Shown here: in pieces, positions 1 through 64,000 of the stretch
Layout: every line of letters begins with the position of its first letter
How positions within the stretch are numbered: position 1 is the stretch's first letter
Origin: Anaerolineae bacterium
GTDB lineage: Bacteria; Chloroflexota; Anaerolineae; Anaerolineales; Anaerolineaceae
DNA length: 64,000 bases
Reading direction: 5' to 3'
Assembly: GCA_011176685.1 (NCBI GenBank)
Contig: DUED01000033.1
Coordinates: 1 to 64,000, forward strand
The notes under the pieces: generated by a model
The model's input: only the letters and a program-made list of their open reading frames with translations
Database searches by the model: none
Told to the model about the DNA's origin: nothing
Position numbers and translations under genes: made by a program

Positions 1-127
1 ACACAGTCAGACCACATAGTGCGCTGGGATATCGCCCCCCTGTGCCAGCTGCGATCCCGGTCCAACCTTCCCAAATCCAATGGGTTGGACTATCATAAGA
101 ACTGGTACATATTTTGGGGTCAGGTCA
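1..127 (+). mobile_element. right end of an IS3/IS481-like insertion sequence (transposase C-terminus)
   Basis: Reading frame 3 (codons from position 3 to the stop at 96-98) encodes TVRPHSALGYRPPVPAAI and then a short tail. RPHSALGYRPP is the characteristic C-terminal end of DDE transposases (OrfB) of the IS3/IS481 type. About 29 nt after the stop the sequence reads ggggtcaggtca (116-127), whose reverse complement TGACCTGACCCC resembles an IS3-type terminal inverted repeat, so I place the element end near 127. The rest of the element lies outside the window. The frame is clear, while the family and the exact end are inferred. Confidence 0.75.
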
Positions 128-585
128 TTGCTGCAAAAATGGCTAAAGATGGAAAGTCGATGAAAGCTATAACCAAAGCACTTGATGATCTGATGCCGAG
201 AACATTCGTCACAGCTGGTTTAGATACACTTGAATTCTTGCGTCGCAGCGGGCGCATGAATGTTTTTCTGGCTGGTATCGGCAGTTTGTTGCAACTGAAA
301 CCGATTCTAACAATAAAACAAGGACTTCCCGGTTCCGAGAAAGTACGGACGTCAAAAAAAGCGAATGAACGTTTGATAAAAATGCTTAAGGACAATCTCC
401 CGATTGAACGCTTTGCGATGCTGCATACCAATGTCGCTGAAAAAGCAGAAGCATTTAGAATACAAGTTATGGATTTTCTTCCAAAACATAAAGTATTTTC
501 AATGGACATTACTCCAGTCATTGGCGCTCATATTGGGCCCGGTGCTGTGGGATATGCGTTGGTATCCGAGAGGACAATACAATGA
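128..585 (+). pseudogene. degV: DegV family fatty-acid-binding protein, 5' part removed by IS insertion
   Basis: From about position 128 the frame encodes the C-terminal half of a DegV protein (fatty-acid-binding fold, supplies fatty acid to FakA-type kinases). The segment LDTLEFLRRSGR, then GSLLQLKPIL and the final PVIGAHIGPGAVGYALV are all family signatures. A normal DegV has about 280 residues; only about 150 remain, and the N-terminal part that binds the fatty-acid head group is missing. What lies upstream in this frame is insertion-sequence DNA, so the open frame back to position 19 is a chance fusion. The stop overlaps the next gene's start by four bases (ATGA), so degV probably led an operon with the membrane genes that follow. 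Confidence 0.75.
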
Positions 586-1463
586 AAAAAGAAAATCTCA
601 ACTCGTATCTAACTGTGTTGGTTGCCGTAGGGGTTGGCATCCTGGTCGCATTAGCTGGCAGCCAGGAAAGTGTGATGGTAGGCAATATCCCGCTATTTGC
701 ATTTGTAGTGGGCTTGATTTACCTGATCCAATGGATCGTGTTCATTCCTTCATATCTTAAACGAACCGAGAAATTCTACGATCTCACAGGCAGTATTACC
801 TATATATCCGTGGTAATCTTATCAACCATTCTCAGTCGTAAGATGGATGCGCGTACTTTGCTCATCCTTGTGCTGGTGGTGATCTGGGCTGCCAGGTTGG
901 GAACATTTCTGTTCAAGCGAGTGAAAGTAGCCGGTGAAGACCGAAGATTCCGTGAGATCAAAAAATCATTTGCACGCTTCTTATCTGCATGGACCCTCCA
1001 GGCGTTGTGGGTGACTTTCACGCTTGCTGCAGCTTTGGCAGCCATCACATCTCTACGAAGCATCCCACTGGATGCCTTTGCAGCCATTGGATCTCTGCTG
1101 TGGATTGTAGGATTTGCAATCGAGGTGCTTGCGGACTACCAAAAGAGCAAGTTCAAATCTGACCTCGCGAATAAGAGTAAATTCATCCGGTCAGGTATTT
1201 GGGCTTGGTCCCGGCATCCGAATTATTTTGGGGAAATTATGCTCTGGTTAGGAGTAGCCATCATTACTTTGCCCGTTCTCAGGGGTTGGCAGTGGGTGAC
1301 ACTTATTTCACCGCTCTTTGTGACCTTGCTTCTCACCAGAATCAGTGGTGTACCGATGCTTGAAAGACGAGCGGATGAAAAATGGGGCGGTCAGGCGGAT
1401 TATGAAGAATACAAGATGAATACACCAGTCCTTATTCCAATGCCACCCGGGACAAAACAATGA
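582..1463 (+). CDS. DUF1295 membrane protein (steroid 5-alpha-reductase-like fold)
   Basis: A 293-residue protein with about seven hydrophobic segments. The C-terminal part contains SGIWAWSRHPNYFGEIMLWLG, the hallmark RHPNYFGE segment of DUF1295 proteins, which share a fold with steroid 5-alpha reductases and isoprenylcysteine/phospholipid methyltransferases. Family members are NADPH-linked lipid reductases or of unknown substrate, and no substrate can be named here. The start overlaps the stop of the truncated degV gene, so translation would have been coupled to degV before the insertion. Three more small membrane-protein genes follow in the same direction. Confidence 0.85.
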   Translation: MKKENLNSYLTVLVAVGVGILVALAGSQESVMVGNIPLFAFVVGLIYLIQWIVFIPSYLKRTEKFYDLTGSITYISVVILSTILSRKMDARTLLILVLVVIWAARLGTFLFKRVKVAGEDRRFREIKKSFARFLSAWTLQALWVTFTLAAALAAITSLRSIPLDAFAAIGSLLWIVGFAIEVLADYQKSKFKSDLANKSKFIRSGIWAWSRHPNYFGEIMLWLGVAIITLPVLRGWQWVTLISPLFVTLLLTRISGVPMLERRADEKWGGQADYEEYKMNTPVLIPMPPGTKQ

Positions 1464-1490
1464 TAGTCTCAATAAGAAAGGATTGAAGAT

Positions 1491-1832
1491 ATGTTCTTAC
1501 AATTATTAAAGTATGCGATTAATATTGCAACTGTAATTACCGGAGTGGTCTCCTTATTCTGGCCGTTGAAAGTACAGGAATTCACAGGATTAACAGTGAA
1601 TGGCGGGCGAGGAGTAACGGAGATCAGAACAATTCTGGGTGCGTTATTCATTGGGTTGGGGGTTGCCGCCCAGATCTATAATCAAAAACAAACCTATGCC
1701 ATGTTGGGTATTGTATATCTGGTAATGGCATTGGTGCGTGGGGTTTCTATTATTGTAGATAAATCAGCTGTATCATCAAATATCATCAGCTTTTCTACTG
1801 AACTGATATTTGGATTGATCCTGATGTTGTAG
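1491..1832 (+). CDS. small membrane protein, DUF4345-like
   Basis: A 113-residue protein with four predicted membrane helices. The pattern of an early hydrophobic helix, a GGRGVTEIRTILGALFIGLG stretch and a later YLVMALVRGVSIIVD helix resembles DUF4345 proteins (small integral membrane proteins of unknown function). The start follows an AAGGA-type ribosome-binding site, and the gene lies 27 nt behind DUF1295 and 9 nt ahead of the next one. Function is unknown, and the family assignment rests on motif recall only. Confidence 0.7.
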   Translation: MFLQLLKYAINIATVITGVVSLFWPLKVQEFTGLTVNGGRGVTEIRTILGALFIGLGVAAQIYNQKQTYAMLGIVYLVMALVRGVSIIVDKSAVSSNIISFSTELIFGLILML

Positions 1833-1841
1833 AGGTTGATG

Positions 1842-2174
1842 ATGAAAACAGGAAAAATCATAGCTGCGCTAGGCATTGCCACTATGACGGCAGTTCTTAT
1901 CTTTGGCTTTACAATCGGTGATTTTGGTAGCGATGGCGGTGAAATACTGCGTAATCCATGGGGAATTGTTTCTTTGGTGGATTTATATACTGGTTTTACA
2001 CTTTTCTCTGCCTGGATCATCTATCGGGAAAGATCAGTTCCTAAGACCTTTTTCTGGGTCTTCCTGATGATGGTCTTGGGTTTCTTTACCGCCAGTCTGT
2101 ATATCCTACTTGCTTTAATTTCAAGCAAAGGAGATTGGAAAAAATTCTGGATGGGTAAGTACGCGGATGGATAA
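1842..2174 (+). CDS. small membrane protein, DUF1475-like
   Basis: About 110 residues with three hydrophobic helices. The central NPWGIVSLVDLYTGFTLFSAWI and the following RER..P..FFWV stretch resemble DUF1475 (a three-helix membrane protein family often found near DUF1295). Two ATG codons (1839, 1842) and a TTG (1836) follow AGAGG at 1831-1835. I chose 1842 because it has the best spacing, but 1839 is possible. The stop codon overlaps the next gene. The catalytic role, if any, is unknown. Confidence 0.7.
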   Translation: MKTGKIIAALGIATMTAVLIFGFTIGDFGSDGGEILRNPWGIVSLVDLYTGFTLFSAWIIYRERSVPKTFFWVFLMMVLGFFTASLYILLALISSKGDWKKFWMGKYADG

Positions 2175-2844
2175 ACTCAATGAACTATGGGATGAGCTGA
2201 AGCTTGTTTTTTCCGGCAAGGGTCCGGGGATTATTGACGCGCTTTTCCCGCTTTTGGCTTACATTATCAGCAGCCGTTTTATTGATCTTTGGATGGCAGT
2301 AGTAATTTCTTTGGCTGTGGCGGGTGCAGTAATGGTTTTCCGACTTTTAAAGAGACAATCACTTGCCTTTGCGGTTGGTGGAGGCGGTAGTACGCTCCTG
2401 GCGGCATTCTTCGCTTACCTGAGCGGTTCTGCAGGCGGATATTATCTCCCTGGTTTTATCACTGGTGGACTTACAGTGTTGGGGTGTGTTTTGAGTGTGA
2501 TTGTTAGGCGCCCCCTGGCGGCATACTCGAGCATGCTCACTCGCCGCTGGCCTGCAAAATGGTATTGGCACCCTCAGGTACTGCCAGCTTATCGTGAGGT
2601 AACATTGTTCTGGGGAATTCTATTTGGGATACGTCTTGCAGTTGAATTATTCTTTTTTACGCAAAACGAAATAGATGCCTTGGGGACTGTCCGTCTTGCA
2701 ATGGGATGGCCTTATACCATTCTTGTGCTAGTCGTGAGCTATATATATGGTCAAAAAAGGCTGGCAAACCTAGCAGGCCCAAGTGTGGCAGAATTTAAAA
2801 CAGGTGCGAAAGCTCCCTGGACTGGACAATTGAGAGGATTTTAA
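2167..2844 (+). CDS. DUF3159-like membrane protein
   Basis: A 225-residue protein with about six membrane segments. It has GPGIIDALFPLLAY near the N-terminus, a middle RRPLAAYSSMLTRRWPAKWYW section and the downstream REVTLFWGILFGIRLAVE helix. This layout fits DUF3159, a family of unknown function distantly related to septation-protein-A-like membrane proteins. It overlaps the preceding gene by 8 nt and closes the small membrane-protein operon. No terminator is obvious in the 135 nt behind it. Confidence 0.7.
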   Translation: MDKLNELWDELKLVFSGKGPGIIDALFPLLAYIISSRFIDLWMAVVISLAVAGAVMVFRLLKRQSLAFAVGGGGSTLLAAFFAYLSGSAGGYYLPGFITGGLTVLGCVLSVIVRRPLAAYSSMLTRRWPAKWYWHPQVLPAYREVTLFWGILFGIRLAVELFFFTQNEIDALGTVRLAMGWPYTILVLVVSYIYGQKRLANLAGPSVAEFKTGAKAPWTGQLRGF

Positions 2845-2979
2845 TTGGATTGGAATTGAATGTAATTTCCTAAAAAATGTGGGTCAATTCCTTCGACATT
2901 AATTTCATTCTATCTTTTTATGATGTTCCAGATTTATAGTTAAACATATAATCTATACTTATAAAGAGGAGTCTTTGCA

Positions 2980-4002
2980 ATGACTTCACAAGATAAATTA
3001 ATAGAAGAAAATAAAACTACCAATCGATCTGACATAACTGCAGTTTGGATCGGGATCATTTTTAGCTTATTTTTCACAGGCTTGATCTGGTGGTTTGGAT
3101 CGTACCTGTATAAAATTCAACTTGCCCCCGATCAAGGTGCATCTTGGTATTTTTGGAAATTACCTAACCCCACATTTTGGACCCGAGCAACTGCATGGGG
3201 ATTCTATTTATTACACCAATTATCAATTTGGAGTTTAATCTTTTACACCCAAAGAAATATTAAAAAATATTCTACAAAGCTTCGGAAAGTCAATTATCTT
3301 GCTTTGGGTATAAACGCATTCTTTATCCTACTTCATATGCTTCAGACTCATTTATGGTATGACGGACTAGCACAAGATGTTTCTATATGGAGCTCACAAG
3401 TGTCTGTGATTATTATGCTGGTCTGGGTGTTGTTGATGGAAAACACTCGGCGAGGAATGTTCTTCGGCAAACCCCTGCCTTTATCCAAAAACATCATTCG
3501 TGTTGCCCGTAAATATCACGGCTACTTTTTTGCGTGGGCAACAATTTATACTTTCTGGTATCACCCAACCGTTTCTACAAGCGGGCATCTAACGGGTTTC
3601 TTCTACATGTTCCTACTTCTACTACAAGGCAGCTTGTTCTTCACACGCATCCATTTGAATCGTTGGTGGACGTTTACGTTGGAGGTGGGAGTCCTCATCC
3701 ACGGTACTATAGTAGCAATCATGCAGGGCAACAGTCTGTGGCCTATGTTTGCTTTCGGGTTTGGAGGGGTACTGGTGATAACACAGATGCATGGACTGAA
3801 ATTACCCCAATGGGTGCGTTGGAGCATATTGGGTGTGTATATTAGCTCAGTTCTAATCATTTATAATGAGAGAGGTTGGGCAAAAATAAATGAGATCATT
3901 CGTATCCCAATAATCGATTACTTGGCTGTCTTACTGCTGGCTGGCTTTCTTTGGTTGGGAACATGGGTGACAAGCAAAATACGCCAACTTGGTGCTGGGT
4001 AA
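2980..4002 (+). CDS. multi-pass membrane protein of unknown function, His-rich helices
   Basis: A 340-residue protein with eight or nine predicted membrane helices and a strong AGAGGAG ribosome-binding site. I do not recognise the family. Histidines sit in or next to helices (H79, H119, H124, H180, H195, H225, H241, H271). The section from residue 178 has YHGYFFAWATIYTFWYHP with two histidines 15 apart, followed by a helix and a basic loop (RIHLNRWW). This recalls the bis-histidine haem helices of ferric-reductase-like membrane domains. Haem binding is only an inference from spacing. It stands alone, after the DUF3159 gene and before a convergent hydrolase. Confidence 0.6.
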   Translation: MTSQDKLIEENKTTNRSDITAVWIGIIFSLFFTGLIWWFGSYLYKIQLAPDQGASWYFWKLPNPTFWTRATAWGFYLLHQLSIWSLIFYTQRNIKKYSTKLRKVNYLALGINAFFILLHMLQTHLWYDGLAQDVSIWSSQVSVIIMLVWVLLMENTRRGMFFGKPLPLSKNIIRVARKYHGYFFAWATIYTFWYHPTVSTSGHLTGFFYMFLLLLQGSLFFTRIHLNRWWTFTLEVGVLIHGTIVAIMQGNSLWPMFAFGFGGVLVITQMHGLKLPQWVRWSILGVYISSVLIIYNERGWAKINEIIRIPIIDYLAVLLLAGFLWLGTWVTSKIRQLGAG

Positions 4003-4188
4003 TCTAGTTAACGAAAGTTGGTGTGTACTAATCTGATTCGTTAGACAAAACTAGCGGGATCATCACTGAGAAATTTGCAGTAAATGAATCCATTAACCCT
4101 CACGCTGTCCATGATTCTTATAAAACTTGAAAATATTTGTTTTGTAAAAAGTACAAAAATTCTGGGCTTGTCAGATATATCGAGTTGC

Positions 4189-4262
4189 CTTTCATTGTGC
4201 AACACAAGTGCAACACCATTGATACTAGGTGGACACAATGGACATGCTGGCTTTGAATTTAT
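4189..4262 (+). repeat. leader repeat copy 1 of 4 (TGGACACAATGGACA type)
   Basis: The sequence runs TTGCCTTTC, then two GTGCAA words, then GGTGGACACAATGGACA at 4228-4244. The same order of words recurs near 7460-7525 and 8708-8797, and in decayed form near 6440-6540. In the other copies a tRNA-like anticodon arm follows. Here only a weak gctggctttgaattt stretch is left, which I would not call a tRNA on its own. It probably marks the end of an old integrated element. Confidence 0.5.
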
Positions 4263-5020
4263 TGATTAAGGAAGATGAAATCCAACATTATTTCAGCAAC
4301 CTGGTCATGTTGCTCGGCTAAACTTATTGAGGCAACCACATCACCCTTCTGGGGACCATAATCACCAAATTGAGCATGGTTTGCACCTTCTATTCCAACA
4401 AATTTAGCATTTACTGGTAGCAGGTGTTTCTTGTCATTAAAGTTTTCGGTATTTGGGAAATTATTCATGGTGCCAAAAATAGAAATTACAGGTATGTTGG
4501 TATCCGATAAGTCAGCACTATTGGCTGGAAAAGAATCCCATAATGCGATTGCATCAATTCTTGTTGGGTTATTCTCCACAAATATCGCTGCTGAAGCGCC
4601 TCCTAGTGAATGCCCAGCAAGGACCCAGTTAGATATATGTGGATAACCATCAATTACGACATTGGCAGCATCTGTGTTCAATATAGCTAAGTTTAACGGC
4701 ATGGGGGTGATAACTACGAGTACTCCTTTTTCTGCAATCTTATGTAAAATTGGTGCATAGGCGGTTGGTTCTACTAAGCCACCCGGGTAAAAAATCAATC
4801 CGGTATCCATCTCCTCAACAGGTGTAAATATGATTAATTTGTCTTGTGTAATTGTTACCCTGTTAGTTGATTCAAGCGCGGAAAAAGCGATCGTTCTTGC
4901 GGGGTATGTTCCTGTTTTTGACCAAACAAGCAACCCCAAGATTCCAATAATGACTATTGAAGCAAAAACAATGATAATCAATCTAATAATTTTTTTTCTT
5001 TTCAAATTTCCTCTTTGCAA
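4259..5020 (-). CDS. membrane-anchored alpha/beta hydrolase
   Basis: 253 residues. A basic N-terminus and a hydrophobic segment (about residues 9-30) suggest a signal anchor, so the enzyme probably faces outside. The nucleophile elbow AGHSLGG (serine in GHSLG) is clear and is followed by ALWDSFP and VISIFGTMNN. A late GANHAQFGDYGP histidine motif completes a Ser-Asp-His triad. This fits PF12695-type alpha/beta hydrolases. The substrate is unknown. It stands alone and is convergent with the membrane gene to its left. Confidence 0.8.
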   Translation of the reverse strand: MQRGNLKRKKIIRLIIIVFASIVIIGILGLLVWSKTGTYPARTIAFSALESTNRVTITQDKLIIFTPVEEMDTGLIFYPGGLVEPTAYAPILHKIAEKGVLVVITPMPLNLAILNTDAANVVIDGYPHISNWVLAGHSLGGASAAIFVENNPTRIDAIALWDSFPANSADLSDTNIPVISIFGTMNNFPNTENFNDKKHLLPVNAKFVGIEGANHAQFGDYGPQKGDVVASISLAEQHDQVAEIMLDFIFLNQ

Positions 5021-5210
5021 TTGATTTGGGGATTATTTTATCGATAATTTATCCATAAGATTGTGTTCAATAAGAATGAAACAGGTTGGGCAAATAAGAC
5101 ATAATGAATGTGAGACTATTTTGCGTATGTGAAAATATTTTTACATTGTTTTTTATAAAATTCATCAAATCAATACAATTGAGTAAGATTATAAAAGATA
5201 TATCCATCAA

Positions 5211-5681
5211 ATGTCGCTAGTATTCCTGGTTTTCATGATTATTGGATTACCAAGATATAATATAAGCACAGATAAAAAATATATTATGAATGGAAATAAT
5301 TGGTACTCACTTCTAATAAAGCCTTCCTGGGCACCTCCTGCCTGGCTCTTCGGCCCTGTTTGGACTCTTCTTTATATAATAATTGCCATTTCATTTGGAA
5401 GAGTATTTTTCTTGACATATCAAAAGAAAATTTTATTTTCTGTCGCTTTACCATTTATTCTTAACCTCTTATTCAATTTCGCATTTACACCCCTTCAGTT
5501 TGGAATAAAAAATCAGCTATTTGCAGCAATTGATATTCTTCTAATCCTCGGTACGCTTATCTGGGCAATGGTAGCAATTTATCCAAATGGGAAATGGATC
5601 ACTTATATTCAAATCCCTTATTTGTTATGGGTATCATTTGCGTCCGTACTACAGATCACTATTACTTACTTAAATAAGTAA
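5211..5681 (+). CDS. tspO: TspO/MBR family tryptophan-rich sensory protein
   Basis: 156 residues with five membrane helices. The signature KPSWAPPAWLFGPVWTLLY, then NLLFNFAFTPLQFG and PYLLWVSFASVLQ near the end, are the conserved TspO helices that bind porphyrins and related ligands. The protein is slightly short at the N-terminus, where helix 1 is reduced to about 12 hydrophobic residues. No strong ribosome-binding site precedes ATG 5211. Because the upstream sequence is AT-rich, another start cannot be excluded. The membrane location and ligand class are family knowledge. Confidence 0.88.
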   Translation: MSLVFLVFMIIGLPRYNISTDKKYIMNGNNWYSLLIKPSWAPPAWLFGPVWTLLYIIIAISFGRVFFLTYQKKILFSVALPFILNLLFNFAFTPLQFGIKNQLFAAIDILLILGTLIWAMVAIYPNGKWITYIQIPYLLWVSFASVLQITITYLNK

Positions 5682-5750
5682 TTAATGTGAGAAGAAGGTA
5701 CAACCTATATTTTCTTATTGCCTAAATATATTATTTTTATTTGGAAAACA

Positions 5751-6314
5751 ATGATAACTAAAATAAAACGCTGGGAAATAATGGGGGTCATTTTTATTGT
5801 TACATTTGGAGCGAGTCTGCATTTTGTTTTTGAGTGGACTAATTATTGGCGGCCAGCAGCATTGATCGCAGCTGTCAATGAAAGCACTTGGGAGCATTTC
5901 AAGATTGCTTTTTGGCCATCTATTATATGGGCAATCATTGAATACCTTTCTATTCGGAAAGACTTAAATAATTTCTTTATTGCCAAAGCTGTCGGATTAC
6001 TAACTATGCCTCTCGTAATAGCCGTATTATTCTATGGCTATAACGCGATCACAGGGCAGCATTATTTATTTTTAGATGTGATCATCTTTATCATCGCAGT
6101 TATTACAGGACAAATTATCAGTATGCGCCTAATGCTACGAGACAAGATAGATGTTGCCTGGATGAGAAAGTTGGCAATTGGTATACTCATTGTGATGACG
6201 ATCGCTTTTGCGACCCTAAGTTACTATCCCATAGAAAACTTTATTTTTGCCCATCCGGAAAATGGTGAATTCGGTATCCTTTCAGATTATGACTACAATG
6301 AGCATGACCACTGA
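5751..6314 (+). CDS. DUF6512-like membrane protein
   Basis: 187 residues from the ATG at 5751. The open frame extends to a TTG at 5718, but the ATG with an upstream GGAAAA fits better. Five or six helices are present. The N-terminal pattern SLHFVFEW followed by AAVNESTWEHFKIAFWPSI matches the conserved helix-loop (VNESxWEHxKxxFxP) of DUF6512, an integral membrane family of unknown function. A final acidic tail (EHDH) follows the last helix. It lies 69 nt behind tspO in the same direction, but is not obviously coupled to it. Confidence 0.75.
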   Translation: MITKIKRWEIMGVIFIVTFGASLHFVFEWTNYWRPAALIAAVNESTWEHFKIAFWPSIIWAIIEYLSIRKDLNNFFIAKAVGLLTMPLVIAVLFYGYNAITGQHYLFLDVIIFIIAVITGQIISMRLMLRDKIDVAWMRKLAIGILIVMTIAFATLSYYPIENFIFAHPENGEFGILSDYDYNEHDH

Positions 6315-6529
6315 TTTCAAAAATATACCAAGATTGATTCCAGTTCTAATTAGTAAATAATATTTCCTAAAATTCAAGAAAAATATTGATGTGATTAAAT
6401 CGTTTCTGGTCTTATTTTTTCCGAATTAAATAAGATTTCTTAATCGCTTTTCCTAGTGTAAATCGGGTGAAAATGTAGTGGTATCTATGAAAACCATGTA
6501 CATTTTTGGTGATCTTTTATGTACCCTGT

Positions 6530-6591
6530 GGACATATGTATATACTGACTTCGAATCAGTAGGTTGCGCGTTCGAATCTCTCCGGGTGCGC
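6530..6591 (+). repeat. decayed 3' half of a tRNA-Arg(UCG)-like gene
   Basis: ACTGA (6544-6548), loop CTTCGAA, TCAGT (6556-6560) form a perfect five-pair anticodon arm with anticodon TCG. A GGTT variable region, a TTCGAAT T-loop (6571-6577) and a CGGGTGCG acceptor-like end follow. The T-stem no longer pairs well (GCGCG against CTCTC), and no matching D-arm or 5' acceptor strand exists upstream. It is therefore not a working tRNA. A TGTGGACA word precedes it, as in the other copies of this scar. It is best read as a tRNA-derived attachment-site remnant. Confidence 0.55.
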
Positions 6592-6640
6592 TTAATAATA
6601 GATGATCAGGTACACAAGTAGACCTGGACTTCTTTACGAG

Positions 6641-6676
6641 ATAGGAGCAACTGGCTCATAATCAGTACGATTGGAT
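6641..6676 (+). repeat. decayed tRNA anticodon arm, CAT anticodon (Met-like)
   Basis: GGAGCA, then ACTGG (6650-6654), loop CTCATAA and TCAGT (6662-6666) form a five-pair arm with one G-U pair and anticodon CAT, just like an initiator/elongator Met or Ile2 tRNA core. No T-arm or acceptor stem can be folded around it. It sits about 50 nt after the Arg-like fragment. Confidence 0.45.
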
Positions 6677-6736
6677 TTCATGTGTTCCCGAAAGGGTGTT
6701 AATAGATTAATAATTGATAATAGATTTTAGGTTTTT

Positions 6737-7375
6737 TTAAATAAGGATATTTTCTCCTTTTTTCATAAAAAGATACGAATGTGCCGTATTTTTATAAGCA
6801 ATCCCTTTTCCTGATTTGATAAGAGATTCCTTCGAGATAATCTTGGAAGACTTTGGTATGAAATAGATATCTAACTTGTTTTCCATAATCTTAAATTTCC
6901 CATTAGAGTACTTTATTGCTGAAACTAATAGATAATCATGATCAAGGAAAGCAATACCAGCATCTGCATGACTGTTATTTGCTAGCAAAAATCCCCCAGG
7001 TTTTAAATATTTCTTACATGATTGAGAAATTGGGCCAGCCCATTGCGAGATTAGTAAATCGAAATAATCGTAAGGAAGGTCAATGGGTGTTGAATAATCT
7101 TGATACATAAAACGATAGGATGACTCCTCTTTGTATGATTTATTGAGATTAATGAATTGTTTTATTGAATCAATTTCTTCGAAAAAACGTTTAGCATTTT
7201 TATCTGAATCAACATATACAACCTCTTGAAATACCAATGAAGGTGTAACATGTACGAAACTTCCAGGGTATAAAGCTTTACAAATTTTGTATCTTTGCCT
7301 CAAAAGAAGAAATAAATCTTTTCTTTCAAATGATTTATCAATATATTCTTTTTTATACAGTTCAAATGAATTCAT
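6737..7375 (-). CDS. SAM-methyltransferase-like protein, unassigned
   Basis: 212 residues. The middle holds VVYVDSDKNAKRFFEE, then DYFDLLISQWAGPISQSCKKYLKPGGFLL, which resembles motifs II to VI of class I methyltransferases (acidic end of beta 2, then LKPGG). The glycine-rich SAM loop is not obvious: the expected place reads HVTPSLVFQEVVYVD. SAM binding is therefore uncertain. The gene is AT-rich, stands alone and lies between two tRNA-like scars, which suggests transfer. Specific substrate unknown. Confidence 0.6.
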   Translation of the reverse strand: MNSFELYKKEYIDKSFERKDLFLLLRQRYKICKALYPGSFVHVTPSLVFQEVVYVDSDKNAKRFFEEIDSIKQFINLNKSYKEESSYRFMYQDYSTPIDLPYDYFDLLISQWAGPISQSCKKYLKPGGFLLANNSHADAGIAFLDHDYLLVSAIKYSNGKFKIMENKLDIYFIPKSSKIISKESLIKSGKGIAYKNTAHSYLFMKKGENILI

Positions 7376-7458
7376 TCGTTAGGTTTTCATTGTATCAAAT
7401 ATAAAACTTACAAACTCTGTAGTCATTTTATATATTTTCATATTAGTTATACCTACGA

Positions 7459-7566
7459 GTCGCCTTTCCCATTTTTGGTGCAAAGCGGGTGCAACGCCCA
7501 TGATACCAGGTGGACACAATGGACAAGTGAAGCAACTGACTCTTAATAATTAGGTGCAGGGATTCA
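7459..7566 (+). repeat. leader repeat plus decayed tRNA-Lys(CTT) anticodon arm
   Basis: TCGCCTTTCC, then GGTGCAAAGCGGGTGCAAC, then GGTGGACACAATGGACA (7508-7524) repeat the words seen at 4189 and 8708. Directly after comes AGCAACTGACTCTTAAT (7531-7547), which is identical to the D-stem end, anticodon stem and loop of a tRNA-Lys with anticodon CTT. The 3' strand of the stem has decayed (TAATT), and a GCAGGGATTCAA T-arm-like stretch follows. It is not a functional tRNA. Confidence 0.5.
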
Positions 7567-7654
7567 AAAACATACCATTGGGGTGTTGTTTGTCTAGTGT
7601 GTAATTATTGTATTTATGTAAAAAATTAGTTAACCATTTTCTTCAAATTAGAAA

Positions 7655-8614
7655 TCAACTAAACAATACTGCATAAAGTTTTTCCAAACCAACAATCGCA
7701 GCAGCATTGGCACCGACAATAGTTAGCTCATAAATCATTTCATCCGAAAAATATTCTTCTCGCATTGCTTCAACATCTTCATCCGATATTTTGTAGGCGT
7801 TCAATGCTAACTTCTTCATATAGGTGGATAGTACTGGAGACAGATTTAGCACATCTGCTTGTTTTTCAGCCCATTGAGATTGTACAAAAATATCCACATT
7901 CCGGCGCAATTCTGGATCTGTTGAACCGGTATGTGTAAACAGGTGCTCCCGCCCAATATCTACTTCAGGTGGAATTGTAAGGCCGTCTTTGCTGAGAATC
8001 CAGGCTGTTGGATCACCCCTGCCTTTCATTAACTTACCAGATAGATTCAAAATCTTTGCTAGTTTTTCAACGTTTCCCCCTTGGGGGATTGGGAAGTTTA
8101 TTGCATCAGCAATCCGGTTGATGAAATTATAGTGGTATCCAACATTCCCAGCACCGCTAATACTCTCTACGTCGAGCCCAGAATCATATAAGTCTTCTAT
8201 CAAGTCCTTCCCAATATCATTAGGATGAAGGGTCATTTGTTCAAGCATCTTCAATGCTGCCTTTGTACGCTTTGGAACATCCGCATTCTTCCAATCCTGC
8301 AAGACCGCATCCAGTTTATCCTGCGGGTAGTTAAGTGCCGCAACTGCGGCATGCGCTTCCAGTCAAAAATTGCATGCGTTCAAGCCCGAAACAAACGCCG
8401 CGAACAGCTCGGCATGTCCTTTATCCCATCCGTTTACGCCGCTCATGCCGCGCATGATGTAATTCATAAAATCTTTTCTAAAAAGATCTGGACGATAAGA
8501 TATTGTTAATGATGGACCAGGGTAAGCTCCGACCCACATTTTTATCAAACGCAGTCCCAGATTCATATACCACGGGCTTTTGCTGTCTTGAAATAAATCA
8601 ATCCGCATTGCCAT
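7655..8614 (-). CDS. candidate selenoprotein, AhpD/carboxymuconolactone-decarboxylase-like (CxxU)
   Basis: One reading frame of 319 codons is interrupted by a single TGA at 8365-8363. Read as selenocysteine (residue 84) it gives C81-N-F-U84-L-E-A-H88, the AhpD redox motif CxxCxxxH with the second cysteine replaced by Sec. It is preceded by GHAELFAAFVSGLNA, the conserved acidic helix of the AhpD/CMD fold. The sequence after the TGA (AHAAVAALNYP) continues the same helix without any gap. AhpD-like proteins reduce peroxides through this cysteine pair, and Sec-containing members are known. Downstream are about 230 residues of an uncharacterised extension. A hairpin right behind the TGA supports recoding. 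The alternative is a simple nonsense mutation. No Sec machinery lies in this window. Confidence 0.72.
8330..8365 (-). promoter_or_regulatory. candidate bacterial SECIS hairpin behind in-frame UGA
   Basis: On the minus strand, after TGA (8365-8363) come 17 nt and then a TGCCGC / GCGGCA stem of six pairs (8351-8346 with 8341-8336) closing an AGUU loop. Known bacterial SECIS elements are a stem-loop placed within about 16-37 nt of the UGA with a G among the first two loop bases. Both conditions are met here. It lies inside the coding frame, as bacterial SECIS elements do. Confidence 0.6.
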
Positions 8615-8707
8615 AACATTGTTCCTTTCTTATTCCAATGTTACCTTTTTTACGATCAATTCATAGGAATTATTCGATTCTATTGTCAACTATCTATTAT
8701 TTTACAA

Positions 8708-8830
8708 TTGATATTGAGTCGCCTTTCCTGTTTGATATTCTTGGTGCAATTTGGTGCAGTTTTAATGAGACACCGTGGACACAATGGACACAATGGACAG
8801 CTTGACCTACTGACTCTTAATTAGTAGGTT
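8708..8830 (+). repeat. leader repeat plus tRNA-Lys(CTT)-like anticodon arm
   Basis: TCGCCTTTCC, TTGGTGCAA, GGTGCA, then GTGGACACAATGGACACAATGGACA (a duplicated CACAATGGA unit, 8775-8799). The arm CTACTGA - CTCTTAA - TTAGTAG (8807-8827) pairs over seven base pairs (one G-U) with anticodon CTT. No acceptor or D-arm exists around it. This is the best-preserved arm of the four scars. Confidence 0.5.
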
Positions 8831-8857
8831 TCCCCTACGGGGACTTCCTACGGTTAT

Positions 8858-9399
8858 CTCTGCGAGACTTCCTTCGGTCGCAGGGAGGCCGCACCCATGC
8901 GGGGGTGCTTGCTTGCAGCATGCTTCACGACCACAAATTTCCGCCCTGAACCTTGCATTCGTTACTTAGGAACGAATCCTTTTTATTAAAAAAGTGTCGG
9001 CTTTTGTCGGCTTTCAGAGCTCTCTGCAAGAGCAGAGAGTGGAGACGTGTGCAGAGCGTAGCGTGGTATGCCTCATCAACTGCGGCATCAAGTCGCTGTA
9101 AGATGAGGCGCGGGGCAGCCCTTTGCAAGAGCAAAGAGCGGCAATCTCATGCTTTTGCAGACCCTCAATTAAGTCAGATAAACATTCAAGTTTGAGATTG
9201 CTGCACCTCGCCCATTTCGCGAGGTTCGCAATACTTTGCAGTATGCTCCGCGATGACATGTAACGTTGTGGTAGATTGCTTCGTGCTTACAGTATGCTAT
9301 GCGATGACATATTGTGGCTGTTCGTCATTCCCTAAAGGGATGCTTCGCGATGCCCAAGGGTATGTTGCGCGATCGCCTCTGCGAGACTCCCTTTGGTCG
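8858..9399. repeat. non-coding repeat patch with flanking direct repeats and hairpins
   Basis: The patch is bounded by a 23-bp word beginning CTCTGCGAGACT (8858-8880 and 9377-9399, 21 of 23 identical). Inside are two hairpins of one type: TCTCTGC-aaga-GCAGAGA (9021-9038) and CTTTGC-aaga-GCAAAG (9121-9136). A long-range GCCTCATC/GATGAGGC pair (9070-9077 with 9102-9109) and several GTATGCTnCGCGATGACA-type words (about 9240-9370) are also present. This last type resembles the dispersed GAGATTGCTTCG...CGCAATGACA repeats of bacterial intergenic DNA. I see no gene in it; open frames on both strands are short and lack family signals. Confidence 0.6.
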
Positions 9400-9402
9400 G
9401 AA

Positions 9403-10182
9403 TTAATCTAGGTTTGTGATTTTTATGATTTCTATAGAAGGGCATTGATCTTGCCAGCTAATGAGTTCACCGTTGGGAAGATAATAATCTCTAAAGGGAC
9501 CGTAGCACCAATATTTTTTGTTAATATCTGATTGTGAAGGGATGATATTGACGTCCCCATTTTTTAAAAAGGATATTTCGAAAGCTGAGTCCGGCAAACC
9601 TGGCGGAAAACGTTCAGGACGTTTGAGGCATAGCAGGTCAATGAACTCATTGTTCATGGGCAAATAGATAAGTGCAAAGTTACTTTCCATCTCTTGATCT
9701 AAATAGAATGGAATTGTTATTAAAACTTCCTTGCCTAATGAGAAATACAGCACAGTAGTATCCTCCAGCAGAAATTTAAGGATAGCATTGCTGCCTTTAA
9801 CCCCCTGCTTTTCAAGAGCATATTTTCTGCCAGTATTATCTTGCCAAATCCATTTTTTATCTTTGAACTTTGGAAAGTAAGCATTGTGGGTTTCATCAAG
9901 AATCTTTTCATCATAGGATTCAAAATTTGTGGGCTTCATGAAACAGGGTTTGATCTCATTGGGAGAAACGGTAGCAGTGGGAGTCGGGACTGCCGTTAAT
10001 GTTACAGTCGGCTGTGGGGTGTCAGTCCAGTTGGCTTGGAGAGTAGTGAGAGCCTGGGCGGTTTGTGTGGCAAGTGCTTGAGGAGAAGGAGTGCAAGATG
10101 ATGTAATTGTGAGAATAAGAAAGACCAGCAGGATTACTTCAATCTCCTTCATAGCGGAACTGCTCTTATTTGGACCCAGCAT
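9403..10182 (-). CDS. putative secreted lipoprotein
   Basis: 259 residues. A hydrophobic segment ends in LTITSSC, a lipobox with the lipidated cysteine near residue 30, so the protein is probably anchored outside the membrane. A low-complexity Thr/Pro linker (TPQPTVTLTAVPTPTAT) follows, a layout typical of Chloroflexota surface lipoproteins. The rest is a globular domain with five cysteines that I do not recognise. The start could also be the ATG at 10152, which gives a more usual signal peptide length. The 3' end abuts the repeat patch. Confidence 0.65.
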   Translation of the reverse strand: MLGPNKSSSAMKEIEVILLVFLILTITSSCTPSPQALATQTAQALTTLQANWTDTPQPTVTLTAVPTPTATVSPNEIKPCFMKPTNFESYDEKILDETHNAYFPKFKDKKWIWQDNTGRKYALEKQGVKGSNAILKFLLEDTTVLYFSLGKEVLITIPFYLDQEMESNFALIYLPMNNEFIDLLCLKRPERFPPGLPDSAFEISFLKNGDVNIIPSQSDINKKYWCYGPFRDYYLPNGELISWQDQCPSIEIIKITNLD

Positions 10183-10331
10183 TTTGTAATTATATATCAG
10201 TAAGTTTTCATTCTAAAATATGAAACAAATCATATGCAATGCTCATGTATGTGTGGCGGACGTAATGTACAATATGGAATCTATGGATGGTTTCTATGCT
10301 GAAAAATGAGCACCAGAATACTTGGTAGGCA

Positions 10332-10337
10332 TATAAT
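10332..10337 (+). promoter_or_regulatory. -10 element in front of murE
   Basis: TATAAT stands 17 nt ahead of the murE ATG at 10354, so a transcript from it would have a leader of only about 10 nt. No good -35 hexamer is seen at 17 nt, and no Shine-Dalgarno sequence precedes the ATG. Confidence 0.35.
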
Positions 10338-10353
10338 TTGATGACTGTAAATA

Positions 10354-11949
10354 ATGGATAAGAATATCAAAACCCTTTCTGCGCTCATTTCCAGCACCCC
10401 TAATTTTGGGATCAGTGGGTCTTCACTCCCAAACACACCCATAACGGATATCGCTTTTGATTCACGCAAGGTAGGGAGCGGGAATATCTTTGTGGCGTTA
10501 AAAGGGGGATTCTTTAATGGGCATGATTTTATTCGAGACGCCGTATCAAAAGGGGCGGAAGCAGTTGTGGGCACGGAAGATTTAGATGATTTGCCAGTGC
10601 CATACCTGAGAGTGAATGATTCCAGAGAAGTTTTAGCATATCTGTCAGCCGCATATTATGGTTTCCCTGCCCGTCAATTAACTATGGTTGGTGTTACAGG
10701 CACGGATGGGAAAACGACCACAGTGAATCTGATTTATCAAATTATGCTGGCGGCTGGCTTAAATGCAGGCATGATTTCAACAGTGAATGCTGTTATTGGT
10801 AATGAAACTATAGACACGGGGTTTCATGTTACCACGCCAGAATCGCCGATAATTCAGAAATTATTGGCGCGTATGCTTGACCAGGGCGCGACCCATGTTG
10901 TTCTGGAAGCAACATCGCATGGGTTGCATCAATATCGAGTAAATGCCTGTGAATTTGATGTTGGTGTTATTACCAATATTACGCATGAACATTTGGACTA
11001 TCACGGCAGCTATGATCATTATTTAAATTCAAAGGCACAATTGTTAAAAATGCTTGGTACCACCGTATCCAAACCGAATGGCAATCCACGGCTTGCTATT
11101 ATCAATCATGATGATATTTCTTATCCCAGATTAGCAAAGATGCTGTCATCAGCAGCCCTTGCATCCGTTCAGGTTGTTGCGTATAGCATAAAAGAAAAAG
11201 CAGATATCTATGCTAAGAATATCAAGATGACTGCCGGGGGTTTGGAATTTGGTGTGATGGACAGCGGCGACAGGATGACGGTTAAGAGCAATCTTATCGG
11301 GGAATATAATGCAGCGAATATCCTGGCGGCATTGGCTGCGGCTGTTAAGGGTCTGGATATCAGTTTAAAAACGGCAGTGAAAGGTGCAGCTGCTTTGCGC
11401 TATGTGCCGGGGCGCATGGAAAAAATTGATATGGGGCAGGGGTTCACAGCATTTGTGGACTTCGCTCACACACCGAATGCATTAAAAGTGACCCTGGAAA
11501 CTGCCAGAGGATTGACAAATGGGAGGGTGATTGCAGTTTTTGGTTCTGCCGGTTTGAGGGACCGTGAGAAGCGGCGCTTGATGGCTGAAATATCCATTGA
11601 ACTCGCTGATATCACTATCCTGACCGCTGAAGATCCTCGTACAGAGAGTCTGGAGGAAATACTCTCTGAAATGGCACATGCGGCTGAAAAAAGGGGGGGA
11701 TTAGAAGGCAAAAATTTATTTCAAATAGCGGACCGAGGTTCAGCAATCAGCAAAGCGGTAAATATGGCTGAGCCCGCTGATTTGGTGATTGTTTGTGGAA
11801 AGGGGCATGAGCAATCTATGTGTTTTGGAGAGATTGAGTATCCTTGGGATGATCGCACAGCAATGCGTGCGGCTTTATCTGAACTGCTTGGGGTTGAAGG
11901 AGCGGCTATGCCATATTTGCCGACTCAAAATAAAGAAAGCGGTCAGTGA
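10354..11949 (+). CDS. murE: UDP-MurNAc-tripeptide synthetase MurE-type ligase
   Basis: 531 residues with all three Mur-ligase domains. The N-terminal UDP-binding part contains DSRKVGSGNIFVALKG. The ATP loop is GTDGKTTT (116-123), followed by HVTTPES, EATSHGL, NITHEHLDYHG and a carbamylated-lysine region YLNSKAQLL (K227). The C-terminal domain has FVDFAHTPNAL. It adds the third amino acid to UDP-MurNAc-L-Ala-D-Glu in the cytoplasm. The residue-selecting motif reads EDPR (426-429), where meso-DAP enzymes have DNPR, so the amino acid may be ornithine, lysine or something else. The gene is isolated from the dcw cluster at 46-63 kb, which lacks murE. It is convergent with pnp. Confidence 0.9.
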   Translation: MDKNIKTLSALISSTPNFGISGSSLPNTPITDIAFDSRKVGSGNIFVALKGGFFNGHDFIRDAVSKGAEAVVGTEDLDDLPVPYLRVNDSREVLAYLSAAYYGFPARQLTMVGVTGTDGKTTTVNLIYQIMLAAGLNAGMISTVNAVIGNETIDTGFHVTTPESPIIQKLLARMLDQGATHVVLEATSHGLHQYRVNACEFDVGVITNITHEHLDYHGSYDHYLNSKAQLLKMLGTTVSKPNGNPRLAIINHDDISYPRLAKMLSSAALASVQVVAYSIKEKADIYAKNIKMTAGGLEFGVMDSGDRMTVKSNLIGEYNAANILAALAAAVKGLDISLKTAVKGAAALRYVPGRMEKIDMGQGFTAFVDFAHTPNALKVTLETARGLTNGRVIAVFGSAGLRDREKRRLMAEISIELADITILTAEDPRTESLEEILSEMAHAAEKRGGLEGKNLFQIADRGSAISKAVNMAEPADLVIVCGKGHEQSMCFGEIEYPWDDRTAMRAALSELLGVEGAAMPYLPTQNKESGQ

Positions 11950-11970
11950 ATTTACTGATCGCTTTTCTTA
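11936..11970. terminator. bidirectional terminator between murE and pnp
   Basis: AAGCGGTCAGT (11937-11947), loop, ACTGATCGCTT (11954-11964) form an 11-pair stem with one G-U pair, followed by TTCTT on the plus strand. On the minus strand the stem is followed by TCTTTATTTT. The murE stop codon lies within the stem, so the two convergent genes share it. Confidence 0.75.
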
Positions 11971-11977
11971 ACTCAAC

Positions 11978-14182
11978 TTAGCTTTTACTGCGCCGGTTGT
12001 CGTGATTATAATTGGAGCGACCGCGGCCAGATGGGCGGCGGCTACTGGAGCGCTTTTTTGAGCGGGAATCACGCTCGCGTGCTTCCTCTGCAGACCAACC
12101 TTCCAGTATCGCTTGGCGGGAGAGCCGAATTTTCCCAGTGGGGTCGATATTTGTTATCATCACAGTAAGGTCGTCTCCTACACGAGCAATGTCTTCGACC
12201 TTTTCAATGCGTTCGCTGTCTAATTGGGAGATGTGTACTAATCCATCCACGCCTGGTAAGATTTCTACAAATGCGCCAAAATCCGTTGTGCGTACGACTT
12301 TACCGGTATAGATGCGACCGATAACGGGGCTTTCAGTTAATTGCTCAATGCGCTTACGGGCTTCAGATTCATTTTTTCTATCAGATGCAGAAATATAGAT
12401 AGTCCCATCATCATCGATGTCAATGCGTGTGTTGGTCTCTTCCTGGATGCTGCGAATGGTTTTGCCGCTAGGACCGATGATGGCACCAATTTTTTCAATT
12501 GGTACTTGCATTGTGGTAATGCGTGGTACGAATTCCTTCAACTCAGGTCGTGGTTCAGGAATTGCTTCCGCCATTTTACCCAGGATAAATAATCGTGCCT
12601 GGTGTGCTTGTTGTAAAGCCTCAGACATGATTGCGGGTGTAATGCCCTTAATCTTGATGTCCATTTGAAGAGCAGTAATGCCTTTCGCTGTGCCAGCAAC
12701 TTTAAAGTCCATATCCCCCAGATAGTCTTCTATGCCCTGGATATCTGTCAGGATTTTATAGTCTTCATTTTCCTTGATTAATCCCATGGCAACGCCAGCA
12801 ACTGGAGCTTTTATGGGAACACCAGTGTCCATAAGCGCTAGAGTAGAGCCACAGACAGAAGCCATGGAAGTGGATCCGTTGGAAGAAAGACATTCTGAAA
12901 CCAAGCGCATGGTATAAGGGAAATCCTTCTTATCTGGAAGCACGGGTACAAGCGCACGTTGTGCCAGAGCTCCATGTCCGATTGCGCGCCGTGAGCGGTA
13001 TATGCGACCAACTTCACCTGTAGAGTAGGGCGGGAAATTATAGTGGTGCATGTAACTGTTTGACTCGGTGGGTGTCAGGTCATCTAGTGATTGTGCCTCT
13101 TTGGGTGTACCTAATGTTGCAAAAGTCAGCACCTGTGTTTCACCACGTGTGAATAAACCTGATCCGTGTGCACGCGGGCTGGTTCCAACCTCACACCAGA
13201 TTGGTCGAATGTCGGTTAGGGAGCGCCCGTCCGGACGAGCATCTTTTTTAATGATGCGCGCGCGAACAATACGCTTATACGCGTCACTAAAGGCTTCTTT
13301 CACCTGGGGTGCTAATTCCTCGTCTTGCGCCGCAAGCTCTTCAACAACATTTTCTTTAATTGCGGTAATGGCTTTATCCAGATCAGATTTTTTATGCGGT
13401 GTAGATAGAACCTCTTGAATGTTTTGATTTACTTTTTCGTATACCTGAGAGGATAATTCTGCATCAGATTGATGAAGCTCTACCTCGCGTTTTTGTTTGC
13501 CAACTTCGGCAGCCATTTTTTCTTGAACTTCAATGAATGGCTGCAATGCTTGATGTCCAAAGGAAATTGCTGATATGATGACGTCTTCGTCAATTACATC
13601 CGATCCGCATTCAACCATTAAGATAGCATCACTGGTTCCAGCCAGCCGTAAATCGAGGTCAGACATCTCCATTTGTGAGAAAATAGGATTGACTACAAAT
13701 TTCCCATTGATCCTGCCGATGCGTACAGCGCCAACAGGTCCGCCCCAGGGTATATCTGAGATCATCAATGCTGCAGAGGCAGCATTTATTGCCAGGATGT
13801 CCAATGGGTTTTCAATATCGGCGGATATTGAAAAAAGGATGACCTGAATCTCATTACGCAGGTTTTTATCAAACAGTGGTCTTAAGGGCCGGTCTGTCAA
13901 TCGAGCCACTATTACTGCGTAATCGCTTGGGCGTCCTTCCCGGCGGAAAAACGATCCTGGAATATGTCCACTCGCGTACATGCGCTGTTCATAATCCACA
14001 CTGAGTGGAAGGAAGTCGATCCCTTCCCTTACGTTATTTGACATGGTGGCGGATGCGAAGATGACAGAATCTCCTAATCTCAATGTCACTGCACCGCCCG
14101 ATTGACCGGCTAACTTGCCAGTCTCAAAGACAGTAGTTTTTTCGCCAATAACTGTCGTGTATTGGTTTCCTTGTGGTTGCAT
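11978..14182 (-). CDS. pnp: polyribonucleotide nucleotidyltransferase (PNPase)
   Basis: About 734 residues from the ATG at 14182, chosen because GAGGGAAAA precedes it and the family normally begins here; the frame stays open to 14248. The order is RNase PH domain 1 (FETGKLAGQSGGAVTLRLGDSV), a helical linker, and RNase PH domain 2 (GSGLFTRGETQVL, DIQGIEDYLGDMDFKVAGT with the catalytic aspartates). A KH domain (IGAIIGPSGKTIRSIQEET) and an S1 domain (GRIYTGKVVRTTDFGAFVEI) follow, then a basic Arg/Ser tail. It phosphorolytically degrades RNA 3' to 5'. It lies behind rpsO, the common rpsO-pnp arrangement. Confidence 0.97.
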   Translation of the reverse strand: MQPQGNQYTTVIGEKTTVFETGKLAGQSGGAVTLRLGDSVIFASATMSNNVREGIDFLPLSVDYEQRMYASGHIPGSFFRREGRPSDYAVIVARLTDRPLRPLFDKNLRNEIQVILFSISADIENPLDILAINAASAALMISDIPWGGPVGAVRIGRINGKFVVNPIFSQMEMSDLDLRLAGTSDAILMVECGSDVIDEDVIISAISFGHQALQPFIEVQEKMAAEVGKQKREVELHQSDAELSSQVYEKVNQNIQEVLSTPHKKSDLDKAITAIKENVVEELAAQDEELAPQVKEAFSDAYKRIVRARIIKKDARPDGRSLTDIRPIWCEVGTSPRAHGSGLFTRGETQVLTFATLGTPKEAQSLDDLTPTESNSYMHHYNFPPYSTGEVGRIYRSRRAIGHGALAQRALVPVLPDKKDFPYTMRLVSECLSSNGSTSMASVCGSTLALMDTGVPIKAPVAGVAMGLIKENEDYKILTDIQGIEDYLGDMDFKVAGTAKGITALQMDIKIKGITPAIMSEALQQAHQARLFILGKMAEAIPEPRPELKEFVPRITTMQVPIEKIGAIIGPSGKTIRSIQEETNTRIDIDDDGTIYISASDRKNESEARKRIEQLTESPVIGRIYTGKVVRTTDFGAFVEILPGVDGLVHISQLDSERIEKVEDIARVGDDLTVMITNIDPTGKIRLSRQAILEGWSAEEARERDSRSKKRSSSRRPSGRGRSNYNHDNRRSKS

Positions 14183-14295
14183 TTTTCCCTCGTTCTTTCT
14201 CCCCACTAAGTCAGGGACTGAGAAATTGCGAAAATGTTTTTTCGACATTTCTCAATTCCCAACCTGTGGGCTTACAATTGATTTTTCCGAAAAAA

Positions 14296-14330
14296 TGAGC
14301 AAATGATAAATCTTGCTTACCATCTGCTCA
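14296..14330 (-). promoter_or_regulatory. rpsO-pnp intercistronic hairpin
   Basis: TGAGCA...TGCTCA with further pairing inside (ATGaTAA against TTAcCAT) forms an imperfect hairpin between the rpsO stop and the pnp start. In other bacteria this spacer carries an RNase III processing site or attenuator. That function is inferred from position. Confidence 0.5.
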
Positions 14331-14344
14331 TTGATGGATTGATA

Positions 14345-14617
14345 CTATTTCGTCCGTAGCTTAAGCTTTTTTGTGACCGTAATATATTCCTGGTTATTCT
14401 TTCGATTTAAGTAATCCAATAACCGGCGCCTTTGACCAACCAGTTTCAAAAGACCACGTCGCGATGACTCGTCGTGCTTATGTATTTTTAAGTGTTCAGT
14501 TAATTGAAGGATGCGGTTGGTAAGTAATGCTATTTGCACTTGTGTTGATCCAGTATCATGATCATGTTTTTGATATTTAGTAATTAATTTTTCCTTTTCA
14601 TTTTTAGTAATTGTCAT
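14345..14617 (-). CDS. rpsO: ribosomal protein S15
   Basis: 90 residues, the normal length. It contains HDHDTGSTQVQIALLTNRILQLTEHL and SRRGLLKLVGQRRRLLDYL, the helices that bind the central three-way junction of 16S rRNA. An AAAGGAGAA ribosome-binding site stands well placed before the ATG. It leads the rpsO-pnp unit and is preceded by a short structured leader. Confidence 0.97.
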   Translation of the reverse strand: MTITKNEKEKLITKYQKHDHDTGSTQVQIALLTNRILQLTEHLKIHKHDESSRRGLLKLVGQRRRLLDYLNRKNNQEYITVTKKLKLRTK

Positions 14618-14700
14618 GACGTCTGCTTTCTCCTTTTCTAAGCAAGTCTCCTCACAGGCAGTAATTACCGCAAGTAGGACTAGTCAGCCAAAGGATTATA
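14618..14700 (-). promoter_or_regulatory. rpsO promoter (extended -10) and structured leader, candidate S15 autoregulatory RNA
   Basis: On the minus strand TGGTATAAT gives an extended -10 (TATAAT at 14700-14695) with no clear -35. The resulting leader of about 70 nt can fold as AGTCCT...AGGaGACT (six pairs, one bulged A) enclosing GCGGTAATTACTGC, itself a hairpin with a G-U next to G-C pairs. S15 leaders in other bacteria use a G-U/G-C motif or three-way junction for feedback. The structure is seen; its function is inferred. Confidence 0.5.
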
Positions 14701-14744
14701 CCAGATGAATAAATGATAGAACGTTATTGGATGCATATATTTAT

Positions 14745-15545
14745 TCACTGATTTTCTATTAATCTGCGCAAATCAGCTTGTGTGTCGCTAGAAAATCCTG
14801 TGATAGAGCGGCGGATTAAAAGATATGAATTTGAATTCTGCGTTGATTGGATTATTGAACGAAGGAAAGAAACCGTTTCAGTTTCAGACATGTCTTTTAA
14901 ATCGCAAAGTACATTTATTAATTCTCTATGCAAAGGGACAGGTGGATTCTTAATTAAAGGTTCAATAGTTTTAAAGATTCTTGGTATGTTTTTATATGTC
15001 CCATTCTTAATTAGACATTGAATGGCGGAAATGCCAATCCTCTGTTTTTCTATGTCCTCACTTTCCAACCACGTTTTTATGACCAATATCCATTCGTTCA
15101 ACTTTTTTACCTGAAGAAGTGAGCTTGCTTTTTCCAGAATCGTTCGAGTAATGATTTTATCTTCTTGTGTGTCTATCCAAGTTTTGAGAGTCTGCATAAT
15201 GACTTTAGATTGGATAACTGGTAATGAACTTATAATGGTTATTGCTAGCAGTTTTAATTCAAAATAATTTTTTCCCCATAATTGATTTGCAATTTCAAAG
15301 GCGTTATGCGGATTATTTCTAGCAAGAATTGAAATTTCGCTCTCTAATAGGTGCATTACAATAGGGGAAAGGTTATATGTGGGAATAAGAGTTTCCATAG
15401 GTATCCAATCTCCTAATTGAGGAGCACGGTTGCTATATAATTCGATAACTCCAACCAGCCCATGGATGAAGTCATCCCGGTTATTGATGAGATGGGTTAT
15501 TGCATTGATCTGCGCTTTTAAACGTGAAATCTCGACTGCAGTCAT
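14745..15545 (-). CDS. HEAT-like helical repeat protein (possible DNA-alkylation-repeat type)
   Basis: 266 residues, almost entirely helical and rich in leucine and isoleucine. Segments such as NAFEIANQLWGKNYFELKLLAITIISSLP and SEDIEKQRIGISAIQCLIKN look like successive HEAT/ARM repeats. The first resembles AlkD-family helices (ELWxSxxxExRxxA). No catalytic residue can be pinned down. It follows proS by 24 nt in the same direction and may be the last gene of that unit, ahead of the separate rpsO promoter. Confidence 0.65.
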   Translation of the reverse strand: MTAVEISRLKAQINAITHLINNRDDFIHGLVGVIELYSNRAPQLGDWIPMETLIPTYNLSPIVMHLLESEISILARNNPHNAFEIANQLWGKNYFELKLLAITIISSLPVIQSKVIMQTLKTWIDTQEDKIITRTILEKASSLLQVKKLNEWILVIKTWLESEDIEKQRIGISAIQCLIKNGTYKNIPRIFKTIEPLIKNPPVPLHRELINVLCDLKDMSETETVSFLRSIIQSTQNSNSYLLIRRSITGFSSDTQADLRRLIENQ

Positions 15546-15569
15546 CTGATTATTAATTGGTCAGTTGAA

Positions 15570-17003
15570 TTAATAACCTCGAGAAAAGTAAGCTTTTTCC
15601 AGTGCTTCTTTTCCGCAAACAATGCATTTCCCTTTGCCCTTGGTTTGGTCAAAGGGAATACAACGAGTTGTAGCTTTGGTATCCTCTTTGATTTGTGCTT
15701 CACAAGCTGGTGCACCGCACCACCAGCTATATGCCCAACCTTTTACAATCGCTTCCTTGAAATCGTTATAGTTATCTGGCGTAAATATATGAGTATCCCT
15801 GAACGCAGTTGCACGCTTAAGCAAGGAATCATGGATTGCATCGAGGAGCTCTAAGATTGTAGGTTTAAGTTGATCGGCTGAGACTTGTTTCTTGTCTTCC
15901 TTATTGGGTTTATCCCGTCTGGCAATCGTGATTGTTTTGTTGTTAACATCTTTAGGGCCAATTTCGATTCGTATAGGAACACCGCGCATTTCCCAATCAT
16001 TAAATTTGAACCCGGGCGTCAATTCGGTACGGTTGTCCAGTTTTGTCCTGATACCCTGAAGTTGCTCTAGCGCCATTTCTGCAACTGGCATAACTATCGA
16101 TTTCTCTTCGGCATTTCGGAATATGGGCACGATTACGACCTGGATGGGTGCAAGTCGTGGGGGAAGAATCAATCCCTGGTCATCACCATGGGTCATAATT
16201 ATTGCACCAATAAAGCGTGTCGAAAGCCCCCAAGAGGTTGTCCAACAATACTGTAATTCATTATTGTGGTCTAAATATTGGATATTGAAAGCTTTTGCAA
16301 AATTCTGGCCCAGGTTATGAGAAGTGCCAGACTGTAGAGCACGAGTATCGCCCATCATGGCTTCAATAGTGTAGGAACGCAATGCGCCGGCAAATTTTTC
16401 GCTTTCGCTTTTTTGGCCTGAAATGACCGGTACTGCAGCTTCATTTACAGCGAAGTCTTTATATGTTTCAAGCATTCGCATGGTTTCCTCTTTTGCTTCT
16501 TCTGCAGTTGCATGCGCAGTGTGCCCTTCCTGCCAATAAAACTCTAAAGTGCGCAGGAAAAGCCGTGTACGCATTTCCCAACGAACCACGTTTGCCCATT
16601 GATTGATTAGGAGTGGTAAATCACGATAGGATTTAATCCATTTCGCGTACATGTGACCGATAATCGTCTCAGAAGTCGGGCGTACAACCAATGGTTCTTC
16701 CAGTTTTTGTCCGCCGCCGTATGTTACTACAGCCAGTTCTGGGGAGAATCCTTTTACATGGTCCTTTTCTTTCTCTAAGAATGACATAGGAATGAATAGG
16801 GGGAATGCTGCATTAACATGCCCCGTCTCTTTGAAGCGCTTATCCAATGCTTTTTGGATGTTTTCCCAAATTGCCCAGCCATAAGGGCGCACGACCATAC
16901 ACCCTCGCACAGGAGCATAATCAGCCAGTTCTGCCTTTTGGATAACCTGGTTATACCATTCTGAAAAATTTGATTTCCTTTTGGGGAGTTTATAGATGCT
17001 CAT
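15570..17003 (-). CDS. proS: prolyl-tRNA synthetase, archaeal/eukaryotic-like type
   Basis: 477 residues. Class II motifs are clear: RPTSETIIGHMYAKWIKSYRDLP (motif 2 region), RWEMRTRLFLRTLEFYWQEGHTAH and TSWGLSTRFIGAIIMTHGDDQGL. The anticodon-binding domain begins PIQVVIVPIF. A C-terminal zinc-binding domain with four cysteines (CGAPAC..., C...CIVCG) and a terminal tyrosine is typical of the ProS type without the editing insertion. ATG 17003 is chosen (GAGGGTGG just upstream). It overlaps the LOG-family gene, so the two are translationally coupled. Confidence 0.95.
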   Translation of the reverse strand: MSIYKLPKRKSNFSEWYNQVIQKAELADYAPVRGCMVVRPYGWAIWENIQKALDKRFKETGHVNAAFPLFIPMSFLEKEKDHVKGFSPELAVVTYGGGQKLEEPLVVRPTSETIIGHMYAKWIKSYRDLPLLINQWANVVRWEMRTRLFLRTLEFYWQEGHTAHATAEEAKEETMRMLETYKDFAVNEAAVPVISGQKSESEKFAGALRSYTIEAMMGDTRALQSGTSHNLGQNFAKAFNIQYLDHNNELQYCWTTSWGLSTRFIGAIIMTHGDDQGLILPPRLAPIQVVIVPIFRNAEEKSIVMPVAEMALEQLQGIRTKLDNRTELTPGFKFNDWEMRGVPIRIEIGPKDVNNKTITIARRDKPNKEDKKQVSADQLKPTILELLDAIHDSLLKRATAFRDTHIFTPDNYNDFKEAIVKGWAYSWWCGAPACEAQIKEDTKATTRCIPFDQTKGKGKCIVCGKEALEKAYFSRGY

Positions 17004-17574
17004 GTCCACCCTCATTATTCACTTTTTTACGCATTTCTGATGAAAATTCATCAACAAGTCTTATTGTATTTGTAATTGTATTGCTATAGATTATATATTC
17101 GCGAATTTTATCTGGAATATATATACCCAGGGTATTTAATAGACTTTCCATTACTTTTCTCCATTCAGGACCTATAAGGATAACTATTGGTGTTTTGATA
17201 ACATTAAGAATGATTTGGTTCCAGGTGATAGCAATTTCTGCAAGTGTCCCAACGCCACCAGGCAAGGCGATTGCCAGATCGCATTCTTGAATAAGTGTTG
17301 ATAGGCGATCGATTAATGTTCTTTCGCGCTTCTCTTCTGTTACCCAGGCATTTGGCCCAACCGATCTCCAAGACTCAATTTCATCACATGTCACTCCAAT
17401 AACATGACCGCCTGATTCTACTGCCCCGCGAGAAACAGCTTCCATTGTACCAATATAACCACCTGTAAGGATTGTGTGTCCTCGCTCAGCTAACATTTTG
17501 CCTAGTTGTAGGGCATTTTCGTAAGCGATATCACCAGGTTGCGGATGTGATCCTCCAAAGATAGAAATTCTCAT
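16990..17574 (-). CDS. LOG/TIGR00725-family Rossmann nucleotide-binding protein
   Basis: 194 residues. The N-terminal GGSHPQPGD, the GGYIGTMEAVSRGA segment and PGGVGTLAEI form the nucleotide-monophosphate phosphoribohydrolase signature of the LOG family (PGGxGTxxE). Many relatives hydrolyse cytokinin nucleotides or AMP/CMP; the substrate here is unknown. The gene overlaps proS at its 3' end and the small gene behind it by four bases (ATGA). This indicates a three-gene coupled unit. Confidence 0.85.
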   Translation of the reverse strand: MRISIFGGSHPQPGDIAYENALQLGKMLAERGHTILTGGYIGTMEAVSRGAVESGGHVIGVTCDEIESWRSVGPNAWVTEEKRERTLIDRLSTLIQECDLAIALPGGVGTLAEIAITWNQIILNVIKTPIVILIGPEWRKVMESLLNTLGIYIPDKIREYIIYSNTITNTIRLVDEFSSEMRKKVNNEGGHEHL

Positions 17575-17822
17575 TTTCTATAATTTTTATCCTTTGTTGT
17601 ATTAGTTATTACTACAAGTGCAGTGAGTGCGGAAACAATTTGTTCTTCATGACATCCAGCATCATTTACTATTGTGTTTAAATGCCGCAATACTAGTGTT
17701 TGATGTTCTTTATCCAGAGCCTGTAAAGCATTCAATATTCTACATGGTCTGCTGCTCAGCAGACAATCCCAAAAGATTTTTAAGCAATTTTGATGAATAG
17801 AGCGCTTTTGTCCATCCTTCAC
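17571..17822 (-). CDS. small hypothetical protein coupled to the LOG gene
   Basis: 83 residues from a GTG start with no strong Shine-Dalgarno sequence. Its stop overlaps the LOG-family start as ATGA, which is the main support for it being real. The protein is helical with four cysteines (positions about 13, 19, 26 and 57) and no recognised motif. I cannot suggest a function. It may be a nucleoid or regulatory small protein, or a chance frame. Confidence 0.45.
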   Translation of the reverse strand: MKDGQKRSIHQNCLKIFWDCLLSSRPCRILNALQALDKEHQTLVLRHLNTIVNDAGCHEEQIVSALTALVVITNTTKDKNYRK

Positions 17823-17875
17823 TACAACACTTTAAAATCCCAGGTTTATTACTGGAGGCCAGATGAAGGATCATT

Positions 17876-17911
17876 TTAAGAAAAAAGAGCTGGAAAAGCC
17901 AGCATTCTTCT
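17876..17911 (-). terminator. terminator behind the EF-G-like gene
   Basis: On the minus strand GCTGG-CTTTT-CCAGC is followed by TCTTTTTTCTTAA, a typical intrinsic terminator 15-50 nt after the stop codon. Confidence 0.8.
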
Positions 17912-17925
17912 TTTTCTAAATGTTC

Positions 17926-19998
17926 TTAATCCCCTTTCTTGCTGGCTAGTTGCTTTTGGCGTGCATCCAAGATTTCTTGTGTGACATGGGTAGGCACAAT
18001 CTCGTAGTGCGAAAATTCCATATCAAAAACTCCACGCCCACCTGTAATAGAACGCAGGTCAGCAGTGTATCGCAACATTTGTGCAAGTGGAACTTTGGCA
18101 GAGATGATTGAGTGACCTTTTTCTGTTTCCATTCCCTGTACTCGAGAACGGCGAGTATTCATGTCACCTAAAATATCGCCCATATTATCTTCAGGCACTG
18201 TTACTTTAACATTCATGATAGGTTCTAACATAACAGGTGCTGCATCTTTGAAGGCCAATTTAAAAGATTCTCTACCTGCAATTTCAAAAGCAATTGGTTT
18301 AGAATCTACAGGGTGCATTTTTCCATCAAACACTTCTACTTTAATACCAGTGACAGTGTAGCCAGCCAGAATTCCCTCTTTCATTATATTGCGGATGCCT
18401 TTTTCAATAGCAGGCATATAGTTAGATGAAATTGCACCCCCGAAGATCTTGTTCACAAATTCAAAATCTTTTTCTTTCAGTGGTTCAATTCGCAGGTGGA
18501 CTTCACCGAATTGCCCTGACCCGCCAGATTGTTTCTTGTGCCGGTACATGGCTTGTGATTTTTTTGTAATAGTCTCACGATAAGGTACTTTGGGCACTTC
18601 GATAAGAAAGCTCACCTGCAGTTTATTCTCTGCGCGTCTGATGGCAACGTCAATGTGTTGATCTCCCATTCCTTGAAGAACAGTCTGGTTTGTGGAGGGT
18701 TCCTGATGCCAAGAAAGAGTCATATCCTCTTCGCATAAACGTGTAAGAGTTGGGCTAATCTTGGCGGAATCAGCCTGAGTCTTGGGAACAATGGCAACTT
18801 GATATAGAGCATTGGGATACTCTGGCACCGGTAAGGTTAGGGGGTGGGTTTTATCGCTGAGTGTGTTTCCCGTTGCTGTAACAGCAAGTTTCGGTACAAT
18901 TCCAATGTCGCCACTATGAATCACAGAAACAGATAAATTTTCTTTGCCGCGTGGGATATAAATTGATCCTAAACGCTCTTCAGCATCTTTGTTCTGATTC
19001 CAGAGTCGTATATCAGAATTTAATACACCGGAATAGATTTTGAAATAAGTCTGCTTTCCAACAAATGGATCCGCAGTGGTTTTCCAGATATAAACTGCTA
19101 GAGGGCCCGAATCATCTGCTGTGAGTTCCTCATCTCCATCCATGCCCTGGGCCAATACAGGATCTCGCTCCAAGGGAGAAGGGAAAAGGGTAATAATGGC
19201 ATCGAGTAAAGACATAAGACCTGTTTCAGCTCCACCAGCTGCCACAAGTACTGGCACGAAAGAGCGGCTTTGAACAGCTTTCTTTAAACCCTGTTTTATT
19301 TCTTCAACTGTCAGCTCACCATTTTCTAAATATTTTTCTAATAATGTATCATCACCTTCTGCGGCTGCCTCAACAAGGGCAGTTCGTGCTTCTTTCGCAG
19401 CTGATTTTAGATCTTCCGGTATATCTTGTTCCGTTTTCCCATTGTCTTTGTAAGCTTTCAAAGCAAGCAAATCAATGACACCTATAAAATCCTGTTTTTC
19501 TCCCCAGGGTAGTTGTATGGGTACCAGGCGAATTTTAGAAAAATTTTGAGCAGATTGAAGGGCTTTCTTGAAATTTGCATTCTCGCGGTTCATCTTATTG
19601 ATCAGAAGAAATCTAGGTAAGTTGAACTTATTACAATAAATCCACGCGATTTCTGTACCAACTTCAAAACCGGATACAGAATCAATAACTACAATTGCGC
19701 TTTCGACGACACTTAATGCAGAAATTGTCTCACCAACAAAATCGGTATAACCGGGAGTATCCAAGAAGTTTATTTTTACGTCTTTATATTCAACAGGAAT
19801 TACGCTGGTAAAAAGAGAAATACCGCGTCGAATTTCCTCTTCATCAAAATCACCTATAGTATTACCTTCGTTGATATTACCCATGCGTGTGGTGGCACCT
19901 GTTATTTGCAAAAGAGCTTCAGCGAGGATGGTTTTGCCTGCACCGCTGTGAGAAACCAGTGCAATATTACGGATATGATTAGTGCTATATTCTTTCAT
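17926..19998 (-). CDS. EF-G-like GTPase (EF-G paralogue type)
   Basis: 690 residues with the five EF-G domains. The G1 loop is SHSGAGKT (16-23), where canonical EF-G has a His at the first position of GHVDxGKT-like loops. G3 is DTPGYTDF and G4 NKMN instead of NKMD. Domain IV contains YRHKKQSGGSGQFGEVHLRIEP and domain V ends MEFSHYEIVPTHV. These traits match EF-G-2/FusA2-type paralogues rather than the main translocase. A strong sigma-70 promoter precedes it and a terminator follows, so it is a single-gene unit. Its precise role in translation is not known. Confidence 0.85.
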   Translation of the reverse strand: MKEYSTNHIRNIALVSHSGAGKTILAEALLQITGATTRMGNINEGNTIGDFDEEEIRRGISLFTSVIPVEYKDVKINFLDTPGYTDFVGETISALSVVESAIVVIDSVSGFEVGTEIAWIYCNKFNLPRFLLINKMNRENANFKKALQSAQNFSKIRLVPIQLPWGEKQDFIGVIDLLALKAYKDNGKTEQDIPEDLKSAAKEARTALVEAAAEGDDTLLEKYLENGELTVEEIKQGLKKAVQSRSFVPVLVAAGGAETGLMSLLDAIITLFPSPLERDPVLAQGMDGDEELTADDSGPLAVYIWKTTADPFVGKQTYFKIYSGVLNSDIRLWNQNKDAEERLGSIYIPRGKENLSVSVIHSGDIGIVPKLAVTATGNTLSDKTHPLTLPVPEYPNALYQVAIVPKTQADSAKISPTLTRLCEEDMTLSWHQEPSTNQTVLQGMGDQHIDVAIRRAENKLQVSFLIEVPKVPYRETITKKSQAMYRHKKQSGGSGQFGEVHLRIEPLKEKDFEFVNKIFGGAISSNYMPAIEKGIRNIMKEGILAGYTVTGIKVEVFDGKMHPVDSKPIAFEIAGRESFKLAFKDAAPVMLEPIMNVKVTVPEDNMGDILGDMNTRRSRVQGMETEKGHSIISAKVPLAQMLRYTADLRSITGGRGVFDMEFSHYEIVPTHVTQEILDARQKQLASKKGD

Positions 19999-20041
19999 TA
20001 AAATAACCTTTATGTCTATGATATGGATTCACAACCCAACT

Positions 20042-20070
20042 ATTCTAAATGTAATCTTGTTTATTGTCAA
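20042..20070 (-). promoter_or_regulatory. sigma-70 promoter for the EF-G-like gene
   Basis: TTGACA (20070-20065), 17-nt spacer, TAGAAT (20047-20042) on the minus strand, ending about 43 nt before the EF-G-like ATG. It is close to consensus. The 240-nt gap up to 20238 holds no credible gene, only a chance AGGAGG. Confidence 0.75.
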
Positions 20071-20238
20071 AGAATAACCTAGAAATGAATTTGTAATAGC
20101 CTTCACCTCCTGATTAAATCCAAAGAAATGACACCAATATATTTTTATAGGATTTACAGCGTGTGTTTTAGAAGAGGTATCCAAGAGAGCAATCGAGCCA
20201 TCTGAGTGGATTCTTTGTGAACCCAAATATGCGACGCT

Positions 20239-22890
20239 CTATTTTTTGATGTGTTTTACGATTAACTCTCGTAGTAGATTTTTTTCTTCGTTTTTTGAAG
20301 ATATCTCTCCATTGATCCAGGCATCTCTCAGAGAGTCTAATATTTTTTGGTATATAGGACCAGGGGTGATGTTCATTTCGTTTAAAGTATTCCCGTCTAT
20401 GGACGCTTTTTTCCAACGCCATTCTTTTGCATATTGATCGAGAATATTTCGAATTTCCTTTGAAGGGAGCAGTAACTTGAGTGCATAGATTACAGCAAGA
20501 TTAATTTTTGCAAGTCGCCTGACGAGTGCGCTTGGTTTTTCTTTTAATATGCTAGGTAGAGAGTAATAAAGAGTATTAGCTTGTTGAAGGGACGTTTTTA
20601 GTACTCTGGGCATTTTCAACCTTTTGCTTATATTGTTGAGTGAGTCTTGAGGAATCATTGTGAGCAGGATTAGATACCCTAAGAACCTTCTTGTAGGTAT
20701 CTTTCCCACTTTCTTTAGAATCTTCCATTTTGGATTAAACTTAGAAAATAACGCGACCTTCAACGGCTCTGCAAATTCATCTTTCCAGCGAATGTCGACA
20801 TGAATAACAGAAAGCAACCCCAGCTCTTGTAAGCGTTCAAATATCTCTACTGCTTTGTTCTCTATGAAGATCTGGTCTATTTCATGCCGGATGCGATCCC
20901 CCGATACCTGTTGTAACAGAGGTTTTGCCTCCATCAGGAGTTGGAGTGTGCGTGCTTCGATATCAAAATTAAAGCGCTGTTCAAACCGTACTGCGCGCAG
21001 CATTCGAGTTGGGTCATCAACAAAAGATAGTGAATGCAGTACTCGGATTACTCCTTGCTTGAGGTCATTCAGTCCTCCCCAATAATCAAAAAGTTCGCCA
21101 TAATGTCCACCATCTAAACGCAAAGCCATTGTGTTTATTGTGAAATCTCGACGATGCAAGTCCAGCTTAATACTGCTGCGTTTAATTGTTGGTAGAGCTG
21201 TAGGGTGGCTATAAAATTCAGTGCGGGCACTGATGAAGTCAATAGTAGTGGGTAAATCCCTCCACTTTAATTTTGACTTGTCTGATTGTGAACAAACCAG
21301 GGATTTGCGGATTTCATTTATCCCCCATTTAGCTGTGCCGAATTTTGTATGACTTGTTACTCGACCTCCGAATTTTTTAGCTAAGGAATGGGCGAAATTT
21401 ATTGCATTGCCTTCTACTACGAAGTCAAAATCTGGGCTTGGTGCATGCATTAATAAATCACGGACAAAGCCACCAACGACAAAGATCGGTAGATTTTTAT
21501 CATCTGCGTGGGTGGCAATGAGTTTTATTAAACGTAATTTAGTCGGGGAAAGCGCAGATTCTAAATCAGTTGACAAATTGAGCTTGCCAGCATATCCCCT
21601 TTCACTGCCAGCGTTTGTTTTTATTAAATCTGTACGAGTAACAATCCCAATAACCCTCTTATTTTTCGAATTAATGACTGGTATCTGCCCCCAGTCAGAA
21701 CTTGCCATTATTTCTCTCAGCGCCTCTAGAGATTCTTGGGGAGTGACAGAAATATCACCGGCTTCCATTAGGCTGCTTGCTGATAGGTTTAATTTATGTG
21801 AGATGGCGCGGTCAACGGCGCGACGTGTAAGCAGCCCAACAACTTTGCCAGTATCTACAACCGGGTAACCCTCATATCCGAATTTCCGCATAATTTGCAA
21901 AGCTTCCTCCGCGGAAGTGGCAGGAGAAATTAGAAGAGGGTTTTCAGACATAATCTGCCCTACAGTAACAGCAGGTTTTATATACGCAGGTAATCTTGAG
22001 ATGAACTTATCAATAAGTTCGATAATTGAATTCTGTTTGATTTTATCTTTTCTTATAAGGGCAGCGGCTGCTCGTGTGTGTCCTCCACCATTGTATAATG
22101 CGGCGATCTCAGCAACATTTATCTGCTTACTGTTTGAACGCGCTACAAAACGGATGCCCCCTTTTGTTTGAACAAAAAGGAATAAGGCATTTGGATCAAA
22201 TAGATTGCATATTTTATGTGCTATGCTGGAAACTTCTTCGCTCAGTCCAAGCGCCTCTGTAAAGGCGATGATAATTTTTTGACCTTTAATTGTGTGCGTT
22301 TGTATATTTTCCAATGTTCTTTCAAGCACTTGTTCTTGTTGATCAGACAGTGGAGGATTTAAATATTCTGAAGCGATTATTAAACTTGCTCCTTGAGAAA
22401 GCAGATAAGCCACAGCTTGGGCATCACGAGAAGTTGTATTAGGATATATTAGAGAGCCGGTGTCCTCATATATACCCAATAAAAGCAAAGTAGCTTGAAT
22501 CATGGTTAGATTACCATTCTGTTCTCGTATGTCTTCAATAAAATAGGTCGTGCTTGCGCCTGTGGGTATATACGTGAAAACCCAGTTATTAGGGAAATCA
22601 TCTCGCTTTTGGTGATGGTCGAGCACAAACACATTTGTATTGTCATGCATTCCTTTTAAAGTCACTAAAGATTGAGTGTCTACTAATGTTACAGAATCTA
22701 TTTTTTCCTTTGGTAGTTCATTTGCTTTCATAAAAGGTAATTCAGTGTTATAGAGTTTAAGAAAATCTTGGACGTTTCGGTTTAATTGGCGCGGTAATAT
22801 TGCTACAGCATGTTCTTGTAACAAATAAGCTCCCAGCATTGCGCTAATGCCATCAAAATCTGCCTGTTCATGAGTAAGAATGACATCCAT
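20239..22890 (-). CDS. DHH-CBS-tRNA nucleotidyltransferase fusion
   Basis: 883 residues. Residues 1-300 are a DHH/DHHA1 phosphoesterase (ILTHEQADFDGISA, VLDHHQKR at 90-96, GGGHTRAAA near 270), the nanoRNase/pAp-phosphatase type. Two CBS domains follow (about 306-430; VGQIMSENPLLI, GYPVVD, VPVIN-like ends). The last half is a poly(A) polymerase/CCA-adding head (VVGGFVRDLL, DFDFVVEG) and RNA-binding domain (FVDDPTRMLRAVRFEQRF). Such fusions occur as A-adding or CCA-adding enzymes in several phyla. Whether it adds A or CCA cannot be told from sequence by eye. It is divergent from moeB, sharing a 64-nt spacer. Confidence 0.9.
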   Translation of the reverse strand: MDVILTHEQADFDGISAMLGAYLLQEHAVAILPRQLNRNVQDFLKLYNTELPFMKANELPKEKIDSVTLVDTQSLVTLKGMHDNTNVFVLDHHQKRDDFPNNWVFTYIPTGASTTYFIEDIREQNGNLTMIQATLLLLGIYEDTGSLIYPNTTSRDAQAVAYLLSQGASLIIASEYLNPPLSDQQEQVLERTLENIQTHTIKGQKIIIAFTEALGLSEEVSSIAHKICNLFDPNALFLFVQTKGGIRFVARSNSKQINVAEIAALYNGGGHTRAAAALIRKDKIKQNSIIELIDKFISRLPAYIKPAVTVGQIMSENPLLISPATSAEEALQIMRKFGYEGYPVVDTGKVVGLLTRRAVDRAISHKLNLSASSLMEAGDISVTPQESLEALREIMASSDWGQIPVINSKNKRVIGIVTRTDLIKTNAGSERGYAGKLNLSTDLESALSPTKLRLIKLIATHADDKNLPIFVVGGFVRDLLMHAPSPDFDFVVEGNAINFAHSLAKKFGGRVTSHTKFGTAKWGINEIRKSLVCSQSDKSKLKWRDLPTTIDFISARTEFYSHPTALPTIKRSSIKLDLHRRDFTINTMALRLDGGHYGELFDYWGGLNDLKQGVIRVLHSLSFVDDPTRMLRAVRFEQRFNFDIEARTLQLLMEAKPLLQQVSGDRIRHEIDQIFIENKAVEIFERLQELGLLSVIHVDIRWKDEFAEPLKVALFSKFNPKWKILKKVGKIPTRRFLGYLILLTMIPQDSLNNISKRLKMPRVLKTSLQQANTLYYSLPSILKEKPSALVRRLAKINLAVIYALKLLLPSKEIRNILDQYAKEWRWKKASIDGNTLNEMNITPGPIYQKILDSLRDAWINGEISSKNEEKNLLRELIVKHIKK

Positions 22891-22978
22891 GTCATAATTC
22901 TAACCGATTTGGATTCTTCTAATAATTCTCTATCTGGTATCATCAATACTTGAATTGACAGATATTTGCGAGGTTGAA

Positions 22979-23734
22979 ATGAAGATACGGTTGTCTAAGG
23001 AAGAGAGGGTCCGTTATACAAGAAATCTTCTAATTCCTGAAATTGGTGAAGAAGGTCAAGAAAAATTGAAGGTTGGTTCTGCTTTAATTATAGGAGTGGG
23101 TGGCTTGGGCTCAGCTTCAGCGTCATATTTAGCTGCAGCAGGAGTTGGTTGTATTGGAATTGTAGATCCGGATGTGGTGGAATGCTCTAATCTTCAGCGT
23201 CAGGTCATTCATAATACTGATAATATCGATATACCGAAAGTTGAATCTGCTTTGGAATTTTTACAAGCCCTCAATCCAAACATTAAAATAGAGACCTTCC
23301 AGGAGCGGTTTAGCGTGGAGAATGCAGCCAGAATTACAAAATCCTATGACATTATTGTGGATGGTACGGATAACTATGAAACTCGTTTTGCGATCAATGA
23401 CGCCTGTGTAAAATTACAAAAAACCTATGTCTATGGAGCTGTTTACCAATTTCATGGGCAAATGAGTGTTTTTAATGCACAAAAAGGACCATGTTTTCGG
23501 TGTGTTTATCGACAAATACCGCCCCCAGAGGTGGTTGAAGCAAATACTGGTGTAGGAGTAGTAGGTGCTGTTCCAGGGGTAATCGGAACAATGCAAGCAT
23601 TAGAAGTGATTAAATTAATTTTAAACATAGGAGAAGTGATGATCGGGCGGCTGTTGCTTTTTAATGGGTTGGAGATGAACTTTACCGAAGTTAGAGTGAA
23701 AAAGGACTCCTATTGCCCGATATGCTCACATTGA
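22979..23734 (+). CDS. MoeB/ThiF-type E1-like adenylyltransferase
   Basis: 251 residues from ATG 22979, preceded by GAGGTTGAA; the frame extends to a TTG at 22955. GVGGLGSASASYLAAAGVGCIGIVDPDVVECSNLQRQ is the ATP-binding core, DGTDNYETRFAINDAC the catalytic loop, and CFRCVY...YCPICSH the two CxxC zinc pairs. Members adenylate the C-terminus of MoaD or ThiS for molybdopterin or thiamine sulphur transfer. No moaD or thiS is nearby, so MoeB and ThiF cannot be separated. It lies 15 nt ahead of the PIG-L gene. Confidence 0.9.
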   Translation: MKIRLSKEERVRYTRNLLIPEIGEEGQEKLKVGSALIIGVGGLGSASASYLAAAGVGCIGIVDPDVVECSNLQRQVIHNTDNIDIPKVESALEFLQALNPNIKIETFQERFSVENAARITKSYDIIVDGTDNYETRFAINDACVKLQKTYVYGAVYQFHGQMSVFNAQKGPCFRCVYRQIPPPEVVEANTGVGVVGAVPGVIGTMQALEVIKLILNIGEVMIGRLLLFNGLEMNFTEVRVKKDSYCPICSH

Positions 23735-23749
23735 TTATAAAAAATCATA

Positions 23750-24619
23750 ATGAAAAATAAATTTACGTTGCTGGTAGTTACAGCACATCCAGATGATGAG
23801 ACTTTCGGAATGGGCGGTACTTTGGCTTTTTACAGCCATAAGGGAGTGGATGTGACTTTGGTTTGTGCTACACGTGGAGAAGCAGGTGATATAAATGAGG
23901 AGCTTCTGCGTGCATATTCTTCTATTGGTGATTTGCGTGAAGCAGAATTACGCTGTGCGTCAAAAAAGCTTGGTTTAAAGGAAATATTTTTTTTAGGCTA
24001 TCGTGATTCCGGTATGCAAGGGACGCAAGATAATTTCCATCCAAGAGCCCTGGTACAAGTACCGATTGAGAGGTTGGCAAGCGACATAGCCTATTACATT
24101 AGAAGAGTTATACCCCAGGTAGTGATTACTTTCGATCCTATTGGAGGTTATGGCCATCCTGACCATATCAGAATTCATAAGGCAACCGTAAAAGCCTTTG
24201 AGCTTGCCGGAGAACAGTCTTTTTATTGTAGAGGATTACCTTTGTTTCAACCTCAGAAGCTATATTTTCATATTCTTCCGAGTTGCTTTTTGAAGATTAT
24301 TGTCAAGCTAATGCCATTATTTGGTCAGGATCCCCATCATTTTGGGAAGAATAAGGATATCGATCTTGTTGCTGTGTTAGAGAATGACTATCCAGTCGGG
24401 GCAAAAATCAACTACAGATCAGTGGCAAAGGTAAGGGATGAAGCTGCAGGTTGTTACGTCAGCCAGGGAGGAGAGCAGCAAAGCGGCTTTATTGTGTTGT
24501 GGTTGAGGAGGTTGTTTTTAAATGTAGAGAATTTCATGCAATCATTTCCACCGGCAGAGGGGAAGCGAGTAGAAAGAGATCTTTTTGAGGGAATAAAAAT
24601 AATAAAGGAAGTAGATTAA
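23750..24619 (+). CDS. PIG-L family deacetylase
   Basis: 289 residues. TAHPDDETFGMGGTL holds the zinc-binding HPDDE motif and GYGHPDHIRIH the second histidine motif of the PIG-L/LmbE superfamily. These enzymes remove acetyl groups from GlcNAc conjugates, including lipid-linked sugars and mycothiol or bacillithiol precursors. The substrate is not apparent from context. Its close spacing behind the MoeB/ThiF-like gene suggests co-transcription. Confidence 0.88.
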   Translation: MKNKFTLLVVTAHPDDETFGMGGTLAFYSHKGVDVTLVCATRGEAGDINEELLRAYSSIGDLREAELRCASKKLGLKEIFFLGYRDSGMQGTQDNFHPRALVQVPIERLASDIAYYIRRVIPQVVITFDPIGGYGHPDHIRIHKATVKAFELAGEQSFYCRGLPLFQPQKLYFHILPSCFLKIIVKLMPLFGQDPHHFGKNKDIDLVAVLENDYPVGAKINYRSVAKVRDEAAGCYVSQGGEQQSGFIVLWLRRLFLNVENFMQSFPPAEGKRVERDLFEGIKIIKEVD

Positions 24620-24666
24620 TAACCTGCTTCTCTGAAAAATAATCCTGTTTCTTTATGATGTAATTA

Positions 24667-25398
24667 TCAACGAAGGACTGCATTAAGGCTAAGCCCTTTA
24701 AGAAACATTATTTTAAATTCTTCTGGCAAGTTGTATGATTCAAGAGCTGTTAAAACTTTTTTTACATCATATGGGATACGATATTGTTTTACCCTTATTT
24801 CTTTATCTATTTCCAGAATGGCATAAGAAGCATCCGGGCAACCATCATCTTGTCTACCAACGCTTCCTGGATTAATGAACAATACGTTGTGTATTCTTTC
24901 TTGAAAGAACTGATGGGTATTACCACTCACGATAACATCAACATTGTACTGGTCGGCTATTTCTTGAAATCTGCTGGTTTGTGTTTCTTCGGATAGGTGT
25001 TCGCTGATATCCTCTGGGCTGCCATGTGTAAGCAATATGTGCACATTGGAAATGGTGTATTTTTGTGTTTTCGGAAGACTTTCTAAATAGGTTAGATTTT
25101 GAATGGAAATGTGGTCATGTGCCCAATTGAAAGCTAAAAGTTTGAGTGCTATTTTCTTTTTCTGCCGTCTTTTTCGTTTTTGTTTGATCAAGATTACCTT
25201 CCGGTCATAATCGCCAATGACAGAAAGGATCCTTTTATCGCGGATGAATGTAATTACTTCGTCTGGAAAGGGCCCGTACCCAACCAAATCCCCTGCATTT
25301 AGCAAAGATTGTACGCCTATTGACCTTGCATGCAGACACGCAGCTTCTAAAGCGGGTAGGTTGGCGTGAATGTCACTAATCAGAGCGATCTTTACCAA
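24667..25398 (-). CDS. YfcE-like metallophosphoesterase
   Basis: 243 residues. Metal ligands appear in order: SDIHANLPALEA (DxH), NAGDLVGYGPFPDEV (GD), IGDYDRKV in place of the usual GNHD, LLTHGSP, and SGNTHQFF in place of GHTH. The end has NPGSVGRQDD. The changed third motif (Asn to Asp) is unusual but could still bind metal. It is the last gene of the nine-gene minus-strand run and follows CHAD by 28 nt. Likely a phosphodiesterase or phosphatase of unknown substrate. Confidence 0.82.
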   Translation of the reverse strand: MVKIALISDIHANLPALEAACLHARSIGVQSLLNAGDLVGYGPFPDEVITFIRDKRILSVIGDYDRKVILIKQKRKRRQKKKIALKLLAFNWAHDHISIQNLTYLESLPKTQKYTISNVHILLTHGSPEDISEHLSEETQTSRFQEIADQYNVDVIVSGNTHQFFQERIHNVLFINPGSVGRQDDGCPDASYAILEIDKEIRVKQYRIPYDVKKVLTALESYNLPEEFKIMFLKGLSLNAVLR

Positions 25399-25426
25399 AA
25401 TTGATGCCTTTATTTATTAAATATTT

Positions 25427-26473
25427 TCAAGTCGCTTGGTGTGTATTTGATTTTTGTTTGGTTTCTTGGGAATTCTTTAGTTTTTTTTCAATTGTGTTGG
25501 AGGTATTTAAAGCGGTTTGAAGTGTAGATTCTAATATTAGTTCGCGCAGATTTAGCCAAGTTTCCTGCTTTCGCCATTTCCGCCATTGGTTGATGAAATC
25601 TTCATACAGGTTGTTGCGTTGTTTTTTTTGGCTTTGTTTCAAAAATTGGAAACCAGGTAGGAGTCGATTAAATGGGCGCGCGTATCCATAGTAATCGATA
25701 GTAAATTGTCTTTCTTTCTTAATAAAGTTGGGCAGGGTTTGAATCCAAATATCGCAATCGCGGATGTCTCCCAGGGTCTGCTGTGTATTTCTAGTAACTT
25801 CCAGAAATGGTTCAATTTTCCCAAAATAGAGAGGTGTGAATATTTCTAAGGAATACCTCAAATTCTTGGCAGCAATCCTCATTAAGTGCAGTTCTTTAAC
25901 CTTTTCAGGGTGAAAGAGAAATACTTCATAGAAAAGGAATTCATCCAAACGGCTATGAATTGTGTCAAATGCGAGCTGGAAAAGGGGTTGAGAAAATTTC
26001 TCCTGATCTGGGGATGGTTCTGCTAATGGCTTCAACGACGTTACCATTTCTTCTAGAACCGGGCTATTTTTAATTTCGTCTGCTTTTATTTGAACTTTTT
26101 CTTGGAGTTTTTTCCTTTTTTGCTTTAATCTCAGTAAAATGCGACGGATTCCTGAACGGATAGTGTTATCGTTAATACCCTCATAAAAGCCCTTTAAAAA
26201 ATTAATTTGAACATCTAAGTCTCGTGTGCTCCCGTATGCTTTGGTAATCGATCGAATTACTTTCAACCATTTCTCGGTCTTTTTGTCAGGGAAATAGGTT
26301 GCGAAGACAGCCAAATGTGCCCTAATCCTGCGTGAAGCGACGCGTATATCGTGGATATCTTCAATATCTCGCCTTTTATGTATACCTTTCAGGGCTTTGA
26401 ATAAGGATTCAGTATTGAATAAAATAGATTTCGCTCCAAATTGGCGAATTTTATCGTTCAACTCTTTTTTCAT
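25427..26473 (-). CDS. CHAD domain protein
   Basis: 348 residues, helical and rich in basic residues. It has the CHAD signature DIHDIRVASRRIRAHLAVFA near the N-terminus and ELHLMRIAAKNLRYSLEIF in the second half, the two conserved His-Arg helices. CHAD domains bind inorganic polyphosphate. A basic Lys/Gln tail follows. Its place between TMPK-like kinases and a phosphoesterase, in a run that includes phoU and pstB, suggests a phosphate or polyphosphate link, which is inference. Confidence 0.88.
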   Translation of the reverse strand: MKKELNDKIRQFGAKSILFNTESLFKALKGIHKRRDIEDIHDIRVASRRIRAHLAVFATYFPDKKTEKWLKVIRSITKAYGSTRDLDVQINFLKGFYEGINDNTIRSGIRRILLRLKQKRKKLQEKVQIKADEIKNSPVLEEMVTSLKPLAEPSPDQEKFSQPLFQLAFDTIHSRLDEFLFYEVFLFHPEKVKELHLMRIAAKNLRYSLEIFTPLYFGKIEPFLEVTRNTQQTLGDIRDCDIWIQTLPNFIKKERQFTIDYYGYARPFNRLLPGFQFLKQSQKKQRNNLYEDFINQWRKWRKQETWLNLRELILESTLQTALNTSNTIEKKLKNSQETKQKSNTHQAT

Positions 26474-26518
26474 TTCCCGAAATACCTGCTAATAGAAAAT
26501 TTTTAAATCGATGTTCTA

Positions 26519-27202
26519 TCAATCCAATAATTTCTCAATATGAGAATATAAATCTTCAAAAACAGCAGTGATAGAACGATTGGCGTCGATGATAACAAAG
26601 TTAAATTCATCTGCCATGGCATCAAACTGCGCGATCAATCGGGACTGGTATTTGGTGAAGCTGTCATAGAGGTTGTCCTCTTTTAATACGTCCATACCGG
26701 ATTCCCAATAATCAAAACCGCGTTCGTAAACGATACGTGTGACTAGAGTTGGTATGTCTGCTTTGAGGTAGAAAACTATGTCGGGTTTTAAGGCGAAGCC
26801 ATATACTTTCCTGGTCCAGGTAGGGTCTATTCCACGAACGATATTCCTGGCGATGATGGAATAAAAATATCTATCAGAAAGTACATAAAAACCGGCTTTT
26901 AGCGCAGGAATGATCTGATTTTCCAACCGGTCTGCAAAGTCTGTAGCATAAAAAAGACTGAGTGTGGTAGGGGTGAGTGTATTTCCTTTTTTGGCTTCAT
27001 TAAGTCCCGGTTGAGTTAACGGAGAGCGTCTTAAACCGGTATCAGAGACCGCATAACCATTTTTCTCAAGCCACTTTCTTAACATTTTAACTTGCGTAGA
27101 TCTTCCAACCCCATCTGTGCCTTCTAATACAATGAGTTTTCCTTTCAATTGTCCAATCTTGCTATAAGGAAATCCAGCGCCATAAAATTTAGGTTTTGCC
27201 AT
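26519..27202 (-). CDS. divergent thymidylate-kinase-like protein with altered P-loop
   Basis: 227 residues. The nucleotide-binding loop is EGTDGVGRSTQ, with Arg in the position of the usual Walker A lysine. TDFADRLENQIIPAL replaces the normal TMPK FAADR segment, and SDRYFYSIIARN keeps the DR(Y) motif. A canonical REPGGT loop is missing (LRRSPLTQPG instead). It is a paralogue of the next gene upstream, 10 nt away. Whether it phosphorylates dTMP is doubtful; it may act on another phosphate acceptor. Confidence 0.75.
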   Translation of the reverse strand: MAKPKFYGAGFPYSKIGQLKGKLIVLEGTDGVGRSTQVKMLRKWLEKNGYAVSDTGLRRSPLTQPGLNEAKKGNTLTPTTLSLFYATDFADRLENQIIPALKAGFYVLSDRYFYSIIARNIVRGIDPTWTRKVYGFALKPDIVFYLKADIPTLVTRIVYERGFDYWESGMDVLKEDNLYDSFTKYQSRLIAQFDAMADEFNFVIIDANRSITAVFEDLYSHIEKLLD

Positions 27203-27212
27203 CTTTTAGCTC

Positions 27213-27938
27213 CTAGTTTTGTACAGCTTTTTGGGGTTTCTTGTTATGACGATGAGCAGAGGTCTTGGGGCTGGGCAATCCATCCCAATCTTGAAGGACT
27301 TGACGAACTAGACCGCGGATGTTCTTTTGTTGTTTTTGCACAGATTGGGTTGCATCGATTACTTCAAAATTAAATTCTTTTATCATTCTTTCATACTCTT
27401 CCAGGATACGTCCTTGAAAAATTCGGAAACTGTCAATTCTTTTATCAGACAATTTAAGATCCATCCCGGCTTCATAGTACTTAATCTTAGCTCTGGAAGC
27501 GAGAATTCTGTCAACAGCAGTGTCTATATCGATGCGAAAGAAAAATGTTAAATCTGGCTGATATGCAAATGAGTATAAATTGCGAATCCATTGTGGGTCT
27601 ATGCCACGTGCGACATCCCGAGCGAGACCGGTGAAGGCATAACGGTCTGCTAGGACGATCACACCTGCTTTAAGCATTGGCAGGAAAAAATTTTCCCAAC
27701 GGTCTGCAAAATCTGTCACTTGTATCAAGCTGAAAGTTGTGGGTGTAAACATTCGCTCTTTCTTGCCGAGTTTAGTTGTGCTTTTCACTAATGGCGAAGA
27801 ATTCCATTCGCTGAAATAGACGGATTCCCCTTTCCCCCGCAGCCATTTGTAAAGCAAATCGATTTGTGTGGATTTACCGCTGCCGTCAATGCCCTCAACG
27901 ACAATCAATTTTCCTTTGCATAAGTTAGTTTGTAGCAT
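27213..27938 (-). CDS. thymidylate-kinase-like protein, paralogue with intact P-loop
   Basis: 241 residues. EGIDGSGKSTQIDLLYKWL is an intact Walker A, followed by TTFSLIQVTDFADRWENFFLPMLKAG and LADRYAFTGLARDVARGID. It shares the same unusual WNSSPLVKSTT loop and TDFAD pattern as its neighbour, so both belong to one divergent TMPK branch. A basic, Pro-rich tail ends the protein. It stands 75 nt behind phoU. A housekeeping tmk elsewhere would show that these two have other roles. Confidence 0.75.
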   Translation of the reverse strand: MLQTNLCKGKLIVVEGIDGSGKSTQIDLLYKWLRGKGESVYFSEWNSSPLVKSTTKLGKKERMFTPTTFSLIQVTDFADRWENFFLPMLKAGVIVLADRYAFTGLARDVARGIDPQWIRNLYSFAYQPDLTFFFRIDIDTAVDRILASRAKIKYYEAGMDLKLSDKRIDSFRIFQGRILEEYERMIKEFNFEVIDATQSVQKQQKNIRGLVRQVLQDWDGLPSPKTSAHRHNKKPQKAVQN

Positions 27939-28013
27939 TAAAAGCCACCTTTGTAAAAAAGATTGATAACATGACGGTTAATTATAGCAAGCTAAATTTA
28001 TTATTTCTTCTTA

Positions 28014-28703
28014 CTAAATATCAAGTTGTTCATCATCTTCGTCGTCGCTGACGTCAAATTCTATTAATTCACCAGTGGCAGTAAATATGGTTCGTTCACA
28101 TATATTCGTCACCCGATCTGCCAAACGTTCCAGGTTATGTGAAACCCACATAAGCAGATTGGCGTGATCAATAATTGCTGGATTAGCAATCATGGAGTTC
28201 ACGATGGATTTGTAAGTTTTCAGGAATAGCTCATCAACCAGATCATCTTCAAGAGGTATGGATGCTGCTTCATTTAGATCTTCATTGATAAAAGCACTAA
28301 GTGCGCGATGTAACATGCTAATGCCTAACCTCGCCATTTCCTCAAAGTCCCGAATAGGCATGGGAATTTCAGTAATGCCAAGCCGCAGGTTGGTTTTCGC
28401 GATACCTTTAGCATAATCGCCCATCCTTTCCAACTCATTTACAACGATTAGCATTGCAGATAATAGGCGAAGATCGTGAGCAAAGGGTTGCTGGGTGGCC
28501 ATTAATATCAGAATGGCATTTTCGATTGCAAAACGCTTTTCATTGATTGCTAAGTCATCTTCATGAATGCGGCGCGACAGTTTAAAATCGCGCTTCTTGA
28601 GCGCCTCAACTGAATCCAAAATGGCTTGCTCAACCATACTACCGAGAAGTAGTATCTCATCCTGAATTTGTTGGATTTTTTTATCAAGCATCTTGCGTGG
28701 CAT
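28014..28703 (-). CDS. phoU: phosphate-signalling protein PhoU
   Basis: 229 residues from ATG 28703, where GAGGTAATCATT supplies the ribosome-binding site; the frame continues upstream into pstB but that part is not PhoU-like. Two three-helix PhoU repeats are visible, with LLILMATQQPFAHDLRLLSAMLIVVNELERMGDYAKGIAK and NLLMWVSHNLERLADRVTNICERTIF carrying the ExxxD metal-binding motifs. It restrains the PhoR kinase through the Pst transporter. An acidic tail ends it. Confidence 0.93.
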   Translation of the reverse strand: MPRKMLDKKIQQIQDEILLLGSMVEQAILDSVEALKKRDFKLSRRIHEDDLAINEKRFAIENAILILMATQQPFAHDLRLLSAMLIVVNELERMGDYAKGIAKTNLRLGITEIPMPIRDFEEMARLGISMLHRALSAFINEDLNEAASIPLEDDLVDELFLKTYKSIVNSMIANPAIIDHANLLMWVSHNLERLADRVTNICERTIFTATGELIEFDVSDDEDDEQLDI

Positions 28704-28731
28704 AATGATTACCTCTAGATTATTATATAGT

Positions 28732-29526
28732 CTATCCGAATCTCCCGGTAACATAATTCTCAGTTTCTTCCATATCTGGATTGATGAATAATTTATTCGT
28801 GGGAGCATATTCCACGAGTACACCCGCTAGTGAATCTGAAAGCGATCTATCCATAGATATGAATGCAGTCATATCTGAAACTCGGCTGGCTTGTTGCATG
28901 TTGTGAGTAACAATGATAATTGTATAATCCTTTTTCAACTCTTGCATTAATTCTTCAATACGAAGTGTGGCAAGTGGATCAAGGGCTGAAGCGGGCTCGT
29001 CCAATAAAATAACATTGGGTTCAGTTGCCAACACTCGTGCGATGCAAAGGCGCTGCTGTTGACCGCCAGAAAGAGACAAACCATTGTCTTTTAGTTTGTC
29101 TTTGACCTCATCCCATAATGCAGCTTGTTTTAAACTATATTCTACTAGCTCGTCAATATTTCCCTTGTAATTATTTATTCGAGCACCAAAAGCGATATTA
29201 TCATAGATGCTTTTTGGAAAGGGATTTGGTTTTTGAAAAACCATGCCTATTTGTTTTCTAATACTTACTGGATCAACTGATTCATCATATAAATTAATAT
29301 TATTGTAGAAAATTTTGCCATGTACTTGAGCAGAAGGTATTAAATCATTCATGCGATTGAAACATCGTAGAAGTGTACTTTTCCCACATCCTGAAGGTCC
29401 AATAATAGCTGTTATTTTATTCTTTTGAATGGATAAACTTATATCATGGAGGGCTTCATTGGTACCATAAAAAACACTGAGTTCATCTACGGTTATAATG
29501 GAATAATTATTATCGCTATTTTCCAT
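28732..29526 (-). CDS. pstB: phosphate ABC transporter ATP-binding protein PstB
   Basis: 264 residues. Walker [10 protein letters not shown] (43-51), FNRMNDLIP typical of PstB, Q-loop [18 protein letters not shown], signature LSGGQQQR and Walker [14 protein letters not shown] are all in order. It energises phosphate import with PstC and PstA. No pstS, pstC or pstA lies in the window, so the permease must be elsewhere. It follows the glycosyltransferase by 2 nt and precedes phoU. Confidence 0.95.
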
Positions 29527-29528
29527 GT

Positions 29529-30761
29529 TTATCCAATAATTCTCTTTCCGCCATTCTTATTTCTCATGCCTTCAAAAATATGGATAAATTGATTTGCCAA
29601 TTTTGTGCGGTCAAATTTATCCTGAATGAGTTCCTGACCTGCCAATCCCATTTTTTTTGCAATTGCTTTGTGTTTGTATAGGTAGGTAATTGCGTTTGCC
29701 ATTTCCTGGACATTCCCGGGCGTAGTATAAATACCGCATCCTGCTTCTTCCACTACTTCCCGAATAACTCCGTCTATTGCTAAAATAATTGGCCTGCCAG
29801 CAGCCATATAATCAAACACCTTATTTGGATAAGTTGTTTTATAAAGGTCAACTGGTTTCAAAATAGCAATGCAAACATCAGCAGCCGCAAGCACCTCTTT
29901 CATCTCAATTTTAGGTACCGGGTCAATAAATGAAACGTTGCTCAATTTCATTGCATCCGCTTTTGTTTGTAAATTCTGTTTTTCCTTTCCATCACCTATT
30001 AAAACAATGCGGATATTTTTTTGTTGTTGGATGATTTGGGCAGCTTTCAAAATGACTTCCAGATCGTTGGACATTCCATGTGCACCGGCGTAAAGTACGA
30101 TATATTTATTTTCCAAATCGTGCAGCTTGCGAATAGTCTGCCTATCAGCATTTGGATCGAACATGGATGCATCGGAGCCATTCGGTATCAATCCAATGCG
30201 TTTTCCGCCTCTTGATCGAACATGATTAATAAACCCTGGGGAATTGACAATGATTTGATCAGCATGCCTGTAAAGAAATTGTTCTAACCAAAGCGAAATT
30301 CGTATTATGAATTTGTTTTTCAATACTCCAACCGCAATTGCAAATGCTGGCCAAAGATCGCGTACTTCAAAAAGGAAGGGCACTCTTTTAAGGCGTGCAA
30401 TGAGCCAGGCAGTGAAACCCTGAAATATGGGTGGAGAAGTGCCCCAAACCACATCGACCTTTTTTATATATAAGCTTCTTAGGAAAGAAGAGACCATAAA
30501 CGAGAAGAAACTGATAAGACGGTGAAAGAAGCTCTTATGCAGTGCAGGATAAGTGTATGTACGGAAAATGGTGATATTGGAATACGTGTTTAATTTTTGG
30601 GAATTTGGTTTGTTTTTTTCACCAGTGAGATAGCTTATAGGACTGGCAATAATGGTTACCTTATTTCCTTTTTCTGCAAGGATACGGGCGATTTCGTGAT
30701 GACGTGTGCCGCCTGGTTCATTCAGCGCAACAAAAGCCTGGTGTATAAGCAGGATGTGCAT
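29529..30761 (-). CDS. WbuB-like glycosyltransferase family 4
   Basis: 410 residues of GT-B fold. The N-terminus [35 protein letters not shown] is the WbuB-type start, and the C-terminal domain has [28 protein letters not shown] and the nucleotide-sugar site [17 protein letters not shown]. It transfers a sugar to a surface polysaccharide or lipid carrier on the cytoplasmic side. It lies 20 nt behind the heparinase-like gene and 2 nt ahead of pstB. Confidence 0.9.
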
Positions 30762-30781
30762 ATCTTGATTTTACCTGCAAT

Positions 30782-32755
30782 TTATTCGTTCTGATTCTCC
30801 ATAAAAGTCCACTTGCTAGTAATGGCTATAGGAGGCAGTGACTCTACGGTGTATCGAATAGAAAGTGCAGGAACCTTTTTACCGTAAATTGGTGAGAACC
30901 AGCCGAATATCGGTTTTTTGGGCTTGGAACCAATAAGCGCTTTTCCAGCACGTAGAATTTGCAGAGTGGGGGGTAAATACCGAGCTTGATTGTTCAGTGG
31001 TTGCCAGGTAATCTTAATTTGTAATTTACCAAAAGGTGTTCTTAGCAGGAGGTTATTCTTCTTGTTTTCCCATTTCCAGTCTGGAGTTAGCCAGTGAAGT
31101 GAAAATTGGTGTTTTGAAACCTGGTGTGGGTGTGATAGTAGTTGATCCTTGATTATCCAATGATATTTATCAATGCGTTTCAAGCTTCGCCTGTGAATAA
31201 TACCAATTTTTTGGTAACCATCGTGGTCTGCGATAATCTCTTCATCAGTATATTTGATGACCTTTGCCTGTGCCCAATCTAACCAGAGGAAGCGTCCAGC
31301 TCGCTGCATCTGATCTTTTCCATCAATAGAAATGGTGTTGTGAACTAAAGTGGATGCTAGTGCATTCTCCCACGGTGGTGGGGCATTATACTGATAAGTT
31401 CCTGCATCAAGCGCTACATTATGCCCCTTAAACCATAGATCAACATGTAGCTGGTCAGCATGTGCTGGTCTGCTGTTGAAATTTGTGGCGCGCAATATGG
31501 CATAGCTTTGCTTATCCCCTATGCGTAAGACAGCAGGTGTAAATGGGTGTGCTTGAATTTTTACAGGTGTATCAGTTATGTCTAAACCTAACCAGAGAGA
31601 GAGCTCATCCCAGGGTCCAGTGGGTAGGTATGCCTTTCCAAGAAATGCTCGGCTGGAAGATTGCGCTACTGGACGGAAGTCATAATATTCAGCAGTGGAT
31701 AAGGGTAAGATTAATGAACCATCATTGTGTCCGAGGTTAGGAGCTTGACCTGAAATGGGATCGATTTGTGCCAAGAGCCACCGGGTTGCAGCGGCCAATT
31801 TCTCCACAGTGGATAATGGGAGTGTACCCCCCATCGCTTTTGTAACCATTTGCATCCAAAGCGAGGAGTGTAGCATGAGCCGGTGATAGTTCATGCTGTG
31901 CTGTATATATATACCGTCATCTGTGATCTGTTTCTTGATAGCTTGATTGAACCACTTCCAACCCAGTTTACGCCACTGGCTGGCTTTAGGATATTCCTTT
32001 AGGAATGTGCCAGCAGTGAAAAGGGCAACGCCTTCAGTTAACCAGTGGTTGTTGTTTTGTGCTTGAGCATAGCAAATGGTTAGTGGAATGCGATCTGCGT
32101 GAGTGACAATTGCCTGAATCAAGTTTTGGAATTTACGTTGTGAAGTGCTTTCTGCATTATTAAAAATATGTGCGGCAAACACCATAGCCATTAATCGCAA
32201 TGCGACTTCTTGTGCGGAAGTCCAATTTTGGCCCATGTTTGCGGGATTGGATTCCTCAAATGCCCCAAATAATTGCCAAAATGATTGCGCATAGGAATCA
32301 TCATTAGTTAATAAATATGCTCGCCCTAATGGGTAAGTCCACCCAAAACGAGCTGGTTCCCAAATGTATTTAATATCCTCAATTCCCCAATTTTCTTTTT
32401 TTTGTTCATAAGCAGTCCAATGATGAAGAGTTCCTGGTGGTTTTAATTTAATTGCAACTGGCTGATCACCGAACAGGCGTGCTTTTCCAGAGATGATTTC
32501 TTTTGCTTGCGAAATTAAAATGTCATGTTTGTGTTGTAATAATCTGTTTATGTCTTCTTTTTTTGGTAAAGTAATTATCCAATTTACTTTTTTTGTATGT
32601 GGGGGATGATCCCTGGTTACGATAGCAGAAGGCGTTCTATACTTGAAATAGCCACTCCACAGTCCAATTTTATAAAGGGCATAGTACAACGAGGAGCGGA
32701 TACCGAGCTGTTTGATTGCCTTTAAAGTGAGTGTTGGCTTTTTTAATCTATGCAT
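30782..32755 (-). CDS. heparinase II/III family protein
   Basis: 657 residues. The N-terminal alpha/alpha-toroid contains NNNHWLTEGVALFTAG, and the C-terminal beta domain begins SYAILRATNFNSRPAHADQLHVDLWFKGHNVALDAGTYQY, the heparinase II/III signature with NTIS and DG following. No signal peptide is apparent, so it may act in the cytoplasm or modify a carrier-linked polymer. With the fused dehydrogenase upstream and a glycosyltransferase downstream it probably belongs to exopolysaccharide assembly. Confidence 0.85.
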   Translation of the reverse strand: MHRLKKPTLTLKAIKQLGIRSSLYYALYKIGLWSGYFKYRTPSAIVTRDHPPHTKKVNWIITLPKKEDINRLLQHKHDILISQAKEIISGKARLFGDQPVAIKLKPPGTLHHWTAYEQKKENWGIEDIKYIWEPARFGWTYPLGRAYLLTNDDSYAQSFWQLFGAFEESNPANMGQNWTSAQEVALRLMAMVFAAHIFNNAESTSQRKFQNLIQAIVTHADRIPLTICYAQAQNNNHWLTEGVALFTAGTFLKEYPKASQWRKLGWKWFNQAIKKQITDDGIYIQHSMNYHRLMLHSSLWMQMVTKAMGGTLPLSTVEKLAAATRWLLAQIDPISGQAPNLGHNDGSLILPLSTAEYYDFRPVAQSSSRAFLGKAYLPTGPWDELSLWLGLDITDTPVKIQAHPFTPAVLRIGDKQSYAILRATNFNSRPAHADQLHVDLWFKGHNVALDAGTYQYNAPPPWENALASTLVHNTISIDGKDQMQRAGRFLWLDWAQAKVIKYTDEEIIADHDGYQKIGIIHRRSLKRIDKYHWIIKDQLLSHPHQVSKHQFSLHWLTPDWKWENKKNNLLLRTPFGKLQIKITWQPLNNQARYLPPTLQILRAGKALIGSKPKKPIFGWFSPIYGKKVPALSIRYTVESLPPIAITSKWTFMENQNE

Positions 32756-32773
32756 ACACTGTGGAAGGTCAAC

Positions 32774-34930
32774 TTACTTGGTTAAAAGTATCTTTTGCCC
32801 AGTTAATAAAGCTTTATTGGCTGCAAGCGTAGCTTGCGAAACGGCAAAAAGTTCCTTATATGAGATAGGGGGAGCGGCTTTCTCTTGGATTGCTGTTAGG
32901 AAAGCTTTCCAAGCTGCCAGATGACCTTTGTCCTGTGTTGGTCTTGATCTCCGAACTTTACGGTTCCCATTAACAATTAATTCCAGCGAACGGAAATCGT
33001 TAAAAAGAGCTATTGATCCACCACTGAAGATTTCCAGATACTCTTTCGAGTAGCTTTTATCACCGTTTGAAAGGTATGCGATTGTTCCGATTGACCCATC
33101 AGGAAATTCCAATAGCATGTGCACATTATCATGATGGTATTTTCCTCGGTCAGGTAAAGCATTGGCAGATATGGCGCGAGGAGATTCTCCAACCATAAAT
33201 GTTAAGAAATCAATGAAATGGCAACCTTCTCCAATAATTCGTCCTCCTCCCTGAGCAGGATCATGCAGCCAGTGATGTGGAGGGAGATAGCCGGCATTGA
33301 TTCGATAATGTGCATATAACGGTTCAGTTCGACCGGCGAGAAATGATTTGAGTTCCTTTGCAAGTGGTGCAAAGCGGCGGTTGAAGCCAACCATTAAATA
33401 GGGAACATTCTTTTTTTTGACTGCACGTTCAATTTTTTCTAATTCCTTTTCATGTATTGCCAGGGGTTTTTCGCAGTAGATATGTTTTTTCTTTTCCAAT
33501 CCTTCCAGCACTAAATGTGCATGGTCTTGATGGCGTGTGAGGATAACCGCGATATCAATGGATTTATCTTTGAAAATGTCTTCAGCTGATGAGCTAGAAA
33601 AGGCGAAATTGAATCGTTGGGCTGCGTGTTGCGCGCTGGCTCCAGACGTGGAGGCGATGCTCGCTAATCTGACCCCTCCTGCTTTTTTTACAACAGGTAA
33701 AAATGTGGCTTTAGCGTAGTTACCTGCACCAATCACGCCGATTGATAATTTACCTGATGTTTTTTGGGTTTGGGGTTGGGAGTATGGAATTTGTGTTTTT
33801 GGTTTTTTCTGTTTACTTTCATATGTAAGCAGAATACCGAGGTATGGCTCATCGTTTTTTCCAGTGATGAGTTCATATGCCCGGTGTGCTTGTTCGATAG
33901 GAAAACTGTGCGTGATGAGCCGTTCGACATTAACTTTTCCGGCAGCGATTAGGTCCACAAAAGCTTCTAGATTTCGCCCTTCCGTCCAACGTACGTATCC
34001 AAGGGGATAATCCTGGCTTTCTTCTTCATATGTTCTGTCATAACGGCCTGGACCTGAAGAACGGGATACCTGAAAGAAAATCTCTTTTTCAAAATAGGGT
34101 TTTCTGGGAATATTCAAGCCAACTACGCCTATAGAAATAACATATGCTCGATCGCGGGCGATTTGACCTGCTAAAACGACTGTATCATCGCTGGGTGTAT
34201 CAGCACAAATAAGCACTGCATCAAAGCCACGTCCCTTAGTAAAGGAAAGATAGGATTGTTCTGCTTTTTTTCGAAGTATGGCTTTTGCACCCATTTTCTT
34301 TGCGGTTGAAACCCTCTTTGGATCAAGATCGATGCCAAGAACCTGGCAACCGGCTGCTTGGACAAGCTGTAACGTTAGAAGTCCTAGTAGACCCAGTCCA
34401 ATTACAGACACATTTTCGCCGACTTGAAGTCTGGCTAAACGGATACCATTCAATGCAATTGCACCCAGGGTAGCGAAGGCGCCTGAATTGAAAGCTACTT
34501 CCTCAGGTAAATGGACAAGTAGATTTTGTGGAATAACTGCATACTCAGCATGAACAGCATGCCCACCTCCCGCGCAAACTACTCGATCGCCTGGTTTGAA
34601 ATGCTGCAAGCTTTCTCCAACCTCAATAATGGTACCTGCAGAGGAATAACCCAAAGCAAGTGGTTGATCAAGGCGGTTCATTGAAGCTTCAAATGTAGCC
34701 AGCACCCCTTCTCTTTTTGTTTTTTCAATTACCTGCCTCATCAAGTCTGGGCGTGATTTAGCTTTTGATAGCAGATTCTTTTCGGCAAATTCTACTAGTG
34801 AACGTTCGGTGCCGGCGGATACAAGTGATGCAGCAGTTCTGACCAAAGCTGTTTTAGGTTGCACCTGTGGGACAGGCACTTCTACCACGGTGGTCTCTCC
34901 GCTGCGCATGTTCTGCAGTACCTGTTTCAT
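32774..34930 (-). CDS. fused zinc-type dehydrogenase and Gfo/Idh/MocA oxidoreductase
   Basis: 718 residues in two parts. Residues about 1-350 are a medium-chain alcohol-dehydrogenase fold (GYSSAGTIIEVGESLQHFKPGDRVVCAG; VIGLGLLGLLTLQLVQAAG as the nucleotide fold). From about 390 a second Rossmann unit starts (IGVIGAGNYAKATFLPVV) with the Gfo/Idh/MocA motif HIYCEKPLAIHEKELEKI and GEGCHFIDFLTFM. The pair occurs as one polypeptide in polysaccharide clusters. It probably oxidises and rearranges a nucleotide sugar. It heads the nine-gene run; 143 nt of spacer follow upstream. Confidence 0.9.
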   Translation of the reverse strand: MKQVLQNMRSGETTVVEVPVPQVQPKTALVRTAASLVSAGTERSLVEFAEKNLLSKAKSRPDLMRQVIEKTKREGVLATFEASMNRLDQPLALGYSSAGTIIEVGESLQHFKPGDRVVCAGGGHAVHAEYAVIPQNLLVHLPEEVAFNSGAFATLGAIALNGIRLARLQVGENVSVIGLGLLGLLTLQLVQAAGCQVLGIDLDPKRVSTAKKMGAKAILRKKAEQSYLSFTKGRGFDAVLICADTPSDDTVVLAGQIARDRAYVISIGVVGLNIPRKPYFEKEIFFQVSRSSGPGRYDRTYEEESQDYPLGYVRWTEGRNLEAFVDLIAAGKVNVERLITHSFPIEQAHRAYELITGKNDEPYLGILLTYESKQKKPKTQIPYSQPQTQKTSGKLSIGVIGAGNYAKATFLPVVKKAGGVRLASIASTSGASAQHAAQRFNFAFSSSSAEDIFKDKSIDIAVILTRHQDHAHLVLEGLEKKKHIYCEKPLAIHEKELEKIERAVKKKNVPYLMVGFNRRFAPLAKELKSFLAGRTEPLYAHYRINAGYLPPHHWLHDPAQGGGRIIGEGCHFIDFLTFMVGESPRAISANALPDRGKYHHDNVHMLLEFPDGSIGTIAYLSNGDKSYSKEYLEIFSGGSIALFNDFRSLELIVNGNRKVRRSRPTQDKGHLAAWKAFLTAIQEKAAPPISYKELFAVSQATLAANKALLTGQKILLTK

Positions 34931-35020
34931 ATTTTCCTCAAAATATACAATTTTCAGATTTTTTTACTTATAGCGAATTATAACTGTAGATTATCTTATC
35001 CATTCAGGTAAGTTTAAAGG

Positions 35021-35054
35021 AAAAAAGCCGGATGGTTAATTTATTTTCCGGCTT
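35021..35054 (-). terminator. terminator behind the bactofilin-like lipoprotein gene
   Basis: On the minus strand AAGCCGGA...TCCGGCTT (eight pairs) is followed by TTTTTCC, a good intrinsic terminator that also separates this operon from the nine-gene run. Confidence 0.8.
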
Positions 35055-35079
35055 GTCCAGGGTGATAATTGCAATCTGG

Positions 35080-36156
35080 TTATTTCTCTTTTTGTGAATT
35101 CTTCTTTGGGGCAGTCCGTTTTGGCTTCTCCTTGCTGGCAATCAATTTTTCTCTTGGGGGTTTTGGTGGTTGCCTTTCAGGTTCCCGTGGTTTTTTTCGA
35201 AGGAATTCCTCACTAAATCCAAATCCGCTGATGACAACCCCGCCCAGACCCACACAAAGAGCCATAAGGTTGATCAACCAGCCGATACATGGTATCCAAC
35301 TTAAAAGGCTGGTTAATAAACCCAATGTGAAAGCACCAAATAGCGCCTGCAATTCATCAGCTAGAGTCAAGTGTAGCCAGCGATTTAGCCCTCTTCCAAT
35401 TGCGATGCTAAGTGCAATCCAGCTGTATATAAGCGCGAGGATGTATATGGGCACTAAAACCAAACCTACAGGAATTAGAATAATTGAAAGAATAAGTACC
35501 AGTATGATGATTGGCATTACAATTATTGTTAAAAAGCCGGTGCCCCAGCTGATTGCTGATTGTTTTTCAATCGCTTTTATTACGCGATTAGTATTTTTCC
35601 TAAGCAGATAGTAGATCAATACAGTTAGGACACAAAAAGCCAATGTTCGGGAAAACTGGAAAGCGATCCAATTTGCAGGTTTAAATAATTCTGTAAGGGA
35701 TGCTGCCCATTTTCCCAGAGGGACAATCACCGGTGCTGGAATAGAAAAAGTGTTGATATCCCCAAAAACATGGGAATCTGGGGATATATTAATTTGATGG
35801 AAGATTTGATTGATGTCACCTTGAATTTGTGCGGTTGATTGGATGCTTGAAGTACCCGCAAGAACATTGATATCTCCCCTTACTGTGCCAGCTATTTCTA
35901 AAGTACTACCCAGAAGGTTAATATCGCCTTCAACAAGCGACCCATTTTCCAGTATTAATGTTGCGCCAATTCCGGCGATATTTCCATGAATCACCTCACC
36001 ATCTTGCAGTTTGTACACTTCACCAATAAGAAGCTGATCTTCCAAGGCGAAATTAACATTTGTCTCAGGTAAAGATGCAGGGTGTGGAATGCATGCACTG
36101 AAGATAGCACTAATCAAGAGGAATGCCCATGAGAAATTAATTAATTTTGACTTCAT
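35080..36156 (-). CDS. bactofilin-like polymer-forming membrane lipoprotein
   Basis: 358 residues. A signal peptide ends in LLISAIFSAC, a lipobox. Residues about 45-135 form short repeats with G(D)IN periodicity (VEGDINLLGSTLEIAGTVRGDINVLAGT, QGDIN, FGDIN), the beta-helix pattern of polymer-forming bactofilins. The second half has four or five membrane helices and ends in a Lys/Pro-rich tail. It overlaps the anti-sigma gene by 20 nt, so sigma, anti-sigma and this protein form one operon. It may be a cell-surface element or an envelope-stress effector; the role is inferred. Confidence 0.75.
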   Translation of the reverse strand: MKSKLINFSWAFLLISAIFSACIPHPASLPETNVNFALEDQLLIGEVYKLQDGEVIHGNIAGIGATLILENGSLVEGDINLLGSTLEIAGTVRGDINVLAGTSSIQSTAQIQGDINQIFHQINISPDSHVFGDINTFSIPAPVIVPLGKWAASLTELFKPANWIAFQFSRTLAFCVLTVLIYYLLRKNTNRVIKAIEKQSAISWGTGFLTIIVMPIIILVLILSIILIPVGLVLVPIYILALIYSWIALSIAIGRGLNRWLHLTLADELQALFGAFTLGLLTSLLSWIPCIGWLINLMALCVGLGGVVISGFGFSEEFLRKKPREPERQPPKPPREKLIASKEKPKRTAPKKNSQKEK

Positions 36157-36679
36157 TAAAGCTGAACTCCCTTCGAAAATATTGCCAGCAGGCTAGAAGT
36201 AGGAAAAACAGGAGAGCGTTTATCAATCCAACCAGTAAGAGGCCTGCTGCCAGTGGGATGGGTGCTGGGATTTTACTGATGAGGATTTCTAGTCCAGCTA
36301 GATCCTTGGTGATTGTGAATATTACCTCGCTTAGAAAATTGAATAGATAAGCTAACCCATGGATAAAAGAGCCAGTAGCAACCAGATAGGTAATAAAACT
36401 GGTTAATATCAATAAAAGAGTCCCTAAAATGGACAATCTTAATCTGAGCAAGCCATGATAGCGTTTTCTTTTTGCAAGGCTAACTTTCCAACGCTGAGTG
36501 AATCCAGGGGCGGGGGGATGCTGAGGGGTGTTAAGGATGAGCTGTTCGCTCATTTCCCAGCCCATTTTTAATTGTTGGCATAGTGGACAATCATCCAGGT
36601 GATTAGTTAGAGCTTGCTGTTGTTCTGGATTGAGTGGTGCATCATCCAGAATCCAGTAATTATATGGTTTGTGGTTCAT
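36137..36679 (-). CDS. zinc-finger anti-sigma factor
   Basis: 180 residues from ATG 36679 (GGAGAAGGAAG upstream). NHLDDCPLCQQL gives the HxxxCxxC zinc-binding anti-sigma motif in the cytoplasmic N-terminal part. Two or three membrane helices follow. The start overlaps the sigma-factor stop by about 20 nt, so it is translationally coupled to its partner. It should hold the sigma factor at the membrane until an envelope signal arrives. Confidence 0.85.
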   Translation of the reverse strand: MNHKPYNYWILDDAPLNPEQQQALTNHLDDCPLCQQLKMGWEMSEQLILNTPQHPPAPGFTQRWKVSLAKRKRYHGLLRLRLSILGTLLLILTSFITYLVATGSFIHGLAYLFNFLSEVIFTITKDLAGLEILISKIPAPIPLAAGLLLVGLINALLFFLLLACWQYFRREFSFNEVKIN

Positions 36680-37250
36680 GTTGTCTTCCTTCTCCATATA
36701 CATTGGCTTGGCTTGCGAGCCACTGCGTTGCCATATGGCGGCGTGCGCGGTGGAGTCTGCTTTTTACTGCACTCTTTGTTATAGAAAGTGCATTGCAGAT
36801 CTCATTTTCAGAGAATTCATGCCAGTAGCGCAGGATCAAGACCATCCTGTCTTTTGGGTTCAACTTGGCAAGCTGTTCTTGTACTGCTTCTGACTGTTCA
36901 TTATTGACTATTAATTTCTCTGAATTTGGTGATGGATCAGGTGGCCCGATCTCAATGATCTTGTCCAGATCAACCACCGCAAGCTTTTTACGGCGCTGCT
37001 GGTCTATGCAGTAATGTGCTGCAATAGAGAGCAGCCATGTGGCGAAAGACCTCTTCAGATCATAACGATGCAGGTTTTTATGTACTCGCCAAAAAGTTTC
37101 CTGTGAAGCATCTTCAGCCGCCTGTGGATTGCCGAGCATCCGATAGCAGAGATTGTAAACCGGCGTTTGGTAGTTATCCACTATTTGAGTGAATGCTTCT
37201 TCATCGCCCTTCTTTGCACGTTGTAAAATCTCAATTTCAGGGATGCTCAA
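36660..37250 (-). CDS. ECF RNA polymerase sigma factor
   Basis: 196 residues. Region 2 has QTPVYNLCYRMLGNPQAAEDASQETFWRVHKNLHRYD and FATWLLSIAAHYCIDQQRR; region 4 has DRMVLILRYWHEFSENEICNALSITKSAVKSRLHRAR. This is the RpoE-type extracytoplasmic sigma layout. It is encoded directly ahead of a zinc-finger anti-sigma factor. No obvious self-recognised promoter was picked out, though the upstream 80 nt contain GGTAA-TT-TTACC. Confidence 0.92.
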   Translation of the reverse strand: MSIPEIEILQRAKKGDEEAFTQIVDNYQTPVYNLCYRMLGNPQAAEDASQETFWRVHKNLHRYDLKRSFATWLLSIAAHYCIDQQRRKKLAVVDLDKIIEIGPPDPSPNSEKLIVNNEQSEAVQEQLAKLNPKDRMVLILRYWHEFSENEICNALSITKSAVKSRLHRARRHMATQWLASQANVYGEGRQHEPQTI

Positions 37251-37334
37251 AAATTGCTCCGAATATTTACCTTGTCAATATCATATACGGTAATTTTACC
37301 TAATAAGTTGCTAAAAAAAGAAGCGGAGGGTTTG

Positions 37335-37349
37335 TTAGGAAATTCCTAA
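37335..37349. promoter_or_regulatory. 15-bp inverted repeat between methyltransferase and sigma genes
   Basis: TTAGGAA-a-TTCCTAA is a perfect 7+1+7 inverted repeat in the 153-nt gap between the ICMT-like gene (ends 37404) and the ECF sigma gene (starts 37250). It lies about 85 nt upstream of the sigma start and could be an operator; nothing else supports this. Confidence 0.3.
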
Positions 37350-37403
37350 ATGGTTGTAGGGAGAAGGGTGAGGATTGACGTGAGCTTCTATATGAGAAAA
37401 AAT

Positions 37404-38120
37404 TTACCAAATCCCAGGGATTATGCGAAATCTTACTTTTTGTACGTATTCTTTATATCCTGGTAGTTCTTCCAATAATGTCTTGTCTTCTAATGCTGTA
37501 CGAAGTATCAAAAGCGCGGAAATCAACCCGGCTGGTATGAGTGCCCATAAAGATGCCAGGCAAATGGGTGTAGCAAGTGTGAATAAAATGTAGCCAACAT
37601 ATCCAGGATGTCGAACGAAGCGATAGGGACCTGACTGAGCTACTTTATGTCCACGCTCTTCCTGGATGCGTACCATGGTCGAGAAATACTTATTAGCAGA
37701 CATAGACCAGCTGAATAAGAGCTGTCCGAGAATGATCAATATCAGTCCTAAGATCTGCATCCACAGTGGGAAAGGAACCGACCACGCGTAACGTTCATCA
37801 AATCCAATTATTACTGGGAGGAAAAGAGTGAAAGGTATCGTTATGGTTGTAATGGTCTTATCCCAGGGTTTCACACCCTCTTTTGGTTGGCCGCGCTCTG
37901 CTATTAACTCTGGGTTACCTTTGAATACAATCAAACTGTTATAGAGCAAGATTAATAAATATGCACCCATCAGCGCCCAAGCCATGGGCCAATTCAATTT
38001 CCAGGCAGGGATAAACAGAAGGGCAAACTGCAGGACAAATGTTATAAATACCTGCATGATTCGCCTGTGGACTGCACGCTTTTGATCTGTTTTTTGCTTT
38101 GAAATATTCATAATTATCAC
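37404..38120 (-). CDS. isoprenylcysteine carboxyl methyltransferase-like membrane protein
   Basis: 238 residues, five membrane helices. GPYRFVRHPGYVGYILFTLATPICL and the end GYKEYVQKVRFRIIPGIW are hallmarks of the ICMT/PEMT membrane-methyltransferase superfamily (RHPxYxG binds SAM; the E near the end is conserved). The bacterial substrate is unknown, possibly a lipid. It is divergent from the hydrolase gene and shares with it a spacer containing a perfect palindrome. Confidence 0.85.
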   Translation of the reverse strand: MIIMNISKQKTDQKRAVHRRIMQVFITFVLQFALLFIPAWKLNWPMAWALMGAYLLILLYNSLIVFKGNPELIAERGQPKEGVKPWDKTITTITIPFTLFLPVIIGFDERYAWSVPFPLWMQILGLILIILGQLLFSWSMSANKYFSTMVRIQEERGHKVAQSGPYRFVRHPGYVGYILFTLATPICLASLWALIPAGLISALLILRTALEDKTLLEELPGYKEYVQKVRFRIIPGIW

Positions 38121-38152
38121 TACTTCTTATTTAATGCTTAACAAGATTATAA

Positions 38153-38168
38153 ATTAGTATATACTAAT
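38153..38168. promoter_or_regulatory. 16-bp perfect palindrome, candidate operator
   Basis: ATTAGTAT|ATACTAAT is a perfect 16-bp palindrome in the 89-nt divergent spacer between the ICMT-like and hydrolase genes. Its size and place fit a dimeric repressor (PadR/TetR-size) controlling one or both genes; no such repressor is encoded beside them. Confidence 0.45.
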
Positions 38169-38209
38169 ATTAAATAATCATAGTAGTGTAAATTGACTTT
38201 AAATGGAGG

Positions 38210-39100
38210 ATGAATGTGACGAATTTAACCTTTGGACAAATATATGCAGATGTCCCGTCGGAATATGTAAACAGATTGAAGGTTTTTCGGCAAAAACATC
38301 CGTATAAGAGTCTATTGTATGATGGAGTAAAGTGGAAATATATCGCTACTAAAAAGGAGGGAACGCCATTGCTGGTTCTGGGTGGGGGGTTATCAACAGG
38401 GGAATCTGCTTTCACCCTCATTGAAGATTTGATGGATGACTTCCGTGTGATTTCGCCATCATATCCTGCGGTAGGTAACATGGCGAGTTTATATGAGGGG
38501 CTAATGACGATGTTAGATGCGGAAGGCATTAATCGAGTTAGTCTTTATGGACAATCCATGGGTGCGGCGGTTGCCCACGTATTTGTGAGAATGTATCCGC
38601 AGCGCGTTGACAAAGTGGTTCTCTCTGGCTTTGGTCTGTATAACCGCAAAAACCAATTCCTGAGCAAGACAGCATTTTCCCTTTTCCGCGTAATGCCTTT
38701 TAGCTTCACACAAAATATTTACCTCAAGCGTATTCCCAGATTGCTTGATAGCTTGGATGAAGGCAAGCGAAGATTTTTAATTGCCTATTTCAAGGACCTT
38801 TTACTACTGCAGCATACCAAAGCATCATTGATCGGTCAGTTTGAACTGCTGGAAGATTTGCTCCGCAATCCTGTTAAAAACCATGTCTTTGATGCCGTCC
38901 CACAGGACTTCCAGTCACCCAAGCGGGTGTTGATCTTTCAAGCAAAAGATGACAGCGGCTTCGCGCCAGATGAGCAGCAAGCTCTACGTGATACCTATCC
39001 CAATCATACCTTTCACCAGTTCGCAAGCGGTGGACATCTGGCAGTAAGCATTCACCGTGAGGAGTTCATCCAGGTATTAAGGGAGTTTTTGAAGGCCTAG
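38210..39100 (+). CDS. alpha/beta hydrolase
   Basis: 296 residues, no signal peptide. PLLVLGGGLSTGE corresponds to the oxyanion region, LYGQSMGAAVAHVFVRMYPQRVDKVVLSGFGLYN holds the nucleophile serine (GQSMG), and RVLIFQAKDDSGFAPDE and ASGGHLAVSIH carry the acid and histidine. This is a standard alpha/beta hydrolase of unknown substrate. ATG 38210 touches the GGAGG ribosome-binding site, so the GTG at 38216 may be the real start. It is convergent with the next gene, 8 nt apart. Confidence 0.85.
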   Translation: MNVTNLTFGQIYADVPSEYVNRLKVFRQKHPYKSLLYDGVKWKYIATKKEGTPLLVLGGGLSTGESAFTLIEDLMDDFRVISPSYPAVGNMASLYEGLMTMLDAEGINRVSLYGQSMGAAVAHVFVRMYPQRVDKVVLSGFGLYNRKNQFLSKTAFSLFRVMPFSFTQNIYLKRIPRLLDSLDEGKRRFLIAYFKDLLLLQHTKASLIGQFELLEDLLRNPVKNHVFDAVPQDFQSPKRVLIFQAKDDSGFAPDEQQALRDTYPNHTFHQFASGGHLAVSIHREEFIQVLREFLKA

Positions 39101-39108
39101 TTATTGTT

Positions 39109-40380
39109 CTATGGGATGTAATCATAAATAACTGTATCCAAATTATCTTTCCAATTGTCAAATTGGATGCGGTCCATCATTTCCGATAGAGCTGCCAGAG
39201 GTACCATCTGAGTTGACAATGAGCTGCCAAATTTTCCCTGATAACCCCAATCGCGTGCATTCATCCAATCGTTGGGTTCAACATTGGCAGAGTTGTTCGT
39301 GAAAGCTTCGCCAGATTTTTTGCCAACAAAAGCGTGAATATAGACAAGGTCGGGATTAAGGCGTGTCCATAAGCCCGCAGTATGATGGAAACCATCATAA
39401 GCCTGATGAATATGAGGTTTGTCGAGCGCAGACTGTACATGGTCGTCAGCCGCGAAAACCAGCATTACTTTCAAATCAGGCAATTTCTGCCCAATAAGCG
39501 GATAATTATTTACTATAGTGCGAAATGGCCAATTCGCTGCTGTTTCCACAGGGGTTGCCAGATCTTCAGGCCAACTTTCTTGTGAGAGGGCGCCGTTATC
39601 CAGCAGCGCCTGGGTGAGGGCGATAGAGTAGTAGCGTTTGCCCCACATTCTAGGGACCTTTTCTGAGAGGATATGAGCAGATCCGTTGGGATTAGAGAAG
39701 ATGGGTCTACCTTCGGGATACTCTGCATTCTGTATCCATTCCACGGTGGAGTAATCGATATCAATCCTATGTAGCAAATAATTTTCAGGATGATAGAAGG
39801 GGTTGATTACAGGTGTACGTTCATCTGTGAAGTGACCTGGTTCAAGCGCATACATAGTGTCAATGGTAGGATTCTCACGCCCCACAAAATATTTAATAGT
39901 GGAGATTTTTTCTCCGTGATAAGCTAATACGTTAGTGCCTACAATACCGGGGTGGGAAAAAGCATAAATACCTATGTTATCAATTAACGGTGTGATTTCC
40001 AAAAGATCATAAATATAAAACCCGTTCACATTAGGCATTGAACCCAAGGTGAAGCGAATCACATCACGCAGGGCAGCTAGTCAATCGGGTCCGCCTTGGT
40101 CGTAGGTACCATCGCTCTCAGCTCCAGTTTCGCGGTCTGCCCAACCAGGCCAGAGATATTCCACCAGAATGGCACCGATGGCAGTTGCATCGATCTCGCT
40201 GTGGAAGCCAACACCTCCAGTGAAGAAATTGGCTATGTCAATCACAATTGGTGCTGGTTGAAGAGCTTCATTTTGGTCAGCCTGGTCTGGTTCGATTAAT
40301 TTGATAGTTTGACATAAAGAAAACAATAGAAGTGCGGCAAATAAGAATCTGGCGATAATTTTATTTAATATAGATGTCAT
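39109..40380 (-). pseudogene. secreted alpha/beta-hydrolase-like protein with in-frame TGA
   Basis: The frame runs from ATG 40380 (GGAGAGATA upstream; signal peptide MTSILNKIIARFLFAALLLF) to 39109, about 423 codons, with a single TGA at 40083-40081. Translation of both sides joins smoothly (TYDQGGPD-TGA-LAALRDVIRF), so the protein was probably continuous and a tryptophan TGG may have mutated. I do not recognise a precise family. VMLVFAADDHVQSAL and the following HTAGLW could be the acid and histidine of a hydrolase. No SECIS-like hairpin follows and no redox motif surrounds the TGA, so recoding is unlikely. Confidence 0.55.
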
Positions 40381-40554
40381 TATCTCTCCAATCGTACTTG
40401 CACTTATTTTAATGCGGTTATGAGAAATGAGGAGATGCATTAGGTCTTCATTTATCAATTTATTTTCGCGAAGAAGTAAGTTTTCATGAAGTATACAGGT
40501 ATGTATGAATAATTTCTGTTGATTAAATTGATATTCTTTAGTACATTTTATTAT

Positions 40555-41484
40555 TTAAAGAAGTGGCGAGATAGGTTTATCAAACCTGTGTAATCCGGCA
40601 TCCAACGAAGTTTGAACTGCGCTATTATATTCCTTGGATGTGATACATCGGCTCAGCTCAGCGTAATCTTGGGCGTGGTACTCCGGGTGGTACTGGTCCA
40701 TGATATTGACGTAGGTGTATTTTGATATTTTATTAGCTAGAAATTCCATAATTTCAGTGGTTCCTGCCAACCCGTTGGGCAGCAGTAGGTGGCGAACTAG
40801 TAAGCCGCGTAAGGCAATGCCCTGTCCGTTGATTTGCAGATCACCCACCTGGCGATGCATCTCGCGCACCGCTGCCTGGTTTACAGCAGGGTAGTTGGGT
40901 ATTTTAGAATATTTGCGTGCGACTTTTTCATCGGCATATTTCATGTCCGGCATGTAGATATCAATGATGCCGTCCAGCAGTTTGAGGGTAGGTAGGGCAT
41001 CATAACCGCCGGTGTTGTAAACTAGCGGTAGGTGCAAATCGGCTCTAGCGGCAATCACCAGTGCCCCCAGGATCTGCGGCACCACATGGCTGGGAGAGAC
41101 AAAGTTGATATTATGGCAGCCCTGCTTCTGTAATGCCATCATCATTGCTGCTAATTCCTCATCGTTTACTTCGATGCCCCCGTCGCTCTGGCTGATATCG
41201 GAATTCTGGCAGTATTGACAGTGCATGTTACAGCCGGCGAAAAAGATAGTACCCGAGCCGAGCCAGCCACTCAAGGGCTTCTCTTCGCCGTGATGTGGCA
41301 TGAAGTTGCTCACCCGCGCAAGTGCGCCGGTGCGGCACTGTCCCAGTTCGCGGGCAGTACGGTCTACTTCACAGTTCCAGGCGCATACCATACAGCACGC
41401 AAGCATTTCTTTGGCTTGCATTGCTCGGCGCTTCAATTCGCTGCTTTCTAACAATCTGAGGTATGCTGGTTTATAGGGCTCCAT
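40555..41484 (-). CDS. PflA-like radical SAM protein
   Basis: 309 residues. FAGCNMHCQYCQNSDIS is the CxxxCxxC cluster motif. Ahead of it are CCMVCAWNCEVDR and GQCRTGALA, the extra cysteine segment of PflA-like/AmmeMemoRadiSam-type proteins. GGYDALPTLKLLDGIIDIYMPDMKY is the typical middle. It generates a 5'-deoxyadenosyl radical to activate or modify a partner; the partner is not in the window. It stands alone, with a 384-nt spacer upstream that includes a decayed repeat and the nrdR promoter. Confidence 0.85.
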   Translation of the reverse strand: MEPYKPAYLRLLESSELKRRAMQAKEMLACCMVCAWNCEVDRTARELGQCRTGALARVSNFMPHHGEEKPLSGWLGSGTIFFAGCNMHCQYCQNSDISQSDGGIEVNDEELAAMMMALQKQGCHNINFVSPSHVVPQILGALVIAARADLHLPLVYNTGGYDALPTLKLLDGIIDIYMPDMKYADEKVARKYSKIPNYPAVNQAAVREMHRQVGDLQINGQGIALRGLLVRHLLLPNGLAGTTEIMEFLANKISKYTYVNIMDQYHPEYHAQDYAELSRCITSKEYNSAVQTSLDAGLHRFDKPISPLL

Positions 41485-41517
41485 ACACTTATTCTAATGC
41501 CAATAGAGGAAGATATA

Positions 41518-41565
41518 AGTCCGAGATCGCGAAGTATTCCCTTGGGAATTGCGCAGCATACTTTA
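41518..41565 (-). repeat. dispersed repeat copy related to the 8.9-9.4 kb patch
   Basis: Read on the minus strand this gives AGTATGCTGCGCAATTCCC and then AAGGGAATACTTCGCGATC. The same words (GTATGCTnCGCGAT, CCCAAGGGTATG) occur at about 9240-9375. The rest of 41485-41700 holds no gene that I can support. Confidence 0.45.
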
Positions 41566-41711
41566 AAATGCGTAGCAAACTCAAACATCCTAATATTTAG
41601 TGAGTATCCTACACTGTGCTAAAAAGTATCTAGTAACTTGGTAAAACATACCATTGCATGAATCGAATATTAAAAATCAGCATATTTTAAGATTAGTTTT
41701 TACCATTTATC

Positions 41712-41740
41712 TTGTTTACATCATTAGTTTATGCTAGAAT
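41712..41740 (+). promoter_or_regulatory. promoter in front of nrdR
   Basis: TTGTTT (41712-41717), 17-nt spacer, TAGAAT (41735-41740) with an upstream TGC extended -10. It is the best plus-strand promoter ahead of nrdR. Confidence 0.6.
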
Positions 41741-41770
41741 GGGCGTACAGGTAGCGTTGTTAAAAGATAT

Positions 41771-41796
41771 CCCCCCCATATATGGGGGTTCTTTTT
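41771..41796 (+). terminator. leader hairpin with U-run before nrdR
   Basis: CCCCCCATATATGGGGG followed by TTCTTTTTC lies about 30 nt after the presumed transcription start and 75 nt ahead of nrdR. It has intrinsic-terminator form inside the leader, so it may attenuate nrdR-nrdJ expression. It does not match the NrdR box consensus, although it shares an ATATAT centre. Confidence 0.55.
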
Positions 41797-41868
41797 CACT
41801 CATTGCAGACTCACATCATTTAGCAGGGAACGTACTGGCATAAACCATTTGAATAAAGGAGAAATTCG

Positions 41869-42327
41869 ATGCGCTGTCCGCATTGTGGTCATGATAAATC
41901 CAGAGTTATTGACACAACCCACGATTCCCGCGGGGGCATACGAAGACGCAGGGAATGTGAACATTGTCATCAGCGCTTCAGCACATACGAGCGACCGATT
42001 CTCACCGCGCCGCTTATTGTTAAGAAAGATCAGACCCGCGAGGAATTTAATCGCGAGAAGCTAATACAGGGCATTCGCGTAGCCTGCACCAGGCGCCCGG
42101 TACCAGCAGAGGAGATAGAACGTCTGGCTGGTGAAATTGAAGCCAACCTGCAGCGCATGACTAAGCTGGAGATTCCGTCCTCTATGATCGGCGAAATGGT
42201 TATAAAGGGATTGAAGAACCTGGATCTGGTGGCTTATATCCGTTTTGCCAGTGTTTACTTGCCGTTGGATAACCTGCAGGAAATCCGTGATGAGATTGAT
42301 GGTTTGCTGGAATCCAGAGGAGATTAG
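41869..42327 (+). CDS. nrdR: transcriptional repressor NrdR
   Basis: 152 residues. MRCPHCGHD...CEHCHQRFSTYE is the N-terminal zinc ribbon (four cysteines) and the ATP-cone begins VKKDQTREEFNREKLIQGI. NrdR binds (d)ATP and represses ribonucleotide reductase genes. An AAAGGAG ribosome-binding site precedes it. It ends 2 nt ahead of the RNR gene, so regulator and target are in one unit. Confidence 0.97.
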   Translation: MRCPHCGHDKSRVIDTTHDSRGGIRRRRECEHCHQRFSTYERPILTAPLIVKKDQTREEFNREKLIQGIRVACTRRPVPAEEIERLAGEIEANLQRMTKLEIPSSMIGEMVIKGLKNLDLVAYIRFASVYLPLDNLQEIRDEIDGLLESRGD

Positions 42328-42329
42328 AT

Positions 42330-44960
42330 TTGCCTAGGAAGAAATTTCAGCGACCTAGGGGTATGCTGCCAACGCCCCCTTTACCCCCTGGATTGCCTAA
42401 AGCAGAGCTTTCTGAGAATTCCTATCAGGTGTTTACTCGGCGTTATGTGCGCAAGGGTAAGCAAGGAGAGCTAACGGAAACACCACGAGAAACGTTCTGG
42501 CGTGTAGCGTATCATGTTGCCAAGGTGGAAAAAGGCGACGATGAGAAAATCAAGCTGCGAGCGATTGAGTTTTATGAACTGCTGGTTTCGAAAAAATTTC
42601 TCCCAAATTCTCCTACCTTCACAGGTGCGGGCACACCGCTCGGACAACTGGCGGCTTGCTTTGTGCTGCCCATTTCTGATGATATGGGCCGTAAACCTAC
42701 GGGTATATTCCAAACTCTGCGTGATGCAGCACTTATCCAGCAGACCGGAGGCGGAAATGGGTTTTCATTTTCAGCACTACGACCGAGCGGCAGCCGTGTG
42801 AAATCCTCTGCAGGAGAGGCAACCGGTCCGGTGGGCTTTCTACGGGTTTATGATAATGCCTTTGGTGAGATTGCCCAGGGTGGAACACGCCGCGGCGCTA
42901 ATATGGCTGTACTGCGTGTGGATCACCCGGATATTGAGGATTTTATCGAGTGCAAAATTAATGAGAATCACATCACTAACTTCAATATCTCGGTTGGTGT
43001 AACGGATGCTTTTATGCGCGCTGTTGAAAACGATGAGATGTGGGAACTGCGATTCCCAGATGTGCACCATCCTTCATATCATGAATTTGAGGGCTCATTT
43101 GAACAGGCAGAGAAGTCAGGTATTCCCTTTAGAGTGTATAGAAAGGTTCGGGCACGTGAAATTTACAATAAAATTATCCGTCAGGCGCACCATAATGGTG
43201 AGCCGGGCATGCTGTTCTTGGATGCTGCTAACCGTGCTAATCCTTTACCGCAGCTATATAGGTTGGAAGCTACTAATCCCTGCGGCGAGCAATGGCTTGG
43301 TCCATACGAGAATTGCTGCCTGGGGTCAATTAATTTAGCCCAGCATTTTGGACCTGAAGGCACAGTAGACTGGGATGCTATCCGCGAAAGTGTGGAGCTG
43401 GCGGTGCGTTTTCTAGATGATGTGGTCGATGCTAATCACTATTTGCCAGCGGTGCCACAGCTGCGCGAGAACGCATTACGTACGCGGCGTATTGGGCTGG
43501 GCATCATGGGTTTAGCAGATTTGATGTATCACACACGCATCCGTTATGGCTCTCCAGAAGGGCAGGAATTCAGCTCACAAGTGATGGAATTTATACGCTA
43601 CCATGCTATGCGGACCAGTATTCAGCTAGCGCAGGAATATGGCGCATTTCCTGCCTTAAAGGTTAGTATATATGACCCCCAGAACATCACCTGGCAGCCG
43701 CCTGAATCATTGATGGAATACCAGCATGATTGGGGGCGTCCGCAAATTGATTGGAATAAGGTCATTGCAGGTATTCAAACAAACGGCATCCGCAATGCAG
43801 CCCAGACCACTATTGCGCCTACTGGTACCATTGGCACTGTGGCAGGCTGTGAGGGTTACGGCTGTGAGCCGGTCTTTGCTTTAGTATATGTGCGGCATGT
43901 CAACGATAACGGGCAGGACTTACAGCTTAATTACACTAGCCCACTGTTTGAGCAGGCGCTAATTGAGAGCGGCATGACCGAGGATCAACGCAGTGCAATT
44001 ATCAAACTTATCCTGCGTACAGGCAGTTGCCAAAATATAGATGATATCCCAGATGAGATCCGGCAGGTGTTTGTGGTTTCGCAGGACATCAATGGTGAAG
44101 ATCATATCCGCATGCAGGCTGCTCTGCAGGCATTTGTGGATAACAGCATTTCAAAGACCATCAATTTACCGTCCAATATACACGAAGAAGATATCTCACA
44201 GGCATTTCAACTGGCGTGGAAACTGGGCTGCAAGGGTGTTACGGTGTATGTGACCGGCTCACGTAAGTATGTGGTATTGGAGACCGCTAAGATCTCACGG
44301 AAGAAAGCAGAGGAGATGCGCGAGATGGTTGAGCCAGCTGAGGCACCTGCCACGCCAGTATGGCTGACTGAAACAGAGTTGCAGCAACCCTTCATTTGGA
44401 CGGAAGCCAAAAAACCACGTCCACGCTTTCTGCCGGGCATGACCTACGGTGTGGAAACACCAGTAGGCAAGACCTTCGTGACTATTAATGAGAATGGTTA
44501 CCAGCAACCATTTGAGGTGTTCATCAATACTGCCAAAGCCGGTTCGGATGTCGCTGCTGATTCGGAAGCTATCGGGCGCTTGATATCCTATGCCCTGCGT
44601 ATTATCTCGCCAGTGAAGCCGTATCAGCGCCTGCAGGAGATCTGGCGCCAGCTTGCCGGGTTGGGCGGCGGGCGTCCATTAGGGTTTGGTCCTAACCGTG
44701 TTCGTTCCCTACCGGACGGAGTAGCGCAGGTGCTGGTAGAGTACATCGAACAGCATGCCAAGCGCATTACGCATGAGAAGCCCATACTGGCGGACAACCT
44801 GTTGGAGAAAGATGAGGAGATAGTTATGGAAGGCAAGCGGGAAAAGAATCCAAGACATTCGCTTAAGATAGGAGACCTATGCCCCGAATGTGGCCAGGCA
44901 ACGCTGATATATGAAGAGGGCTGCCGCAAGTGTTATATCTGTGGGTATAGTGAGTGTTGA
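42330..44960 (+). CDS. nrdJ: adenosylcobalamin-dependent (class II) ribonucleotide reductase
   Basis: 876 residues. The start is TTG 42330 with AGAGGAG at optimal distance. [63 protein letters not shown] (active-site cysteines) and [19 protein letters not shown] are the class II RNR hallmarks. The C-terminus has the CPECG...[12 protein letters not shown] zinc/thiol tail. It makes deoxynucleotides using B12, independent of oxygen. No cobalamin riboswitch was recognised upstream; control would come from NrdR. Confidence 0.95.
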
Positions 44961-45074
44961 GAAGACGCTTCGGAAACAACTGACGCGCCTGAATAAATAT
45001 GATTAAAAAATCCCAGGTACATATTTTGTGACCATTTGTACACGTGGAAACGAGGGTCTATTAGAGAATAGAAT

Positions 45075-45725
45075 ATGGCAAAGAAATTAATTCTCGTTGC
45101 AGGCAATATCGGCTCCGGCAAAACCTCCCTTACGGAGCGTATCGGGGAACGGTTGGGTTGGAGAACCGCTTATGAATCGGTGGCGGATAACCCTTACCTA
45201 CCCAGCTTTTACCAGGATATGAAGAGCTGGTCTTTTCACCTGCAAATTTACTTTTTGGGACACCGCGCCAAGCAGCACCTGAAGATGTCCGGCGAGCCGC
45301 GCTCAGCCATTATTGACCGCAGCATCTACGAGGATGCTTTTATCTTTGCGCGCGCATTGCACCATATAGGCAATCTCAATGAGTTGGATTACCATACCTA
45401 CCTGCAGGTCTTCAACTTGATGGTAGAAACCCTGCCAGCACCCTCTATGCTAATTTACCTTAAGTGCCCGGTGGAGGTGCTGATGGAGCGCATCCACCAG
45501 CGCGCGCGTGACATTGAGAGCAGCATCACAGCTGATTATCTATCCCTGCTGGAATCATATTACGATGACTGGATGCAAGCGTTCGATATCTGTCCTGTGC
45601 TCACCATCCGCACGGATGATCTGGACTTTGTGCATAAGCCCTGGCACCTGAATATTGTTGTAGAACGCATCTGTGATACGCTAGCGGGTAAAGAAGAAGT
45701 AGTTTTTCCGAAGAATAATCATTAA
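45075..45725 (+). CDS. deoxynucleoside kinase
   Basis: 216 residues. The P-loop is GNIGSGKTSL (10-19), DRSIYEDAFIF holds the catalytic and arginine residues (the family ERS/DRS site), and LIYLKCPVEVLMERIHQRARDIES is the lid region. This matches the dGK/dAK-type deoxynucleoside kinases that salvage deoxynucleosides to monophosphates. It is 114 nt behind nrdJ and completes a small deoxynucleotide-supply group. The specific base preference is not visible. Confidence 0.92.
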   Translation: MAKKLILVAGNIGSGKTSLTERIGERLGWRTAYESVADNPYLPSFYQDMKSWSFHLQIYFLGHRAKQHLKMSGEPRSAIIDRSIYEDAFIFARALHHIGNLNELDYHTYLQVFNLMVETLPAPSMLIYLKCPVEVLMERIHQRARDIESSITADYLSLLESYYDDWMQAFDICPVLTIRTDDLDFVHKPWHLNIVVERICDTLAGKEEVVFPKNNH

Positions 45726-45828
45726 TTGTATTTTTCATTGTGAGCTATGATTTGGAGTAGATAAAGGTATAGCAAGCAATGAAGGGTTTCCAGTAAGCAA
45801 ATAGAGATTCTTACATACATAAAGCTCC

Positions 45829-45873
45829 GTGATCACTGCGTCCAGATCATGCAGTACACCCTTGGGTGATCAC
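45829..45873. repeat. decayed dispersed repeat with GTGATCAC ends
   Basis: Two self-palindromic GTGATCAC words (45829-45836 and 45866-45873) enclose CCCTTGG. This resembles the CCCAAGG-containing repeat at 9.3 kb. The remaining gap from 45726 to 46065 shows no supported gene; a minus-strand frame at 45833-46048 lacks a start signal and family motif. Confidence 0.35.
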
Positions 45874-46061
45874 ATCCTAATTTTTTTATCCCATAAGAAG
45901 ATACTCTGCGACGTGAGCCACGCTCAAAATGGTGCAGCAATCTCTCAGAGATGCTAGAATTCTCCATTGTATGAAATTGTACTTCCAATGAGATTGTACT
46001 AAACGATTGCACATAGCCCCTTGTTAAGAAATAAGTTGTACGAAACACATGTCTTTTAAAA

Positions 46062-46099
46062 GGGCGGGGTATGGGCTAGGCGGAGGAAGCCCATACCCC
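46062..46099 (-). terminator. terminator behind ftsZ (end of dcw cluster)
   Basis: GGGGTATGGGCT (46066-46077) pairs exactly with AGCCCATACCCC (46088-46099), a 12-pair stem with a 10-nt loop. On the minus strand it is followed by GCCCTTTTAAAA. The U-run is short, so termination may need help. Confidence 0.7.
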
Positions 46100-46130
46100 T
46101 TAGCAAGGAGGAAAAAATGATTTTACTTAA

Positions 46131-47282
46131 TTACATAGACTGATCGTTTTGACGGTTGCGAAGGAACGTGGGAATACCGATTTCAGTTTTTTGATACTTG
46201 CGTTGCTGAGGCTCAAAGGTTATACGTTCCACTTTACTTTTTTCTCTAACAACCGGTTTGAAAGGCATCTTGTTAGTAGTTGTTTCAGTTTGGCGTGTGA
46301 TGCGCCGCATGCGTGAGCGCATGGTATTACGATCAAAGCCAGTGGCGATTACCGTAATGCGGATATCATCGCTCATGTTGGGGTTAATAACCGCACCAAA
46401 GATGAAATTGACGTCTGGATGCGCTGTTTCTTTAATGATCTCGGCTGCCTCATGAACCTCATGAAGCAAGAGGTTGGGACCACCAGTTATATTGAAGAGG
46501 ATGCCGCGTGCACCGTCAATGGTGATATCCAGCAAATTGCTGGAAATTGCCATTTCAGCCGCTTCACAGGCGCGATTCTCGCCGGAGGCATAACCGATCG
46601 CCATTAGTGCCGCGCCGCCTTCGGACATGATAGTTCGCACATCGGCAAAGTCCAGGTTTATGAGACCTGGTACAGTGACCAGCTCTGAGATACCCTGGAT
46701 GCCTTGACGCAGTACATCATCAGCGACTTGGAAGGCTTCCTGCAGTGTAGCGCGTTTATCCACCATCTCCAGCAACCGGTCATTTGGAATGACGATAAGT
46801 GTATCGGCCTGTTCTTTGAGGTTAACAATACCCACTTCGGCTGCTTGCATGCGCTGTGCACCCTCAAAAGTAAAGGGACTTGTGACCACGCCAATAGTTA
46901 ACGCTCCTACTTCCTTGGCGATCTGAGCGATGATTGGTGATGCGCCTGTACCAGTACCGCCGCCCATACCGGCAGTAATGAAGACCATATCGCTACCTTT
47001 CAGAACTGTATACAATTCCTCTGCGGATTCCTCAGCAGATTTACGGCCCAATTCAGGGATACCGCCTGCGCCCAGTCCGCGGGTGACTTTTTCGCCGATA
47101 CGTACTCGCGTATTAGCTTTGGAAAACAACAAAGCTTGACCATCAGTATTAATACCGATGAATTCAATACCCTGAATGCCTTCCTCGATCATACGGTTGA
47201 CCGCATTGCAACCTCCGCCACCAATGCCAATGACCTTGATTCTAGCAAAAGTTTCTGATTGGGGATAACTAGTTGTGTTCAT
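46131..47282 (-). CDS. ftsZ: cell division protein FtsZ
   Basis: 383 residues. [13 protein letters not shown] and [17 protein letters not shown] form the GTP-binding pocket, and [17 protein letters not shown] is the T7-linked end. The C-terminus [10 protein letters not shown] is the conserved peptide that binds FtsA or other anchors. It polymerises into the division ring. A perfect AAATGGAGGAG ribosome-binding site and a 48-nt spacer separate it from ftsA; it ends the cluster. Confidence 0.98.
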
Positions 47283-47330
47283 TTTTCTCCTCCATTTTAA
47301 GTAAGTACATAATCCTGTTTTTCTCCTGCC

Positions 47331-48560
47331 TTATGGTAAAAACCGTTTTGCAACATTTTTAATCCCATCCCACCAATCCAAAGGAGGGATAGACTGTTTC
47401 TTCTTTTTAAATTTACTTGCTTGGGACATGATTTGTGCCCAATATAGCAGACCAACGCTGGTGGAGTATGCCGGTGAAAAAAGTTGGTCAACCAAACCAG
47501 TCAGATCATCTGGCTGTGCGACGCGCACTGGTAAGCCCAGCACTTCACTTGCTAAAGTGTGGATGCCCGCCAGAAGACTGGTACCGCCTGTTAGTACAAC
47601 ACCTGCGGGAAGCAGACCATCATATCCGGAGCGTTTTATTTCCTGTATTACAAACTGGAAAATTTCCTCCAAACGAGCCTCAATGATATATGCCAACTCG
47701 CGCCTGCTGATCTGCACTGGGCTCACTTCCCCAAAAGCATGCAGAGTGAAAGTTTCCTGATCACTAACTTCAGATTCGAGAGCGTGTCCGTAGCGTTTTT
47801 TGGCTTCTTCTGATTGTTCTAGTGAAAGACGTAAACCATAGGCAATATCAGAGGTAATCAGATTGCCACCGACTGCGATTACCATGGTGTGCCATACATT
47901 ATTTTCGATGTATATCGCCAGATCAGTTGTGCCACCACCAATATCACAAACCATAACTCCTAACTTACGTTCAGTTTTCGTTAGAACTACTTCACCAGAT
48001 GCCAAAGGGTTGAGTACGAATTGTTTAATTTGAATACCGGCAGCTTCTGCACACTTGCGGATGTTCTCCACCGATGCAGCAGCAGCTGTGATGATATGTG
48101 TTTCAACTTCCAAACGATAACCGTGCATACCGACAGGTTGATAAATACTGTCTTGCCCATCAACTGTGAAACCGCGTTGGATAACGTGGATCACTTCACG
48201 GTTGTGCGGAATTGCAACTGCCTGTGCAGATTCTGTTGCGCGGATCACGTCTGCTTGGCTGACCATACCACCAGTAATTGCAACTACACCGCGGCTGTTG
48301 ATAGATGAGACATGTGAGCCAGCTAGACTGACCAGTGCAGTTGCTACCTCGTAGCCGGAAGAGCGTTGCGCTTTTTGGATTGATTTAGCTATAGATGAGG
48401 AGGCTTCTTTGAGGTCTACAATGACTCCCCTCTTCATGCCTCGCGAGGGTTCAATGCCCACACCAAGGATACGCAAAGTCTTGTCTGCTTCAACTCTGGC
48501 AACAAGTGTGCAAACCTTGGTTGTACCGATATCTATGCCAACAATGATTTGTTCGTCCAT
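47331..48560 (-). CDS. ftsA: cell division protein FtsA
   Basis: 409 residues from ATG 48560, three bases after the ftsQ stop. The frame's upstream extension is only the ftsQ end in another frame. GIDIGTTKVCTLVA (phosphate 1), VCDIGGGTTDLAIYIENN (phosphate 2) and VLTGGTSLLAGIHTLA (adenosine) are the actin-fold motifs. The C-terminal end WWDGIKNVAKRFLP is an amphipathic membrane-targeting helix. FtsA anchors FtsZ filaments to the membrane. Confidence 0.96.
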   Translation of the reverse strand: MDEQIIVGIDIGTTKVCTLVARVEADKTLRILGVGIEPSRGMKRGVIVDLKEASSSIAKSIQKAQRSSGYEVATALVSLAGSHVSSINSRGVVAITGGMVSQADVIRATESAQAVAIPHNREVIHVIQRGFTVDGQDSIYQPVGMHGYRLEVETHIITAAAASVENIRKCAEAAGIQIKQFVLNPLASGEVVLTKTERKLGVMVCDIGGGTTDLAIYIENNVWHTMVIAVGGNLITSDIAYGLRLSLEQSEEAKKRYGHALESEVSDQETFTLHAFGEVSPVQISRRELAYIIEARLEEIFQFVIQEIKRSGYDGLLPAGVVLTGGTSLLAGIHTLASEVLGLPVRVAQPDDLTGLVDQLFSPAYSTSVGLLYWAQIMSQASKFKKKKQSIPPLDWWDGIKNVAKRFLP

Positions 48561-48561
48561 C

Positions 48562-49590
48562 TCAGTTTTGATCCAACCAATAGTATGGTGCGTTGATGTA
48601 CTCCACACTGATCAGGGTGGGCTGGATCCCTTGTTCAGTTAGTTTCTTTGCAATCACTGTATACATGCTCATTTTCTGACTGATATTTTTTAGATCCATT
48701 CCTACAAAGACCTGCCAGCCGCGTAAATCTTGCCAGCCCAGTCCACGGCGGGGGTCATAAAGAAATATTTTTTTATCAGGTAACTGTGCTTGTAATTCCA
48801 GTAAAGCCTGAAAAAGCACTGGATCAATTTTTTCGTAAAATCTGAATAAGGCTAATTTGTCATCTTCTCCCTTCGCAATTACTGATTTATGCAATTTCCT
48901 TTCGCCGGCTAACGTGATGTGTTCCTCAGGAACATCGAAAGGAGGAAATCCATTTGAAATTATGGTTGTCAAATCACCAGCACTACCACGTGGGGGGAGC
49001 AGGGTTCCTTCTGCATCCACCCACAAGGTTTCATTTCTGTATTCCCACGCAAGCACAGGTTGCCTTTCTGTTACGAATACTTTTACCTGGGCTGGTAGCG
49101 ATAGGGATATCTTGATATCAGTGAGTTCAGGGAAATTCTCAGAGATGGTCTTCTGAATTGCATTAGGGTCAATGAGAAAAATTCTTTGTTCAGATATATC
49201 CAATGAAGCTAATACATTTTCTGGAACCAAACGTTGCAAGCCAATAATTTCCACACTGGATACGCGGTATTCAGGTGAGTGCCAGCCGATTGTGATACCA
49301 GCGGAAAAAAACACAGCCAGAAGGAAACTGAGTATTCGCCAGCCTAATCGGAACTTTTTATTATGTTTATTTTCTTCTTCACTTGATTGGATATCTGGTA
49401 GAGATTGAAAACCATTATCTGAGGGGTATGAACGGCGAACAGGTTTCTGATGGTGGGATGCTAAAGGTTGTTCGGCAATCTTTTCAGCTCGCTGTTCAAC
49501 TCTTCGCAACCATTGTTGGGTTTGCTGCGAACGTTTTCGGCGAATCTGGTTGGATTTGTGTTTCTGCTCGTCGTGATTTGATAAAGACAA
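48562..49590 (-). CDS. ftsQ: cell division protein FtsQ/DivIB
   Basis: 342 residues. A long basic cytoplasmic N-terminus (1-80) precedes one membrane helix (about 83-103). A POTRA domain follows (EYRVSSVEIIGLQRLVPENVLASLDI), then the FtsQ beta domain (QVKVFVTERQPVLAWEYRNETLWVDAEG). It links early and late division proteins with FtsB/FtsL. The stop lies just before the ftsA start, and it follows ddl by 2 nt. Confidence 0.92.
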   Translation of the reverse strand: MSLSNHDEQKHKSNQIRRKRSQQTQQWLRRVEQRAEKIAEQPLASHHQKPVRRSYPSDNGFQSLPDIQSSEEENKHNKKFRLGWRILSFLLAVFFSAGITIGWHSPEYRVSSVEIIGLQRLVPENVLASLDISEQRIFLIDPNAIQKTISENFPELTDIKISLSLPAQVKVFVTERQPVLAWEYRNETLWVDAEGTLLPPRGSAGDLTTIISNGFPPFDVPEEHITLAGERKLHKSVIAKGEDDKLALFRFYEKIDPVLFQALLELQAQLPDKKIFLYDPRRGLGWQDLRGWQVFVGMDLKNISQKMSMYTVIAKKLTEQGIQPTLISVEYINAPYYWLDQN

Positions 49591-49592
49591 CT

Positions 49593-50690
49593 CTAACTCC
49601 TATATATTCTCTGGCTGCGGTTGCGCTCTAGTTTACGTTCGAGAGCAAGTTCCACTAACTCATCAACTAGCGCAGGATACGGCAGCCCACTAGCTTCCCA
49701 TAACTTGGGGTACATGCTTATTTTTGTGAATCCCGGGATGGTGTTTAATTCGTTCAAAAATAGCTCATGGGTCTCTTTCTCCAGTAGAAAGTCCACTCTT
49801 GCCATGCCTGCGCAATCAATCATTTTGTAAGAGCGAAGTGCAAGATCCTGTACTTTATTCACGAGTTCATCTGAAATCAGTGCCGGGACATACAACTCGG
49901 AGCGATCATCGTGATATTTTGCGTTGTAACTATAGAATTCATCGGCAGGTTTAATTTCTCCGGGAATGGATACTTTAGGATCCTCATTCCCCAGTACGCT
50001 GACTTCGATCTCACGAGCATTAATGCCCCTTTCAATCAAGATTCGGCGGTCAAAGCGGGCTGCCTCCAAGATGCCTTCAATTAAATCTGAACGGTTCTTG
50101 CATTTGGTGATTCCTACTGAAGAACCCAAATTTGCAGGTTTAGTAAAGAGTGGGTATGGAGCCATATTTTCTGCACGAGAGATGAGCTGGTCGAGGTTCT
50201 TTTCGGCATATATGCGTGTGCAGGTCAGCCAGTCTGCTACAGGGATTTGATTTGAACGCATGACCTCTTTAAATACTCCCTTGTCCATGCCGACTGATGA
50301 GCCCAGCACGCCTGCACCCACATAAGCGATATCTGCCATTTCGAACAAACCCTGCAGCGTACCATCTTCCCCAAAAGTGCCGTGAAGTACCGGGAAGATT
50401 ACATCTAACTCGGTAATTGGTTGTATTTGACTTCCATTTAGTTGATAGAGGATAGTAGCGCCAGGTTCAGGTTGTAGAACAACATGCATCAATCCCGCCA
50501 TGTCGCTTTTTTCAAACGATTTTAAAACCTGGTCACCGGAGAGCCATTTGCCGTCTTGCGTGATGCCAATTTCTGTAATTAGGTACTTATTTGGATCAAG
50601 TGCGGAGAGAACAGAACGCGCTGACATCAATGAGACTTCATATTCGCCTGAGCGTCCACCAAACAATATTCCGATTCGGATTTTTTTCAT
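49593..50690 (-). CDS. ddl: D-alanine-D-alanine ligase
   Basis: 365 residues. RIGILFGGRSGEYEVSLMSARSV (N-terminal), PVLHGTFGEDGTLQGLFEMADIAYVGAGVLGSSVGMDKG, KPANLGSSVGI, and ARVDFLLEKETHELFLNELNTIPGFT mark the ATP-grasp Ddl fold with its metal ligands. The end VDELVELALER is usual. It makes the D-Ala-D-Ala terminus used by MurF. It overlaps murB by four bases. Confidence 0.96.
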   Translation of the reverse strand: MKKIRIGILFGGRSGEYEVSLMSARSVLSALDPNKYLITEIGITQDGKWLSGDQVLKSFEKSDMAGLMHVVLQPEPGATILYQLNGSQIQPITELDVIFPVLHGTFGEDGTLQGLFEMADIAYVGAGVLGSSVGMDKGVFKEVMRSNQIPVADWLTCTRIYAEKNLDQLISRAENMAPYPLFTKPANLGSSVGITKCKNRSDLIEGILEAARFDRRILIERGINAREIEVSVLGNEDPKVSIPGEIKPADEFYSYNAKYHDDRSELYVPALISDELVNKVQDLALRSYKMIDCAGMARVDFLLEKETHELFLNELNTIPGFTKISMYPKLWEASGLPYPALVDELVELALERKLERNRSQRIYRS

Positions 50691-51658
50691 TGAGTAACCT
50701 GTTCAAACATAAATTCGTTGAAAGATAAAAGCACTTCCTTGTCCCAATCGCCGATCAATTGGATTTCAGGGTAAAGTTTGATGCCAAATTTACTTAATAC
50801 AGTGCGGTGCATAAGATCAATTAGAGCCCATACATCTTGAGCGTTTGCCCTACCCGTATTAATAATGAAATTTGCATGCATTGGACTTATCTCAGCCCCC
50901 CCTATTCTTTTCCCTTTTAGACCAGCTGCTTCGATAAGTCGTCCTGCTTTTGCCCCTTTTGGGTTGCGGAATATTGATCCCATACTTGCGCCTGGTGGTT
51001 GGGTTTTAGTCCTTCTATTCTTGTTTTTTTTCATGGTTGTGATGATGGTATCGGGATTGCCTGATTCGATTTTAAGCAGTGCAGAGAGGATAACGGCATC
51101 TTCATTTTCCCTTTTAAGAGAGCTAGTACGATACGCGAAGTTGAGCCGTTCACTTGACCAATGCTTCTTCCCTTTTACACGGTGCAAGATTTCAGCCGTT
51201 AAAAGATTGCAGCTAATTTCCTGACCAAAGCATCCGGCGTTGCCGAAAATTGCGCCGCCAACAGTACCGGGTAATGAAGCTGCCCACTCCAGACCACTGT
51301 AAGCACGGGTAGCAGTTTGCTGTGCTGCTTTGCTCATCAATGCTCCTGATTCTGCCCATAATGTCGCTGGAAAATTGTGTGCATTAATTTTGATATTGTG
51401 TGCGTGATTGATAATGACTACACCATGCACACCAGCGTCGCTGATGAGAACATTTGAACCGCTGCCCAGCACAAGAACGGGTATGTTAATCTGCCAAGCT
51501 TTTTTAATAAAATCCTCCAACTCTGAGGAACTATGTGCAATGAGCAGCGCGTCTGCACAGCCACCGATTCGGATAGTAGTGTAATTTTCTAATCGGACAT
51601 TTTCTTGTAGGCACTTGTTGAAAGCTTCAATTAATTTGCCATGGATCAACTTATCCAT
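50687..51658 (-). CDS. murB: UDP-N-acetylenolpyruvoylglucosamine reductase
   Basis: 323 residues. NYTTIRIGGCADALLIA and LVLGSGSNVLISDAGVHGVVI form the FAD-binding part. EWAASLPGTVGGAIFGNAGCFGQEI and GASMGSIFRNPKGAKAGRLIEAAGLKG carry the catalytic serine region; the C-terminus has HANFIINTGRANAQDVWALI. It reduces the MurA product to UDP-MurNAc. It overlaps murC by 8 nt and ddl by 4. Confidence 0.96.
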   Translation of the reverse strand: MDKLIHGKLIEAFNKCLQENVRLENYTTIRIGGCADALLIAHSSSELEDFIKKAWQINIPVLVLGSGSNVLISDAGVHGVVIINHAHNIKINAHNFPATLWAESGALMSKAAQQTATRAYSGLEWAASLPGTVGGAIFGNAGCFGQEISCNLLTAEILHRVKGKKHWSSERLNFAYRTSSLKRENEDAVILSALLKIESGNPDTIITTMKKNKNRRTKTQPPGASMGSIFRNPKGAKAGRLIEAAGLKGKRIGGAEISPMHANFIINTGRANAQDVWALIDLMHRTVLSKFGIKLYPEIQLIGDWDKEVLLSFNEFMFEQVTQ

Positions 51659-53048
51659 TTATTGCCCTCCGGGTTGCCCTTTTCTGTAATTGAGCAAATA
51701 CTTGGTTGCTGATCTGGTTAGCATCTCCAGCGGAAAGTACAAGCAGAATATCATCTGATTTCATACTTTTTATTAAAAATTGGGCAGCATCCTGTAAACT
51801 AGCAATAAAGTGTGCATCCTTGTGTTTCATTAGTGCCACGACTTCGCGTGCTGAAAATTCTTGCTTTTTTTCACGTGAGGCAAAAATCTCTGTGACGATC
51901 ACATGATCGCTTTCCCTAAAGGCGGTAAGAAAATCTTCCAATAATTCCTGAGTACGGCTGTACGTGTGGGGTTGCCAAACTGTCCAAATCTCCTGACCTG
52001 GGTAATGACAGTGTGCAGCGGAAATTGTTGCTCGAATTTCAGTGGGATGATGCGCATAGTCATTGATTATTGTGATTCCGTTGACAGTACCCAAAATGTC
52101 AAAACGCCTTTTAGTGCCCGTAAATGTTTCTAATGCTTTTACTGCATCTTCTAACGGTAAACCCAATTGGTACGTTAGAGCTAAAGCAGCCAATGCATTG
52201 CTGGCATTATGCTTTCCTGGAACCTGCATTTGAATATTACTTAATACAGGAGTGACTTCTGTGTTCAGTATCGCAGCGGTAAATAATACACCATGGTTTT
52301 TTTGATGGCGGATATCTTTTGCTAAATAAGATGCTTGAATGTCTGTTCCATATGTCAATACTTTAATATTTTTTTCTGCCAATTTGCTAGCCTGTAATGA
52401 TTCTGTGCTATTTGCACAAGCGATTAGAGTTCCACCTGGTTTGATACGTTTGATTAGGTCACAAAAAGCTTTCCTGTAAGATGCTGGAGTGTGGAAATAA
52501 TCAGGGTGGTCGTGTTCAATATTAGTCACGATGAGATAATCTGGTTGAAGTCCGAGGAACATGGAATCATATTCATCTGCCTCAATTACAAAGTATTTCC
52601 CATTTCCATTGTGGGCATTTCCTCCCAGGTCCTTGGAAACTCCGCCAATGATATAGGATGGATCTTTGCCTAACTGTATAAGTATCCAGGCGATCATAGC
52701 AGTGGTAGTAGTTTTTCCGTGTGTTCCTGCTATGGCAATTACTTTAAAGCCCAAAGTAAGTTCTTCGAGAAAATCTGCTCTTTTAAGGACTGGGATGTGT
52801 ATGTCCGTCGCTGCTAGCACTTCGACATTGTCATCAGGAACAGCCGAGGAGCGAATGACAATCTCTGCACCCATAACATTTTCAGCTTTATGTCCGATAA
52901 ATACTTTTGCACCTAATGCTTGCAGTTCTTCAACAAATGGGGATGTCATCATATCGGATCCACTGATTGAATGACCACGCTCCATTAAAACGCGAGCGAT
53001 AGGTGAGAGACCAGCTCCGCCAATACCGATAAAGTGATAGTGCGTCAT
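51651..53048 (-). CDS. murC: UDP-N-acetylmuramate-L-alanine ligase
   Basis: 465 residues. GIGGAGLSPIARVLMERGHSISGSD is the UDP-binding loop, GTHGKTTTT (108-116) the ATP loop, and ADEYDSMFLGLQPDYLIVTNIEHDHPD the metal and substrate segment. The C-terminal NDYAHHPTEIRATI and WQPHTYSRTQEL are diagnostic of MurC. It adds L-Ala to UDP-MurNAc. It starts as TAATG directly with the CvpA-like gene's stop. Confidence 0.97.
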   Translation of the reverse strand: MTHYHFIGIGGAGLSPIARVLMERGHSISGSDMMTSPFVEELQALGAKVFIGHKAENVMGAEIVIRSSAVPDDNVEVLAATDIHIPVLKRADFLEELTLGFKVIAIAGTHGKTTTTAMIAWILIQLGKDPSYIIGGVSKDLGGNAHNGNGKYFVIEADEYDSMFLGLQPDYLIVTNIEHDHPDYFHTPASYRKAFCDLIKRIKPGGTLIACANSTESLQASKLAEKNIKVLTYGTDIQASYLAKDIRHQKNHGVLFTAAILNTEVTPVLSNIQMQVPGKHNASNALAALALTYQLGLPLEDAVKALETFTGTKRRFDILGTVNGITIINDYAHHPTEIRATISAAHCHYPGQEIWTVWQPHTYSRTQELLEDFLTAFRESDHVIVTEIFASREKKQEFSAREVVALMKHKDAHFIASLQDAAQFLIKSMKSDDILLVLSAGDANQISNQVFAQLQKRATRRAING

Positions 53049-53587
53049 TAGATGAATACCACCAATACGAATATAAATGATATTGCAACGGCATAATAGA
53101 TCATGGGTGATATCAGCCAGTTTGGTGCCAGGAATGGAATCATACCTAGCGCGGAATCTCCTGCAGGAGTTCCAGCTATAGGTGGCATAATAAGTGCAAA
53201 AGGATAATTGGCTTCATGCATGAAATACCATAGTGAGCCAAATATCAAATAGCCATTAAAGGCTCCTAGAATGAAACCTAATAATGCGTCCTGTAATCGG
53301 TCACGTGCAAAACGTTCGTCTTGTGCAATGCGGGGTATATTTGGGGTCTGGTAGCCGAAAAAGACCATAAGGGTAAGTACTAAAGAATGCATCCAGACTT
53401 TTGTTGTTACCGGGGTACTGGCCAAGTAAGTTGCCATAGCAGGCACAAAATCTTCCAAAATGTTGATTGAAAAGATTCCCATAAATACACTGAAAGTAAC
53501 CAGGATCTCTTTCGCCCAACCGCGGATAGCCCCAATTAAAGCGAAAATACCTATGAATATCCAAAAAAGAACTCCAAGGCTTACCAT
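53048..53587 (-). CDS. CvpA-like four-helix membrane protein in the dcw cluster
   Basis: 179 residues with four or five helices. The start FWIFIGIFALIGAIRGWAKEILVTFSV resembles CvpA family proteins (helix followed by G..RGxxxE). DRLQDALLGFILGAFNGYLIFG matches the second CvpA half (D...G...G...G). It lies exactly between murG and murC, overlapping murG by 7 nt and murC by 1. Its role in the cell-wall cluster is unknown; a CvpA-type protein here is uncommon outside Chloroflexota-like gene orders. Confidence 0.65.
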   Translation of the reverse strand: MVSLGVLFWIFIGIFALIGAIRGWAKEILVTFSVFMGIFSINILEDFVPAMATYLASTPVTTKVWMHSLVLTLMVFFGYQTPNIPRIAQDERFARDRLQDALLGFILGAFNGYLIFGSLWYFMHEANYPFALIMPPIAGTPAGDSALGMIPFLAPNWLISPMIYYAVAISFIFVLVVFI

Positions 53588-54696
53588 GCTGGAATCGCTC
53601 CTTTCTTTGGTTCTGATTGGCTTATATTAATAATGATTGCTGCAATTTTTTCTGCCGCATTAGGATTAGAGAGTTTATGCATGGCTTTTTTCATCGAAGA
53701 CAAGTGTTTGTAGTCAGACATTAAATTTTTTATTGCTCCCAACAAATGTGTGGGAAGCTCCTCGTTTGTTATCATCAATGCGCCACCATTTTCAACCAAG
53801 TATTGAGCGTTTGATTTTTGATATCGCCAAGAATACGGATAAGGGACCAAGATTGCTGGCAAACCAAAATACGGATATTCTCCGAGTGTAGAAGCTCCCG
53901 CCCGTGAAACAACCAGATTGGCACTTGCCAGCGCCGCGCCCATTTTCTCAAACAGGTAGGGGAAAGTGAAATAATTTTTAGATAAGTCCTTATCTAGATT
54001 ATGCTTGACCTTTTGTGTTGCTTCCCAGTTTGCTGTTCCACTGATATGAATGATTTGCATATCTTTCAGTAGCTCAGGAAGGATAGTAAAAAGGGCCCGG
54101 TTAATTGAGAGGGCACCTTTACTGCCACCACTCACCAGCAATACTCGTTGCTTCTTGGATAAACCCAATGCTGTGCGTCCCTTTTCCCTTGTCCAAGTCA
54201 TCATTTCTTTACGAAGAGGGTATCCGCTGATAGTTACACTTTTCGAGTCCGGGATATATTTTTTTGATATTTCAGTTGAGGTTGCGATATATGATCCAAA
54301 GTGAATAAGTGCCTTCAAAGCAAATCCAGGTTCAATGTCCGGCAAAAATACTATTGAAGGAATATGTCGCCCCGCAAGCGCTACTGGAGCAGCAATAAAT
54401 CCCCCAGTGAAGAATAACACATCCGGCTTGAATTCCTTAATGATTTTCCTGGCTTCAAACCAACCTCTAGTGAGTCGAAGGAGATTGCCTGGAAGTGCAG
54501 GTATTCCAACACCGTGTAAACCTGCTGCTGGAATGGCAGCAAATGGTATATTATATTGAATCAGCAATTCTTTTTCCATGCCACCTTCACCTCCAACCCA
54601 CAATATGGTGTTGGCTTTATCTCCAAGCGCTTGCAGAACAGCGAGCGCGGGATACACGCCGCCGCCTGTCATCCCTGCGCAGATCAACAATCTCAT
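53581..54696 (-). CDS. murG: UDP-GlcNAc:lipid I GlcNAc transferase MurG
   Basis: 371 residues from ATG 54696; upstream codons overlap ftsW. AGMTGGGVYPALAVL (residues 7-21) is the first glycine loop; its sixth position is Gly, where most MurG have His (GGTGGH). VSGGSKGALSINRALFT is loop 2, and VVSRAGASTLGEYPYFGLPAILVPYPYSWRYQKSNA is the UDP-GlcNAc site. It makes lipid II on the inner face of the membrane. The gene overlaps ftsW by about 80 nt. Confidence 0.94.
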   Translation of the reverse strand: MRLLICAGMTGGGVYPALAVLQALGDKANTILWVGGEGGMEKELLIQYNIPFAAIPAAGLHGVGIPALPGNLLRLTRGWFEARKIIKEFKPDVLFFTGGFIAAPVALAGRHIPSIVFLPDIEPGFALKALIHFGSYIATSTEISKKYIPDSKSVTISGYPLRKEMMTWTREKGRTALGLSKKQRVLLVSGGSKGALSINRALFTILPELLKDMQIIHISGTANWEATQKVKHNLDKDLSKNYFTFPYLFEKMGAALASANLVVSRAGASTLGEYPYFGLPAILVPYPYSWRYQKSNAQYLVENGGALMITNEELPTHLLGAIKNLMSDYKHLSSMKKAMHKLSNPNAAEKIAAIIINISQSEPKKGAIPAW

Positions 54697-55858
54697 CCAG
54701 GGGTCTCCCTTCTTCTTTATTTTTTTTAATTGCTGTAGCACGGGCTACACTCATGATTAAACCTACACCAGAAAGCACTGTGACCATACTGGAGCCACCC
54801 GCACTGATAAACGGTAATGCATTTCCAGCAAAGGGAAGCAAGCTAACCATCACGCATATATTAATCATTGCCTCTGTAAATATCCACACTGTTATACCAG
54901 CTGCTATCAGCTTCCCGAGTAAATCAGGAGCGTTGTTGGCAATTGTCAGCCCTCGCCATAAAAATACCAGGAACAAAACAACAATCGAGGATGCTCCGAT
55001 GAGACCCGTCTCTTCAGCGATCACTGCATAAATGGAATCAGTTGGTGCTACTGGTAAGCCGGTGAATTTTGTGGTCGCTCTACCGATGCCGACCCCAAAG
55101 GTTCCACCTCGTACAATGGCTTCGATGGAACGTTTGACATGGTAAGAGGCATTTAAAGGATCTTGGATTCCACTGATAAATTCAGCCAACCTCAGTTTTC
55201 CAGTGGGCACCAGGAAAACAATTATTAGACCGATGATGATCGCTATACCAAGTATAAAAGTGATTTGTCGTAATTCCCCCCCACCCAGGAAGAACATGAT
55301 TCCACCTATCAGCATGATTGTAGCGGCTGCACTGATATCTGGTTGCAGCATGATTAAGCCGCTTGTAATTCCAAGAATCCCAATCATTGGCAATAGGCCG
55401 AAGCTGAATTTGTTAAGCTGCTCCTGTTTGGAATTTAACCAAAATGATAGATAAACCACCAAAATCAACTTGGAAAATTCAGATGGCTGTATTGAGCCGT
55501 TGAAAAGAGCCCGCTGAGCACCAAGCCTAGTTTCGCCAACAAAGATAATTACCGATAATAGCAAAATGATATTAAGAACCATTAAAGTCACAATAAATTT
55601 CTTCAGACGCTTGTACCCGAAGATGAATGCCAAAATCGCTAAAGAGCTACCGAGAACGACAAATCGCAATTGACGAATAAATAAATAAGAGGGGTTTTCA
55701 CCAAGCTGTGTCACAGAAAAATCCCAACCAGCGGAATAAACCATTAAAAGGCCTATTGAAAGCAAGGCAATAACACAGATTAAAAAAGGCACGTCAATCC
55801 CTAGATATAGGATACGCTGTTTCTTTTTCCTTGAGAGGGTGTTTGTAAAAGTACTCAT
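54617..55858 (-). CDS. ftsW: peptidoglycan polymerase FtsW
   Basis: 413 residues with about ten membrane helices. FSKLILVVYLSFWL and VGIGRATTKFTGLPVAPTDSIYAVIAEETGLIGA are the SEDS-family signatures (the conserved loop DSIYAVIAEETG), and LPFAGNALPFISAGGSSMV is the late helix. It polymerises lipid II together with FtsI. A basic, Arg-rich cytoplasmic tail overlaps the murG start. The start overlaps murD by four bases. Confidence 0.95.
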   Translation of the reverse strand: MSTFTNTLSRKKKQRILYLGIDVPFLICVIALLSIGLLMVYSAGWDFSVTQLGENPSYLFIRQLRFVVLGSSLAILAFIFGYKRLKKFIVTLMVLNIILLLSVIIFVGETRLGAQRALFNGSIQPSEFSKLILVVYLSFWLNSKQEQLNKFSFGLLPMIGILGITSGLIMLQPDISAAATIMLIGGIMFFLGGGELRQITFILGIAIIIGLIIVFLVPTGKLRLAEFISGIQDPLNASYHVKRSIEAIVRGGTFGVGIGRATTKFTGLPVAPTDSIYAVIAEETGLIGASSIVVLFLVFLWRGLTIANNAPDLLGKLIAAGITVWIFTEAMINICVMVSLLPFAGNALPFISAGGSSMVTVLSGVGLIMSVARATAIKKNKEEGRPLDEIVDLRRDDRRRRVSRARCSASAWR

Positions 55859-57237
55859 GTCAGATTATTTACAATTCTTTTGAAAATATCGCCTCTTTCT
55901 TCAAAATCACGAAATTCATCAAAACTTGTCCCGCCGGGTGCCAATAACACTGTGTCACCAGGAACAGCAATTTCAGCAGCAGCATAGATTGCTTTTTCGA
56001 GGTTTTCATATTTCTTTAGGTTGTACGGCGGATTTCCTTCCTCATGATCAGTAAGCGTAGTCGAAATTAGCTCTGCTGCTTCTCCAAAGACAACTATATG
56101 TTTTACCCTGTTATGCACCTCTGTTGCTAATCTATTCCAAGGTAATTTTTTATCACGACCCCCCAGCAGTAATATTAGCGGCTGATTAAATGAGCGAATT
56201 GCGGCGATGGTCCTTTCTGGCGTAGTTGCGATAGAGTCGTCGTACCAACTTATCTCTCTCCAATTCCGTACAAATTCAAGCCGATGAGGAATTCCCTTTA
56301 CCGCTGCGATGCCTTTCTGCATTGAGGGAATTGGGAAGCCCGCTGCAAATGCAATTGAACAAGCTGCGAGTGCATTCATTAAATTGTGTTCTCCACGAAG
56401 CTTGATGTCTTTATTGGACATGATTTGTTTTTCAACATTTCCGTCATATAACTGTAAATATCCATCCACAAGGTTTGTTCCTGGATAGTTGCGGTCCCTT
56501 TTTTCTTTACCGAAAGTAATTAATTTCCCTTGGATAGATTTGAATAAATTCCAGGAACCATGATCTTCACAGTTGAGCACAGCAATATCGTCCTTTTGTT
56601 GATAATCCAGAATGTGCGCCTTTGCAGTGGTATACGCATGTATAGTGCCGTGCCGGTCAAGGTGATTGGGCGTAATGTTCAAAATAGCCCCAATATGCGG
56701 AGAGATGGTCATGAGCTCTAATTGAAAACTGGAAAATTCCAATATGACCAAATCATTCTTTTTAATATCTTTAAGAGAAATAATTAGCGGCAAGCCAATA
56801 TTGCCACCCACCCAAACCTTTTGATCATTTTTTACCGCAGCTTTCGCAATTTCTCCTACAAATACCGTTGTAGTTGTTTTTCCGGCTGATCCTGTGATGC
56901 CTATAACGGGTGCGGTGACATTTTCCAGAAATATTTGTGAATCGTTGGTCAATGGGATGCTACGTTTGGATGCTTCCTTTATGATTGGCAGGTCTAAGGG
57001 CACACCACCAGAGATACATAGCATTTCAACATTCTTAAGCAACCTGATAGGATGGCCTCCAAAATGCCATTTAATTGCTCCCTCATTCAGTTCTTCTTGA
57101 AGGTCAATGAAGTTTTTTTGTGGTCGATGATCATTAAGAATCACTTTTGCACCATTTGCTGACAAGAAGCGCGCAACAGCTGTCCCTTGTCGGGCTGCAC
57201 CCAAAACTAAAACACTAATTCCAAACCAGTTTTTCAT
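55855..57237 (-). CDS. murD: UDP-N-acetylmuramoyl-L-alanine-D-glutamate ligase
   Basis: 460 residues. GSAGKTTTTVFVGE is the ATP loop, NITPNHLDRHGTIHAYTTAKAHIL the lysine-carbamylation region, and YDDSIATTPERTIAAI and LLLGGRDKKLPWNRLA the C-terminal MurD signatures. The end VLLAPGGTSFDEFRDFEERGDIFK is strictly typical. It adds D-Glu. Spacing is one base from mraY and a four-base overlap with ftsW. Confidence 0.97.
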   Translation of the reverse strand: MKNWFGISVLVLGAARQGTAVARFLSANGAKVILNDHRPQKNFIDLQEELNEGAIKWHFGGHPIRLLKNVEMLCISGGVPLDLPIIKEASKRSIPLTNDSQIFLENVTAPVIGITGSAGKTTTTVFVGEIAKAAVKNDQKVWVGGNIGLPLIISLKDIKKNDLVILEFSSFQLELMTISPHIGAILNITPNHLDRHGTIHAYTTAKAHILDYQQKDDIAVLNCEDHGSWNLFKSIQGKLITFGKEKRDRNYPGTNLVDGYLQLYDGNVEKQIMSNKDIKLRGEHNLMNALAACSIAFAAGFPIPSMQKGIAAVKGIPHRLEFVRNWREISWYDDSIATTPERTIAAIRSFNQPLILLLGGRDKKLPWNRLATEVHNRVKHIVVFGEAAELISTTLTDHEEGNPPYNLKKYENLEKAIYAAAEIAVPGDTVLLAPGGTSFDEFRDFEERGDIFKRIVNNLT

Positions 57238-57238
57238 A

Positions 57239-58234
57239 TTATTGCACTAGTATTAAAGCTACACCCATTATTGCGGAGAGTAAACCAATTAACCAGAAAC
57301 GTTGGACAATTTGGGTCTCGCTCCATCCTAGAAGTTCAAAATGGTGATGAAGCGGAGACATTCGAAAAAGTCGCCTGCCGCCGCTGAGTTTAAAATACGC
57401 CACTTGCAATATTACGCTAAGCACTTCGCTAACGGGAATGATGGCAATCAGGGGTAGGACTAACCAATGTCCAGTCATCAAAGCAAAAGTAGCCAGTGTA
57501 GCCCCTAGAGCGAGTGATCCAGTATCGCCCATAAATAGTTCTGCTGGGTGAACATTGAACCATAAGAAACCGAACAAAGCACCCACAATTGAGAAGCAGA
57601 AGCGTGCCAGGAAAACCTGATTCTGTAAAAGCGCAATAGCGCCGTAGCCGGCAAAGGCAGTTACTGAAATCAGACCAGCGAGTCCATCCAGTCCATCAGT
57701 AAAATTAACCGCGTTTGAAGTGCCCACGATAATGAATGCAGCTAATGGAATATATGCGAAACCCAATGAGAATGACTCTGGATAACCGAACCAGTACATT
57801 TCAGGCACTCGCAGTACATATTTCAGGATGAATGCAGCGATAATAGCTAGCACTACTTGGATGAAAAATTTCACCCTAGTACGCATGCCCAAACCTTTTC
57901 TTGCCCCACGGATGCCTTCCCAATCGTCCACAGCACCTAAAATACCAAAGGAGATCATGACGACTAATGGCAGCAGAACGGATTGGCCTATTAAATTAAA
58001 ACCGATTAAGGTTGCAGCATTCAGCAGGATAGTAATGATAGTTACAGGCACAATAATCATAAAACCGCCCATCGTGGGAGTCCCCAATTTTTCCGTATGT
58101 CGGTCTGGACCTTCCTCGCGGATGATTTTACCTACTTTAAAATAGTGCATTAGCTTGATCAGAGGGCCACCCCAGATAACTGCCATAGCGAAACTTAGTC
58201 CGCTAAGAGCGAGAGAAAGTGGAGTCTCGTTCAT
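57239..58234 (-). CDS. mraY: phospho-MurNAc-pentapeptide transferase MraY
   Basis: 331 residues with about ten helices. LGTPTMGGFMII, DDWEGIRGARKGLGMRTRVKFFIQ, NFTDGLDGLAGLISV and FMGDTGSLALGATLA are the cytoplasmic catalytic loops, with MSPLHHHFELLGWSE near the end. It transfers phospho-MurNAc-pentapeptide to undecaprenyl phosphate (lipid I). It overlaps murF by four bases. Confidence 0.97.
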   Translation of the reverse strand: MNETPLSLALSGLSFAMAVIWGGPLIKLMHYFKVGKIIREEGPDRHTEKLGTPTMGGFMIIVPVTIITILLNAATLIGFNLIGQSVLLPLVVMISFGILGAVDDWEGIRGARKGLGMRTRVKFFIQVVLAIIAAFILKYVLRVPEMYWFGYPESFSLGFAYIPLAAFIIVGTSNAVNFTDGLDGLAGLISVTAFAGYGAIALLQNQVFLARFCFSIVGALFGFLWFNVHPAELFMGDTGSLALGATLATFALMTGHWLVLPLIAIIPVSEVLSVILQVAYFKLSGGRRLFRMSPLHHHFELLGWSETQIVQRFWLIGLLSAIMGVALILVQ

Positions 58235-59658
58235 GGGACCTCCTCAAGAACAGACGAGATACGATCCATACGTAAACCATGTGAGCCTTTGATTAACACA
58301 ACATCTCCTTCTTCTAGGTTGTACTGTAGCAATTCCGTGGCGTCGTTTGCACTTTCTACCCAGGTTATAGCAGTGGGTGCTAATCCAGCCTCTCTTGCAG
58401 TCTCAGCAATGGTTTTCCCACGTGGACCTACAGCTATCAAATGCTGAACAACTTCTGCTGCACGTCTACCTACGAGCTGATGAGCTTGGTGTTCATATTG
58501 TCCCAACTCGAGCATGTCTCCAAGTACAGCAATTTTCTGTCCTTCCAATTCTTGAAGAAGGTCAAGAGCGGCGATGGTTGATTCAGGAGTTGCATTATAG
58601 GTATCGTCAAGGATTAGAGCACCTGACTTTGTCTTCACGGCTATAAGCCGTAATTGTGTGTGGCCCTGGTTTAATCCTTGTTCAATCTCTTCCCAGCTTA
58701 ATCCCTCAACTAAGCTCACTGCAACGGCGCGAAGTACTGTCTGCACAGAATGGCGGCCAAGAAGTGGAACCTGAAGTTGGATCTGTTTATTCTTGTAATG
58801 TAGGATGAACTGAATACCTTTCAGCCCGTTTCCTTTGATTCCATCTGCCCATAAATCTGCTTCAGGTGACAATCCATAGAAAATCACTTTTGCTTTTGTC
58901 ATTTTAGCCATTGGACGAATAAGCGGATCATCGAAATTTAATATCGCTGTTCCATCTGGAGCGGATGGTAGAGCTTGAACTAACTCTGCTTTTCCTTTTG
59001 CAATCTTCTCCTGGGAGCCAGCTCTTTCAGCATGAACGGTACCCACGTTTGTAAGGACACCGACTTGCGGGAGGGCAATATCGCAAAGGAAAGTGATTTC
59101 ACCTGTGTAATAAAAGCCCATTTCTAGAACAAGTCGCTCTTGACCTTTCCCCAAGCTCAAGATTGTAAGCGGAAGCCCAATTTCATTGTTGTAATTTCCG
59201 GGATTCTTATGGGTGCGGTATTTTTTGCTTAGAACCTCGGCTACGAGCTCTTTGGTTGATGATTTACCCACACTACCAGTGATACTGATCACACGAATAT
59301 TTAGCTTTCGCCGCCAATAATGGGCCATAGTTTGCAGTGCTTTTAAGCTTTTTTGGACTTTAAGACAGAAAGGTGGATCGGGAAAGTCAATTTCATCGGT
59401 TGAGAAGTGATTTGTAGACAGGTCCACAATTTTATGGTGAGTTGTAATGTCCTTTTCGATAATTGCCACTAATGCACCATTATCAAAGGCTTTATTAACA
59501 AAATTATGGCCATCGACACGTTCACCTTTCAAAGCGATGAATAAAGCGCCTGGAATCACTTTCCGGGAATCAATGACAGTTTCTGTGATCGTAAGTTGAG
59601 AATCTTTGCAAGTAGATCCTATAAGAGCAAATAGAATATCATTGATTGATAACATCAA
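58231..59658 (-). CDS. murF: UDP-MurNAc-tripeptide-D-Ala-D-Ala ligase
   Basis: 475 residues. DSRKVIPGALFIALKGERVDGHNF is the N-terminal domain, GSVGKSSTKELVAEVLSKKYRTHKNPGNYNNEIGLPLTIL the MurF-specific ATP loop region, and DDTYNATPESTIAALDLLQE plus AVLGDMLELGQYE the C-terminal part. It adds D-Ala-D-Ala to the tripeptide from MurE. The start lies within the end of the ftsI-type gene (20-nt overlap). Confidence 0.97.
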   Translation of the reverse strand: MMLSINDILFALIGSTCKDSQLTITETVIDSRKVIPGALFIALKGERVDGHNFVNKAFDNGALVAIIEKDITTHHKIVDLSTNHFSTDEIDFPDPPFCLKVQKSLKALQTMAHYWRRKLNIRVISITGSVGKSSTKELVAEVLSKKYRTHKNPGNYNNEIGLPLTILSLGKGQERLVLEMGFYYTGEITFLCDIALPQVGVLTNVGTVHAERAGSQEKIAKGKAELVQALPSAPDGTAILNFDDPLIRPMAKMTKAKVIFYGLSPEADLWADGIKGNGLKGIQFILHYKNKQIQLQVPLLGRHSVQTVLRAVAVSLVEGLSWEEIEQGLNQGHTQLRLIAVKTKSGALILDDTYNATPESTIAALDLLQELEGQKIAVLGDMLELGQYEHQAHQLVGRRAAEVVQHLIAVGPRGKTIAETAREAGLAPTAITWVESANDATELLQYNLEEGDVVLIKGSHGLRMDRISSVLEEVP

Positions 59659-61444
59659 TTTTTTGTCCTTGTGCGATCAAATCATGTCGAATATCATCAG
59701 TTGGTATATCTAACAAAATAACCAGATCCTCGACAATATCATGGAAAAGTGGGGCAGCAACAACTGAACCCCAGGGGGAGCTTTTTGGTTTTTCAATCCA
59801 TATATAAACTAAAAAACGCGGGTCATCAACCGGTCCCCAGCCCACGAAGGATGCATTTGTTAATTCAATGCCATATTTCCCTTCAACCGGTATTTCGGCA
59901 GTGCCGGTTTTTCCTGCTAAACGATAACCTGGGACGAGAGCCAGAGACGCTTCTTCCTCTAAAGAGCGAGTTAAGATTTCGGTCAAGGTTTGGGCGGTTT
60001 TTTTTGAGATTGGTACACCTAATACCTGAGGACTTGTACTATATTGCCGGTCGTTATCAATGATGGCTTTTACTACATGTGGTTTCATCATTTTCCCACC
60101 GTTTGCTATCGTGGAAACAGCAGTCGCTAACTGGATTGGTGTAACTGCTACTCCTTGGCCGAAGGAATTTGTGGCTAAATTGATCGGATACCAATCCGGA
60201 TCGCCAGGCATACTCAACGGCCAAATCTTTTCCCCACCAAGATCGATATTTGTGCGCCTGCCAATACCAAATGCCTGTAAATATGCATAGAATTTTTCTT
60301 TACCCAGTTCGGTAGCAACCCAAGAAAGGCAGACATTCAAGGAGTTCTGTAAGCAACCCTGCATAGTCTGCTCCCCCCATGCGCGTCGATTCCAGTTATA
60401 AATTACTCTGCCGCCATATTTGAATACACCTGGATCGTTGAAAATGGTTTCTGGTGTTACAGTTTCTGCATCAAGGGCGGCTGCCATAGTCAGCACCTTG
60501 AATACGGAACCTGGTTCGTATGTCTGGCTGATAGCTCGGTTGAATGGTGTAGTATCTTGGAATTTCTCTTCGAATTCCCAATATTGATTTAGGTTGATGC
60601 GCGGTTGTGATGCCATTGCTAATATTTCACCATTACGTGGATCCATTACGATGATAGTACTGGATTCGGCTTCATTTTGTTCGACAGCTTCATCTAGTTT
60701 CATTTCAACCATTGCTTGGATTTCTCGGTCTAATGTTAGAATTAAACTCGATCCAGACGGGATAGGGGGCAGTTCGCTAATCATATAAGGATCACGTGGG
60801 ATTAGAATCTCTTGCTTAGGACCAGAGAGAATTTCATTATAATATTCCTCAACGCCAAAGAACCCCTCATCTATATTTCTATCTCGGAATTTGTAGAAAC
60901 CGAGTACATTTGCCGCCAGCATATTTTCAGGATAACTGCGTTTAAGGTGTGGATACCAAACCAAACCCCTTAAGCTGTGCAACTGTGGGTCTTCCGCTGA
61001 AGGGTTGATGGTTTCATATTCTTGTTTTATAGTAGATAGAGCGTTGATTATGCCAAGTGGTAAAAAATCAGAAATTACGGCATATACTTTTGTCTTTGGA
61101 TCATACTCTAGAGATGCGACAGCATATGCATCCGCGTAATCCACTTCAGGCAATTCTGCGAGAGTAGTTGCTATAGTGACTGGATTCTGTACATATTTTA
61201 GCAATATGCCGATTTCATATACTTCTTCATTACCAGCCAGCAAGCGACCCCAACAATCATAGATGTTTCCACGCTCGGGATAAATGATTTCCTTTTCGTA
61301 TGTGAATTGCTCGTCAGCCCATTCTTGAACTTCTATATGTTGTTGGCTGTTTTGGATATGAGTTAATTGGACGATGATTAATAATCCAAGAATTGAAGAT
61401 ATCATTCCGATGATATTCACACGTGAGAGGACCTTTGCTTTCAT
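59639..61444 (-). CDS. ftsI: class B penicillin-binding protein, FtsI-type
   Basis: 601 residues. A membrane anchor (about 8-30) is followed by a pedestal domain (ERGNIYDCWGRLLA at 57-70) and the transpeptidase domain. The active site has S313-V-F-K316 (PGSVFK), S368-L-N370 and K512-T-G514. FKVLTMAAAL and GYRLAGKTGTAE are typical. No PASTA domains are seen. It cross-links septal peptidoglycan with FtsW. It overlaps the ftsL-like gene by four bases. Confidence 0.95.
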   Translation of the reverse strand: MKAKVLSRVNIIGMISSILGLLIIVQLTHIQNSQQHIEVQEWADEQFTYEKEIIYPERGNIYDCWGRLLAGNEEVYEIGILLKYVQNPVTIATTLAELPEVDYADAYAVASLEYDPKTKVYAVISDFLPLGIINALSTIKQEYETINPSAEDPQLHSLRGLVWYPHLKRSYPENMLAANVLGFYKFRDRNIDEGFFGVEEYYNEILSGPKQEILIPRDPYMISELPPIPSGSSLILTLDREIQAMVEMKLDEAVEQNEAESSTIIVMDPRNGEILAMASQPRINLNQYWEFEEKFQDTTPFNRAISQTYEPGSVFKVLTMAAALDAETVTPETIFNDPGVFKYGGRVIYNWNRRAWGEQTMQGCLQNSLNVCLSWVATELGKEKFYAYLQAFGIGRRTNIDLGGEKIWPLSMPGDPDWYPINLATNSFGQGVAVTPIQLATAVSTIANGGKMMKPHVVKAIIDNDRQYSTSPQVLGVPISKKTAQTLTEILTRSLEEEASLALVPGYRLAGKTGTAEIPVEGKYGIELTNASFVGWGPVDDPRFLVYIWIEKPKSSPWGSVVAAPLFHDIVEDLVILLDIPTDDIRHDLIAQGQKIDVINQ

Positions 61445-61914
61445 CCTTCCTCTCCTATAATATTTACTGAGTCAGAGAATAACCCCTTAAGCAACCATTC
61501 CCATAGAGATTGTTGGTAGTTGATGTTAATAATCGGTTGGTGTATTTGATCAGAACCTGGTGGAGGTGCCAGTATAAGAGTTTCGCGGCCGTGATATGCA
61601 GGAATAACCATGTAAGTAACTACGTCTGGATTTATCCTTTCATACCCTAACTTCTCAGCCCGTTTTTCAACCTCCTTATAAGAAGTAATCAAGGCAAACT
61701 GTGTTTGCTCGTGGGCAATCACCCGTTGCAATTCTTCATCTTTCTTACGAAGGGATCGAACCTTTAATCCTGCTTCGGCAGCCTGTGCGCCAATAATCAG
61801 ATATAACGCTCCAATGACTGCAATGGCAATTAATGGAAGGAGATAGAGTCCAAGAGCATGTAATTGAACTCTCCATGGGGCTTGTCGGTATGCTTGTACG
61901 AATCTCTTTGCCAT
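61441..61914 (-). CDS. FtsL-like division protein
   Basis: 157 residues with one membrane helix (about 19-42), followed by a short coiled-coil (LKVRSLRKKDEELQRVIAHEQTQ) and an extended tail. This is the FtsL/DivIC layout and its place between rsmH and ftsI is the usual ftsL position. Sequence alone gives little, as in most FtsL proteins. It probably joins FtsQ and FtsB in the divisome. Confidence 0.75.
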   Translation of the reverse strand: MAKRFVQAYRQAPWRVQLHALGLYLLPLIAIAVIGALYLIIGAQAAEAGLKVRSLRKKDEELQRVIAHEQTQFALITSYKEVEKRAEKLGYERINPDVVTYMVIPAYHGRETLILAPPPGSDQIHQPIININYQQSLWEWLLKGLFSDSVNIIGEEG

Positions 61915-61954
61915 GGTTATTTCTTCTTTTACCTATGAATTTAAGTTGCAAGTT

Positions 61955-62899
61955 TCATACTATTTTTTCTGCAACTCGCAACTTCGCACTGCGAGCTCGC
62001 GGATTTTGCGTTATCTCTTCCTTGAAAGGAATAATTGGGTGCTTGGTAAGTATTTTTAATTGCGCTTTATGCTTACATGTGCATAGGAGCTGTTCTGGGG
62101 GGCATAGACAATCTTTGCTTTCCTTTAAAAACATTTGCTTTACTATTCGGTCCTCCAATGAGTGGAAAGATATTACAGCAATCCTTCCACCTTTTTCTAG
62201 CAAGTTGATTGCCTGCTCTATACCACTTTGCAATGATAGCAATTCTTCATTTACTGCAATGCGAATCGCCTGAAAAGTTCGCGTTGCCGGATTATTATGC
62301 CCGCGATGCCCTCTGTAAACATCTTTAATCAGCTCAGTGAGTTCTAGGGTTGAATGAAGTGGTCTGGCGCAACAGATAGATTTGGCAATCTTGCGCGCTT
62401 TTGGCTCCTCTCCATATTCATGAATTATCCTTGCAAGTTCGTCCTCCTTTATCTTGTTTATTAAATCTGCTGCCTTGACTTCCTGTGTTTGATCAAAGCG
62501 CATGTCAAGTGGGCCGTTCTTAAGAAAAGAAAACCCTCTAACTGCGGTATCCACTTGCATAGAGGACATACCCAGGTCAAAAATAATCCCATTAAATGAG
62601 TGCCATCCGATCCTTTTTACTTGCCCTGTCATATCTGCAAAAGAAGCTTTTTGTAATATCGCGCGGTGCTTGTATTTTTTTAGGCGTTTTCTAGCAAATT
62701 TTATTGCGCCTGCATCTAGATCCAGACCTAGAAGAACTCCTTCCGGGCTGCTAGTTTTCAGTATACCAATTGCATGACCACCAGCTCCGAGGGTGGCATC
62801 TACATACTTGCCTGGACTGGATGGTCTCAAGGAAGTTATTGTTTCATGGTAAAGTACTGTTTGGTGCAGAGATTGCGCAGAAAGGGATTCTGAAGCCAT
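61955..62899 (-). CDS. rsmH: 16S rRNA (cytosine1402-N4)-methyltransferase RsmH
   Basis: 314 residues from ATG 62899, directly after the mraZ stop (62903-62901); the frame extends slightly upstream. HQTVLYHETITSLRP is the RsmH start, YVDATLGAGGHAIGIL the SAM loop, and FDLGMSSMQVDTAVRGFSFLKNGPLDMRFD the family hallmark. The end VISFHSLEDRIVKQMF...NPRARSAKLRV is typical. It methylates C1402 of 16S rRNA. Confidence 0.96.
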   Translation of the reverse strand: MASESLSAQSLHQTVLYHETITSLRPSSPGKYVDATLGAGGHAIGILKTSSPEGVLLGLDLDAGAIKFARKRLKKYKHRAILQKASFADMTGQVKRIGWHSFNGIIFDLGMSSMQVDTAVRGFSFLKNGPLDMRFDQTQEVKAADLINKIKEDELARIIHEYGEEPKARKIAKSICCARPLHSTLELTELIKDVYRGHRGHNNPATRTFQAIRIAVNEELLSLQSGIEQAINLLEKGGRIAVISFHSLEDRIVKQMFLKESKDCLCPPEQLLCTCKHKAQLKILTKHPIIPFKEEITQNPRARSAKLRVAEKIV

Positions 62900-62900
62900 A

Positions 62901-63338
62901 TTATTCAAGAGGAAGATCAAACATCTCAAATTTCTTGGCGGTCAACGCTGCATTCTCAAATTGCACTTCTTTCTCTGTCCACAGTTTGTGAGACCAGATT
63001 TCGAAGAATTTTCCAAAACCAACCACGACTACTGCCCCATCCAGTTGGGCAGAATTTCGCAAGAATTGGGGAATCAGTATACGCCCAGACTTATCAAATT
63101 CAGCCATAACAGCGTGTGCGAACAGCAACCTGATAAGATCGCGCACATCAGGTTTCGTCAGGCTTAAGCTGTGAACGTGTTGTGAAAGCTTTTCGAAATC
63201 GCTTCTGCTTAGTACAATTAGGTTCTGGTCAAAACCACGTGTAATAAAAGCACCATCTGCCAGCAAATTGCGAAAGCGTGCAGGTATTGTCATTCTACCT
63301 TTTTCATCGATTGTGTGTTTGAACTGACCCAGGAACAT
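62901..63338 (-). CDS. mraZ: transcriptional regulator MraZ
   Basis: 145 residues from ATG 63338, where GAGGTAGAACTT is the ribosome-binding site; the frame extends to 63461 but that part covers the promoter. MFLGQFKHTIDEKGRMTIPARFR and AEFDKSGRILIPQFLRNSAQLDGAVVVVG are the two SpoVT/AbrB-like (MraZ) repeats. It represses the dcw cluster by binding TGGGN boxes ahead of itself, and such boxes are present. Confidence 0.96.
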   Translation of the reverse strand: MFLGQFKHTIDEKGRMTIPARFRNLLADGAFITRGFDQNLIVLSRSDFEKLSQHVHSLSLTKPDVRDLIRLLFAHAVMAEFDKSGRILIPQFLRNSAQLDGAVVVVGFGKFFEIWSHKLWTEKEVQFENAALTAKKFEMFDLPLE

Positions 63339-63362
63339 AAGTTCTACCTCGTGGAATATCCA

Positions 63363-63386
63363 GAACGCCGGAATATTCCGGCGTTC
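63363..63386. promoter_or_regulatory. 24-bp perfect palindrome in the mraZ leader
   Basis: GAACGCCGGAAT is followed directly by its exact reverse complement (63363-63374, 63375-63386). In RNA it would make a hairpin with a small loop 24 nt ahead of the mraZ start, and as DNA it could be an operator. It overlaps the last TGGNN box. Confidence 0.7.
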
Positions 63387-63448
63387 CACTTTCACCCACT
63401 TTATGACAATTGTTCCCACATTGTAATATATTTTCTCCACAATTTCAA
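63384..63448 (-). promoter_or_regulatory. mraZ promoter and MraZ boxes
   Basis: TTGAAA (63448-63443), 17-nt spacer, TACAAT (63425-63420) form a good sigma-70 promoter on the minus strand. TGGGA (63418-63414), TGGGT (63398-63394) and TGGAA (63388-63384) follow with starts 20 and 10 nt apart, the 10-nt periodicity of MraZ boxes. A fourth, TGGAG (63439-63435), is off by one. The boxes lie just after the start site, where a repressor would block transcription. Confidence 0.75.
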
Positions 63449-63606
63449 GTTCAATTTTCAATTTTTAAGGTGTGAATTCTTTTGTTTTTCTTCGGTTAAA
63501 TTATTTAAAAACACATTATTAGCTACAAATAATATGTATTAGTATTTCACTAGAAATCCGACCTAAATGAGGATAAAGAGGGAATACAGGTTATAATAAT
63601 TTAAAG

Positions 63607-63637
63607 TAAAAAGCGGCTCGCGAGAGCCGCTTTTTTG
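63607..63637. terminator. bidirectional terminator
   Basis: AAAAGCGGCTC - gcga - GAGCCGCTTTT with T-runs on both sides (63608-63636). It stands behind the partial gene on the minus strand, and ahead of the mraZ promoter region it also insulates the cluster. Confidence 0.85.
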
Positions 63638-63650
63638 ATCTTCTTATGTA

Positions 63651-64000
63651 TCAATTCACAACGCTTGCGAAGCAGGTTGCTGGTTTGGCTGAGCTGTCTC
63701 TTGCACCGCAGAATGGCTCTGTGCCATTCAAATTGCCGTTGAACTGCGCTAGAGTATCCAAGAGGTAAATGGTGAATTCGTACGACGTTCCATTAGTGGA
63801 CTCAAGTGTGCCATTAACAGATTGCCAATCATTGGCGATAGTACCATTGAGGGCATATGAATGCCCGCCTTCTACAACTGCGCTGCCTGAAAGTTTACTG
63901 CCCTGTTGTAGGAAATCAAAAGTCACTTTCTTTGAACTACTTCCAATCCAAACGACCCAAACATTACTCCAATCTACCATAGTCACAGGGGATGGTTCTA
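63651..64000 (-). CDS. partial gene, C-terminal part of a secreted beta-sandwich-like protein
   Basis: The frame is open to the window edge (codons E-P-S-P ahead of VTMVDW), so the gene starts outside; about 116 residues are visible. The sequence VTFDFLQQGSKLSGSAVVEGGHSYALNGTI and NGTLESTNGTSYEF have the short alternating strands and Gly/Ser/Asn turns of a small beta-barrel seen in Chloroflexota lipoproteins. Two cysteines (FCGAR, ATCFA) may pair. Family not named. A terminator follows. Confidence 0.6.
   Translation of the reverse strand, partial: EPSPVTMVDWSNVWVVWIGSSSKKVTFDFLQQGSKLSGSAVVEGGHSYALNGTIANDWQSVNGTLESTNGTSYEFTIYLLDTLAQFNGNLNGTEPFCGARDSSAKPATCFASVVN

Follow-up and report, generated by a model that had tools for sequence, protein, structure and literature searches.

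A likely selenoprotein with two AhpD-like domains, one of them degenerate, in an Anaerolineae bacterium

The present study asks how a single in-frame TGA is read in an AhpD-like gene of an Anaerolineae bacterium, and what kind of protein results if translation continues past it. The window, i.e. the whole stretch of 64,000 nucleotides that was analyzed, lies on contig C27 of a 66-contig, 2.08-Mb assembly that is 88% complete. An ATG at 8614 opens a frame of 319 codons on the minus strand, a strand that the earlier note leaves unstated, in which the sole internal TGA is codon 84 (8365-8363). The context of this codon is LNACNF-U-LEAHAAV, giving the motif C81-N-F-U84-L-E-A-H88, and the TGA falls where the AhpD motif has its second redox cysteine; the frame broken only by TGA, as the earlier note described it, was recovered on translation. 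The plus strand of 7655-8614 gave no coherent frame, and a plus-strand reading of the interval was dropped since it offered nothing comparable to the minus-strand frame. Patterns detected are very probably those of a real selenoprotein, in which UGA 84 would be decoded as selenocysteine by SelA, SelB, SelC and SelD under the direction of a hairpin just 3′ of it, the product being a two-domain AhpD-like oxidoreductase with its C-terminal domain as pseudo-dimer partner. The features are as follows.

7655..8614, minus strand: probable selenoprotein gene of 319 aa, with Sec at codon 84 and a terminator, TGA, at 7655-7657 (translation; a full-length orthologue in genome G591, also fused, has a single TGA)
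8623..8628, minus strand: Shine-Dalgarno-like AAAGGA, separated from the ATG by 8 nt (read from the sequence)
8045..8614, minus strand: predicted catalytic domain, AhpD-like and peroxidase-related, covering about residues 1-190 (TIGR01926, profile matches, superposition of the AlphaFold model)
8408..8410, minus strand: Glu69, by spacing the counterpart of Glu118 in the proton relay of M. tuberculosis AhpD (invariant in alignment A1; 12 residues before Cys81)
8372..8374, minus strand: Cys81, first residue of CxxU and presumed resolving thiol, counterpart of AhpD Cys130 (invariant in A1)
8363..8365, minus strand: UGA codon 84, putative selenocysteine, counterpart of AhpD Cys133 (TGA or a Cys codon in all aligned homologues)
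8351..8353, minus strand: His88, counterpart of His137 in the AhpD proton relay (invariant in A1)
8336..8351, minus strand: candidate bacterial SECIS hairpin UGCCGC-AGUU-GCGGCA, loop at 8342-8345 (fold; loop and stem conserved in Sec homologues)
7658..7981, minus strand: degenerate AhpD-like C-terminal domain, residues 212-319, in which the catalytic helix is missing along with the two redox residues (homology to a separate upstream ORF of relatives; model)

The N-terminal domain is recognizable across the TGA. TIGR01926 matched residues 48-175 with an E-value of 1e-20, and because the score of 74.3 bits is under the 81.8 cut-off the protein is filed as a divergent variant, not as a formal member of that family; the split Sec homologues L018 and L020 scored 90.9 and 91.8 bits. 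The canonical AhpD model TIGR00777 gave only 13.8 bits against a cut-off of 191.95. The frame is more than chance because its homology to AhpD-like proteins runs across the TGA. E69, C81, U84 and H88 reproduce the active-site pattern Glu...Cys-x-x-Cys/Sec...His with the spacing found in AhpD, where the proton relay of the M. tuberculosis enzyme consists of Glu118, Cys130, Cys133 and His137 (PMC3141380), and these four positions were invariant in the 12-protein alignment A1. A profile search against solved structures matched 6K40, 2OYO, 3C1L, 2PFX and 2PRR, and the AlphaFold model superposed on single AhpD-like proteins over residues 1-187 with Z 16-17; the full-length model had a pLDDT of 75 and a pTM of 0.72, with mid confidence in the C-terminal domain and low confidence in the linker. 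Structures 2PRR, 6K40, 2OYO and 3C1L share the fold and active-site spacing of this domain but are one-domain proteins with CxxC rather than CxxU.

If the analogy to AhpD holds, an active site of Glu69, Cys81, Sec84 and His88 would work by attack of the Sec84 selenolate on an organic hydroperoxide, resolution of the selenenic acid by Cys81 as an Se-S bond, and re-reduction of that bond by a thioredoxin-like or other thiol donor. Hydroperoxide reduction by the selenolate is, on this analogy, the likely function. An alternative explanation, tentative and clearly the less probable, is a selenoprotein with another main job, either as a thiol-disulfide adaptor, as AhpD is for AhpC, or in reducing a different electrophile, e.g. 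an organohalide in the manner of the AhpD-fold debrominase Bmp8. M. tuberculosis AhpD does act as an adaptor (PMC3141380) and Bmp8 structures are matched both by superposition of the model (Z 13.8) and in the profile search (E 3e-4), but the closest folds are peroxidase-related proteins and, in a non-exhaustive look, no AhpC-like or halogenation gene was noted beside the gene.

Comparison with relatives is consistent with selenocysteine at the UGA position. There were matches in 112 of 400 genomes of the phylum, with exactly one TGA in most of the best matches, and an alignment-based scan of named genomes gave 80 loci from Gemmatimonadota, Myxococcota, Chloroflexota, Actinomycetota, Acidobacteriota, Planctomycetota and others; the same contigs scanned with the window protein as lone query yielded no relative. 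The set used for codon analysis held 73 distinct sequences with UGA and 18 with a Cys codon at the aligned position, which is the alternation that the earlier note named as support, and the unrelated residues that the note named as evidence against selenocysteine were absent, the site being Sec or Cys only in the aligned homologues and the residue at -3 nearly always Cys. On the N-domain tree, at least 5-6 changes of Sec/Cys state are required.

Several individual loci deserve mention. An Actinomycetota assembly carries a tandem pair of CxxU genes behind a single partner ORF (L104:3361-4426). A second AhpD-like CxxU frame, CFYU[ML]ESH, occurs near the pair at L070:4445-4592 and L117:3072-3396, so selenoprotein genes may cluster; L117 is labelled Bifidobacterium breve, and the assembly looks mislabelled. 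A Cys-type pair stands upstream of a gyrA/parC-like gene in L138 (genome G780, same class).

The nearest orthologue, L137 in genome G591, is a fused Sec protein that has 41% identity over residues 3-318 and likewise carries one TGA, in the corresponding position. Identity to it was 55.6% before the Sec, 38.8% over 85-200 and 34.5% over 201-319, and because it runs through all three segments all parts of the protein are conserved. The 235 residues past the Sec, which the earlier note took for one long extension free of decay, are indeed conserved, but they comprise what remains of the AhpD-like domain, up to about residue 190, and then a fused partner domain (about 212-319).

The hairpin offers a second line of evidence. 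It lies just after the UGA with a G in its loop, the general bacterial pattern; the loop starts 17 nt after the UGA, and the 33 nt from the UGA fold at -10.6 kcal/mol. At that distance the loop is GGUC (64) or AGUU (9) in 73 of 73 Sec homologues and all five stem pairs are present in 72 of the 73, as compared with 5 of 18 Cys sequences having both loop and stem. A codon control was needed because the amino acids encoded by this stretch are also conserved. From the synonymous codon usage of the same genes the conserved loop would be expected in 6.8 of 73 sequences rather than the 73 seen, and although 64 codon combinations could specify the encoded Ala-Val-Ala only GCG-GTC-GCG and GCA-GTT-GCG are used. 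First and last loop bases covary (G-C to A-U), and the differences between UGCCGC-AGUU-GCGGCA in the window and CACCGC-GGUC-GCGGUG in the G591 orthologue are compensatory, a comparison which shows the read-through protein to be maintained. Folding energy was less informative: the 61 nt from the UGA, folded in isolation, were not unusual against shuffles (z -0.76), and per-sequence hairpin energy was only slightly better than in synonymous shuffles (mean z -0.33). The case for a SECIS rests on the conserved loop and its position, energy-based tests alone being weak evidence. Rfam SECIS_1 had zero matches in the genome and was equally silent in 14 of 14 control genomes, which makes that search uninformative, and an Rfam search of the window gave no match. 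Among the Cys forms, the five with an intact hairpin and GGUC loop are Mycobacterium homologues (L063, L073, L080, L085, L125), and their hairpins may be left over from a Sec codon that the site once had.

The machinery that such a codon would need, which the earlier note proposed to look for, is all in the genome: tRNA-Sec (74.7 bits, with a UCA anticodon, TCA by ARAGORN), selB (360 bits), selA (540 bits) and selD (399 bits), each above its cut-off. Because selA, selB, selD and tRNA-Sec sit on contigs other than that of the window, composition was used to test the binning: in tetranucleotide profile the four Sec-machinery contigs correlated with the window at r 0.87-0.94, compared with at most 0.69 for five outside contigs, and GC was 41-44% in all of the contigs of this check. 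Formate dehydrogenase, sought in the genome as an independent selenoprotein, gave sub-cut-off matches only, without TGA. The SelD of this genome (G000, contig C54:9905-10831, locus L055) is part of a 759-aa frame that starts with NifS-like cysteine desulfurase sequence and, by eye, is a NifS-SelD fusion with Cys, not Sec, in the SelD active site. In PMC2398784 a NifS-SelD protein was described for a single Geobacter only, in the Sec form.

Given these patterns, evidence that UGA codon 84 is decoded as selenocysteine in the cell is strong, if drawn from comparison of genes and genomes. At UGA codons decoded in known systems, SelB competes with release factor 2. For that reason the codon could mainly terminate, leaving an 83-residue regulatory or truncated product with minor, selenium-dependent read-through, but this is very unlikely, since the N-terminal 83 residues would stop short of the Sec, of His88 and of the remaining fold and since the part downstream of the UGA is conserved. 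A pseudogene or sequencing error, with a Cys codon (TGC/TGT) turned to TGA in a dead gene, would fit the long tree branch and unusual composition of the sequence, but is extremely improbable when 73 homologues and the fused orthologue all have TGA in this position and catalytic and structural residues are intact; the SECIS, intact in the window and conserved, argues strongly against it. Reassignment of TGA in this organism, e.g. to Trp or Gly, has nothing beyond the open frame in its favor and is practically negligible: TGA ends 21 of the 60 window frames open for at least 150 codons, so that the code is not simply reassigned, it ends this gene too, and the full Sec machinery is present.

Returning to the selenoprotein as preferred above, its second domain is best understood from relatives in which it is encoded separately. 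Residues 212-319 are homologous to a short ORF that stands upstream of the Sec/Cys gene in about 92 loci from many phyla, the median distance between domain envelopes being 17 nt, and that is fused downstream in the window. This gene order, together with the fusion, shows a pairing of the C-terminal domain or separate partner with the catalytic domain. According to the models, the C-terminal domain probably packs on the N-terminal domain, where it would act as a built-in pseudo-dimer partner replacing the separately encoded one. In alignment A2 the separate partner ORFs fell onto the N-terminal and not the C-terminal domain, and the latter was therefore modelled again alone, with a pLDDT of 93.9. 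Against AhpD-like folds this model scored Z 10-11, with 104-106 residues aligned across about 144 of the target, so about 39 residues are missing; by helix order in the full-length and C-domain models, these would be the CxxC-bearing helix of ordinary AhpD and the one next to it.

Few of the genomes examined have such a fusion in the Sec form. A search of the class found two fused proteins with a TGA, L137 as described above and L139 in genome G625, making three genomes only (window, G591 and G625), among those examined, with a fused catalytic and degenerate AhpD protein containing Sec. The window protein groups with L137 at 98 SH-aLRT support, and the branch of L139 is too long to place. Cys proteins fused in the order of the window occur in two genomes of the phylum (L029, L034), and because these lie elsewhere in the tree the fusion may have arisen more than once. 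Apparent fusions in the reverse, C-N order in L031 and L121 were rejected, as the TGA stop between two adjacent genes had been read through.

It is possible to ask whether a catalytic domain followed by a dead one relates to the sestrins. In Sestrin2 the N-terminal domain is an alkylhydroperoxidase and the C-terminal domain lacks the helix-turn-helix motif (PMC4674687). Superposed over both domains, the model matched human Sestrin2 (5DJ4) at Z 17.4 over 247 residues with rmsd 4.6 and 10% identity, compared with at most 5.4 for unrelated rows, and both proteins have a catalytic AhpD-like domain first and a degenerate one second in one chain, in the window protein as predicted by models. Any fused AhpD dimer would be expected to show such likeness, since the resemblance of one to sestrins was shown in a 2024 review that sought bacterial analogues (PMC11429811); the proteins described there have the pseudo-domain first and none has the helix of a C-terminal domain deleted. 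What is closer to sestrins here, as far as models tell, is domain order and the missing helix. There are also clear differences: sestrins have a single Cys in place of the Cys/Sec dyad, the window protein is bacterial, and in the sestrin C-terminal domain an acidic hinge, DDYDY, replaces the helix-turn-helix, whereas the loop QSQWAEKQADVLNL of the window protein has no acidic run, though the helix is missing in its model. The sestrin family model PF04636 (PA26) left the window protein unmatched and found one Cys-type fused homologue only, at E 0.15; a profile search of solved structures found no sestrin, and the C-terminal domain alone aligned to the N-terminal, not the C-terminal, domain of Sestrin2. 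That the fused proteins and the widespread split pairs are living bacterial counterparts, with a Sec site, of the fusion that gave sestrins is doubtful, but the catalytic-then-dead order gives structure and phylogeny a way to test for a bacterial sestrin-like ancestor.

Among known selenoproteins the closest relatives are already catalogued, and the gene is a divergent fused variant of the CxxU AhpD-like group. A 2026 inventory of prokaryotic selenoproteins lists AhpD-like TIGR01926 CxxU proteins together with CMD-like, NF041238 and NF041047 types (PMC13188914), and marine surveys list AhpD-like 1 and 2 selenoproteins, the former being COG2128 (PMC2398784). Sec in AhpD-like enzymes, which the earlier note called precedented, is in these lists, and the note's suggestion of a new subfamily is partly right, in that CxxU forms were known and the fused Sec form was seen in three genomes only. 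TIGR01926-type selenoproteins share the CxxU site with Sec second, the AhpD-like fold and the existence of Cys homologues, but theirs is a single-domain model of 178 positions, whereas the window protein is below its cut-off and carries the fused degenerate domain. AhpD_rel_CFYUT (NF041238) also has two AhpD-like regions, one with CxxU, but in an order that appears reversed: its positions 57-123 were weakly matched by the split partner and 219-337 by the Sec domain of the window, and the window protein scored 25.1 bits against a cut-off of 175. Split homologues matched models of the Avi_7169/Avi_7170 type (TIGR04030, TIGR04029), which likewise describe AhpD-domain and CMD-domain proteins, but scored far under the cut-offs. 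A limited literature search found neither the upstream partner ORF nor the window-type fusion described.

These findings have several implications. First is that a fused two-domain form is added to the AhpD-like selenoproteins. Secondly, many phyla have a conserved partner ORF next to the Sec gene, and this is a direct lead on how uncharacterized enzymes of this kind are assembled. Such genes are easily missed because reading TGA as a stop splits them in two, as in the ORF list of the window, and the set can readily be found by its invariant GGUC or AGUU SECIS, which lies at a constant distance.

In the surroundings of the gene, a scan for promoters and terminators gave sites no more numerous than in shuffles. 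From 8838 to 9400 there is no convincing gene, and short repeats such as CTCTCTGCAAGAGCAGAGAG and CCTTTGCAAGAGCAAAGAGC are able to form stem-loops. A dispersed intergenic repeat (TGGACACAATGGACA...) lies at 4185-4244, 6520-6564, 7457-7555 and 8716-8829, flanking the gene on both sides, and the repeat stretch at 8700-8840 has 28 matches in the genome.
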